DNA from: Spirochaetales bacterium
GTDB lineage: Bacteria > Spirochaetota > Spirochaetia > SZUA-6 > JAFGRV01
Direction: 5' to 3'
Assembly: GCA_016930085.1 (NCBI GenBank)
Contig: JAFGHO010000116.1
Span: 1 to 43,423 of the forward strand
Length of the DNA stretch: 43,423 nt
A program made the position numbers and the translations under genes. The notes beneath the pieces are model-generated. The model was not told where the DNA came from. It saw only the letters and a list, made by a program, of their open reading frames with translations, and did not search any database. Positions 1 to 43,423 of this stretch are shown here, piece by piece. How positions within the stretch are numbered: the first letter of the stretch is position 1; each line of letters starts with the position of its first letter.

Positions 1-1
1 A

Positions 2-832
2 CTCGGTCTGCTGCGAAGACTCTGGGGCGCGGCCGGTACGGTGACCAATCCGCCTTCGGTGACCAATCCTCCGACAGTGACCAATCCTCCGACGGTCACC
101 AATCCTCCGACGGTCACCAACCCGCCGACGGTTACCAATCCTCCGTGGATTACAAACCCGCCGACGGTTACGAATCCTCCGACAGTCACCAATCCTCCGA
201 CGCAGACCGTTCCTCCGGGGACACAGGGAAGCGTTTTCTTCGTGCCGATGTCATCGACAGTCGGAATGGGCAGCAACTTCACGGTCGAAGTCCATGTGGA
301 TTCATCGAGCAGTGATGTCGCCGCATACGGCTTCACCATTACCTGGAGCGGCTGTATCAGCGTGAATACGTCTGTCGGAACAAACGGCGTCGAAGCCGGT
401 GCACAGGGTTATGTCTCGGCGGTGAACGCGAACAACGCCAACCAGCTCATCGTCAGCGGTTTCGATACGGCAGGCGCCGGACCCGGTTCGGATCTTCACA
501 TGATCACCATCAATTTCACGGCCGGAAATTCCGAATGTAATACGTCACTCAGCCTCACGGTCGACAACCTCGTCAATTCGGATACAAACGAAATACCGTC
601 ATCCGGAAGCACCGGTTCGGTCAGCGTTTCGAGCTCGAATCCCGGTGATGCGAACGACGACGGGACAGTCAACATCGTCGACGCACTCCTTGTCGCACAG
701 TACTACGTCGGACAGAGTGTATCGATCAACACCGGCGCCGCGGACACGAACTGCGACGGCCAGATTACGATCGTCGACGCGCTCAGGATCGCCCAGTACT
801 ATGTCGGTCAGCTGAGTTCACTCGACTGCTAA
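2..832 (+). CDS. Secreted repeat/cohesin-like/dockerin protein, 5' partial
   Basis: The reading frame is open to the left edge of the window, so the true start and any signal peptide lie outside. The GTG at 41 is only the first start codon visible. The order is: nine 6-residue repeats of the type VTNPPT (nt 41-202), then a beta-rich domain of about 130 residues (nt 230-640) resembling cohesin or related carbohydrate-associated folds, then a C-terminal type-I dockerin (nt 645-832). The dockerin has two calcium-loop repeats, GDANDDGTVNIVDAL and DTNCDGQITIVDAL, each followed by AQYYVGQ. Such modules anchor secreted enzymes or surface proteins in extracellular complexes. The Pro/Thr repeat is probably a flexible linker. 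The dockerin call is firm, the cohesin call less so. The catalytic or main domain, if any, is not in the window. Confidence 0.8.
   Translation, partial: LGLLRRLWGAAGTVTNPPSVTNPPTVTNPPTVTNPPTVTNPPTVTNPPWITNPPTVTNPPTVTNPPTQTVPPGTQGSVFFVPMSSTVGMGSNFTVEVHVDSSSSDVAAYGFTITWSGCISVNTSVGTNGVEAGAQGYVSAVNANNANQLIVSGFDTAGAGPGSDLHMITINFTAGNSECNTSLSLTVDNLVNSDTNEIPSSGSTGSVSVSSSNPGDANDDGTVNIVDALLVAQYYVGQSVSINTGAADTNCDGQITIVDALRIAQYYVGQLSSLDC
41..202 (+). repeat. 18-bp in-frame tandem repeat (VTNPPT), nine units
   Basis: The unit reads close to GTGACCAATCCTCCGACA and is repeated head to tail nine times, with synonymous changes and a few substitutions (one Trp, one Ile). It encodes a Thr-Asn-Pro-Pro linker. 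The left window edge falls just upstream, which suggests that repeat collapse limited the assembly. Confidence 0.9.
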
Positions 833-844
833 TCGGATTTATTC

Positions 845-874
845 ATACCCCTGGCTTTATATTAAGCCGGGTAT
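845..874 (+). other. Stem-loop after the dockerin gene
   Basis: ATACCC and GGCTT pair with AAGCC and GGGTAT around a TATATT loop, with a two-base bulge. It lies 13 bases after the stop codon. There is no T-run, so it may protect the 3' end of the mRNA rather than terminate transcription. Confidence 0.5.
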
Positions 875-891
875 GCAACCGGAAAATTATA

Positions 892-920
892 CGGGGAGCA
901 AGCCGGAAGGCCGCTCCCCG
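892..920 (+). other. Second stem-loop, 8-bp perfect stem
   Basis: CGGGGAGC pairs with GCTCCCCG over a 13-base loop. No clear T-run follows. It sits between the first hairpin and the terminator downstream. Confidence 0.5.
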
Positions 921-939
921 TTATGATTCGCTGGAATAG

Positions 940-987
940 CCCTCGCGATGAATCGTGATACAACGGGACATTGCGAGGGTTTTTATT
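940..987 (+). terminator. Rho-independent terminator
   Basis: CCCTCGCGATG (940-950) pairs with CATTGCGAGGG (969-979) with a single G-T wobble, and the stem is followed by TTTTTATTTT. It ends transcription from the dockerin gene. Confidence 0.85.
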
Positions 988-998
988 TTCATACTCCC

Positions 999-1027
999 TT
1001 GCCTGCACGATAAAAAAACAGTAAAAT
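999..1027 (+). promoter_or_regulatory. Sigma-70-type promoter for the 1065 gene
   Basis: TTGCCT (999-1004), a 17-base spacer and TAAAAT (1022-1027). Transcription would start about 30 bases before the ATG at 1065. Confidence 0.6.
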
Positions 1028-1064
1028 ATTTTCAGAATACTTAATCCGGATAAAGGGTGGTAAT

Positions 1065-1763
1065 ATGGAGTTTTCATCGTCTTTTGTTGATTCAATGCTT
1101 GATGAGGGCAATTATCTTGCCGCGTATCTTCATATCAAAGAGTCGGCTCCCGGAAAGGAAAAGGAAATCGAGTACAAGGGAAAATGTGTCATGCGGATAC
1201 TCGATGAGTTGACGGTGAGTGAAAGAAGGAGAAACAGGGAAAAATTACACTATTACCGGTCCCTTCTGCTTTTGATCTTTCAGGACGTCCCGGCCCTGGC
1301 CAGATTTTACCGCGGCCAGCTTCGAAGCCTGCGCGATGCGCAGAACCCGCTCGATTTTCTGAGGGACCTCAAGGAAATCGCCGAAGCGACCGGTAATCGT
1401 GAGGAGTTCGAAAGGCGCGTTGAAGATACCATCGAAGATATCAAGGACAGAATGGAAGATACGGCGGACAGTATCAGGGACGGTTCGGCGCAGGAATCCC
1501 TCGAAAACCTGGTTAATATCGCGGGGGATGGGATCAAGGAAGGCCTCAAAGGATTTTCACGGTTTCTCAATGATTTTACGAAAACAGTCAGGGAAGAATC
1601 GGAAAAGCGAAGGGGGCTTGTTGAAAATGAGAAAAGAATAAAGCCGGCCGGAGAAAAGAATGATACGGCTTCCGCGATGGAAAACGAAAAAAGCCGGAAG
1701 GATCCGGGACCCTCGGAAGAAAAGCCGGATGAGGGTGATGGAACGGAAAAAGACGCCGGGTAA
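1065..1763 (+). CDS. Hypothetical charged helical protein
   Basis: A protein of 232 residues that I do not recognise. The start is supported by AAAGGGTGG about 6 bases before the ATG and by a promoter at 999-1027. There is no signal peptide and no membrane segment. Residues 1-110 look like a helical globular domain with an aromatic/Leu-rich stretch (HYYRSLLLLIF). Residues 110-190 are a long amphipathic helix or coiled coil rich in Glu, Asp, Arg and Lys. The last 40 residues are a low-complexity Lys/Glu/Pro tail, probably disordered. It stands alone between a terminator and a convergent gene, so the context gives no function. Cytoplasmic location is inferred. Confidence 0.75.
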   Translation: MEFSSSFVDSMLDEGNYLAAYLHIKESAPGKEKEIEYKGKCVMRILDELTVSERRRNREKLHYYRSLLLLIFQDVPALARFYRGQLRSLRDAQNPLDFLRDLKEIAEATGNREEFERRVEDTIEDIKDRMEDTADSIRDGSAQESLENLVNIAGDGIKEGLKGFSRFLNDFTKTVREESEKRRGLVENEKRIKPAGEKNDTASAMENEKSRKDPGPSEEKPDEGDGTEKDAG

Positions 1764-1828
1764 AAATACGTCCGGAAAGGATGTACCCCGAACGTTGCGG
1801 CATTGTTGCCAAAACGGACGGGAAGATC

Positions 1829-1845
1829 GAAAGGCTTTGCCTTTC
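1829..1845. other. Small perfect hairpin between convergent genes
   Basis: GAAAGGC, TTT loop, GCCTTTC. It sits in the 173-base gap between the convergent genes ending at 1763 and 1937. It lacks a T-run on either strand, so termination is only a possibility. Confidence 0.3.
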
Positions 1846-1936
1846 AATCAAAATAAAGGCGGCGGTTCAATGGACCACCTCTCAAGGAGATACTTCCTCG
1901 GGAAACCGTTTCCATTAACAGGGGCGAGGGGATTTC

Positions 1937-3295
1937 CTAACTGGATATCACTTTTTTCTCGAAATAAAGCGACATGCCCGCGTCCAACGACACCGCAACG
2001 GGCCGGCAATCGGAGTCGGCCGGGTTCCCGTGTCCCGTCCGCGCGTTAAGCGGACAACCGCCCCCGCAGGCGAGTCGATAGCTGCAAAGGCGGCATTCCG
2101 TTATCGTTGTGATATCCCGGTCCTTATAACGGTCGATCTCCGCTTCATTCCACGATTCCTCCGGATAATATCTGCCGATATCGCTTTTCGACTCAATTGC
2201 GGCAAGGGGACACAAAAAAAGCTTTCCCGTATGATCGCATGTCAAAGACGATATGATTGCAGGGCATGCATCAAAGGAGGGAGGGGGGAGTTCCTTCTTT
2301 TGAAGAAGTTCGTACGAAATACCGCGGAAAGGTTGCAAGAGTTCGAGTATTTCCGGGTAATCGATTACCGTCTCGTAAAGGGCGGAGAGGAATGATTCAT
2401 CGCTTGAGATGATTTCATTTTCCGAGGGGCAATAAAAAATATGCCGCCGGTTTCCAAGCCTGGCGCGAAAAAATTCATTTTCCGTCCAGCCCCGCTCGAA
2501 CGTAAAGGCGGCAAGGGTATGCAGTCCTTTCAGGTCCTGTCTCCGGCACCGTATGTCGAGGCAGAGCGGGATGCCGCGGGAAAGGACTTCATCGATACCG
2601 CTTGCCGTTTTTTCCGGAAGACCGGGGATTCCAGTCGAACTGCGGATGTCCGGTGTTTTACCTCCCTCCTTCGCGAACGCGCCTTCCATATCGAACAGGA
2701 TGTGAATTTCATCCGTTGCACCGGGCTCCAGTCTTATCGGGTATTCGGAAAGAGTAAGGCCGTTTGTCGAGAAGGAAACCTTGATACCCCTTTCTGCGGA
2801 GCCGGTCATAATATCATCGATAATGCTTTCGTATGTGTCGCCGGTGAGGAAGGGCTCCCCGCCGCAGATTACGATTCTCTTTTTCCTGTTTCTGTATCGG
2901 GAATCGACAAGGCGAAAGAAGGCATCGACGACCTCGGGCCGGATGGGTTCGTCCGCTTTCATTTTTTCATCCTTACCCTTGATCGGCAAACCGGCCCCGT
3001 CCGTATACCACGGTATAAGAAAGAGATCCATCCGTGAAGACGATTGTCTTTTCGAGAAGTCGAGATAGGCGTTGATGAACATTATTTTTTCATCTTCTTT
3101 GTTTAAAAGAAAACCTTTGCGGACCAGCAGATCCTCCTGATTTTGAAAATTTCCTTTTGATATAGAAAGCGCCGTTTCCTCGGGAACGATGGCGGCGCCG
3201 CCGGTAAGGAGATTGATCAGGTAATAATCGGAAGCGTCCCTGATTTTTCCTATTATGGTATGCTCGGAAAGAACGTAAGGGATTTCTCCATTCAT
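1937..3295 (-). CDS. SPASM-domain radical-SAM-like protein lacking the CX3CX2C motif
   Basis: A 452-residue protein. The start at 3295 is chosen because AGAAAGGAG lies six bases upstream of that ATG. An in-frame ATG at 3319 has no such site. Residues 1-80 resemble the PqqD-like leader-binding region that precedes many peptide-modifying radical SAM enzymes. Residues 90-330 follow a radical SAM barrel with the GGEP motif (CGGEPF, about 144-149). The SPASM domain is intact: CPAI, LTC, FLCP, then CRLC, ACGGGC and a final Cys, enough for auxiliary Fe-S clusters. The SAM-cluster cysteines that should follow the first strand (after FLIPWYT, about residue 98) are absent and the text goes straight to DGAGLPIKGK. 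No precursor peptide is obvious nearby. It is either a degenerate enzyme or a pseudo-maturase. Confidence 0.8.
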   Translation of the reverse strand: MNGEIPYVLSEHTIIGKIRDASDYYLINLLTGGAAIVPEETALSISKGNFQNQEDLLVRKGFLLNKEDEKIMFINAYLDFSKRQSSSRMDLFLIPWYTDGAGLPIKGKDEKMKADEPIRPEVVDAFFRLVDSRYRNRKKRIVICGGEPFLTGDTYESIIDDIMTGSAERGIKVSFSTNGLTLSEYPIRLEPGATDEIHILFDMEGAFAKEGGKTPDIRSSTGIPGLPEKTASGIDEVLSRGIPLCLDIRCRRQDLKGLHTLAAFTFERGWTENEFFRARLGNRRHIFYCPSENEIISSDESFLSALYETVIDYPEILELLQPFRGISYELLQKKELPPPSFDACPAIISSLTCDHTGKLFLCPLAAIESKSDIGRYYPEESWNEAEIDRYKDRDITTITECRLCSYRLACGGGCPLNARTGHGNPADSDCRPVAVSLDAGMSLYFEKKVISS

Positions 3296-3333
3296 ATGAT
3301 GCTCCTTTCTGGTTTCCATCCGGTCGAGACTAT

Positions 3334-3362
3334 ACTATACGGACTTTACTATGATTCGGCAA
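3334..3362 (-). promoter_or_regulatory. Promoter for the SPASM protein gene
   Basis: On the minus strand TTGCCG (3362-3357), a 17-base spacer and TATAGT (3339-3334), about 40 bases ahead of the start at 3295. Confidence 0.6.
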
Positions 3363-3469
3363 GGGCTTCATGTATGAGACGGAATCCGCAATAACACCCC
3401 GAAACCGGCATTCGGTGATAATGCCCCTTTACTTTTCATTCGTTTTCATTTATAAAAAAGTGAAAACCG

Positions 3470-3484
3470 GGTATATGATATACC
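3470..3484. promoter_or_regulatory. 15-bp palindrome upstream of the Na/Pi transporter
   Basis: GGTATAT-G-ATATACC, a perfect palindrome around one central base, 30 bases before the ATG at 3514. It contains a possible -10 box (TATGAT, 3474-3479). It could be an operator. It does not match the PhoB box. Confidence 0.35.
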
Positions 3485-3513
3485 GGAAGCGGACATGAAA
3501 TGAAAGCGGGTTA

Positions 3514-5187
3514 ATGATGGATGTCATTGTAAAGATATTCAATATCGCGGGAAGCCTCGCCGTCTTTCTCTACGGCATGAAGATCATGAGTGACGGTATT
3601 CAGAAAGTCGCGGGAGAACGTCTCCAGTCGATCCTCAATTTCATGACGAGAAACCGATTTGCCGCCGTACTTACCGGTTTTCTTATCACATCGATTATCC
3701 AGTCCTCATCGGCGACAACCGTCATGGTGGTGAGTTTCGTGAACGCGAGCCTGCTTTCACTCACGCAGGCAATCGGTGTGATCATGGGCGCCAATATCGG
3801 GACGACGGTGACCGGGTGGATCGTCTCCATATTCGGGTTCAAGTTCGATATCACCTGTATCGCCCTGCCGGTCGTCGGGATCGGGTTCCCCTTTTTCTTT
3901 TCAAAAGTACCCGGAAGGAGGGATTTCGGCGAGGTGCTGGTCGGCTTCGGACTGCTTTTCCTTGGCCTCATGTTTCTGAAAAACTCCGTCCCGCCGATCA
4001 AGGAGCATACGGAAGTATTCGAGTTCGTGAGAAATTTCGAAGATATGGGACCCGTTTCCCTTCTCCTGTTCGTCCTTCTCGGGACAATGGTCACGGTTAT
4101 CGTCCAGTCCTCGAGCGCGGCAATGGCAATCACGATCGCAATGGCTTTTGCGGGGTGGATACAGTTCCCGTCGGCCGCGGCGATCGTGCTCGGAGAAAAC
4201 ATCGGGACCACGATCACCGCGTACCTCGCCTCGCTCAATACGAATGTAGCGGCCCGGAGGGCGGCGCGGGCCCACTTTCTCTTCAATGTGATCGGTGTCG
4301 TCTGGATGCTTGTCGTATTTAAATGGTTCATCAAACTTGTCTATGTGATTATGCCGGCCGATCCTGCGGATGCCGCCCAGATTCCCGTCCATCTTTCGCT
4401 TTTCCATACCATGTTCAACCTTACCAATACCTTTGTCTTTATCTGGTTTATCCCGCTGTTCGCCCGGCTTGTCGAGAAGCTTGTCCGACCGGGAAAACGG
4501 GACATACAGGCTGCCGGGTACAGGTTGAATTATTTCAAGTCCCCCCTCCAGGATACCCCGGAACTGAATATCATCGAGGCGAAACAGGAAGTGAGTAAAA
4601 TGGCGGATGTGACCGGCGGGATGTTCGATATATTCTGCGAGGTCTTCAATAACCCGGACAAAAAGATGCGGCAGCTCGTCGAACGGGTAAAGGAGATGGA
4701 GGAATTGACGGACCAGATGCAGGAGCAGATATCGGCGTATCTGGCGGAACTCGCGCGTGAAAACCTGACGGAAAAAAGTTCGCAGAACGTCACCTCGATG
4801 CTCCGCATTACCCATGAACTCGAAAGCATCGGGGACTCGTGTTATAATCTCATGATTCTGGCGCAGCGCCGTTATGACAAGAAATACGTACTCAATAAAA
4901 GGGCCCTTGAAGAAATCGGTACCTTTTCGGGATATGTGAAAGCATTCATCGCCTTTTACCGGGAACACCTCAACCGGCATTTGAGTAGTTACGACCTCGA
5001 CAGGGCATACGAGCTCGAGGATATGATCGATTCCATGCGCGACAAATTGAAGAGAAACGCGCGAAAACGGCTTCAATCCGGTTCGAACGTGAAGCCGGAA
5101 CTCCTCTTTATCGATATCGTGCGCCACTTCGAACAGATCGGGGATTATTCCCTCAACATTTCCCAGGCGTTGCGGCAGATCCGGTAG
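3514..5187 (+). CDS. Na+/phosphate cotransporter family protein with PhoU-like domain
   Basis: 557 residues, inner membrane. Residues 1-320 carry about eight membrane segments and the inverted-repeat signature of the NptA/SLC34-like family: QSSSATT at 63-69 and QSSSAAM at 198-204, plus GANIGTT and GENIGTT. Residues 340-555 form a cytoplasmic helical bundle related to PhoU (E-rich helices with repeated HxxE/D patterns). The family imports inorganic phosphate with sodium, and the PhoU part is thought to tune transport, though the exact substrate cannot be proven from sequence. The length is normal for the fused form. A weak site (AAAGCGGG) precedes the ATG at 3514. A second ATG follows directly at 3517. 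It is transcribed alone, divergent from the SPASM gene. Confidence 0.88.
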   Translation: MMDVIVKIFNIAGSLAVFLYGMKIMSDGIQKVAGERLQSILNFMTRNRFAAVLTGFLITSIIQSSSATTVMVVSFVNASLLSLTQAIGVIMGANIGTTVTGWIVSIFGFKFDITCIALPVVGIGFPFFFSKVPGRRDFGEVLVGFGLLFLGLMFLKNSVPPIKEHTEVFEFVRNFEDMGPVSLLLFVLLGTMVTVIVQSSSAAMAITIAMAFAGWIQFPSAAAIVLGENIGTTITAYLASLNTNVAARRAARAHFLFNVIGVVWMLVVFKWFIKLVYVIMPADPADAAQIPVHLSLFHTMFNLTNTFVFIWFIPLFARLVEKLVRPGKRDIQAAGYRLNYFKSPLQDTPELNIIEAKQEVSKMADVTGGMFDIFCEVFNNPDKKMRQLVERVKEMEELTDQMQEQISAYLAELARENLTEKSSQNVTSMLRITHELESIGDSCYNLMILAQRRYDKKYVLNKRALEEIGTFSGYVKAFIAFYREHLNRHLSSYDLDRAYELEDMIDSMRDKLKRNARKRLQSGSNVKPELLFIDIVRHFEQIGDYSLNISQALRQIR

Positions 5188-5297
5188 CGGACAACTCTGC
5201 TTTCGATCGATCGCGATGATGAAAAGGGCCGATTGAGCATCGATGTGAAAAACGAGTGAACGAACGGGCTACGGACTTCAGCATATATTGCGAAGCA

Positions 5298-5306
5298 TGA
5301 TATAAT
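5298..5306 (+). promoter_or_regulatory. Extended -10 promoter for the sirtuin gene
   Basis: TGATATAAT, a perfect -10 box with the TGn extension, 25 bases before the ATG at 5331. No good -35 box is at the right distance, which is usual for extended -10 promoters. Confidence 0.6.
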
Positions 5307-5330
5307 CGCACGACCGGTAAGGGGTGAATT

Positions 5331-6080
5331 ATGGAAAAAGAAAACCTGAAAGCCGCGGTGCACCTCATCAAAAAAGCTGGAAAAATCGTCGCTTTTACCG
5401 GGGCCGGTATTTCAGTTGAAAGCGGCATCCCCCCGTTCAGGGGTGAAAAAGGATTGTGGAATACTTACAATCCCGACTATTTTCATATCGATTATTTCAA
5501 GTCCAATCCCGAAGATTCGTGGCGGCTCGTCAAAAAACTCTTTTACGAGTTTTACGGCAAAGTGAAACCGAATGCCGCCCACAGCGCCCTAGCCGCCATG
5601 GAGAACCGCGGTCTGCTTCATGCGGTGATTACACAAAACATCGACAACCTTCATCAGGAAGCGGGCTCCCGTATCGTGATCGATTTTCACGGCAACCTGC
5701 GGCACGTCGTTTGTACGAAGTGCCGCAAAAGGACTCGATTTGCCGATGTCGATCCCGCGCAACCGGTCCCCGAATGCCCTGCATGCGGGGGTATAGTTAA
5801 GCCCGATATCGTCTTTTTCGGCGAACCGATATCACCCGGCGTCCAGCGGGAATCTTTCAGACAGGCGGAAGAAGCGGATGTTCTGCTTGTGATCGGGACC
5901 ACGGGGGAGGTGATGCCTGCTTCGATGATCGTCTCCTTCGCGAAGGAGAATGGGGCCGACATCATCGAAATCAACACCACCCCTTCAATGTTCACTCACT
6001 CGCTTACCGATATTTTTCTGCAGGGAAAAGCGGCCGGCCAAATGACGAACCTTTGCGATACGCTCGGTGTTTCTCTCTGA
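5331..6080 (+). CDS. cobB: NAD-dependent protein deacylase, Sir2 family
   Basis: 249 residues, the usual length for a bacterial sirtuin. It removes acyl groups from lysine side chains using NAD+ and produces nicotinamide and O-acyl-ADP-ribose. The NAD-binding GAGIS (24-28) and PPFRG (34-38), TQNIDNLH (101-108) and the catalytic His120 in DFHGN are all present. A zinc site is formed by C128, C131, C149 and C152. GTTGEVMPAS stands in place of the common GTSxxVxPA. Cytoplasmic. The ATG has AAGGGG upstream with good spacing. A promoter and a terminator frame it as a single-gene unit, next to the NAD(P)HX repair gene. The acyl preference is not clear from the sequence. Confidence 0.92.
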   Translation: MEKENLKAAVHLIKKAGKIVAFTGAGISVESGIPPFRGEKGLWNTYNPDYFHIDYFKSNPEDSWRLVKKLFYEFYGKVKPNAAHSALAAMENRGLLHAVITQNIDNLHQEAGSRIVIDFHGNLRHVVCTKCRKRTRFADVDPAQPVPECPACGGIVKPDIVFFGEPISPGVQRESFRQAEEADVLLVIGTTGEVMPASMIVSFAKENGADIIEINTTPSMFTHSLTDIFLQGKAAGQMTNLCDTLGVSL

Positions 6081-6114
6081 ACGGGAATAATCTTGTATAT
6101 TCGCCGTTTTTATT
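6080..6114 (+). terminator. Intrinsic terminator after the sirtuin gene
   Basis: AACGG (6080-6084) pairs with CCGTT (6104-6108) and GAATA (6085-6089) with TATTC (6098-6102), with one bulged G. TTTATT follows. It begins at the last base of the stop codon. Confidence 0.6.
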
Positions 6115-6189
6115 GCATAGTAATGGCAGAAACGGAACGGCGAACCGTAATCATGATACAAAGCAAACAGCGAGAGGAGATTGAGAACC

Positions 6190-7764
6190 ATGAAGGTAAG
6201 CAGTGTCGAACAAATGAGGAAACTGGATCAACGTGCCGTCAGGGACTACGGGATTCCGGAGGAGATCCTCATGGAAAACGCCGGTATCGCCGCCCACACC
6301 GTCCTGCTCGAGGAAACGGGAATCGTCGAAAAGCGTTTCGCCGTCATCTGTGCCACGGGTAATAACGGCGGCGACGGGCTTGTCGTCGCACGCAAACTCC
6401 ATTCAATGGGAAGCGCGGTCCGCGTATATATAGCCTTTGACATGAAAGGCTTCAAAGGTGCATCGGCCATAAATTTTAACATCCTCTCGCAAACGGATGT
6501 TCCGCTCGTCCAATGCCCTGAAGCCGCGATGCTGGCCGAAGAACTCGCCGATGCCGATGTTATCGTGGACGCCCTTTTTGGAACGGGCCTTACGCGGAAC
6601 ATCGGGGGGCGCTATCTCGATATCGTGCGGGCAATCAATACATGCGGCAAACCGATACTGAGTCTCGATATTCCTTCCGGCGTCAACGGCGATACCGGAA
6701 ACATCATGGGTGAAGCGGTGAAAGCTGATTACACGGTGACATTCGGCCTGCCGAAAATCGGAAATATACGTTTTCCGGGTTTTCACCATTGCGGCAAGCT
6801 GTTTGTTTCCCATATCTCGTTTCCGCCCCCCCTCACTCGAACGCCCGAGATCGAGACTGAAATTTCGGTTCCCCTTCCGCTGCCCGAACGCGATGAAAAC
6901 GGGCACAAGGGAACGTTCGGGGATGTCCTTTTCATCGCCGGCGCCGCCTCCTACTACGGCGCGCCGGGTTTCGCGTCGCGGTCTTTTCTCAAGGCGGGCG
7001 GCGGTTATGCGAGACTCGCGGCCCCCGCGTCGATGGTTCCCCATATCGCCCAGGCGGCGCCGGAAGTCGTTTTCATACCCATGGAGGAGACCGATGCGAA
7101 AAGTATCGGCGCGGGCAATCTCGAAAGGCTGCTTCGGTGTGCCGCGGCCTCCGATATGGTGGTCATTGGTCCCGGCCTGTCGCTGCATCCCGAAACGGCC
7201 GGACTGGTGCGAAGCCTGGCGGAAATGATCGAGGTTCCGCTGCTCGTCGACGGTGACGGGCTTACGGCCCTCGCCGCCGACCCGTCGATCGTCGAAAAAC
7301 GGAAGGCCCATACCGTCCTTACGCCGCATCCCGGTGAAATGGCTGCCATCAGCGGAAAAACGGTCGGGGAAGTCCTTTCGGACGGCGTCAGTGTCTGCCG
7401 GGATACGGCCCGAAAGCTTTCGTCGTATATCGTTCTCAAGGGAGCCCATTCTTTGATCGGTGCGCCGGACGGGCGGGTGAGAATCAACATGAGCGGCAAC
7501 TCCGGCATGGGAACGGCGGGTTCGGGTGATGTTTTAACGGGAACTATCGCGGCCGCCTATACCCTGGGACTGCCGGTTTCCGAAGCCGTTGCGGCCGGTG
7601 TTTTCATACACGGCCTTTCGGGGGATCTATCCGCGGGTAAAAAGGGCAAAGACGGTATCACGGCTGCGGATATTTGCGATACCCTTCCCGCCGCCGTAAA
7701 CCGCTACCGCATGGAGTATGGAGCATTGATGAGGGATCACTATAAAAAGATTTATCTTTTATAA
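6190..7764 (+). CDS. nnr: Bifunctional NAD(P)H-hydrate epimerase / ADP-dependent dehydratase
   Basis: 524 residues. It repairs damaged NAD(P)HX. The N-terminal half epimerises the R and S hydrates, and the C-terminal half dehydrates S-NAD(P)HX with ADP. The N-terminal YjeF domain (about 1-210) shows MENAG, ATGNNGGDGLVVAR and the conserved SLDIPSGV. The C-terminal ribokinase-like domain (about 225-515) shows KGTFGDV, the LTPHPGEMA motif, and GSGDVLTG with its catalytic Asp. The start is the ATG at 6190, ten bases after GAGAGGAG; a TTG at 6181 sits too close to that site. The fused form is common in bacteria. Its neighbour upstream is an NAD-consuming sirtuin. Confidence 0.93.
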   Translation: MKVSSVEQMRKLDQRAVRDYGIPEEILMENAGIAAHTVLLEETGIVEKRFAVICATGNNGGDGLVVARKLHSMGSAVRVYIAFDMKGFKGASAINFNILSQTDVPLVQCPEAAMLAEELADADVIVDALFGTGLTRNIGGRYLDIVRAINTCGKPILSLDIPSGVNGDTGNIMGEAVKADYTVTFGLPKIGNIRFPGFHHCGKLFVSHISFPPPLTRTPEIETEISVPLPLPERDENGHKGTFGDVLFIAGAASYYGAPGFASRSFLKAGGGYARLAAPASMVPHIAQAAPEVVFIPMEETDAKSIGAGNLERLLRCAAASDMVVIGPGLSLHPETAGLVRSLAEMIEVPLLVDGDGLTALAADPSIVEKRKAHTVLTPHPGEMAAISGKTVGEVLSDGVSVCRDTARKLSSYIVLKGAHSLIGAPDGRVRINMSGNSGMGTAGSGDVLTGTIAAAYTLGLPVSEAVAAGVFIHGLSGDLSAGKKGKDGITAADICDTLPAAVNRYRMEYGALMRDHYKKIYLL

Positions 7765-7815
7765 TGCGGCGGTGAGAGCGGATCCGTGCTGAGGAGCAAA
7801 TTTCTTTTCACCCCC

Positions 7816-7844
7816 TTGTTTATATTTATCGTATCAGGTATATT
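7816..7844 (+). promoter_or_regulatory. Promoter for the 7943 small gene
   Basis: TTGTTT (7816-7821), a 17-base spacer and TATATT (7839-7844). Confidence 0.55.
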
Positions 7845-7942
7845 CTATTGAGAAGCGGCTTTACGTCCGTCGGATGATAGAAGCCGGTGACGGGCAATGG
7901 CAAACGGAAACGTTTTATAGAAACTTGAAAGAGGAATATCGG

Positions 7943-8272
7943 GTGATTATTATGAAAAGTACTGATATCGACAGAAGAAACAGGGAATTAAAACGATCGA
8001 TCAAAAAACAGGAAGCTCTTGATCGCAAAAAAAACAAACGCGGTTCACAGACTATCGGAGAATATATCAATAGACTTTCCGGGTTGTTCTTTCATGATAA
8101 TAACCGCATTTACAACCTCGATAATTCCGATATTCTTGAATTGATCGAGGAAGTCCGGCTTAATCTGGAAGAACGGCAGTGGGAAGTTGTTTTACGAAAA
8201 GCGATCAAAAAAACGGGTGTTTCGGAACGGGAACAAGCCTTTGAAAAACTGAAATCATATCTGCATATATAA
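7943..8272 (+). CDS. Small hypothetical protein
   Basis: 109 residues, not recognised. The preferred start is the GTG at 7943, seven bases after GAGGA. An ATG at 7952 is the alternative, and an upstream ATG at 7874 has no clear site. The N-terminal third is very basic (RRNRELKRSIKKQ, then DRKKNKR). The rest is two or three amphipathic helices with the pattern ILELIEEVRLNLEERQW. It has no signal peptide. A small cytoplasmic nucleic-acid- or protein-binding factor is possible but unproven. It has its own promoter and lies upstream of the PilZ gene, which also has its own. Confidence 0.65.
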   Translation: MIIMKSTDIDRRNRELKRSIKKQEALDRKKNKRGSQTIGEYINRLSGLFFHDNNRIYNLDNSDILELIEEVRLNLEERQWEVVLRKAIKKTGVSEREQAFEKLKSYLHI

Positions 8273-8299
8273 GAACTTTTCGGTAATGATGATTTTCCC

Positions 8300-8328
8300 T
8301 TGACTTATCGGGCGGCAAAAATTAGAGT
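8300..8328 (+). promoter_or_regulatory. Promoter for the PilZ gene
   Basis: TTGACT (8300-8305), a 17-base spacer and TAGAGT (8323-8328). Confidence 0.55.
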
Positions 8329-8380
8329 ATGTATAGAAGCTTTCATTAAAGCGTCATGATAAATCCGGGGAGTCGATTGA

Positions 8381-8740
8381 ATGGGAGACATGCGAACATT
8401 TCCAAGACTCAGTCTTGCATCAGATATCGAATATAACAGGATAAGCAGCGAAAAAGTGACGGGCGACGCACAGGGGGGGGTGTCGAAAACAAAGGATATC
8501 AGTAAAGGCGGTATCTGTCTTATCACCAGTGAACCCCTCCATAAAGGGGATATTTTACACCTGAAATTACGGTTGCAGGGGATCGATACGGTTATCGAAG
8601 CGATCGGGAAGGTCGTCTGGACGGAATCCTTTGAAATCGGAAATCAGAAGGGGTATGATAACGGGATCGAGTTCATTAAAATTCCTGACGAGTTCCGGAA
8701 AATAATCGAAAGATTCGTCAACGATATGTTCCCCGATTAG
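8381..8740 (+). CDS. PilZ domain protein (putative c-di-GMP effector)
   Basis: 119 residues, essentially a single PilZ domain. The two ligand-binding motifs are present: RxxxR at residues 4-8 (RTFPR) and the D/NxSxxG motif as DISKGG near 44-49. The rest is the six-stranded barrel with a C-terminal helix (FRKIIERFV). Such single-domain proteins bind cyclic di-GMP and act on motility, secretion or envelope targets. The ATG is preceded by GGGGAG at suitable spacing. It is transcribed alone and convergent with the operon that ends at 8774. No cyclase or EAL gene is in the window. Confidence 0.85.
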   Translation: MGDMRTFPRLSLASDIEYNRISSEKVTGDAQGGVSKTKDISKGGICLITSEPLHKGDILHLKLRLQGIDTVIEAIGKVVWTESFEIGNQKGYDNGIEFIKIPDEFRKIIERFVNDMFPD

Positions 8741-8773
8741 TCGAAAACGCCGGTCATTTCAAGGTCTGCAGCC

Positions 8774-9973
8774 CTAAAGCAGTTTCGGACGCGGTGAGAG
8801 AAAGAAATCCATCAGTGTATGGCCCTTTTCGACCATGAAACCACGAATCGCGGCTTCCTGTTCGGTAAACGAAGTTCTTCCATTCGGTTCAATATCGCTT
8901 CCTCCGATAACAAAGGGCACCGGGTCTGCGGTATGCGTCCGGATGGTACTCGGCGTGGGATGATCCGGCATGAGCAGCATCCGCCACGGAAGCCCTCCGC
9001 TTTGCAGATGGTGTACGATCGGACCGACAATATGGGTGTCGATCGCTTCGATCGCCCTGATTTTCTCGTGCGGAAGACCGGCATGACCCGCTTCATCGGG
9101 GGCCTCGATATGGACGCAGACAACCTCGTAATCCTCAAGCGCATCGATCGCGTGGGAGCCTTTTCCCTCATAGCTGGTGTCGAAGTAACCGGTCGCCCCC
9201 GGCACGTCGATGACGTCCCATCCCATCAGTATGCCGATTCCTCTGACGAGATCGACCGCGGCGATGATCGCTCCGCTTAGCCCGTATTTTTTCTTGAAGG
9301 ATTCAAAAACGGGCGGAGTTCCTTCCCCCCAAAACCAGAGACTCGTGGCGGGATGCTTGTTTGCCTTTTTCCGGTTGCGATTGACCTCATGATCGGGAAG
9401 AAAGACCTGTGATTCGCGTATCATTGATTGCAGCAGATCCGCCCCCCTGCCTTGCGGGAGGTACGGCGATATCTCTTTGTCGAGGATATCATGCGGCGGC
9501 GTTGTAACCCCGTCGAAATCGCCTTTGTAGGTCATGAGGTTTCTGTAGCTGACGCCGCTGTAAAAGGCGAGTGTTTCCGATCCGAACCGCCGGTTCACTT
9601 CCCCGATCAGTATTGCCGCTTCTTCGGAGGATATGTTGTCGCTCGAGTGATCGATCATGACATTGTCGATGATGGTCACGAGGTTGCAGCGAAAGGCCCA
9701 CTCGGATTGTCCGAGGGTGATTCCCCTCGCGACCGCTTCGATGGGGGCCCTGCCGCTGTAACAGGCGGCAGGATCATTGCCGAGAAGGGACATGATGGCG
9801 ACATCGGATCCGGGCTGCATTCCGGGCGGCACGGTTCGAACGCAGCCGATAATACCATTCGCGACGAGTTCGTCCGTATACGGTATACGGGCCGTCTCGA
9901 GGGGGGTTTTCCCGCCGAGGTCATCGAGGGGCACGTCAGCGGCGCCATCGGCGATGACGATCACATATTTCAT
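8774..9973 (-). CDS. ApgM-type phosphoglycerate mutase-like protein, putative homoserine kinase
   Basis: 399 residues of the alkaline-phosphatase superfamily, archaeal-type cofactor-independent phosphoglycerate mutase branch. Visible features are the metal-binding ADGAAD near the N terminus, the GSDVA nucleophile Ser, the SGRAPIEA block, and C-terminal metal ligands in EAPDEAGH and DHPTP. Bacterial members of this branch that lie next to homoserine dehydrogenase have been proposed to be an alternative homoserine kinase, the threonine-pathway step otherwise done by ThrB. The neighbour upstream here is homoserine dehydrogenase (gap 61 bases), which favours that role. The glycolytic mutase function remains possible. 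AAGGAG precedes the ATG. It is the last gene of the minus-strand operon. Confidence 0.85.
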   Translation of the reverse strand: MKYVIVIADGAADVPLDDLGGKTPLETARIPYTDELVANGIIGCVRTVPPGMQPGSDVAIMSLLGNDPAACYSGRAPIEAVARGITLGQSEWAFRCNLVTIIDNVMIDHSSDNISSEEAAILIGEVNRRFGSETLAFYSGVSYRNLMTYKGDFDGVTTPPHDILDKEISPYLPQGRGADLLQSMIRESQVFLPDHEVNRNRKKANKHPATSLWFWGEGTPPVFESFKKKYGLSGAIIAAVDLVRGIGILMGWDVIDVPGATGYFDTSYEGKGSHAIDALEDYEVVCVHIEAPDEAGHAGLPHEKIRAIEAIDTHIVGPIVHHLQSGGLPWRMLLMPDHPTPSTIRTHTADPVPFVIGGSDIEPNGRTSFTEQEAAIRGFMVEKGHTLMDFFLSPRPKLL

Positions 9974-10034
9974 CGTGTATCTCCTTTTCCGGAATGAAAA
10001 ATATTAGCAAACGACTTCAAGCGGCACCGCCGTT

Positions 10035-11360
10035 TCAGCAATGCTCGTCGAGGATGGCAATACAGATACTTTTCGCCTTGATCACTTCGAGTTTGTCCAC
10101 CTCATTCAGGGCGCTGATAATGTTTCCTTCATCCGCGGGGTGGGTGGTGATAATGACCGGCACCCCCGCCCCCGGTGTCGCTTCCGGAGGATTTTCCTTT
10201 TGAAGCACCGAACTGATACTGATACGGTGCTTTCCGAACCGGTCCGCGATTTTCGCGAGAACGCCGGGGGAGTCCTGCGCGGTAATCCGGATATAGTAGC
10301 GGGAATGAATGGCTTCCCTCGGAAGCTGGGTCGCCGGCTGTACAAAATCCGGCCAGAGATTGAGGTTCTCGAAGAGGGAGGCGGTTATCCCGGCGGCTGT
10401 CTGATAAAGATCCGAAACGACGGCCGACGCGGTCGGTTCGCTTCCCGCACCCTTTCCGTAATACATCGTGTGACCGGTTGCATGGCCGTATACACTCACC
10501 GCGTTAAAGGGGCCGGAAACCCATGCGAGGGGATGGTCTTTGGAAATGAACGCGGGCCGCACGTAAAGGCAGACCCCGTTCCCGTGCCGTTGGGCGATCG
10601 CGAGAAGCTTTATCACATATCCGAGTTCTTCTCCGTAGGCGATATCGCATATATTGAGTGTGTCGATTCCTTCAACGGGGATGATGCTGAAATCGACGCT
10701 TTTACCGAACGCGAGCGACGAAAGGATCGCCAGCTTGTGCCCCGAATCGATTCCCGCCACATCGAGTGTGGGATCGGCCTCCGCCAGACCCGCTTTCTGC
10801 GCTTCGGAAAGGGCCGTTTCATACGAAAGGGAATGACGGCTCATGGAAGTGAGGATATAGTTGCTTGTTCCATTGACGATGCCGTAGATCGCGTCGATCC
10901 TGTTGGCGATGAGGCCGTCGACGAGCGCCCTGATAATTGGAATACCGCCCGCGCAACTGGCCTCGAACGCGATCGTGACCTCATGACGCCTGGCGAGGGC
11001 GAGGAGTTCGGGACCATGATGGGCCAAAAGCGCCTTGTTCGCCGTAACGATATTTTTCCCCGCCTGTATTGCCCGTTCCATGAATGCTTTCGCTATCGTT
11101 GTTCCGCCGATGAGTTCGACAACGATTTCCACGGATTTGTCGGATAATATTGTATCTATATCGCCGCAAAAAAGGGATTCGTCGATACCCAGGCTTCTGG
11201 CGTGTGTAAAATCCACATCGAGAACATAACGAAGTTCGAGATGCAATGTGTGGCGTGAGGCAAGAATCGATTTGTCTCTTGTAAGCAGTTGAGCGACACC
11301 GCCTCCGACGACGCCGCAGCCCATGAGAGCTATGCCGACATTTTTCCCCTTTATTTTCAT
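10035..11360 (-). CDS. hom: Homoserine dehydrogenase with ACT domain
   Basis: 441 residues. It reduces aspartate semialdehyde to homoserine with NAD(P)H, at the branch to threonine and methionine. An N-terminal Rossmann fold carries GCGVVGGGV. The catalytic domain contains GTSNYILT and AEADPTLDVAGIDSGHKL with the catalytic Lys. The C-terminal ACT domain (about 355-430, SPGVLAKIADRFGKHRISI) usually mediates feedback inhibition by threonine. GGAG lies ahead of the ATG. Only 20 bases separate it from the upstream ABC ATPase gene, so it is probably cotranscribed with the transporter and with the downstream putative homoserine kinase. Confidence 0.95.
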   Translation of the reverse strand: MKIKGKNVGIALMGCGVVGGGVAQLLTRDKSILASRHTLHLELRYVLDVDFTHARSLGIDESLFCGDIDTILSDKSVEIVVELIGGTTIAKAFMERAIQAGKNIVTANKALLAHHGPELLALARRHEVTIAFEASCAGGIPIIRALVDGLIANRIDAIYGIVNGTSNYILTSMSRHSLSYETALSEAQKAGLAEADPTLDVAGIDSGHKLAILSSLAFGKSVDFSIIPVEGIDTLNICDIAYGEELGYVIKLLAIAQRHGNGVCLYVRPAFISKDHPLAWVSGPFNAVSVYGHATGHTMYYGKGAGSEPTASAVVSDLYQTAAGITASLFENLNLWPDFVQPATQLPREAIHSRYYIRITAQDSPGVLAKIADRFGKHRISISSVLQKENPPEATPGAGVPVIITTHPADEGNIISALNEVDKLEVIKAKSICIAILDEHC

Positions 11361-11380
11361 GTGATATTTCTCCGTTTTTT

Positions 11381-12298
11381 TTATTTATGTTCCTTGTTAA
11401 AGGCTTCTATTTCCCTGTTCACGCGCGGTTCAAAACCAACCTTCATAAGCTTTCCGATCATATCCCTGAACTTCGATGTATCTTTCAGATCGGTCGACAA
11501 GAAATTGAGTTCCGGGGGAAGCACCTCGTCATGAACGACCTGCGCTCCGGAGGGCTTGCCGTCTCTTATGTTATGATACTGCGATAATACAATGATCCGG
11601 GTACCGATGTACAGCGCTTCTTCGAGATCATGAGTGACGAAGAAGATCGTGTTGTCCTCGCTTTCCCTTATTTTCAGCATCATGATCTGAAGGGCCTCGC
11701 GGGTTTGAACGTCGAGCGCCCCGAACGGTTCATCCATAAGGAGAATTTTCGGCTTCATGATGAGGGCCTGGGCAATGGCGACACGCTGCCGCATACCCCC
11801 GCTCAGCTGATGGGGGAATTTGTGCGCCGCTTCCGAGAGTCCCGTTTCTTCGAGGTAATATCTCGCCTTTTCGACCGATTCCCTGCGTATTTTCATGAAT
11901 TTGAAGGGTACTATGTATTTTTCCAGGAAATTGATTTTTTCGAGTTCGAGACCGTAGGTGATGTTGTCGAGTACGGTCATCCAGGGGAAAAGCGCGTAAT
12001 CCTGATAGACGATCCCCCTGTCCCTGTTCGGTCTTCCCGCCGTCTTTCCGTCGACAAGCACCTCTCCTCCGGCGGGCGGCATAAATCCTCCGATGATGTT
12101 GAGAAGGGTGGTTTTACCGCATCCGCTCGGACCGACAAGGGAAATAAACTCTTCCCTTTTCACTTTAAGATTGATATGATCGAGGACACGGTGAATTGTC
12201 CCGTCGTCGCACTCGAACTCCTGGCTGATATCCTTGAGTTCGAGTACGGTATCCGTTTGCATCGCCATGTCTTCGTTTTCTCTGTTTATACCCATCAC
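11381..12298 (-). CDS. ABC transporter ATP-binding protein, nitrate/sulfonate/taurine type
   Basis: 305 residues. It is the cytoplasmic ATPase of the importer formed with the permease and binding protein upstream. It shows Walker A GPSGCGKTT, signature LSGGMRQR, Walker B ILLMDEPFGALD and the switch His in FVTHDLEEA. It is somewhat longer than SsuB/TauB (about 255), with an extra C-terminal stretch of about 50 residues and an insertion (FLEKYIVPFKFMKIRRES) before the signature motif. AAAAGGGG precedes the ATG. It starts 8 bases after the permease stop. The substrate is not proven. Urea-carboxylase-linked, taurine-like or related organic nitrogen compounds are candidates from the binding protein. 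Confidence 0.9.
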   Translation of the reverse strand: MMGINRENEDMAMQTDTVLELKDISQEFECDDGTIHRVLDHINLKVKREEFISLVGPSGCGKTTLLNIIGGFMPPAGGEVLVDGKTAGRPNRDRGIVYQDYALFPWMTVLDNITYGLELEKINFLEKYIVPFKFMKIRRESVEKARYYLEETGLSEAAHKFPHQLSGGMRQRVAIAQALIMKPKILLMDEPFGALDVQTREALQIMMLKIRESEDNTIFFVTHDLEEALYIGTRIIVLSQYHNIRDGKPSGAQVVHDEVLPPELNFLSTDLKDTSKFRDMIGKLMKVGFEPRVNREIEAFNKEHK

Positions 12299-12306
12299 GG
12301 CCCCTT

Positions 12307-13164
12307 TTATTTTTCAAAATACCATTTGTTCGTGAGACGATTGAGCGTTTTCAGACATATATCGACGATTACCCCGATGACGACAATAACGAAGATGTAC
12401 CAGAGGATAATGTTGACGCCGAGTTGCCGTCTCACCACGTTCATATAATATCCGAGTCCCGCCGTCGAGGGGAGTGAAAATTCGGCGGCAATGAGAAAAA
12501 TCCATGCGGGGGTCATCGCAAGCCGGATGGATTCGATGATCCCCGGCATACAATACCTGAGCATTATCTTGTGAAGGACTTCGGCGGTCGATGCACCGAG
12601 GGTATACCCCTTGTCGATGAGTTTTTTCGGGATATGTTTCGCCCGCATGTACACATCGGTGACCATGACAAAGAAGGTGCCGGCGATGATAACGACGATT
12701 TTCGCCGCTTCCGGGTATCTGCCGAGCCAGACAAAGATGAGGGGAAGGAGGGCGATAGGCGGAATAAAACTGAAACTTCTTATCAGCGGCATATTAAGCC
12801 TGTCAAAAAAACCGAACGCCGCCGAATAAAGCCCGATAAATACGGAAAGAATGATAGAAATCAGCATGCCCCAGAAAAGCCGCGTCAAACTCGCGCTTAT
12901 ATCACGAACAATCCGTATATCGCCGAACGTGGGGTTTTCGGTATTTCCTGCCTGAAAGGTGTCCTTGATTCCCTCGACTATCTGTTCAAGGGTCGGCGCC
13001 ATCCTGTCCTGCGGGTTTTCTATGTGACGTACCCAGGAGGTATATGCATAGGCCCCAACGATAAGGGCGAAAAGTACAAGGCCGATTCCTGCTTTGAGGA
13101 ATAGATTATTTACACTTCCGCCGATTGAAAAAAACGAGTTTTTCTTCTTTTTTTTGTCTGCCAT
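12307..13164 (-). CDS. ABC transporter permease, SsuC/TauC type
   Basis: 285 residues, inner membrane. A basic N terminus (KKKKKN) is followed by six predicted membrane segments. The coupling-helix region LGASTAEVLHKIMLRYCMPGI matches the EAA motif that contacts the ATPase. AGGAAAGCGGG lies upstream of the ATG. It pairs with the ATPase 8 bases downstream and the binding protein 141 bases upstream. Confidence 0.9.
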   Translation of the reverse strand: MADKKKKKNSFFSIGGSVNNLFLKAGIGLVLFALIVGAYAYTSWVRHIENPQDRMAPTLEQIVEGIKDTFQAGNTENPTFGDIRIVRDISASLTRLFWGMLISIILSVFIGLYSAAFGFFDRLNMPLIRSFSFIPPIALLPLIFVWLGRYPEAAKIVVIIAGTFFVMVTDVYMRAKHIPKKLIDKGYTLGASTAEVLHKIMLRYCMPGIIESIRLAMTPAWIFLIAAEFSLPSTAGLGYYMNVVRRQLGVNIILWYIFVIVVIGVIVDICLKTLNRLTNKWYFEK

Positions 13165-13305
13165 ACCCGCTTTCCTGTTTCGTTCCGTTCAGGGGGTGAG
13201 AAAACGACATACTCCACAACGGACCGGCGATGCCGGATACGATATTCCTTGGGAAAAAACAGTGAAGATCCCGTTTTTCATGAAAAAAGCCTCAACGTCC
13301 GCTTC

Positions 13306-14361
13306 TTATTTTTTGACGAGAATACCATCCCCCCCATTGCTTATATCATTGACAACCACTGCTTCCACGGCGATACCCGAATTCGCCGGCTGGAGGGCTT
13401 CCATGATCGTCATGGAACAGCCGACGACATTCCTCGCGGTAAAACTCTCGACGGAAGCCATGTATTCCTTATATTTTTCCAGCGTGACATTTACGCCGAA
13501 ATCCCTGCACCGTTTTTCGAGAAAGCCCTTTGCTTCGATGAGCCAGAAGGGCATCCATCCCGTCCAGATCGATATCCCCACTTTGTAGGGTGTGGGATCG
13601 ATTTCAGAGGCGGGATTGTCGACGAGCCCGCCGTTTTTGATATAGTGATCGATATATGTTGAATTGAGACTGAGGTTAACGTCCGTCTGGATAAGGTCGT
13701 GGGCCTTCGAAAACGCTTTTACTTTTTCTTCCGTTTCCAGAATTGTCTGGCTGTTGAAGAAATCGGAGGCATCGAGCGGGTCGACATACAAATCGGTCCC
13801 GCGGAGCATTTTCTTGAAATCTTCAACGGAGGCTCCTGCCGCGTCCGCCATGATTTTTATCGCATCCTCTTTTGTCGAGGTATTGTTGAAGTATTCCATG
13901 GCATCGTACCAGGCATAGGTGACGGCCAGGGCGATTTCCGGTTTTTTATCGATCATGCTTTTGTCGAAAACGATGAGGTCGATGATTTCACCCGGAATGT
14001 CCTTACTCGAAAAAATAACGGTTCCCTTGCCCTGTTCTTCCGCAAGGAAAAGATTGGGATTCCAGGTTGCTACAACGTCCGCCCCGCCGGTAAGGAAAAG
14101 CTGTCCCGCTTCATCTCCGGGGGTATTCACGATCGTGACATCGTTTTCCTTCATCCCGTTCAATTCCAGGGCACGAAGTACGAGGTAATGCGATACTGAG
14201 TATTGTTCGCATTTGATCTCTTTCCCCTTGAGTTGCCGTACGGGATTATCGGAGGCATCCCCCGTTGCGGATGTACCTGAGGACTGTTTTCCGCAGGAAG
14301 CCGCCGTAAAAACAAGACAGCACGCCATCACTGTGGCCGCAATCCAGACTACTTTTTTCAT
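13306..14361 (-). CDS. Substrate-binding lipoprotein, circularly permuted NMT1/urea-carboxylase-region type
   Basis: 351 residues. The start at 14361 is fixed by AAAGGAG seven bases upstream; an ATG at 14391 lacks such a site. A lipoprotein signal ends in FTAASC with the lipidated Cys23, so the mature protein is anchored outside the cytoplasm and feeds the permease. Residues 44-250 read as the usual middle and C-terminal part of this family (LKGKEIKCEQYSVSHYL, then ADVVATWNPNL and IPGEIIDLIVFD). Residues 259-351 (KVGISIWTGWMPF, then KEYMASVESF and VVVNDISNGGDGILVKK) read as the family's normal N-terminal lobe, now at the end. The two pieces therefore appear in swapped order. The ORF is intact and promoter-linked, which argues against a chimera. 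The substrate is uncertain. Confidence 0.88.
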   Translation of the reverse strand: MKKVVWIAATVMACCLVFTAASCGKQSSGTSATGDASDNPVRQLKGKEIKCEQYSVSHYLVLRALELNGMKENDVTIVNTPGDEAGQLFLTGGADVVATWNPNLFLAEEQGKGTVIFSSKDIPGEIIDLIVFDKSMIDKKPEIALAVTYAWYDAMEYFNNTSTKEDAIKIMADAAGASVEDFKKMLRGTDLYVDPLDASDFFNSQTILETEEKVKAFSKAHDLIQTDVNLSLNSTYIDHYIKNGGLVDNPASEIDPTPYKVGISIWTGWMPFWLIEAKGFLEKRCRDFGVNVTLEKYKEYMASVESFTARNVVGCSMTIMEALQPANSGIAVEAVVVNDISNGGDGILVKK

Positions 14362-14393
14362 TATTTTCTCCTTTAATAAAGGGTATGACACAA

Positions 14394-14422
14394 AGCTTAA
14401 CGGATGGGATTTTCCCTGTCAA
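14394..14422 (-). promoter_or_regulatory. Promoter of the transporter-hom-apgM operon
   Basis: On the minus strand a perfect TTGACA (14422-14417), a 17-base spacer and TAAGCT (14399-14394). The spacer contains the inverted repeat GGGAAAATCCC (14416-14406), a possible operator. The start codon at 14361 follows about 26 bases after the expected transcription start. Confidence 0.65.
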
Positions 14423-14460
14423 GTGAGTAGTGATAAAAACGGCTTTTACCTCTGATCTAT

Positions 14461-14520
14461 ATTCAATAAATTGAAATCTATTTCAATAAATTGAAATCTA
14501 TTTCAATAAATTGAAATCCT
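14461..14520. repeat. Three tandem 20-bp palindromic repeats
   Basis: Three copies of TTTCAATAAATTGAAATCTA (first base A in copy 1, last two bases CT in copy 3). Each holds the dyad TTTCAAT-AA-ATTGAAA. The 20-bp period is about two helical turns, so the dyads face the same side of the DNA. They lie about 40-100 bp upstream of the -35 box of the transporter operon and overlap the stop codon of the radical SAM gene, so they look like regulator-binding sites. Confidence 0.8.
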
Positions 14521-15502
14521 GGGTTCTATTGAATTCTTCGATGAGGGTAACGAGTTCCCCATCGCCTTCCCTTATGAACGAACCTCCGGGGACGGCAAGT
14601 CCCTCGTCATTGAGCCCGGCAAACAGCGAAACATGGGTCGATTCAGCAGCCAGTATGGCCGTACGCAGGCTTTCCATCAGGGGAGGGGAATATTTCCCTT
14701 CCCGAAAGGCCTTCTCGAGCGGGGTTCCCCGAGCGACAAAGGTGGGGTTGAGGTGCATATTGATCTCGAGGCCGAGATTTTTCGAGATATTGTCCAGGTA
14801 ATGAAGACCGTCGACGATATCGGTGACCGCATCGCTTTCGGACAGGCCCGGAACGGGTTTGAGCATAAAGTAGGTTTTGAGTCTGAAAGCATGGCGCGCG
14901 CACATGGCGGCGAGTTTTTCGAACACATCGAGATCCAGACCTTTGTTGAAGTGCTTGTTGCGTATGTCATCATTGAAGGCCTCGAAACCGATGGCGATCT
15001 CGAGTGTCGTTTTTGTTTCACCTTCGCCGATCGCCCTGTGTATCACTTCACATTCCGCCGGATCCACGTATTCAGCCCTGCTTTCGATGGTAAGTACCGA
15101 AATGTTACGGCAGTGGATATTCATCTGAGTGATAAAATGAAGGAGTGCGGTCGTGGAAAGGGTCGCTTCGTCGAGGACGGATCCATTGTTCGAAAGAATG
15201 ATTTTTTTCAGGCCCTGTTTCTGCCGCTCGCCCAGGAGATAATGAAAGATGAATTCGGTCTGTTTGATGATATCCCTGAAATCGACATGGTGTTGGGATA
15301 CCTTCGACGGAAGGTTGCACCCCAGGCATTTTGCCCACCTGCACGCCTGGGTGTAGAAGACGATAAAAAGCACCTGTCCCTCGACCGATGTCTGGTACCA
15401 CCAGTCTGCGGGAAGTCTCGGATTGTGATCTTCCCTGAATCCGTATGTTTTATGGGACTCTTCCGTCCGCTTCACGATGAGTTCGGATAGTCTGTCATCC
15501 AT
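14498..15502 (-). CDS. Radical SAM protein with CX4CX2C cluster motif
   Basis: 334 residues. The ATG at 15502 is preferred because it gives the natural N terminus; a GTG at 15541 would overlap telA. The iron-sulfur motif is CRWAKCLGC, with four residues between the first two cysteines rather than the usual three. It is followed by a TIM-barrel pattern with ILSNNGSVLDE, VLTIESRAEYV and EIAIGFEAFNDDIRNKHFNKG, which resembles the Elp3/archaeosine-associated (TIGR01210-like) radical SAM proteins. This suggests tRNA or other RNA modification, but that is not proven. It follows telA directly and may share its transcript. The last codons and the stop lie in the tandem palindromic repeat. Confidence 0.75.
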   Translation of the reverse strand: MDDRLSELIVKRTEESHKTYGFREDHNPRLPADWWYQTSVEGQVLFIVFYTQACRWAKCLGCNLPSKVSQHHVDFRDIIKQTEFIFHYLLGERQKQGLKKIILSNNGSVLDEATLSTTALLHFITQMNIHCRNISVLTIESRAEYVDPAECEVIHRAIGEGETKTTLEIAIGFEAFNDDIRNKHFNKGLDLDVFEKLAAMCARHAFRLKTYFMLKPVPGLSESDAVTDIVDGLHYLDNISKNLGLEINMHLNPTFVARGTPLEKAFREGKYSPPLMESLRTAILAAESTHVSLFAGLNDEGLAVPGGSFIREGDGELVTLIEEFNRTQDFNLLK

Positions 15503-15524
15503 AGGCGTGATTCGGTATCCGTAC

Positions 15525-16724
15525 TCAATCCGAGTCCACACTCAGTCTGAGTGCCGGATTCGATATATTCCCCTTTTCCAGTTTTTTGATCTGCTCTTCC
15601 CCTTTCAAAATGAGGTCGTCGAACTCGACGATTGTCTGTGCCATTTTGGGAAGCGCGTCTCTGCGGTACCTGGAAATCTCTTCCATGGCGGCGGAAATAT
15701 CCGTAAAGGCGGATTTTAACGCTTCGAACTGCAGCATGCTTTCCGAAGCCTGTTTCTGGATTTCGGTCCCTTGCATCCTGAGGCGCTGCGCGGTTTGCGC
15801 AATGAGGTTGGAGGTGGTGAGGTTGACCGCGTTGATCTTGTCGAGAACGATACGCTGGTTGTTCAGGGCCAGGGCCACGGTAACGGCGACCTGAAGTGCA
15901 TTCACGGTAACATTCACCGCCCTGTCGACGCCGCGGATCAGCTCTTTGTTGTTGCGACGTATCAATTCGATTGCAAGAACGCCCTGCTGGTTCACGGCGA
16001 GCTGCTGCTGAAGGTCCATTATCCGCTGCCGCAGGGGAAAAAGGAGTTCGTCGCTGATAAACCGGCACCGGGGGTCGTCCGGCTGTATCTCACGTTCGAG
16101 TTTGTACCGGAGTTTTGCGTCGATAAGCTCTCCCAGTTTTATGGCCTTGCCGAGTCTTTGGGTAATGTCTCTCATGCTTGTCTGGTCCTCCGCGAGCATC
16201 ATATTGTCCCGCGTAAGCCGTTCTTTTCCGTTTTTGAGGGAGTTGATAATCGCATTGATGATCGTCTGCGATTTTTCGTATTTGGAAAAATACCGTTTCA
16301 ACTGGCTCCCGATAAAGGGGATCTTTCCGGCCGCACGCGAAAACCACCCCGGCTTCCCGATGTCGATCTTGCCCGGGTCCAGGTCTTCGACCCGTAATTT
16401 GAGATCAATGAGGGCATTGGCCACCTCCCCGCCGTCTTCACTTCTCCTCGAAAGCTCCCTGATCGGCTGCTGAAGCATCTGGCTTTTCGCCGCGGCATCC
16501 TTCTGTACGGCCGTTCCGATCACTTCGACCGCCAGTTTCCCGTTTTCCCGTTCTTCGGCTTTTTCCATCGAAATGTCGATAAGTTTGTCGACAAAATCGT
16601 CGGCCTCCTTTTCGAGCAGCTTCACCGCATTATCTTCGAGCTTGACCAGTGGGCCGCCTTCGAACCCCATTTCCTTTTTCAGGGTTGCGGTATCAGGCAG
16701 GGTTGCCAGTTTCACATCGGCCAT
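15525..16724 (-). CDS. telA: Toxic anion resistance protein, TelA family
   Basis: 399 residues, largely helical with long coiled-coil stretches. It matches the TelA/KlaA family, named for tellurite resistance though its biochemical role is unknown. In Bacillus subtilis the homologue YaaN lies beside xpaC, the same pairing as here (gap 10 bases). There is no signal peptide, so it is cytoplasmic or peripheral to the membrane. GGAGG lies shortly before the ATG. It is the fifth gene of the SBP-OmpA/VWA operon. Confidence 0.88.
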   Translation of the reverse strand: MADVKLATLPDTATLKKEMGFEGGPLVKLEDNAVKLLEKEADDFVDKLIDISMEKAEERENGKLAVEVIGTAVQKDAAAKSQMLQQPIRELSRRSEDGGEVANALIDLKLRVEDLDPGKIDIGKPGWFSRAAGKIPFIGSQLKRYFSKYEKSQTIINAIINSLKNGKERLTRDNMMLAEDQTSMRDITQRLGKAIKLGELIDAKLRYKLEREIQPDDPRCRFISDELLFPLRQRIMDLQQQLAVNQQGVLAIELIRRNNKELIRGVDRAVNVTVNALQVAVTVALALNNQRIVLDKINAVNLTTSNLIAQTAQRLRMQGTEIQKQASESMLQFEALKSAFTDISAAMEEISRYRRDALPKMAQTIVEFDDLILKGEEQIKKLEKGNISNPALRLSVDSD

Positions 16725-16734
16725 ATGTTCCTCC

Positions 16735-17580
16735 TTATTTCATGGAATATTTTTTCGTGCGATTGATGAGATCCTCGAGATCCTTTCTCGCACTTTCCAT
16801 ATCGATCGATGCGTGGCCTGTTTTCGTCTTCATCCTCGATATGACGGACATGGAAAGATCGATCTGCGTCATCGCTTCTTCATTAATGGTCAGTAGTTCA
16901 TTGATATGTTCACTCTGATCTTTTTTGAGATCCTTTCTTATCGTGAGGGTTTCGATTTCCCGCATATCCGCTTCTTCCGGCTTCTCGAGGCCGGCAAGGT
17001 AGGCGAGCCGTTCCTCGATATACGCATCGTCGATGTTGCTGATCGTCTCGAGCGAGTTCATGATATCTTCGAGGTTATCGAGGACGGAAAGATAGAGTTG
17101 TTCGGTCGTTCCGAAAAAACGGGCGTAGGAAAGTTCGGAAACATCGAATTTCTCCGAAAGTATCCGTTTGAAATTATCGAATTTCGCCCGTATTTTTTCA
17201 TACTGCTTTACCGCCTGGTCGGAAAAAACCTTGAGGCTTTTCGATGTACCGAACTTGGATAATTCCCGTTTCAACCGCGAAAGTACCATCTGCTTCTGCC
17301 TGTCGATGAGTTTATTGAGGTGGGAAAGGTAATTGGCTTCCATGGTGTTCCGGCGTAAGGTAAAATTGACCGCGGTGCTTCCCGCACCGACACCCAGCGC
17401 GCAGAGTGAGGCGATGAGAAGGGGTGTGCCGGGAAAAAGCAGGAGGGACGCCGTCAGTCCGACGGCGCCGAGTGCGAGACTGTAGGTGGAGAGCGGATGC
17501 TGGATGATCCTTTCGGTGACCGCTTTTTTGATCGATTCCCGGGAAAAGTCGATCTTCCTTATATTCTGCTTTTTCCCCAT
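16735..17580 (-). CDS. XpaC-like membrane protein (5-bromo-4-chloroindolyl phosphate hydrolysis family)
   Basis: 281 residues. Two adjacent membrane segments at about 35-75 (SLALGAVGLTASLLLFPGTP, then IASLCALGVGAG) form a hairpin. The remaining 200 residues are a cytoplasmic helical domain with predicted coiled coils. The family was named for an indirect effect on phosphatase substrate hydrolysis and has no known activity. Its constant partner is TelA, the next gene. It begins 3 bases after the SBP-OmpA gene, which implies translational coupling. Confidence 0.8.
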   Translation of the reverse strand: MGKKQNIRKIDFSRESIKKAVTERIIQHPLSTYSLALGAVGLTASLLLFPGTPLLIASLCALGVGAGSTAVNFTLRRNTMEANYLSHLNKLIDRQKQMVLSRLKRELSKFGTSKSLKVFSDQAVKQYEKIRAKFDNFKRILSEKFDVSELSYARFFGTTEQLYLSVLDNLEDIMNSLETISNIDDAYIEERLAYLAGLEKPEEADMREIETLTIRKDLKKDQSEHINELLTINEEAMTQIDLSMSVISRMKTKTGHASIDMESARKDLEDLINRTKKYSMK

Positions 17581-17583
17581 GTA

Positions 17584-19143
17584 TCAGCCTCCCTGAAGCC
17601 GTGCGGAAACGAGATATATTTCGACCCTTTTGAGCCTGTCGCTGTATGCCCTGGCGGACTCCCCGCCCGACCGGGGTAAAGGTTCCGATCCGCCCACGCC
17701 GACCGAACGTATACGGTCGGGATCCACCGAATAATAACGGACGATATACGCCTTTACCGCATCGGCACGTTCGCGTGAGAGCTTGAGATTCGCGGCCCGG
17801 TCGCCCCGCTGATCCGTGTGTCCTTTGACCATGATCCGGAAATTGGGGTAATGTTTTATGTTTTCGACGATAATGTCAAGCTGTATCTCGCCGAGTTCGT
17901 CGAGTTCGGCGGTGCTGCTTCTAAATGTAATCGGTCGCAGCTTGAGGGTGCCAACGACATCCAATTTCTCCCATTGCTCGTCGGAGAGGGGGGTAAAATC
18001 CCTTGTGAAGGAATCTTCGCTGCCGTCATCAGATATATCGGAAGGCCCCCCCGCAATATAGATGTTTTCGATAAACGAGGAATTGATGATCGTATAGGGA
18101 TCCTCCCCCGGAAGGGGATTCGCGGTAAAATCCTCGTTTTCGAGCAGGATTTTTATGGTCGAATCGATGGCGGCCGACAATTCCTCCCTGTATGCCGTAT
18201 TTGTCGAATCGATGCCGAACCACCTGGTGTTTTCATTGAGACCCACCCATCGGACGCCTTTAAGCATGGATGCGGACTCCTCCGCTTTCATTTTCGTATG
18301 GCGGACAATATCTTCTTCGAGCAGGTTCGCCTCTGAGGTGTAGATACCGAGCGTCTCGAAATATTTTTCGACGACAAGCCGGCACATATCCGGGTTGTCC
18401 CTGCTGTATGTTCTGTTTACAAGGAGTATGTCGATAATGAGTTTTTCCGTATCGTCTGTACCGAGGAGTTTGACGATGTCCGGATTGGCGAGGCTCGAGG
18501 TGACATGGGGTTCCCAGAGAACGGCAATATCCGCGTTTTTTTTCATCAGTTCCCGGTATGCCTGTTCCGCGCCGACCGTTTCGATACGCCAGTCGCCTTT
18601 TTTCTCCAGAAGCCTCGGAATGCCGAAGTGAACCCCGATAGTTTTAAGGAGGTGCTCGCTCGGGGAGCCCGGGGTAAACGCAATCCGGTAACCTGAGGCC
18701 GTTTTCAGTTTGTCGAGGTTTTCCATTTTCGACTTCCAGGCGACCATCGCGTCCCCGCCTTTCGATTCATCGATGACAAGGATTATCGTAGCGGGAAAAT
18801 CGAAACTGACGCCATTGATAAGATACGAATCGATCGTACAAACGGCGAAATCGATTTCGCCCTTTTTGAGACGTTCCATACGGAGGGGGTAATTCGCTTC
18901 ATCGTCGATAATGACCGCTTTGTATCCGGCTTCGCGCATGAGTTTCTTGAAAACCTGTGATTGAAAAGGGAAATATCCGATCCAGCTGTCAAGGGCGATC
19001 GAAACCTCGCCTTTGAGTTTTTTCGCGTCGCTGGTGCCGTATGCGAACTCGTCCTGCAAAGACGGCAAAACGAGTCTGAAAATGACGATTGCCGTAATAC
19101 CGACAACAACCACAATGATGGCGATGATCGTATGTGTTTTCAT
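17584..19143 (-). CDS. Membrane-anchored substrate-binding protein fused to OmpA domain (1)
   Basis: 519 residues. An N-terminal membrane anchor (about 5-25) is followed by a type-2 periplasmic binding domain of the NMT1/phosphate-binding kind (about 45-370; GEVSIALDSWIGYFPF, KGEIDFAVCTIDS, VIDESKGGDAMVA, ADIAVLWEPH) in normal lobe order. The C-terminal OmpA-like domain (about 400-515) has GHTDQRGD and NLKLSRERADAV with peptidoglycan-contact residues D444 and R459. It should therefore hold a ligand-sensing domain between the inner membrane and the peptidoglycan. No permease gene is in the operon, so sensing is more likely than transport. RefSeq-style annotation of such fusions is 'phosphate ABC transporter substrate-binding/OmpA family'. 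Confidence 0.85.
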   Translation of the reverse strand: MKTHTIIAIIVVVVGITAIVIFRLVLPSLQDEFAYGTSDAKKLKGEVSIALDSWIGYFPFQSQVFKKLMREAGYKAVIIDDEANYPLRMERLKKGEIDFAVCTIDSYLINGVSFDFPATIILVIDESKGGDAMVAWKSKMENLDKLKTASGYRIAFTPGSPSEHLLKTIGVHFGIPRLLEKKGDWRIETVGAEQAYRELMKKNADIAVLWEPHVTSSLANPDIVKLLGTDDTEKLIIDILLVNRTYSRDNPDMCRLVVEKYFETLGIYTSEANLLEEDIVRHTKMKAEESASMLKGVRWVGLNENTRWFGIDSTNTAYREELSAAIDSTIKILLENEDFTANPLPGEDPYTIINSSFIENIYIAGGPSDISDDGSEDSFTRDFTPLSDEQWEKLDVVGTLKLRPITFRSSTAELDELGEIQLDIIVENIKHYPNFRIMVKGHTDQRGDRAANLKLSRERADAVKAYIVRYYSVDPDRIRSVGVGGSEPLPRSGGESARAYSDRLKRVEIYLVSARLQGG

Positions 19144-19235
19144 TCCCTCTCCTCCTTCGCTCTTATGGCTATTTTATCCGGTATTTCTTGGAGAAAATCT
19201 GTTTCAAGTCCCGAAAAAAATCTGTTGCGACCTCG

Positions 19236-20003
19236 TCACTCGAACTTCATCACACTGAAACTCTCGAGTTCCGCAAGGACTTCCTCAAGCCCTTTGCTCA
19301 ACTCCGTAAAATTATCGGCCTGTTTGTAATAAATTCGGCCCGGCTGATTCAGTGAATGGTGTGGTCCGATCTGAAAACCGATGGTGTGGATGACGACCGG
19401 ACTCGTTCCCAGGATCGTGTTTACGATTCTGTCGGGTTCTTCGCCGTCACTTGCCTCTCCGTCGGTGACGACGACGATATTGTATTCGCCGTAGCCGAAT
19501 TGCCGGGCGCCCTGCCTGGTTATTTTATCGAATGCGATTTCAAGCGCACTTCTGAGCGGCGTGTACCCCGACGCCCTTACCTGGCGGATCTCTTCGAGTA
19601 TCCGCTGTCTGGAATCCCCGAGTCCCGAACGTTCGGAAAGCCCCGTCTCGTCGAACACCAGAAGTCCGATATTCGCATTGTCCGGCACCTGTGCGATAAA
19701 TCTGATCAAGGCTTCTTTCGCCACATCCATCTTCTCGCCGTTCATGCTGCCGGAACCGTCAAGGATAAGGTAATAGTTTTTCATGAGAAAATCGTCTTCC
19801 GGTTCGACCCCGGCGGTATCGATACTGCCGGGCCAACGGCTTGTTTCATCCGCTGCCGCACTATAAGGATCTCCGTAGGTACTCCCGGTACCGGTTTGCG
19901 GAGATGATGCGTCTTCGATAAAGACCGAATAGATAAAAAAACCGATCACTCCGATCACCGCCAGTGTGATGACGATCGATCCAATGTTACTGTTTCTTGC
20001 CAT
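19236..20003 (-). CDS. Membrane-anchored von Willebrand factor A domain protein
   Basis: 255 residues. One membrane segment (about 8-28), then a linker rich in Ser, Thr and Gly (30-65), then a VWA domain. The metal-dependent adhesion site is complete: D82-G-S84-G-S86, T148 and D181 (VTDGEASDG). It probably binds a protein partner outside the membrane in a Mg2+-dependent way. GAGGAG lies just before the ATG. It sits between the two SBP-OmpA genes (gaps 26 and 92 bases), and the shared topology suggests one envelope complex. Confidence 0.88.
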   Translation of the reverse strand: MARNSNIGSIVITLAVIGVIGFFIYSVFIEDASSPQTGTGSTYGDPYSAAADETSRWPGSIDTAGVEPEDDFLMKNYYLILDGSGSMNGEKMDVAKEALIRFIAQVPDNANIGLLVFDETGLSERSGLGDSRQRILEEIRQVRASGYTPLRSALEIAFDKITRQGARQFGYGEYNIVVVTDGEASDGEEPDRIVNTILGTSPVVIHTIGFQIGPHHSLNQPGRIYYKQADNFTELSKGLEEVLAELESFSVMKFE

Positions 20004-20029
20004 CGTATTCTCCTCTCTCTGAGGCCCGT

Positions 20030-21712
20030 TCAGTCAAGCGGAATGAAAACATCCGACTCTGCTTCCACCTGAATAATCCTGAACTCAACCCTCATGTTTT
20101 CAAGCCACTCCTTTTCCGTTTTCGGTACTTCATATACCGGCCTGGTAATACCGAGTCCGATAGTGGCGAATTGATTCGGATCGAGGGTGATGCCCCTTTT
20201 TCTTGAATAGTCGATGATCTCGTCCCGCACCGCATTTGCCCTGCTGTAACTGAGATTTTTTGCCGCCTGCATGATCCGGCTAAGCACCACTTCCTGTTCG
20301 CCCTGTTTTTTTTTCCGCAAATATTCCATGGGATCGGAATGTCCTTCGACCGTGATAACGGCGCCGCCATAAGTGGATGAGAGATCGATCACCCGTTCGA
20401 ATTCATCCCGGTACAGGTCGACGGAAAACGAGTTCTGATTCGGTTTGAAGTAAATTTTGAATGAGAAAAGTGAAGAATCATCAAGGGTGTCCTGCATCTG
20501 TTTTTTTGCGATCACTGTCGATACTTCGTCCGAATCAAAACGGGATGCTTCCTTGAGATCGGCGTATTTCAATCCCTTCTTGAAATCGGTATAATTCCAG
20601 TCACCCTGAGCGATGGATATTGTTTTGGTCAAAAGTTTTAATGTAATGAAAGATTTTTGAATCTCCCTGTTGAGTTTGTCGAATCCCCTCGGGTAATTGG
20701 CGTCCTTGAAATATTTGACGTTTCCATTGAAACCCGAATGTTCGGCGTCAAAGTACATTCCCGAAACTTCGCTTGCCGCTCCGGAACTGTCCAAAAGAAT
20801 GGTTGCAGCGTTCGTCATGAGGTTTTTATAGGCGGTGCTTCTCGTATCTTTGAAAATATCCTTCACTTCTTCTTCGGCGATGAACATCGCATGGACGAAT
20901 TTACTCACTTCGTCCCCGTGCGCTTTGAAGTAATCCTTTCGCACGGCATAAACGTCACTGATAATCCTGTTTGCCGTTTTCGTCGAAAGAAGGATACGGG
21001 CGCCCTTGACGGAATCTTCGGCCCCCGTCCCCACCGTTCCGTCCGATGTAAGGGCAAGCGCGTCGGGGATAATGACGAATGCGGCATCGACCTTCTTCGT
21101 GTAGAGTTTCGCCATCGGCGTGTCGCCTTCGGGGCCCACGAGGTCTTTTGTCCAGAGAATCGAAACATTATTAATGGAAAGATGCGCATCGTCCAGCAGT
21201 TTCATCAGATAATCGATATGGGGACCGTAACTTTGGATCGCTATTGTTTTCCCCTTCAGGTCCCCGATATTCCGGATACCCTGTTTAACGACAAGGGCGT
21301 CGCCGCCCGCGGACCATGAGTGCTGGTAGACGACGACCATCCGTGTATTGTCCGACTTTTCGGTGATGTCGGCGGCCATGTTGATCATACCCATCGTTCC
21401 CCGCAGATAGACGATGTCCCCTTTCATGTACATTTCAACCTGCTTCTGGAAATTATCTTCCCTGAAAAGCTCGATTTTCAATCCCTTGTCCTGAAAAGGA
21501 GAGCCGGAAGCCGTTCTGGTCTTGCCCCCGTTCGCGTGTATCGTGACGATGTCCGCCCCCCATGTAATAAGCGGAAGTCTTGTCCATGAACCGGATTTAT
21601 AATTGCCGGGCGAAACCCTGAGTCTGCTGCTGAAGGGCTCGAGGGATTGGGAATGAAGCAGGGCCGGCCCGATTGCCATCAGTGCCATCATTATCAAAAG
21701 ATTTTTTTTCAT
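20030..21712 (-). CDS. Exported substrate-binding protein fused to OmpA domain (2)
   Basis: 560 residues and the first gene of the operon. The signal peptide ends near HSQ-SL (about 22). A type-2 periplasmic binding domain follows (about 45-340; YMKGDIVYLRGTMGMINM, SAGGDALVV, DLKGKTIAIQSYGPHIDYLM, KVDAAFVIIPDA), then about 80 residues of linker, then a C-terminal OmpA-like domain (about 425-550; GHSDP and NLSYSRANAVRDE). Unlike its paralogue at 17584 it has a cleavable signal and a longer C-terminal domain with an insertion (RKKKQGEQEVVL). It may therefore be free in the periplasm and bound to peptidoglycan. GGGGG precedes the ATG. Confidence 0.85.
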   Translation of the reverse strand: MKKNLLIMMALMAIGPALLHSQSLEPFSSRLRVSPGNYKSGSWTRLPLITWGADIVTIHANGGKTRTASGSPFQDKGLKIELFREDNFQKQVEMYMKGDIVYLRGTMGMINMAADITEKSDNTRMVVVYQHSWSAGGDALVVKQGIRNIGDLKGKTIAIQSYGPHIDYLMKLLDDAHLSINNVSILWTKDLVGPEGDTPMAKLYTKKVDAAFVIIPDALALTSDGTVGTGAEDSVKGARILLSTKTANRIISDVYAVRKDYFKAHGDEVSKFVHAMFIAEEEVKDIFKDTRSTAYKNLMTNAATILLDSSGAASEVSGMYFDAEHSGFNGNVKYFKDANYPRGFDKLNREIQKSFITLKLLTKTISIAQGDWNYTDFKKGLKYADLKEASRFDSDEVSTVIAKKQMQDTLDDSSLFSFKIYFKPNQNSFSVDLYRDEFERVIDLSSTYGGAVITVEGHSDPMEYLRKKKQGEQEVVLSRIMQAAKNLSYSRANAVRDEIIDYSRKRGITLDPNQFATIGLGITRPVYEVPKTEKEWLENMRVEFRIIQVEAESDVFIPLD

Positions 21713-21801
21713 TGTTTCCCCCTTGAACTGATTGATATAACGCAGGTCCGTATGCTGACAGACAAAAAGCGGATATATTCCATCTCCTTTAAACCCTATG
21801 C

Positions 21802-21821
21802 ATTATATCAGCCGCTGTCAA
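21802..21821 (-). promoter_or_regulatory. Promoter region of the SBP-OmpA/VWA/XpaC/TelA operon
   Basis: On the minus strand there is a perfect TTGACA (21821-21816) and, 8 bases on, an extended -10 TGATATAAT (TATAAT at 21807-21802). The two are too close to work together. Either the extended -10 acts alone, or TTGACA works with a poor downstream -10 (TAGGGT). The transcript would have about 90 untranslated bases. Confidence 0.5.
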
Positions 21822-21895
21822 GCAAAAAAGACGGCAATCATCTCGACTGATACGGCCTCGGGGTGAAAGTACGCGTTGGTCCTCTATTCTTTCTC

Positions 21896-21924
21896 TTGAC
21901 CGCAGGGATAAAATGAATTAAGGT
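21896..21924 (+). promoter_or_regulatory. Candidate promoter for the HD-domain gene
   Basis: TTGACC (21896-21901), a 17-base spacer and a weak TAAGGT (21919-21924), 35 bases before the ATG at 21959. Confidence 0.4.
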
Positions 21925-21958
21925 TTCTATTGAACGACAATATCAGGAAGGTGAAACG

Positions 21959-22657
21959 ATGTTTAAGCGGACATTGACGCACGATGAGGCGGATATCATC
22001 AAGCTTATCGAATCGTTTGTGCGAAACAAACACAGTGAATCGGACAGCCATGATTATTCGCATGTACTCGAGGTGTCTCAATACGCGATCGATATCGCGG
22101 AACGTATCGAGGAGCCGGTCGATCCTTTTATTCTTATCTGCGGGGCGTTACTGCATGATATCGGGAAAACGAACCTGGTTTTCGGAAATATGCACGGACT
22201 CATCGGGTCCGCCATATCGGAAGAGTTTCTCGATGCGATCGGATACGCGAAACCCCATCTCAAACCCGTTCGCGACGCGATATGCAGAATCGTCGCGCGC
22301 CATACGCCGACGACGATGGTGGCGCCGGAGACCGTCGAAGAAAAAATCGTCTTCGACGCCGATACACTCGACAGATTGGGAATCATCGGCGTGCTTCGCG
22401 GATTCATCGGCAAAAGCGGTTCGATCGAGGAAATACTGGAAAAGAAGATGAAAACCCGCGTACGCGATTACGAAAAACTCAACTTCGAAGCATCACGGGA
22501 AATCGGGAAGGTTCAGAACGAGCAAACCATCGCATTTGTCGACCTCGTCAAGGGGGCCCTCGAAACCCGTAAAGCGGCGATCGAGCAGCTCGAACTCAAA
22601 GGGGCATACGATGCATCGGCGCTGCTTACCTCCGGAGCGAACGAAGAGTTCGAATGA
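21959..22657 (+). CDS. HD-domain phosphohydrolase family protein
   Basis: 232 residues. The metal-binding HD signature is complete: H31-D-Y-S-H35 region, LLHDIGK with H66 and D67, and DADTLDRLG further on. Members of this group hydrolyse phosphate esters, often of nucleotides, but the substrate cannot be named. It is cytoplasmic, with no signal or membrane segment. AGGAAGGTG precedes the ATG. A PfkB-type kinase gene follows 61 bases later on the same strand and may be cotranscribed. Confidence 0.85.
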   Translation: MFKRTLTHDEADIIKLIESFVRNKHSESDSHDYSHVLEVSQYAIDIAERIEEPVDPFILICGALLHDIGKTNLVFGNMHGLIGSAISEEFLDAIGYAKPHLKPVRDAICRIVARHTPTTMVAPETVEEKIVFDADTLDRLGIIGVLRGFIGKSGSIEEILEKKMKTRVRDYEKLNFEASREIGKVQNEQTIAFVDLVKGALETRKAAIEQLELKGAYDASALLTSGANEEFE

Positions 22658-22718
22658 CAGAGCGTCCCTGTGGTAGCGGCGCCGGTGCATCGCAAAACAT
22701 TATAAAGGGCCCTGTCGT

Positions 22719-23648
22719 ATGAAATCCGGCTATTTTCTAACGGTCTGTCTCAATCCCGTCATTCAGAAGACACTTGTATTTCCGTCATTGCACGAGGCCG
22801 GGGTAAACAGGACAGGGGAATACTATACGAATTCGGCGGGAAAGGGAATCATCGTTTCACGGGTACTCGGTCTGCTGGGCGAGCCTGTCGTTCACCTGTC
22901 ACAGGCGGGGGGGTGGAACAGGGAGTATTTTATAACGCTTACCGGAAAGGACGGGATTGACCTTCGTTATGTCGATTCGGGGTCGGAAGTCCGTTTTTGC
23001 TATACCCTATGCGACCGGGCCGCCGGAACATCGACGGAATTGGTGGAAGAAGGGAAGGCCGTCGTATCCGGGACGGAGGAAGCTGTCCTCCGCCTCTACC
23101 GGGAAGTACTTGCAGGTTCGCACACGCTCATTATCTCGGGCACAAAAGCGCCTGGATTTTCTCCACATATATTCCCCTCTATGGTCGATGAGGCGAAAAA
23201 GAAGAACAAGATGGTGATCCTCGATTTCCGGGAGACCGATCTCCTCAATTGCCTGCCCCTTTGTCCCGATGTCATAAAACCCAATTACCGGGAGTTCCGT
23301 TCGACATTCTTTCCGGATGAAACGGAAGGATCGCCGCGAGCGGAAAGCAGGGTCAAAGAAAAAATGGAGGAGTTATTCAAGCGTTACGGAACGGTGACGG
23401 TTCTCTCCCGCGGACCCCGTCCATGCCTTTTTATCGAGGCGGGAAAAGTGAAGACCTTAAAGCCGCCGGAGATCACGCCAGTCAACACAACGGGCTGCGG
23501 TGACGCCTTGACGGCGGGTTTTGCATCGCTTTACGCAAAGGGAAGGGGCATCGGTGAAGCAGTGGCGTTCGGCCTCGAGTGCGCCCGCCGAAACGCACTC
23601 GCCCTGCAGCCCGGCTTTATCGAAGGTTTCGAGTGGCCTCTGCCCTGA
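22719..23648 (+). CDS. PfkB-family sugar kinase, 1-phosphofructokinase-like
   Basis: 309 residues, the normal length for FruK/LacC-type kinases, which phosphorylate a sugar phosphate (fructose 1-phosphate or tagatose 6-phosphate) with ATP. Motifs are CLNPVIQKTL at the N terminus, NSAGKGIIVSRVL (usually NAAGKGINVARVL), SGTKAPGF, and the anion-hole/catalytic NTTGCGDALTAGF with its catalytic Asp. The Asn-to-Ile and other changes in the substrate loop leave the sugar uncertain. No PTS gene is nearby, which weakens a FruK assignment. AAAGGG lies 8 bases before the ATG. Confidence 0.85.
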   Translation: MKSGYFLTVCLNPVIQKTLVFPSLHEAGVNRTGEYYTNSAGKGIIVSRVLGLLGEPVVHLSQAGGWNREYFITLTGKDGIDLRYVDSGSEVRFCYTLCDRAAGTSTELVEEGKAVVSGTEEAVLRLYREVLAGSHTLIISGTKAPGFSPHIFPSMVDEAKKKNKMVILDFRETDLLNCLPLCPDVIKPNYREFRSTFFPDETEGSPRAESRVKEKMEELFKRYGTVTVLSRGPRPCLFIEAGKVKTLKPPEITPVNTTGCGDALTAGFASLYAKGRGIGEAVAFGLECARRNALALQPGFIEGFEWPLP

Positions 23649-23677
23649 AAGAAAGCCGATTTTTTTTTGAAAACCCC

Positions 23678-23706
23678 TTGCTAAAAAATCGTATTTTGAG
23701 TATGCT
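23678..23706 (+). promoter_or_regulatory. Promoter of the exporter leader region
   Basis: TTGCTA (23678-23683), a 17-base spacer and TATGCT (23701-23706). It drives the leader ORF and, past the terminators, the ABC exporter genes. Confidence 0.6.
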
Positions 23707-23744
23707 GCAATCAGTAGCAATATCACCTTATGAAGAGGAGAAAA

Positions 23745-23822
23745 ATGTCAATAATTACAATGTATAGAAGCCAGGCAGCAGCAGGAGTGAAATGGTTATA
23801 TAGGCAAGGTGTGCCCTTTTAG
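23745..23822 (+). CDS. 25-residue leader peptide of the ABC exporter operon
   Basis: A short ORF beginning MSIITMYRSQ and ending WLYRQGVPF, with AGAGGAG four bases before the ATG and a promoter 40 bases upstream. It ends 20 bases before the first of two tandem terminators. Bacillus bmrB, a short leader ORF ahead of the bmrCD exporter pair, controls the exporter by ribosome-dependent attenuation when antibiotics stall translation. The layout here is the same, though the peptide shows no resemblance that I can detect. A GGCA/TGCC hairpin (23803-23815) lies over the last codons. The peptide is probably regulatory and not functional in itself. Confidence 0.6.
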   Translation: MSIITMYRSQAAAGVKWLYRQGVPF

Positions 23823-23842
23823 GGATTGAATACGATAAACGT

Positions 23843-23877
23843 AAACCGCGGCGCATCTTGTGTTGCGGTTTTTTTTT
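23843..23877 (+). terminator. Leader terminator 1
   Basis: AAACCGC (23843-23849) pairs with GCGGTTT (23865-23871), ending in nine T residues. It lies between the leader ORF and the exporter genes. Confidence 0.75.
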
Positions 23878-23896
23878 GGATTAATGTTCGGGAAAG

Positions 23897-23927
23897 GCCG
23901 CGAAGATTTCTTTGCGGCTTTTTTTTT
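23897..23927 (+). terminator. Leader terminator 2
   Basis: GCCGCGAAG (23897-23905) pairs with CTTTGCGGC (23910-23918) over a four-base ATTT loop with one G-T pair, followed by nine T residues. This is the strongest terminator in the window. It ends 16 bases before the exporter start codon, which leaves no room for another promoter. Confidence 0.88.
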
Positions 23928-23943
23928 CGGGAGAAAACAAGAT

Positions 23944-25752
23944 ATGAAAACAATGGAAAAAACAATCGATATGACGGCACTTTCAATGAAAAAAGGCATT
24001 TCGGGCCTGTGGGCGATGATCGCGGGATACAGGGCTTTATTTTTCGGGGCGGTGATCAGTCTCGGCATCGCAGCGGGCGCCCGCATCGCGGGATTTTACT
24101 TTATCCGCTTTATCATCGACGAGGTTTTAGGCAAGGGGTCGTATATCGACCGGATATGGATCTTCGGGCTTGCCTTCGTCGGGCTTGCCGCGATCGAGGG
24201 GGCCGGTTTGTTCATAAAGGGCGTGAGTGCCGCCTCCTATACCGAGGCGGTGATCAGGCGGTTGCGGGGATTTCTCTTCGATCACATACAGCGACTCTCA
24301 TTCGCCTTTCACGATCATGCCGATTCCGGAAAACTGCTCGAGCAGGTCACCGATGACGTGGAGTCGGTCAATCTTTTCTACAAGGAACAGGCGGTGGAAA
24401 TCGGGAGGATCGTAACGCTCTTCGTCTTCAGCTTCGCGGCCCTGATTTCCATCGACCTTTTTCTCGGCCTCCTTTCCGTTATCTGCATTCCGCTCGTCGT
24501 TATTCAGTCGATGTGGTTTTTCAGGCAGATCGACAGGAGGTATGAAGCGTATCAGGAACAGGAGGCGGCATTAACGTCTGTTTTACGTGAAAATGTCATG
24601 GGAATGCGCGTCGTGCGGGGGTGTTCGCAGCAGAAACATGAGATAAAGAAATTCGAGAAGGAGAATGCCGGAAAAGTCGAGCGCGGAAAACGCCTCATCG
24701 TCTATCACGCCGCTTACTGGCCGATTTCCGATATCATATGCGTGATCCAGACACTGGTCGTCTATACCGCCGGTGCGATCCTCACGATGGAAGGGAAGCT
24801 GAGTATCGGGACGTATATGGCTGTCTGCGGTCTCGTCGTCTGGATTATCTGGCCCATGCGGAATCTGGGCAGGGTGGTCATCCAGGCCACCTCCGGCGTC
24901 GTCTCGTTCAGGAGAATAATGCAGGTGCTGAAAGAAAAACGGGAGGAATACGATAATAAAACCGTGAATCACGGGCCGGCTTTCCGGGGAGAAGTTGAAT
25001 TCCGCGGGGTTTCTTTCCGTTACAGAGACGGAGAAGATGTCCTGAAAGAGATCACCTTTCATTGCAGACCGGGGGAGGTCGTTGCACTGGTGGGTGAAAC
25101 AGGCTCTGGCAAGACGACAATTGTCAATCTCCTGCCGCGATTTTATCCCAACTATACCGGCCGCATTTTTATTGACGGGCATGAATTGAAGACGATACCG
25201 CTCACCGTGCTGAGAAGATCGATCGGGATCGTCGAACAGGAACCCTTTCTTTTTTCCGCGACGATTCGGGAGAACATCTCCTATGGCGCCGGAAAACGCA
25301 TTTGTGACGACGATGTCGTTCGCGCGGCACAGGCCGCATCGATTCATGATCTGATAGAAAGCCTTCCCGACAAGTACGAATCCCTTGTCGGCGAGCGCGG
25401 CCTGACATTGTCCGGGGGGCAGAAACAGCGGATCGCTATCGCGCGGACAATCATAAAAAATCCGAAGATACTCCTGCTTGACGATGCGACATCGGAAGTC
25501 GATACCATTACCGCCCGCAGGATCGACACGGCCCTCGCCAAACTTGCCGCGGGCCGTACGTGTTTCGTGATAGCGCACAGGATTCAGACTCTCATGAGGG
25601 CGGACAGGATTTTAGTCCTCAGCAAGGGCAGGATTGTACAGTCGGGTACCCACGATGAACTCGTTGCGGCGGAAGGTTTGTATAAACGGTTTTATCGAAT
25701 GCAGAATCCCGGAAGCAATCAAAGAGGAAAGGAGGCGATACATGAAAGCTGA
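23944..25752 (+). CDS. Heterodimeric ABC exporter subunit, degenerate-site half
   Basis: 602 residues: an N-terminal six-helix membrane domain (about 15-330) and a C-terminal ATPase domain. The start at 23944 follows GGGAG by ten bases. Reading farther upstream would run through terminator 2. Walker A is GETGSGKTT, the signature is LSGGQKQR, the H-loop is IAHRIQTL. Walker B reads ILLLDDATSEVD, with Asp where the catalytic Glu normally stands, the mark of the non-hydrolysing site in BmrCD/TM287-288-type heterodimers. The partner gene overlaps it by 11 bases. It likely exports drugs or lipids. The substrate is unknown. Confidence 0.9.
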   Translation: MKTMEKTIDMTALSMKKGISGLWAMIAGYRALFFGAVISLGIAAGARIAGFYFIRFIIDEVLGKGSYIDRIWIFGLAFVGLAAIEGAGLFIKGVSAASYTEAVIRRLRGFLFDHIQRLSFAFHDHADSGKLLEQVTDDVESVNLFYKEQAVEIGRIVTLFVFSFAALISIDLFLGLLSVICIPLVVIQSMWFFRQIDRRYEAYQEQEAALTSVLRENVMGMRVVRGCSQQKHEIKKFEKENAGKVERGKRLIVYHAAYWPISDIICVIQTLVVYTAGAILTMEGKLSIGTYMAVCGLVVWIIWPMRNLGRVVIQATSGVVSFRRIMQVLKEKREEYDNKTVNHGPAFRGEVEFRGVSFRYRDGEDVLKEITFHCRPGEVVALVGETGSGKTTIVNLLPRFYPNYTGRIFIDGHELKTIPLTVLRRSIGIVEQEPFLFSATIRENISYGAGKRICDDDVVRAAQAASIHDLIESLPDKYESLVGERGLTLSGGQKQRIAIARTIIKNPKILLLDDATSEVDTITARRIDTALAKLAAGRTCFVIAHRIQTLMRADRILVLSKGRIVQSGTHDELVAAEGLYKRFYRMQNPGSNQRGKEAIHES

Positions 25753-27536
25753 ATGTAAAGGCAAAAAGAATCGAAAGGTCGAGGTGCCGCGGCTGTTGCC
25801 CCGCATGCTCGGTTATATCGGGAAACATCCGTTGTTCGCCTGTTTGTTTCTGCTTCTGGTCGTTCTCATAGCGGTGCAGGATTCGGTCTTCACCTACGTG
25901 AACAAGCTCATTATTGACGAGGGCATCATCGCTCATGATGCCGGCCGTCTGTATCGTCTGATCGGTCTCTATGGCGGAATGGCCCTGCTTCAGGCGGGAA
26001 TGGTATTTTCACTTATCTATATCGCCGGGGTAATGGGCGAACGGGTAAATTATGAACTCAGAAAAGAGATGTTCGGGAAGCTTCAGCAGCTTTCACTTTC
26101 TTTTTTTTCACGAATCAAAAGCGGTAAAATCCTGTCGCGGTTCACCTCGGATTCGAAAAAGGTGTCCGACCTCATGACATGGGGACTCGTGGATGTTTCA
26201 TGGTCCGTTCTCACCATTCTTGTCTCGATCGTGTTCATGTTCCTCATCCACCGCTTCCTCGCACTTTTGGTACTCTGTATCATACCGGTCCTTGTCGGCG
26301 TGGCGGTTCTGTTTCAAAAAAAAATATTCGGATTGTTCAGGGAGGTGCGGCGTTTGAATTCACGAATCATTAACGCCTATAACGAGAATATAATGGGCGT
26401 GAAAACGGTAAAGGCCAATTGTCGGGAGAACCGGAATCTCGTGGGGTTCGACCGGGTTACCGATTCCATGCGGGTAACATCGTGCCGTGCGGCGTGGTTT
26501 TCCGCTTTTCTGGTTCCCGTGGTGCAAATCGTTGTCTCGTTCGGGGTGTTTGTCATTATTTGGATCGGCCGGTTTGCAATATCGCGGGGGCGGCATTTCC
26601 GTGGGAAGTATTCAGGCCTTTCTCTCCTATATCGCATTCATGATATGGCCCGTGCAGGAAATGACACGTGTGTGGGCGTCTCTTCAGAATGCGATGGCCG
26701 CCTCCGAACGTGTCTTCAGACTCATCGACGCCGAACCTGACATCAAAGACGTACCGAACGCGTTTGAATACAGCGGATTGAGGGAGGGTATACGGTTCGA
26801 GCATGTCGGATTCTCCTACGACAGCAAGCGTCCTGTCGTAAGCGACCTCACTTTTGAAATCCGTAAAGGCCGGACGATCGCGCTGGTGGGACCGACGGGG
26901 GGAGGAAAATCGACAATCATCAATCTCGTCTGCCGTTTTTATGAGCCGGTCTCCGGATGCATCCGTTTCGACGACACCGATTACCGCGATCTGACTCTTC
27001 ATTCACTCCAGTCCAGAATAGGGATCGTGCTTCAGCACCCGCATCTTTTTTCGGGCACCGTCAGCGAGAATATCCGTTACGGAAAACCCGATGCAACGGA
27101 TGGGGAAGTCACGGCCGCGGCGAAACTCGTCGGGGCGCATGAGGCTATCATGAGACTGAAAAACGGATACGATGAAGAACTGGGTGAGGGCGGATGCCTG
27201 CTTTCGACCGGAGAAAGGCAGCTTTTGAGCATCGCGCGAGCGGTTATCGGCGATCCCGAATTGTTCATCATGGATGAGGCGACGAGTTCGATCGATACGG
27301 TGACGGAGAAGCGGATCCAGAAGGCGCTGAAAACCGTATTGAGCGGTCGAACGGCAATTATTATTGCGCACCGCCTGTCCACGATTATGGAGGCGGACAG
27401 GATCATGTACGTCGGTCATGGAAGAATCATCGAGCAGGGAAGCCATGAAGAACTCCTTTCGCTTAAGGGGCGTTATTACCGGCTCTACCATGTCATGGAA
27501 AACGTCCTTGATAAAGAAAGCCGCCATTCCGCATGA
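25742..27536 (+). CDS. Heterodimeric ABC exporter subunit, catalytic half, frameshifted at a G5 run
   Basis: The intended product is about 597 residues. The first part (25742 to about 26585) reads through the membrane domain to IIWIGRFAIS. The frame then moves by +1 and continues from about 26590 as GGISVGSIQAFLSYIAF to the stop at 27534-27536. Removing one G from the run at 26586-26590 restores a seamless reading (AISRGGISVGS). Walker A is GPTGGGKST, Walker B is FIMDEATSSID with the catalytic Glu, the H-loop is IAHRLSTI. The signature motif is LSTGERQ rather than LSGGQ, as expected for the partner of a degenerate site. GGAAAGGAGG precedes the ATG. As sequenced it would make a truncated protein. 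A homopolymer sequencing error is the simplest explanation. Confidence 0.85.
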
Positions 27537-27604
27537 CGGATCTCTTGACTTTTTTTCTGTTTATCATTTCCTTTTAACCAAAAGAGAAGCTAAGGAGGAG
27601 TGGT

Positions 27605-28057
27605 ATGGTAAAAGAAGGAGTAAAGGCGCCCGATTTCGGACTCGAGGATGAAAACGGGAAAACGGTAAGGATATCCGATTTTGCGGGTAAAAAGGTGGTT
27701 CTTTATTTTTATCCGAAGGACGATACACCCGGCTGTACGAAAGAGGCGTGCGGTTTCCGAGACGCATACGACCGGATCATGGAAAAGGGAGCGGTGGTCG
27801 TCGGGGTAAGCGCCGACTCGAAAGCGTCGCACCTCGGTTTCAAAAAGAAATTCGGGCTCCCCTTTTATCTTTTGAGCGATCCCGAAAAGGAAGTGATCAG
27901 GAAATACGGGGCCTGGGGAGAAAAGAAAATGTACGGAAAAACCTACGAAGGCATCATACGCTCGACGGTGATTATCGATGAAGAGGGGGGTGTTCTCAAG
28001 GTGTTTCCCAAAGTAACGCCAAAGGAACACGCCGAGGAGGTTCTTGCGTATCTGTAG
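27605..28057 (+). CDS. bcp: Thioredoxin-dependent peroxiredoxin, BCP/PrxQ type
   Basis: 150 residues, full length. It reduces hydrogen peroxide and organic peroxides with electrons from thioredoxin. The peroxidatic Cys44 and resolving Cys49 sit in TPGCTKEACGF, the five-residue spacing typical of PrxQ. YFYPKDDTPGCT and the downstream WGEKKMYGK block are conserved. Cytoplasmic. AAGGAGGAG lies 5 bases before the ATG. The gene follows the exporter pair by 68 bases. Confidence 0.95.
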   Translation: MVKEGVKAPDFGLEDENGKTVRISDFAGKKVVLYFYPKDDTPGCTKEACGFRDAYDRIMEKGAVVVGVSADSKASHLGFKKKFGLPFYLLSDPEKEVIRKYGAWGEKKMYGKTYEGIIRSTVIIDEEGGVLKVFPKVTPKEHAEEVLAYL

Positions 28058-28158
28058 CGCAAGAAACGTCTTTCGAAGGTGTTTCCGGCCGATATCGTTC
28101 CGGTATCATATGAAAAACCGATCAAAAGCGGGCACGGCATCGATACAGTATGGATGAC

Positions 28159-28187
28159 TTGTCAGCGAATATAATCTCATGTATACT
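28159..28187 (+). promoter_or_regulatory. Promoter for hflX
   Basis: TTGTCA (28159-28164), a 17-base spacer and TATACT (28182-28187), a good sigma-70-type match about 75 bases before the start codon. Confidence 0.7.
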
Positions 28188-28268
28188 ATAGGAAGAGATG
28201 AAAATTCCTTTTAGCCTGCATAATTCACGTGAACCGCAAAACAAGGAGGGGAATCAAAAGCCGCCCCC

Positions 28269-29582
28269 ATGAATCATGTTATCGGTTATGAGAGATCCGA
28301 AAAGGCATATCTTGTCGGCATAAAGATACACGGAAACAGGGACCCGTTCAATATAGAAGATTCACTCGGTGAACTGCAGCAACTCGCCCGTACCTCGGGT
28401 GTCGAGGTCGTCGGCCGGACGTACCAGCATCTCAGGCAGCCGCATCCGGCGACCTACATCGGAAGTGGAAAGGTGGCCGAAATTCGTGAAGCGGTACTGG
28501 AGCGGGATGCGGAAACGGTCATTTTCGACGACGAACTCAACCCCGGCCAGCAGAAAAACCTCGAGGCGATGCTTGGCGGCGATATCAAGGTGATCGACAG
28601 AACCGCGCTTATTCTCGATATCTTTGCGCGTCACGCGGCGAGCCGCGAGGGTCAGATACAGGTCGAACTCGCCCAGTACGAATACCGCCTGCCGCGGCTG
28701 ACACGGTTGTGGACGCACCTCATCCGGCAGGCGGGTGGGCGTGCGGGCGGTGAAGCGGGCGGCGTCGGGCTTCGAGGTCCCGGTGAAACCCAGCTTGAAA
28801 CGGACAGGCGGCTTATTCAGAAGAAAATCGCTTCCCTGAAAAAAGAGCTGGAAGAGGTAAGGCTTCACCGCAGACAGCACCGGATGCGGCGTAAAAAAAG
28901 GGAGTTGAGTGTCATCGCGCTTGTGGGGTACACGAACGCGGGGAAAAGCTCGCTGCTGAACGCGCTCAGTACCGCCGAAGTCAAGGTCGAGGATAAACTC
29001 TTTGCGACCCTCGACCCGACAACGCGCCGTTTGCGTCTGCCGGGCGGACGGATAGTCCTTGTCACCGATACGGTGGGATTTATCAAGAAGCTTCCGCATC
29101 ATCTTGTCGCGGCGTTCAGGGCCACGCTCGAGGGTATCGCGGAAGCCGATCTGCTTCTTCAGGTCGCCGATATTTCACACCCCACGGCGAAAGCGCAGCT
29201 CGCCGTTACTGAGGACGTCCTGCGGGAACAGGGGGTTTCGGACAAACCGAAATTGATCGTCTGGAACAAGATCGATCGCCTCGATGGAAGGGGAACGGGG
29301 GCGCATACGGATTATTCCGGACTGCTCGCGGTCAGCGCCCGAACCGGTGAGGGGCTGGATCGGCTTCTGATACGTATCGAAGAGGTTCTCAACAGGGAAT
29401 TGATCGAAGTACGCGCGGAAATCCCTTACAGCGAAGGCGCACTTCTCCATGACGTATACACAAGCGGATACGTTCACCACAAAACCTATGGACCCAACGG
29501 AACACTCATCGCGGCGCTTGTTCCGGTGCTGATGGCGGCCAGGCTCGTTCCTTACCGAATCGGGAGTGAAGCCGGTGTATAG
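28269..29582 (+). CDS. hflX: GTPase HflX
   Basis: 437 residues. HflX binds the 50S subunit and splits stalled or hibernating 70S ribosomes, especially under heat or antibiotic stress. The N-terminal HflX domain has GELQQLARTSGVEVVG and YIGSGKVAEI. The linker has GLRGPGETQLETDRR. The GTPase domain carries GYTNAGKSS (G1), DTVGFIKKLPH (G3) and WNKID (G4). The AAGGAGGGG upstream is 17 bases away, farther than usual, and no better in-frame start lies between. It has its own promoter. Confidence 0.95.
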   Translation: MNHVIGYERSEKAYLVGIKIHGNRDPFNIEDSLGELQQLARTSGVEVVGRTYQHLRQPHPATYIGSGKVAEIREAVLERDAETVIFDDELNPGQQKNLEAMLGGDIKVIDRTALILDIFARHAASREGQIQVELAQYEYRLPRLTRLWTHLIRQAGGRAGGEAGGVGLRGPGETQLETDRRLIQKKIASLKKELEEVRLHRRQHRMRRKKRELSVIALVGYTNAGKSSLLNALSTAEVKVEDKLFATLDPTTRRLRLPGGRIVLVTDTVGFIKKLPHHLVAAFRATLEGIAEADLLLQVADISHPTAKAQLAVTEDVLREQGVSDKPKLIVWNKIDRLDGRGTGAHTDYSGLLAVSARTGEGLDRLLIRIEEVLNRELIEVRAEIPYSEGALLHDVYTSGYVHHKTYGPNGTLIAALVPVLMAARLVPYRIGSEAGV

Positions 29583-29627
29583 CGCGGTTGTTTTCGTGAG
29601 TATTGTGAGAGGACCGGGATAGGCGTC

Positions 29628-30854
29628 TTACTCGCCGGTCATGATCGAGGCCATGACCTTCGCGTCACCAACCATATTATCGATGATGCAATATTCGTTC
29701 GGCATGTGCGCAGTTTCTTCTATTTTCGACCAGACGACCGTTTCGTATCCTTTCCGCCGCAGGTGGCCGGCGACGGTACCCCCGCCGATACCCATCTCTA
29801 CCGCTTTCTTTCCGTATACTTCTTTTATGGAATTTTTAAGCAGGGGGACAAGCGGACTGTCTTTCGGCGTGGGGGGAGAAGATACCCGCTGAATGACGGT
29901 CAGAGCTATTTGCACGCCGCGGGATTCCTCCACGTCATGAATGATCGCGTTTATTCGTTGAAGGACATCGTCCACATCGATCGAGGGAAGAATCCGGCAG
30001 TCGAGGTAAAAAATATCGTCTCCCGGAATCGTATTGATGTTCGGGACATTCGCCTCTTTTTTTGTCGGTGAAAATGTCGAGTTGGGCGGATCGAAAATGG
30101 GATCGGTCTGACTGTATTCCTCATTGAGACGGTACAGGCGAAGGGCAAGGTCGGAGCCGGCGACAAAGGCATTGTTTCCGTGTTCGGGTATCGAAGCGTG
30201 GCACTGCTTGCCGATGGTTCTCAATTGAAGCCAGAGAAGATTTTTCTCCGCGATTTCTATCATCGTAGCGTCCCTGTCCCCGCCGTCCGGAACAAGGATG
30301 ATATCGGTCTGCCTGAAAAGGTTGTAATGTTCGAGCAGGTGTTTGATGCCGTATATCGACCCAGTTTCCTCGTCTGAAACAAAGAGGAGTTTCACCGTAA
30401 AAGGGGGAACCACTTTTGCTTCGAGGAGGGATGATGCGGCAAAAAGTGAAGAAACGAGTCCCTGTTGATTGTCTTCGACGCCGCGCCCGATAAGCCGTCC
30501 GTTCATTTCCTTGACCGTAAAGGGATCCGTGTTCCAGAGGTTGATATCTCCCGGAGGAACGACATCCAGATGGGTCATTACCCAGAATGTTTTCTCCGTG
30601 GATTTTCCCGGTATAGTCGCAATGATATTGGGCCGTCTTCCCGAAGAAACGCGTTCGTCCGGCGCATTGATTCTTTCCACTTCGGTAATACCGCACCTGT
30701 CGATCCATTCGATCAATTTTTGCGCTTTTTCCCATTCACCGTCACCCCCGTTTTGCGGCGCCATTGCAGGAACGGCAGTCAGTTCCTTCTGCATCGAGAT
30801 CATCATACTTCTTTTATTCTCAATAATGTCGTAAATTCTTTTTTTTACTTCCAT
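29628..30854 (-). CDS. M20 family metallopeptidase/deacylase
   Basis: 408 residues. A two-zinc hydrolase of the DapE/ArgE/carboxypeptidase group. The metal and catalytic residues lie in THLDVVPPG (His, Asp), GRGVEDNQQG (Asp), SDEETGS (Glu-Glu) and a C-terminal His in TAHMPNEY. The small lid domain lies in the middle (about 190-310). The substrate could be succinyl-diaminopimelate or a dipeptide; the sequence does not decide it. GGGAGG precedes the ATG. It is convergent with hflX (45-base gap) and divergent from the lipoprotein gene. Cytoplasmic. Confidence 0.88.
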   Translation of the reverse strand: MEVKKRIYDIIENKRSMMISMQKELTAVPAMAPQNGGDGEWEKAQKLIEWIDRCGITEVERINAPDERVSSGRRPNIIATIPGKSTEKTFWVMTHLDVVPPGDINLWNTDPFTVKEMNGRLIGRGVEDNQQGLVSSLFAASSLLEAKVVPPFTVKLLFVSDEETGSIYGIKHLLEHYNLFRQTDIILVPDGGDRDATMIEIAEKNLLWLQLRTIGKQCHASIPEHGNNAFVAGSDLALRLYRLNEEYSQTDPIFDPPNSTFSPTKKEANVPNINTIPGDDIFYLDCRILPSIDVDDVLQRINAIIHDVEESRGVQIALTVIQRVSSPPTPKDSPLVPLLKNSIKEVYGKKAVEMGIGGGTVAGHLRRKGYETVVWSKIEETAHMPNEYCIIDNMVGDAKVMASIMTGE

Positions 30855-30899
30855 CGGTTTCCTCCCGTCCGGCGCAGGTAATATCGGGGTGTTGGTACA

Positions 30900-30929
30900 T
30901 CATTACCTTAAAATGGCAATACATGTCAA
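30900..30929 (-). promoter_or_regulatory. Promoter for the M20 peptidase gene
   Basis: On the minus strand a perfect TTGACA (30929-30924), an 18-base spacer and a weak TAATGA (30905-30900). Confidence 0.45.
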
Positions 30930-31064
30930 TGGTATAAAGCCGGGAAATGGATATTTTCAGGACAAAATCGGTTTGATGCTTCACGCACTCAAGAATTTGA
31001 GCCTCTCCTTGACTAAAGATTTCAAATATGATTGATTTATTAATGAAAAATACGGGGGGTAATC

Positions 31065-32456
31065 ATGAGTCAATGCTTTCATCCGGATAAAAAAACCTGT
31101 TTGTCTCGTACGAGAAATATCGCGGGGTGTTTGACACTCCTGCTTGTTCTCATCTCTGTGACATGCTGCGGGCCTCGCATCAAGGGGTATGGTGTCGTTT
31201 TATGGGCGGAAAAGGATTCGGGGCTTCAGAACGGGGATGTCGTGGAAATCAGATCGGAGTCACGGATACGAAAATCATATATTGTGCGAAGAGAAGGCGG
31301 TGCGAAGAATATTCCCATTGTCACCAGGAGGGTCGAGGTATTCACGACACGGGAAGATTCGGAAGCATTTGCCGAACGATACGCTCCGTATACAACCCTT
31401 TACGCGTATTCCGATAAAGACGGTATTCCACCGGTACGTGAAAAACCGCTGAACTCGAAGGATGTGAAGATCATCACGAAGCCCAAAGCATACCAGGTCA
31501 TGAAAGTGATCGACAAGACCGATGAAAAAACAATTATCGGCAGCATGGATGATTTCTGGTATCTTGTCCTCATCGAATACCAGGGAATCGGTCCGTCCGG
31601 CAATTATGAATTGCTCGGCGAGAAAGGCTATTGTTTCGGTCATTATCTCAATATTATCGATACCAGAGAAGATCCGGAAAAAGAGATCGAAACCGTACGT
31701 TCGGAATCGAACGAGGACGATCAGCTTGATCTGCTTATGAATACGGTTTTCAGGCCTTCCTATTATCTGGATATGATACGAAAGGGCAGAATCGATCTGG
31801 AGCGGTTCAGCAGTGCAATCGGTCTTTTTCCCGAACCTGCCGTAAACCGGATTACGATAAAAAAATCGGACGGATACTATGTGTTCGATTATTCCGATAT
31901 CACACGGGTCAGTTCTTCGCTTTTTTCATTTTCCAATGCCGATATCCGGATAGAAATGCTTTCCCCGGAGAGAATTTCGGTGACCTATAACGCCTCCGGA
32001 AAACAGGTCAATGAGTTGTTTGTCATTATCGATGAGGATATTGACGAGCTCTGCGAACGTGAAAAAGCGTTCCGAAAAGCCCTGTATAATGATTTTTATA
32101 TCCGCGGGAAAATACTTTCAAGTTCGGCGTACGGTACGATTACCCTCGATGAAGATTTTTATTTCACGTGGAAAGGATTTGAAAAACTCGTTCCGTCCAT
32201 TATCCCGCGATCCGCAAGAAAGAACGGGAACGTGGATTTTCCGTTCTTTCTGTCGCAGGAACTGGGTGATCAGTACGACGGGGTTATTACCTTTTATTTT
32301 GACGGTTACCGGTCGGAAAAGGGGATCAATTTTCTCTACAAGTTTACCGACCAGGGAGTCAGATTTATCAGCGCCCTTGAAGAGTATATTATCGAGCGGG
32401 AGGTAACCAGAATCGGGTTGAATCCCATCATCATCTTTTTCACGTTCAGCGGGTAA
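31065..32456 (+). CDS. Lipoprotein of unknown function with SH3-like N-terminal region
   Basis: 463 residues. A lipoprotein signal (about 20-35) ends in LISVTCC, a relaxed spirochaete-like lipobox, so the protein is membrane-anchored and exported. Residues 40-215 are beta-rich, with EKDSGLQNGDVVEIRSES and DDFWYLVLIEYQG, which suggests one or two SH3-like barrels. The C-terminal part (about 260-460) is an unknown domain with regular strand-turn patterns. GGGGG precedes the ATG. The ABC-F gene begins 5 bases after the stop, which implies cotranscription. No enzymatic motif was seen. Confidence 0.8.
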   Translation: MSQCFHPDKKTCLSRTRNIAGCLTLLLVLISVTCCGPRIKGYGVVLWAEKDSGLQNGDVVEIRSESRIRKSYIVRREGGAKNIPIVTRRVEVFTTREDSEAFAERYAPYTTLYAYSDKDGIPPVREKPLNSKDVKIITKPKAYQVMKVIDKTDEKTIIGSMDDFWYLVLIEYQGIGPSGNYELLGEKGYCFGHYLNIIDTREDPEKEIETVRSESNEDDQLDLLMNTVFRPSYYLDMIRKGRIDLERFSSAIGLFPEPAVNRITIKKSDGYYVFDYSDITRVSSSLFSFSNADIRIEMLSPERISVTYNASGKQVNELFVIIDEDIDELCEREKAFRKALYNDFYIRGKILSSSAYGTITLDEDFYFTWKGFEKLVPSIIPRSARKNGNVDFPFFLSQELGDQYDGVITFYFDGYRSEKGINFLYKFTDQGVRFISALEEYIIEREVTRIGLNPIIIFFTFSG

Positions 32457-32460
32457 CTCC

Positions 32461-34416
32461 ATGCCTTCCGTCAACCTCTATGATATTTCCGTTTCGTTCG
32501 GAGCGGAGAGGATTCTGGAATCGGTCAATCTGTCGATAGCGGCAAAAGACCGTCTCGCTTTGACCGGCGCGAACGGAAGCGGAAAAACCACCCTCATGAG
32601 GATCATTGCCGGGGAAGTGGTTCCCGACTCCGGCCGGATCGTCCGTGAAAAGGACACAAGGGTCGGTTATCTTCCCCAGACGGGTGTCACCTTCAGGGAT
32701 ATGACGGTCGCCGCTGCGGTCGAACGATCATTTGACGAAATAACGCCGCTTCTGGAAGAAATGCGGGAGATCGAATCGAGGCTCGAATCGGTGAAGAAGG
32801 ATTCGGAAGAAACCTGCGCCCTGCTTGAACATTACCACTACCTCCATGAGACAATTATAACAAGCGAGTATTACTCGCGTGAGGAAGCGATTCACCGGGT
32901 ATTGACCGGTCTTGGATTTTCCGAAGAGGAATTTCACAAACCAATTTCTTCCTTTTCGAGCGGCTGGCAGATGAGGATCGCCCTTGCCTGTGTCCTTCTC
33001 GGAAAACCGGATATCATGATGCTCGACGAGCCCACCAATTACCTCGATATCGAGGCGCGGCAATGGCTAAAGACTTTTCTCAATTCGTTTGAGGGAGGGA
33101 TTCTCATTGTTTCACACGACCGTTTTTTTCTGGATGAAGTCGTCGGAAAGGTCGCCGAGATCTACGGGAGAAAGGTCACCGTCTATACCGGGAATTACAC
33201 CGCGTATGAGCGAAAGCGGGCGGCCGAACTCGAGCGGATCATCGAGTCGTACAAACGGCAGCAGGAAGAGATATCGAAGATCGAGTTGTTCATCAAACGC
33301 TTTCGATACAATTCTTCAAAGGCGAAACTGGTACAAAGCAGGATACACTATCTGGAAAAACTCGACCGGATCGAAAAACCGCCCGGCCTCCGGTCCATAC
33401 ATTTCCAATTTCCATCCCCCCCGCCCCCGGGCGATATGGTCGTCGAGGTCGACGGGCTGGGCAAGTCGTATAACGGAAAAGAGGTGTTCGGCGGCGTGAG
33501 TTTCGTTCTGAAACGGGGAGAACGGCTGGTGCTGACCGGCATAAACGGGGCCGGAAAATCGACCCTTATCGGCATACTCGCGGGGACCCTCGAACCGGAT
33601 GCGGGGATCATCCGTTACGGTTCGAATGTGGCGACAGGATATTTTTCCCAGGACCACCTTTCGGGCATGAAAAAGGAAACGAGTATTATCGACGAACTCG
33701 AATCGTCGGCACCGACGGAAATGATCCCCCACCTCCGCAACTTGCTGGGCGCTTTTCTCTTTGGCGGGAACGATGTGTACAAAAGCCTGTCGGTATTGAG
33801 CGGGGGGGAGCAGAGCAGGATACATCTGATAAAGCTCCTGCTCAATCCCGCTAATCTCCTGCTTCTGGACGAGCCGACCAACCACCTCGATATGGTTTCG
33901 AACAATATTCTGCTCGATGTCCTCAAAAACAGCGGGGCAACCCTGGTCTTTGTCTCCCATGACCGTTATTTTATCCGGCAACTCGCGACAAAGGTGTACG
34001 AGCTGGAGTCGGGGAAAGGGACGCTCTACCACGGCGATTACGAGTATTATCTCTGGAAAAAAGCGTCTTTTTCGATAAACCAAAAACTCGAGGAAACGGA
34101 TCAAACGGGAAAAAAGCGCCCGGATGACGTCAGGTCGAAGCGGGAAGCGGACAGACAGAAAAAAAACAGGCTGAGAAAATTGAAAGAAGAGGAGGCTGAG
34201 ATCCTCACGAATATTGAACGGCTCGGGACGGAAAAGAAAGGGTTCGAGCACTCAATGGCGGACGAATCGGTATACCGTGACGGCGAACGGATGAAAAGCC
34301 TCAAGGAAAAGCTTTCCGATTGCGAACGCGCCCATGCACGACTCTTCGAACGGTGGGAACAGGTCGAAGAAGAAATACGGATACTCGAAAAGGAAATAAA
34401 GCAGGAATGCGGCTGA
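32461..34416 (+). CDS. ABC-F family ATPase
   Basis: 651 residues with two ATPase domains and no membrane segment. ABC-F proteins act on the ribosome to rescue stalled translation or protect against antibiotics. Domain 1 has GANGSGKTT, SSGWQMRIALA and MLDEPTNYLD. Domain 2 has GINGAGKST, LSGGEQSRIHL and LLDEPTNHLD. The interdomain linker (about 240-310) is the basic helical P-site tRNA-interaction motif. The C terminus (about 545-650) is a charged coiled coil as in Uup and YdiF. The subgroup is not certain. The lipoprotein gene sits directly upstream. Confidence 0.93.
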   Translation: MPSVNLYDISVSFGAERILESVNLSIAAKDRLALTGANGSGKTTLMRIIAGEVVPDSGRIVREKDTRVGYLPQTGVTFRDMTVAAAVERSFDEITPLLEEMREIESRLESVKKDSEETCALLEHYHYLHETIITSEYYSREEAIHRVLTGLGFSEEEFHKPISSFSSGWQMRIALACVLLGKPDIMMLDEPTNYLDIEARQWLKTFLNSFEGGILIVSHDRFFLDEVVGKVAEIYGRKVTVYTGNYTAYERKRAAELERIIESYKRQQEEISKIELFIKRFRYNSSKAKLVQSRIHYLEKLDRIEKPPGLRSIHFQFPSPPPPGDMVVEVDGLGKSYNGKEVFGGVSFVLKRGERLVLTGINGAGKSTLIGILAGTLEPDAGIIRYGSNVATGYFSQDHLSGMKKETSIIDELESSAPTEMIPHLRNLLGAFLFGGNDVYKSLSVLSGGEQSRIHLIKLLLNPANLLLLDEPTNHLDMVSNNILLDVLKNSGATLVFVSHDRYFIRQLATKVYELESGKGTLYHGDYEYYLWKKASFSINQKLEETDQTGKKRPDDVRSKREADRQKKNRLRKLKEEEAEILTNIERLGTEKKGFEHSMADESVYRDGERMKSLKEKLSDCERAHARLFERWEQVEEEIRILEKEIKQECG

Positions 34417-34440
34417 AGATTAAAATCCCGCTCTTTTGTC

Positions 34441-34469
34441 TTGCATCTCGTATTGTAATCGGTTTAAAT
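34441..34469 (+). promoter_or_regulatory. Candidate promoter for the phosphohexomutase gene
   Basis: TTGCAT (34441-34446), a 17-base spacer and TTAAAT (34464-34469), about 50 bases before the start codon. Confidence 0.45.
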
Positions 34470-34521
34470 ATATGGAAGGATAAATCCTTAAAATGGGCAG
34501 TGGTTTGAGAGGAGGATCGAA

Positions 34522-35856
34522 ATGGAAATATTCAAAGCATACGATATCCGCGGGACGTACGGAGAGGAGATCAATCCGGAGCTGGCCTATAAAGTTGGCC
34601 GGGCTTTCGCCCGTTATTCGGACGGATTTACCCTGATAGCGGGATATGACGCCCGGCTTCATTCCAGGGAGCTCTATAATGCGCTGGCTCGAGGAATCGT
34701 CGATGAAGGGAAGATGGTGCACGGCATCGGCCTTACTTCGACGCCGTGTCTTCACTTCATGCAGGTCCACGGCGGATTCGACGGGGGTGTCATGGTGACC
34801 GCGTCGCACAATCCCCCCCGCTATCACGGATTCAAGTTGTTCGATTCGGAGGGGGGGTCGGTCAGCCTCGACAAAGGTCTCAGGGAAATTAAAAACATGA
34901 TCCCCTCGATACCGGAGGATCCCGTGGAACAAAAAGGAAAGTTCATCGAGGATATAACCCCGGAGCCCTATCTCGATTTTCTCGCCGATTTCTGGGAAGG
35001 AGCAGCCTGCGGTCTCAATGTCGTTGTGGACGCCTCGAATGGTTCCGCCGGAGAAATATTCGGGATGCTGGGTAAACGTACGGGTATTAATATGACTGTC
35101 ATAAACCGGGAGCCGGACGGCAACTTTCCGAATCACGGGCCCAACCCACTCGAAGAGAAAAACAGGACGCAGCTGGCGGAAAAAGTGAGGGAGCTCAAGG
35201 CCGATGTGGGGGCGATCCTCGACGGCGACGGCGACCGCGTTCTCTTTGTCGATGAGGGGGGGGGACTGGTACAGAATTACTTTATTTCGGTTCTCTTTGC
35301 CGAACAGCTGCTTTCAGAGTTTCCCGGGGGTTCGATCGTCTACGATCTCATCTCCTCGCGCGTGCTGCCGGAAGAAATCGAAAAGCTGGGCGGCGTTCCC
35401 GTCGTCTCCCGCGTCGGGTACACCTATCTCTATGACAACATGACTTCCTCGGACGCGCTTTTCGGCACGGAAACCTCCGGCCATGCCTATTTCAGGGTAA
35501 GCGAAGGCTATTATACCGAATCGGCAGCCTATGCCCTTCTCCTTCTCCTCAAAACGCTGATGCGACGCCGCACACCGCTTTCGGCACTCGTCGAACCGTT
35601 GCGGAAGCAATACTACCAGGCCCCCGAAATCAACCTCGAGGCCGAAGACAAGGATGCGGCGGTCCGCAGGATCGAAGAACACTTTAGCGGCCTTAAAAAA
35701 GAATACCTTGACGGGGTAAGTGTGGACGGCGGCGATTTCTGGTTCAATCTCAGACCCAGCAATACCGAACCCCTGCTCCGCCTTCGTCTCGAAGCGAAAG
35801 ACAGGGAAACGGGAGAGGAAAAGACAAAGGAGATCATGGGGCTTCTGGAAGGGTGA
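34522..35856 (+). CDS. Phosphomannomutase/phosphoglucomutase
   Basis: 444 residues, the usual length of the alpha-D-phosphohexomutase family. It interconverts hexose 1- and 6-phosphates for nucleotide sugar and polysaccharide synthesis. The phosphoserine loop is TASHNPP with Ser95. The Mg2+ loop is DGDGDR, the sugar-specificity loop is GTETSGHAYF, and the phosphate-binding loop is RPSNTEP. GTETSGH is typical of dual PMM/PGM enzymes. AGGAGG precedes the ATG. Cytoplasmic. It is convergent with the AT-rich island. Confidence 0.92.
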   Translation: MEIFKAYDIRGTYGEEINPELAYKVGRAFARYSDGFTLIAGYDARLHSRELYNALARGIVDEGKMVHGIGLTSTPCLHFMQVHGGFDGGVMVTASHNPPRYHGFKLFDSEGGSVSLDKGLREIKNMIPSIPEDPVEQKGKFIEDITPEPYLDFLADFWEGAACGLNVVVDASNGSAGEIFGMLGKRTGINMTVINREPDGNFPNHGPNPLEEKNRTQLAEKVRELKADVGAILDGDGDRVLFVDEGGGLVQNYFISVLFAEQLLSEFPGGSIVYDLISSRVLPEEIEKLGGVPVVSRVGYTYLYDNMTSSDALFGTETSGHAYFRVSEGYYTESAAYALLLLLKTLMRRRTPLSALVEPLRKQYYQAPEINLEAEDKDAAVRRIEEHFSGLKKEYLDGVSVDGGDFWFNLRPSNTEPLLRLRLEAKDRETGEEKTKEIMGLLEG

Positions 35857-35893
35857 GACGGGGATTGTCTTTGTACCCATCATAAAGGACTTG

Positions 35894-36646
35894 TTATTTC
35901 CGGATAATAAATACAACCGGCGCAAAAGAGTGTGAATCCGTACCATCCATGTTGAAAGTTTCTCCTTTTTGCACAGTGAAGTATGTAATGTCTGTCCCTG
36001 CCATATGGCATCCAAAATCAATAGATTTAAATACGTATGAGTTGCAATAGTTCTTGGTATAATTGTATGAACCACTTTTCCCCTCGTTCTTTTCCTGTAT
36101 AACGATAACGACAATGTCTTTTTCCGCTGTAAAATTAATGTATTTATTATCAATATTTTCTTTTTCACTGTCCATATCACAATAGATATCTCTAAGGTTG
36201 AAAAAGCCCTTTTTTACATTACCTTCTGGTTCGAATGTTTTGCCTTTTATATTCCAGTAATATAGTATGTCCGCAAACTGGTCGATTATATATATTTTGC
36301 CTAAGCTTGTAGCAGCAACTCTGTCAATCAGCATAAAAACGCTTTCACCGGTGTCCGTATTTACACCGAAATGTCTCACTTTTTTGTGTTCGTCAAAATA
36401 ATATGCGCCTCCCTTGAGACGGTCGGAGCCTATTCCATAATGATAACCGCCTTCCGCATAGTATGCCGTGTCGATCGCAAAAAAACTGTCAAAATATTCG
36501 GACGATCCTCCGAATGTATAACATGATAGATAAGCGTTGTCCACTTTTCTGTCAAATGAAAAAATATTATTATCGATGATCATTTCTGCGTACGAAAATA
36601 AGGGTATTGCGATTAGGATTAAAAATACGATTAATCTCATTTTCAT
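35894..36646 (-). CDS. Exported hypothetical protein in an AT-rich island
   Basis: 250 residues, not recognised. A signal peptide (about 1-20, ending FSYA) marks it as exported. The mature part is rich in Tyr, Phe, Asp and Asn with repeated beta-strand patterns (GKIYIIDQFADILYYWN), compatible with a beta-propeller or jelly-roll, but no catalytic motif is visible. Codon use is much more AT-rich than in the flanking genes, in line with recent acquisition. AGGAAT lies before the ATG. It follows the broken lipoprotein gene by 44 bases in the same direction. Confidence 0.7.
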   Translation of the reverse strand: MKMRLIVFLILIAIPLFSYAEMIIDNNIFSFDRKVDNAYLSCYTFGGSSEYFDSFFAIDTAYYAEGGYHYGIGSDRLKGGAYYFDEHKKVRHFGVNTDTGESVFMLIDRVAATSLGKIYIIDQFADILYYWNIKGKTFEPEGNVKKGFFNLRDIYCDMDSEKENIDNKYINFTAEKDIVVIVIQEKNEGKSGSYNYTKNYCNSYVFKSIDFGCHMAGTDITYFTVQKGETFNMDGTDSHSFAPVVFIIRK

Positions 36647-36690
36647 AATTCCTCCCCCGCTGTTATCGTTTTCTTTTTATAACATTCCGT

Positions 36691-37317
36691 TTACCAGTTT
36701 CTTGTTATTTTAGAGAAATAAATCCCGTTTTCATCCATATTCATAAAATAGACATCACCGGATGGTGAGACTGCTGCATGATATCTTTCTGATTCATTGT
36801 AAAAGCAATCAAGTACTTCACCGTATGGCGAATGAACGAGAATTGTTTTCTTAAGATATCTGCCCGTTTCGGCATGCCAGTAGCTGTTATTGTCTTTGTC
36901 GAATCCTATTAGCCTGAGAATATTTAATATAGAAATATCAAAATCATACTTTTCTTCTGTTGTTTTTGTTTTCCGGTTTTTTTTAACGATTTTATAATAT
37001 TCATTGTAAAGATAGTAATTATAGGTCAGAATCCTGTCATTTCTCATGATAAGATTGTTTTTATTGAGAAAATCATTGAGTTCTTCATCAATGGCGGTAA
37101 CATTTCTTGAATTTGCTCTTATTTCATTCATTATTTTTCTTGTTTCATTCGCAGGCATATATTTCCCTGCAGAGTTATAGATATATGTATTTTTCTTTTC
37201 GTTGTCGACAAGAAGAATATTGCCGTCAACCGCGAATATATTGTCATTAATATGGGAAAACCTTTTATACAAATCGACGCCGCCGTCCCTTGCCGCGTCG
37301 TATTTTGTTATTCGCAA
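36691..37317 (-). CDS. C-terminal fragment of the broken lipoprotein gene
   Basis: A 208-residue ORF opening at a TTG with no ribosome binding site. The same frame continues upstream to about 37370 as RYTGDTIVKIAKNGKELLRITKYD, so it is an internal part of a longer gene and not an independent start. Segments such as FAVDGNILLVDN and DVYFMNMDENGIYFSKI look like beta-propeller blades. It is probably not translated on its own. Confidence 0.55.
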   Translation of the reverse strand: MRITKYDAARDGGVDLYKRFSHINDNIFAVDGNILLVDNEKKNTYIYNSAGKYMPANETRKIMNEIRANSRNVTAIDEELNDFLNKNNLIMRNDRILTYNYYLYNEYYKIVKKNRKTKTTEEKYDFDISILNILRLIGFDKDNNSYWHAETGRYLKKTILVHSPYGEVLDCFYNESERYHAAVSPSGDVYFMNMDENGIYFSKITRNW

Positions 37318-37841
37318 AAGCTCTTTTCCGTTTTTAGCGATTTTTACGATTGTGTCACCGGTATACCTGTATTGCGGTATATCCTTTCGTCGATAAACAG
37401 ATTCATCCTGTCGAGCATTATTTTATCATACACGGCTAAAAAATCATCATCCCACACGGCGCTTTGAAACTCCTGTGCCTCAAGACATGAAAACTGTAAA
37501 ATCAGGTCGTCGCCTGGTCTTGCATAATAATAATATCCTTCCGCCTTTATACTGAAATAGTAATATCGGAATTCATCTTCATAGCTCTTAAATCCAAAGT
37601 ATAAATCAAAGTTTTCGTCTGTTTTTAGACAGCAGTCGCCTATAAACGAGCCGTCATTGTTGAAATAATGATTGTTATAATCAACGTGATATGCAGGTCC
37701 ATAGGGTGCATCCCATTCATACTGTTCATATAATGTAAATGTCGCCAGCCATATTTCGAAAATAGAGTTGCTTGCATAGAGACTGAACTCATTCCCCTTG
37801 TTTTTGAAAATATTACTTTCAGCGGTATCGTTACCGTATCC

Positions 37842-38252
<411 letters not shown>

Positions 38253-38497
38253 TTCATGCCGCTCCATTTTAACAAGTCTTAGAATATATCAGTACAAATT
38301 TCCTTACTTTTTAATTGAAACCCTTACCGGTTCAAAAATACTTTAAAAATATACAAAAAGCAAGTGTAATGTTGTTTTTAATAAAAAAGAGAAAGGATTA
38401 TGAAACAATCCTATTTCAATGACAATATATCACTGAAATCCGGATATATCCTGTATTTATACCATATGTATCCTTCCTCCCCCAATTATTTACCATC
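38253..38497. other. AT-rich intergenic region
   Basis: About 245 bases between the lipoprotein start and the rhomboid promoter. It is AT-rich with several A- and T-tracts. It must hold the minus-strand promoter of the lipoprotein gene; TTGCTT with a 17-base spacer and TATTTT is one possibility. No RNA gene or clear terminator was seen. Confidence 0.5.
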
Positions 38498-38527
38498 TTT
38501 ACACGACCGATATTTTTTTAGTATGAT
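38498..38527 (+). promoter_or_regulatory. Promoter for the rhomboid gene
   Basis: TTTACA (38498-38503), an 18-base spacer and TATGAT (38522-38527), 60 bases before the GTG start. Confidence 0.6.
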
Positions 38528-38586
38528 TATCATATTATAAAGGCTTGTTCACTCGTGGCCTGAAAAACAATGGAGGAGGGATAACG

Positions 38587-39225
38587 GTGGATTACGGGAT
38601 AGATGAAAAAAAACAAAAAGGCGGTTTCCGGCTCAAATACAATGCGCCGGTTATTCTTTCATTCGCCTTCATATGCACGGTCGTCATGATCATGGCCCAG
38701 GTACTGGGCGAAGGATTTCTGAGGCTGTTCGTGGCGCCGGGAAACCATACGGGATTCAGGCTTTTTTCACTCGACGTTCTCAAACTCTTCACCCACGCAA
38801 TCGGGCACGCGAGCTGGCCCCACCTTCTGGGGAATTTCACCTTTATCCTCCTGATCGGTCCTATTCTGGAAGAACGGTACGGTTCGGGGCTTCTGGTGCT
38901 CATGATGCTGGTGACCGCGTTTTCCACCGGAGTGCTGAATGTCCTTTTTTTCCCGACCGGGCTTCTCGGCGCGAGCGGTATCGTTTTCATGTTCATCCTC
39001 CTCACTTCCTTCACCAATGTCAGGCGGGGCGAGATTCCCATTACCTTTATCCTCGTGGTGCTTCTTTTTGTCGGACAGGAGGTATACCGGGCGATTGCCG
39101 AACAAAACAATGTCAGCGAGTTTGCCCACATCATCGGCGGATTTTTCGGGGCGCTTTTCGGATTCTTTCTGGGCTCGAAAAAGGAAACGGGGAAATCCGT
39201 GGAAGACTCCATTTCACAGGTGTAG
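38587..39225 (+). CDS. Rhomboid family intramembrane serine protease
   Basis: 212 residues with six predicted membrane segments. Start GTG at 38587 is chosen because GGAGGAGGG lies six bases upstream; a TTG at 38545 has none. The catalytic pair is Ser130 in GASG and His181 in EFAHIIGG. N83 in HLLGN contributes to the oxyanion hole. It cleaves membrane-spanning substrates within the bilayer. Substrates cannot be predicted. It lies upstream of prfA but 81 bases apart. Confidence 0.9.
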   Translation: MDYGIDEKKQKGGFRLKYNAPVILSFAFICTVVMIMAQVLGEGFLRLFVAPGNHTGFRLFSLDVLKLFTHAIGHASWPHLLGNFTFILLIGPILEERYGSGLLVLMMLVTAFSTGVLNVLFFPTGLLGASGIVFMFILLTSFTNVRRGEIPITFILVVLLFVGQEVYRAIAEQNNVSEFAHIIGGFFGALFGFFLGSKKETGKSVEDSISQV

Positions 39226-39306
39226 GATCGGGAAACACGTTTCCGCCGGCATCCGGCTTCGGAATGACGGGGGTATATTTATCCCGATCAGGGGAAAGGG
39301 TTACAT

Positions 39307-40374
39307 ATGAGAGAAAAATTGCAGAGTATCGAGGCGCGCTATAACGAACTTCAGCGGCTGCTTGAAAATCCGGATATCGTCAAAGACCAGAAAGAGTATA
39401 AAAAACTGACGCAGGAGCTTGCCTCGATTTCCGATATCGTCGATGGGTACGTGAAACTCAAAGCGATTGAAGCCGAAATGGAGGGTTCCCGGCAGGTATT
39501 CGAGGAAAGCGACCACGAGATGAGGGAACTTGCACGGGAGGAACTCCGCGGCCTCGAAAAAAGGAAGAACGAACTGGTGGAAAAACTCAAACTCATGCTC
39601 ATTCCCAAAGACCCGCTCGATCTGAAAAACATCATAATGGAAATACGGGCGGGAACCGGGGGAGAGGAAGCCGCCCTGTTCGTTTCCGATCTTTACAGAA
39701 TGTACTGCCGGTTCGCGGAGGAGCGCCGGTGGAAGTTCGAAATACTTTCCTCCCATCCCACCGGCATCGGGGGATTGAAGGAAATCATTTTTTCCGTCAT
39801 CGGCAAGCAGGTGTACGCCGACCTGCGGTACGAAAGCGGGGTTCACCGCGTCCAGCGTGTACCCGAAACGGAATCGGGCGGGAGAATCCATACCTCGGCG
39901 GTGACGGTCGCGGTGCTGCCCGAAGCGGAAGAAACCGACATCGTCATCGATCCCGAAGACCTCAGGATCGATGTCTATCGTTCTTCGGGTCCCGGGGGCC
40001 AGAGTGTGAACACCACCGATTCCGCGGTCAGGGTCACCCATATCCCGACGGGGCTGGTCGTCACATGCCAGGACGAGAAATCCCAGCACAAGAACAAGGC
40101 AAAGGCGATCAGGGTCCTTCGGGCCCGCCTGTTCGAGCTGGAAGAGGAGAAAAAACAGGCGGAACGGGCCAAAGAGCGGAAAAGCCAGGTCGGTACCGGC
40201 GACCGTTCCGAGAGAATCCGTACCTACAATTATCCGCAGAACAGGGTAACGGACCATAGAATCAATCTTACCCTGTACAAACTCGAACAGGTAATGGAAG
40301 GCGATCTGGATCAGATCATCGATGCACTAAAGGTTTCTGCAAAACAGCAGCTTCTCAGTATTCATTCGACATGA
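39307..40374 (+). CDS. prfA: Peptide chain release factor 1
   Basis: 355 residues. RF1 ends translation at UAA and UAG. The stop-codon recognition PxT motif is VPETES (Pro186-Thr188) and the peptidyl-tRNA hydrolysis motif GGQ is at 230-232 ([10 protein letters not shown]). The gene begins after GGGGAAAGGG. It overlaps prmC by four bases (ATGA), a sign of translational coupling. Confidence 0.97.
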
Positions 40375-41237
40375 CGATCGGCGAGACACTTCGTGAAGGA
40401 TATACAATGCTCTATTACGCCGAGGTCGAAACACCGATGCTCGACAGTATCGTCCTCCTCGCCGAAGCCGTGGGTATGACGAAGGAAAAGCTGTACGCGA
40501 GTTTCACGCATTCCATCGAAGAAGGGCAGTACGGCAGATTCAGGGAATTTCTCCATGACCGGTGTTCGGGAGTACCGGTTTCCTACATTTGCCGCAGAAA
40601 GGAGTTTTACGGGAAGGAGTTTTTTGTCGATCCCCGTGTGCTGGTGCCGAGGCCGGATACGGAAATTCTGGTCGATTACGCCTTTTCCCTGGTAAAGACG
40701 CACGGGTATATCAGGAATATTCATGACGCCTGTACCGGATCGGGGTGTATTGCCATAACCATACAAACGCTTTTGCCTGAGGCCGCCGTCTCCGCATCGG
40801 ATATATCCGGAGCGGCGAAAGAAGTGTTTGAGGAAAATTGCAGGAGGATATTGGGGCAGGGGGCCGGGATTCCCTTCTTCGTCTCCGACCTCCTTGCCGG
40901 TGTGAAAGGAACTTATGACATGATCGTTTCGAATCCTCCCTATCTGACGGACAGGGAGACTTCGGACCTTAAAAAAATCGGGTGGCCCGAGCCGGAACTC
41001 GCGCTTAGAGGCGGGACCGATGGAACGGAACCAAGCAGGCGGCTTATCCGGCAGGCACCGCAGCGCCTTGCCGCGGGAGGTTATCTCGTGCTCGAATCCG
41101 CCCCTCCCCATATGGATGTGCTGCGTCTTTTTATGGAAAAAAACGGATTTACCGATATCGCGGTCGTCTGTGACCTCGGACAGCGCCCCCGTGTCATTGC
41201 AGGGAGATTGGCTGCAGGGAGACAGCGGGATGAGTGA
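40371..41237 (+). CDS. prmC: Release factor glutamine N5-methyltransferase
   Basis: 288 residues. It methylates the Gln of the GGQ motif of the release factors with S-adenosylmethionine. The catalytic NPPY is in [10 protein letters not shown]. The SAM-binding region holds [14 protein letters not shown] and [10 protein letters not shown]. It lies directly after its substrate gene prfA and overlaps the rel gene by 8 bases. Confidence 0.96.
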
Positions 41238-43236
41238 TGCGACCGCCATGATCGCCGATTTCGAGGCGACACTTGGCAATTATACGAAAGAGGAAAAAGA
41301 GGAAATCATTGCGGCGGCCCGGTGGGCGGAAGGTCTGCATCACAACCAGAAACGGGCGAGCGGCGAGCCGTATTTTATTCATCCCCTCAATGTGGCGACG
41401 ATTCTCATCAATCTAAGGCTCGACAGCAAGACGATAATAGCCGCCCTGCTTCATGATATCCTCGAAGATACCGGCGTGACAAGGCAGGAATTGCGCCGCG
41501 AGTTCGGAAAGGAAGTCGAATCGCTTGTGTACGGGGTGACGAAAATCGCGAGTTTCCATGCCAAAAGCAGATCGGTTCAGGCGGCGGAGACGATAAGGAA
41601 AATGCTGTTCGCCATGGTCAAGGATATCAGGGTGATTCTCATAAAACTCGCGGACAAGCTTCACAATATGCGGACCCTCTCATATCTTGACAGGGAAAAA
41701 CAAAAGGAAATCGCCAACGAGTGCATGGATATTTACGCGCCTCTTGCCGGCAGACTCGGTATTTCATGGATAAAGGATGAACTCGAGGATATTTCACTCA
41801 AGTATCTTATGCCGCAGATATACGATCAGATAAAGACCTTTGTCGCGGAGAAAAAAAACGAGCGCGCGGAATACCTCGCCCGTGTGGAGGCTGAAATATA
41901 CAAGGCGGCCGCGGCCGAACACATCGATATCGAAATCAAGACACGGGCAAAACACTTCTATTCGATCTATTACAAAATCAAAAAGCAGGGAAAGCGGCTC
42001 GAAGAGATTTACGATCTTTCGGGCATTCGCATTCTCTGCCATACGCCGGCCGAGTGCTATACATTGCTGGGTATCGTCCACACACTCTGGATACCGATAT
42101 CGGGCCGTTTCAAGGATTACATCGCCATGCCCAAAGCGAACCGGTATCAAAGCCTCCACACTACGGTCATGTGTTTCGACGGCAAACCGATCGAGATCCA
42201 GATCCGGACGCACGAGATGAACAGAACGGCGGAGAACGGAATCGCCGCACATTGGCTATACAAGAAGGGATTTTCGCGCGAGCAGCTCCGGCTCGAGGAT
42301 CTTCCGATTATCAACAAACTCAGATCGTGGGACAGTGAAGGGATGGCAACGGAAGGGTTTCTTCAGGAAATCAAGCGGGAATTGCTAAAGGACTCCATCT
42401 ATATCTTTACTCCGAAAGGGGATGTGGTCGAACTTCCCGCAGGGTCCACCGCCGTTGATTTTGCCTATCATATTCATACGGAAGTGGGCAATCATTGCCT
42501 CGCGGCCAAAGCCGACGGGTCCATCATCCCGCTTCGCAAGGAACTCAAAAACGCGCAGATCATAGAGATTATCACCGGTCAGAACGCGCACCCCCATCTC
42601 AACTGGCTCAATTACGCGAGGACCGCAAGCGCGAGGTCGAAAATACGGCATTGGCTCAACCAGAACGATTCCAGCCTTATCATCGAACAGAATATCATCG
42701 CCAAACAGCACCCGCAGCTTCCGAAGAAAAGGACGTCGAAACACGAAAAGTCCGGGCCGGAGGCAAAACGGTTTTTCGACGACCGTCGGATCGGGGTGGT
42801 GATCGACAAGGAACGGAATGTGCTGATCCGTTTTGCCCGGTGCTGCGGGCCGACCCCCGGCGACGAAATTATCGGGTATGTGACGCGGGGCAGGGGGATT
42901 ACCATTCACAAACATGATTGTCCCAATCTCAAATACATCAAGGATATCGACAACCGCCGCATTGAAGTCGAATGGGAAACCTTCGGGACAAAAGCGACCT
43001 ATCGTTTCAAGGTGACGGTAAAGCCGTCCGAAGATATTTTCTCCGAGATCGAGGGGGCGATCAGAAAATATCAGGGCCACCTTATCGAAGGTAAAATCGA
43101 AGAAAAAGACACGGATATTTATACGGGATATTTTACCATCGAGATCGATGACAGGAAAAATTTCAGATATGTCTTAAAGAGTCTCCGTGCGGTCCCCGCG
43201 ATTGTCAATGTCGGAGTAATGGAATCGCATGATTGA
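41230..43236 (+). CDS. rel: Bifunctional (p)ppGpp synthetase/hydrolase RelA/SpoT
   Basis: 668 residues from the ATG at 41230, eight bases after GGGAG and inside the prmC 3' end. Longer starts would read through prmC. The HD hydrolase domain has H51, H75-D76 and ED79-80 (HDILEDT). The synthetase domain has RFKD at 293-296 and YQSLHTT at 306-312; RxKD is the form found in bifunctional enzymes rather than in RelA. TGS (about 395-455), a Cys-containing conserved region (CCGPTPGD) and a C-terminal ACT domain (about 590-668) follow. It makes and degrades the alarmone in response to amino-acid starvation. Confidence 0.96.
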   Translation: MSDATAMIADFEATLGNYTKEEKEEIIAAARWAEGLHHNQKRASGEPYFIHPLNVATILINLRLDSKTIIAALLHDILEDTGVTRQELRREFGKEVESLVYGVTKIASFHAKSRSVQAAETIRKMLFAMVKDIRVILIKLADKLHNMRTLSYLDREKQKEIANECMDIYAPLAGRLGISWIKDELEDISLKYLMPQIYDQIKTFVAEKKNERAEYLARVEAEIYKAAAAEHIDIEIKTRAKHFYSIYYKIKKQGKRLEEIYDLSGIRILCHTPAECYTLLGIVHTLWIPISGRFKDYIAMPKANRYQSLHTTVMCFDGKPIEIQIRTHEMNRTAENGIAAHWLYKKGFSREQLRLEDLPIINKLRSWDSEGMATEGFLQEIKRELLKDSIYIFTPKGDVVELPAGSTAVDFAYHIHTEVGNHCLAAKADGSIIPLRKELKNAQIIEIITGQNAHPHLNWLNYARTASARSKIRHWLNQNDSSLIIEQNIIAKQHPQLPKKRTSKHEKSGPEAKRFFDDRRIGVVIDKERNVLIRFARCCGPTPGDEIIGYVTRGRGITIHKHDCPNLKYIKDIDNRRIEVEWETFGTKATYRFKVTVKPSEDIFSEIEGAIRKYQGHLIEGKIEEKDTDIYTGYFTIEIDDRKNFRYVLKSLRAVPAIVNVGVMESHD

Positions 43237-43343
43237 CCGCGGAATCTATACAACACTTCCGATACGGAATCCCTGGCCCGGCGCGCCTGTTTTGTACAGA
43301 AAAATGACGTCATCCACCCAGGACGACGCCCGGCGTCTTGTTG

Positions 43344-43423
43344 CCGGTGAAGGCCGGTCCCGGGTGACCGGTGAAGGCCGGTCCCGGGTGACCGGTGAAG
43401 GCCGGTCCCGGGTGACCGGTGAA
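43344..43423. repeat. 24-bp tandem repeat running off the right edge
   Basis: Three full units (43344-43367, 43368-43391, 43392-43415) and the start of a fourth. The unit begins CCGGTGAAGG and ends CCCGGGTGA, and has several GC palindromes. The copies are identical. The sequence stops inside the array, probably because the assembly could not cross it. Confidence 0.9.

Follow-up and report, generated by a model that had tools for sequence, protein, structure and literature searches.

The gene cpSBP, on the minus strand of the window (the whole stretch of 43,423 nucleotides analysed here), raises the question whether a substrate-binding lipoprotein carries the parts of its family fold in exchanged order. 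According to the original prediction, a signal peptide is followed by the middle and C-terminal part of the family (residues 44-250) and only then by its N-terminal lobe (residues 259-351). We consider it highly probable that cpSBP represents a genuine, functional and natural circular permutation of an NMT1-like/TIGR03427 binding protein of an ABC importer. For this assessment, the order of the parts, the common ancestry of the two halves, the occurrence in a single clade, purifying selection, the operon slot and the predicted fold were computed. The features of the locus are collected in Table 1.

Part order and integrity of the gene

When the unmodified protein was searched with NCBIfam profiles, TIGR03427 matched in two stretches of reversed order (223.7 bits), with residues ~27-226 corresponding to profile positions 87-287 and residues 259-351 to positions 4-96. 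The separated halves behaved in the same way: residues 259-351 alone matched positions 4-96 (82.0 bits, E 4e-23), and residues 1-258 alone matched positions 86-287 (147.8 bits, E 4e-43). Upon rotation of the protein in silico, positions 4-287 were covered by a single stretch (242.2 bits). The permuted architecture was thus borne out, and the predicted block coordinates are correct within a few residues. Chance matches of the halves are ruled out by their E-values. For each half, TIGR03427 is the best family, and the terminal block is lobe 1 rather than part of some other domain. The two pieces complement each other and hardly overlap, as is expected for a permutation rather than for a second partial copy. 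Homology is nearly full-length with N- and C-terminal parts interchanged, which is how circular permutation is generally defined. For the profile beyond position 287, the old C-terminal tail, no counterpart is recognisable in cpSBP.

The curated cut-off of TIGR03427 (333.9 bits) is missed by the protein both as it stands and after rotation. Gathering thresholds are passed for the Pfam families NMT1_2 (PF13379, 44.7 vs 24.7 bits) and NMT1 (PF09084, 41.2 vs 20.5 bits), where the N-terminal part of cpSBP alone is matched, by the C-terminal portion of each model. Permuted genes are under-scored in family scans because the profiles presuppose the usual order.

In the translation, the signal peptide and Cys23 are followed by LKGKEIKCEQYSVSHYL, and the C-terminal end runs from KVGISIWTGW to SNGGDGILVKK. 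KVGISxWxGW had been taken for the usual block of the family, but the closest relatives with normal order read [FY]KLAWSHYTGWEPW...GDFSNGNDGI instead; on this comparison, KVGISxWxGW is the wording of the block peculiar to the permuted clade. The intact ORF, the lipobox and the ribosome binding site were found as described. A signal peptide with a lipobox cysteine, invariant in the three orthologues, identifies cpSBP as a lipoprotein at the sequence level. The promoter of its own that had been assigned to the gene was not recovered, as no sigma-70-like site passed a scan of the upstream region on the minus strand.

The interval that separates cpSBP from the radical SAM gene contains 3.2 copies of a largely palindromic 20-bp unit, ATCTATTTCAATAAATTGAA (14455-14518), which overlap the 3' end of the radical SAM gene.

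Table 1. Features of the cpSBP locus (window positions) and the basis of their assignment.
Feature	Position	Strand	Basis
ABC ATPase, cognate	11381-12298	-	PF00005; 75-76% identical and adjacent in sister loci
ABC permease (BPD_transp_1), cognate	12307-13164	-	PF00528; 73-74% identical and adjacent in two sister loci
cpSBP (351 aa), NMT1-like substrate-binding lipoprotein, circularly permuted	13306-14361	-	intact ORF; TIGR03427 in two reversed stretches; AF2 pLDDT 94.7
cpSBP residues 259-351, N-terminal block of the family (beginning of lobe 1 plus hinge strand), now last	13309-13587	-	TIGR03427 4-96, E 4e-23; 86-88% identity in two sister genomes
cpSBP residues 40-258, middle and C-terminal portion of the family (lobe 2, second crossover, remainder of lobe 1), now first	13588-14244	-	TIGR03427 86-287
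cpSBP residues 1-23, signal peptide with lipobox (AASC; Cys23 as lipidation site)	14293-14361	-	sequence; Cys23 invariant in 3 permuted proteins
cpSBP ribosome binding site AGGAG, 6 nt 5' of ATG	14368-14372	-	sequence
Radical SAM protein (RaSEA-like), cassette neighbour	14498-15541	-	TIGR01210 under cut-off
TelA toxic-anion resistance protein, cassette member	15525-16724	-	PF05816 E 3.5e-71; synteny
Cassette member of unknown function	16735-17580	-	no significant family above cut-off; synteny
Cassette protein, fusion of substrate-binding and OmpA domains	17584-19143	-	profile matches; synteny
Cassette protein with von Willebrand A domain	19236-20003	-	PF13519; synteny
NMT1-type binding domain, weak OmpA-like C terminus, cassette member	20030-21712	-	profile matches; synteny

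Relatives, operon slot and alternative explanations

A search for the same order in related genomes was successful for G002 and G004, which belong to another genus of the same taxonomic family and code for proteins that match cpSBP colinearly over the full length with 75% identity. Both are metagenome-assembled genomes (Spirochaetales bacterium, isolates Zod_Metabat.749 and.855), and their permuted genes are located on the independent contigs JAFGQK010000305.1 and JAFGRV010000452.1. In the two remaining genera of the family that were examined (G001, G003), no cpSBP-type gene was found. Two further genomes from the same taxonomic order as the source (G007, G017) carry both pieces in normal order within one ORF. 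We determined the order systematically with separate profiles for the two halves, covering 393 genomes of the phylum and 80 loci from 84,980 species genomes. Among distinct ORFs with both halves, 3 are permuted and 89, from many phyla, have the normal order; in the phylum sample, all two-piece matches outside the permuted clade are in normal order. In a combined tree, the members of the permuted trio cluster together, on a branch as long as 1.7 changes per column, beside 79 TIGR03427-like proteins of normal order. This distribution fits one permutation event in the ancestor of the two genera.

No second copy of lobe 1 was detected in the window, at the two sister loci or anywhere else in the three genomes with a permuted gene (G000, G002, G004), so that each gene and each genome has a single copy and the moved part has left no residual duplicate; relatives with an additional N-terminal lobe-1 copy, which would have spoken against a permutation, were not encountered either. 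A TIGR03427 protein of normal order is likewise absent from these three genomes. A candidate for an N-terminal remnant of the displaced block (SSGTSATGD, compared with SNGNDGIVV) was dropped, since the linker sequence varies between the three orthologues. The DPT residues that precede the relocated block could be an echo of the old C terminus of the family or of its old mature N terminus.

In the window, cpSBP is part of a cassette with the order binding protein (20030-21712), von Willebrand A protein, fusion of binding protein and OmpA, protein of unknown function, TelA, radical SAM protein, cpSBP, permease and ATPase. About 35 of the 80 loci show the same order, whole or in part, and have a binding protein of normal order in the position of cpSBP, among them loci from Desulfobacterales (L063), Oligoflexia (L060), Nitrospinota (L131) and Kordiimonas (L124). 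Thus, cpSBP fills the slot of the normal protein. The slot is also occupied by a normal-order protein in G007 and G017 from the Spirochaetales, where the cassette is inverted. In the literature searched, we found no published description of this multi-phylum cassette (11381-21712). Its two further binding domains and TelA hint at an uptake or stress system that spans the envelope.

Two side observations concern cassette genes. The radical SAM protein resembles archaeosine RaSEA (TIGR01210, 118.7 bits vs a cut-off of 212) although it is encoded in a bacterium; its gene adjoins that for TelA and occurs also in the cassettes of G002, G004 and Desulfobacterales L063. A contig labelled archaeal (L072, Euryarchaeota archaeon SM23-78) carries genes for a binding protein, permease and ATPase together with von Willebrand A and binding protein-OmpA genes, and the OmpA fusion on such a contig suggests misbinning or transfer.

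Instead of being permuted from one ancestor, cpSBP might be a truncated binding protein to which part of the lobe-1 domain of another such protein has been fused. The permuted clade is indeed diverged, and within it the relocated N block is better conserved than the rest (86-88% vs 79% identity), but both halves find their best match in the same family and in complementary, non-overlapping ranges (4-96 and about 97-287). Also, separate trees for the N and the C half attach the permuted trio to the same branch, and both halves are similarly distant from their normal-order relatives (38% and 35% identity), which makes a fusion very improbable. That the gene is a product of misassembly or misbinning, or a pseudogene deprived of its real N-terminal lobe, has an even smaller, practically negligible probability. 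Such an origin could be invoked because the two sister sequences derive from metagenome-assembled genomes and no isolate is known, but proteins with 75% identity and identical junctions are encoded on three separate contigs, and each of the three genes has retained its ORF, signal peptide and ribosome binding site. Among the permuted proteins, dN is 0.05-0.16 while dS is saturated or above 2.6, and this holds for both blocks. These values indicate that the permuted genes are under strong purifying selection and, with only one copy of lobe 1, dispose of artefact and pseudogene about as thoroughly as sequence data allow.

It is somewhat less far-fetched, but still unlikely, that the permuted protein folds without acting as an importer receptor and serves as a ligand sensor for the TelA/von Willebrand A/OmpA cassette. 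The window cassette has two further binding domains, at least one of them fused to OmpA, and about half of the most conserved columns of the N block are changed: of the columns conserved in at least 90% of the 79 relatives, the permuted trio keeps 22 of 41 in the N part and 41 of 59 in the C part. Yet permease and ATPase directly follow the permuted gene in all three permuted loci, as expected for an importer with cognate components, while the cassette in G002 and G004 is found on a contig other than that of the permuted gene. We retain an importer binding protein with permuted order as the preferred reading.

Predicted structure and proposed mechanism

With the three permuted sequences alone, AlphaFold2 reached a pLDDT of only 37.7. 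When the halves of the relatives were added as separate, unchanged rows, residues 24-351 of cpSBP were modelled with two lobes (pLDDT 94.7, pTM 0.91); in that alignment, the C-half tails of the relatives are misaligned over parts of 277-292 and 332-349. TauA could be aligned to model residues 14-214 (VIA-align, Z 13.7, 3.1 A, 197 residues). Both TauA and SsuA superpose via their C-terminal two thirds and only on the N-terminal two thirds of the model, which is a signature of the reversed order. For the structural check proposed originally, the confident bilobed model and this partial superposition, obtained with an aligner working in sequence order, point in the predicted direction. OpuAC structures are the best Foldseek matches and are aligned end to end; VIA-align placed residues 20-328 of the model on 10-259 of OpuAC (Z 10.8, 5.4 A). 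VIA-align and Foldseek both align in sequence order, and neither alone can prove a permuted superposition.

For type II binding proteins, export, lipidation, closing of two lobes on a ligand and docking on a permease are established. From the family we infer that cpSBP would be exported by Sec and lipidated at Cys23, that its chain would fold as a two-lobed Venus flytrap with a cleft shut by the ligand, and that the closed protein would dock on the product of the permease gene immediately downstream, with the ATPase from the next gene supplying the power. The permutation may have arisen by duplication, fusion and trimming. The ancestral N-terminal block, which comprises the beginning of lobe 1 and ends with the hinge strand SNGGDGILVK, was relocated to the C terminus, where a short linker (about residues 246-258) joins it to the old C-terminal region. 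The signal peptide, the lipobox and a flexible tether of roughly 17 residues lead directly to the first strand of lobe 2. With the break positioned between the hinge strand and the first strand of lobe 2, the tether has likely been moved from lobe 1 to lobe 2, each lobe is likely contiguous in sequence, and the former first of the two hinge crossovers is likely now a free C-terminal strand. As a whole, the proposal that a hinge permutation in one spirochaete lineage has put the lipid tether on lobe 2, has made the lobes contiguous and has left only one covalent crossover is put forward tentatively. Given the long branch and a score that stays below the family cut-off even after rotation (242 vs 333.9 bits), cpSBP may bind another ligand than TIGR03427 proteins, for which urea is the putative one.

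Comparison with known systems

Relationship to TIGR03427 (ABC_peri_uca), NMT1_2 and NMT1 is evident from the alignment of both halves, from the permease and ATPase that follow, and from the retained blocks TGW.P, SNG.DG, SVSHYL, TWNP and IPGEIID. The differences are the reversed halves, a score under the TIGR03427 cut-off in either order and the unrecognisable C-terminal tail. TauA and SsuA (E. coli, Xanthomonas) are sequence relatives of cpSBP with solved structures and have the normal order. Natural permutation had been claimed to be undescribed in this family. This stands for NMT1/TIGR03427 in the literature searched, of which coverage was incomplete, but permuted binding proteins as such are already known, namely TpMglB-2 (PMC4990184) and the glycine-betaine binding proteins (PMC2395249). 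The permutation of cpSBP, apparently new for its family, is less novel for that reason.

It nevertheless provides a clean natural case, with one permuted clade, about 90 relatives of known order, the same operon slot and no duplicate. The effect of lobe connectivity and tether position on closing and docking of binding proteins can be tested with it, and for biosensor design it supplies a naturally used break point within the hinge of such a type II protein.

OpuAC from B. subtilis and other glycine-betaine binding proteins form a type II family with circular permutation (PMC2395249). OpuAC shares the type II binding fold with cpSBP and is colinear with its model, but no significant sequence relation was seen (11-13% identity). 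Permutation is family-wide in the glycine-betaine proteins, whereas that of cpSBP is confined to one clade and can be compared with 89 normal-order sequences.

Another parallel is TpMglB-2 (Tp0684) from Treponema pallidum, a circularly permuted glucose-binding lipoprotein of 'Type Ic' that has retained ligand binding and for which its authors suggest adaptation to membrane tethering (PMC4990184). Like cpSBP, it is a tethered ABC-importer lipoprotein from a spirochaete and has the first strands of the N-lobe at the C terminus; its fold is retained, as is predicted for cpSBP. In contrast to cpSBP, it has a type I sugar-binding fold, belongs to a different family and needed a fourth lobe crossover for its permutation, which is common to many treponemes and Gram-positives (PMC4990184) and originated independently. 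As 'Type Ic' denotes a Type I/cluster B fold related to MglB, cpSBP, which by sequence is NMT1-like type II, falls outside this class. If the proposed hinge permutation is real, the two proteins together would point to repeated selection for permuted tethered receptors in spirochaetes and, for cpSBP, to co-adaptation of its diverged permease.
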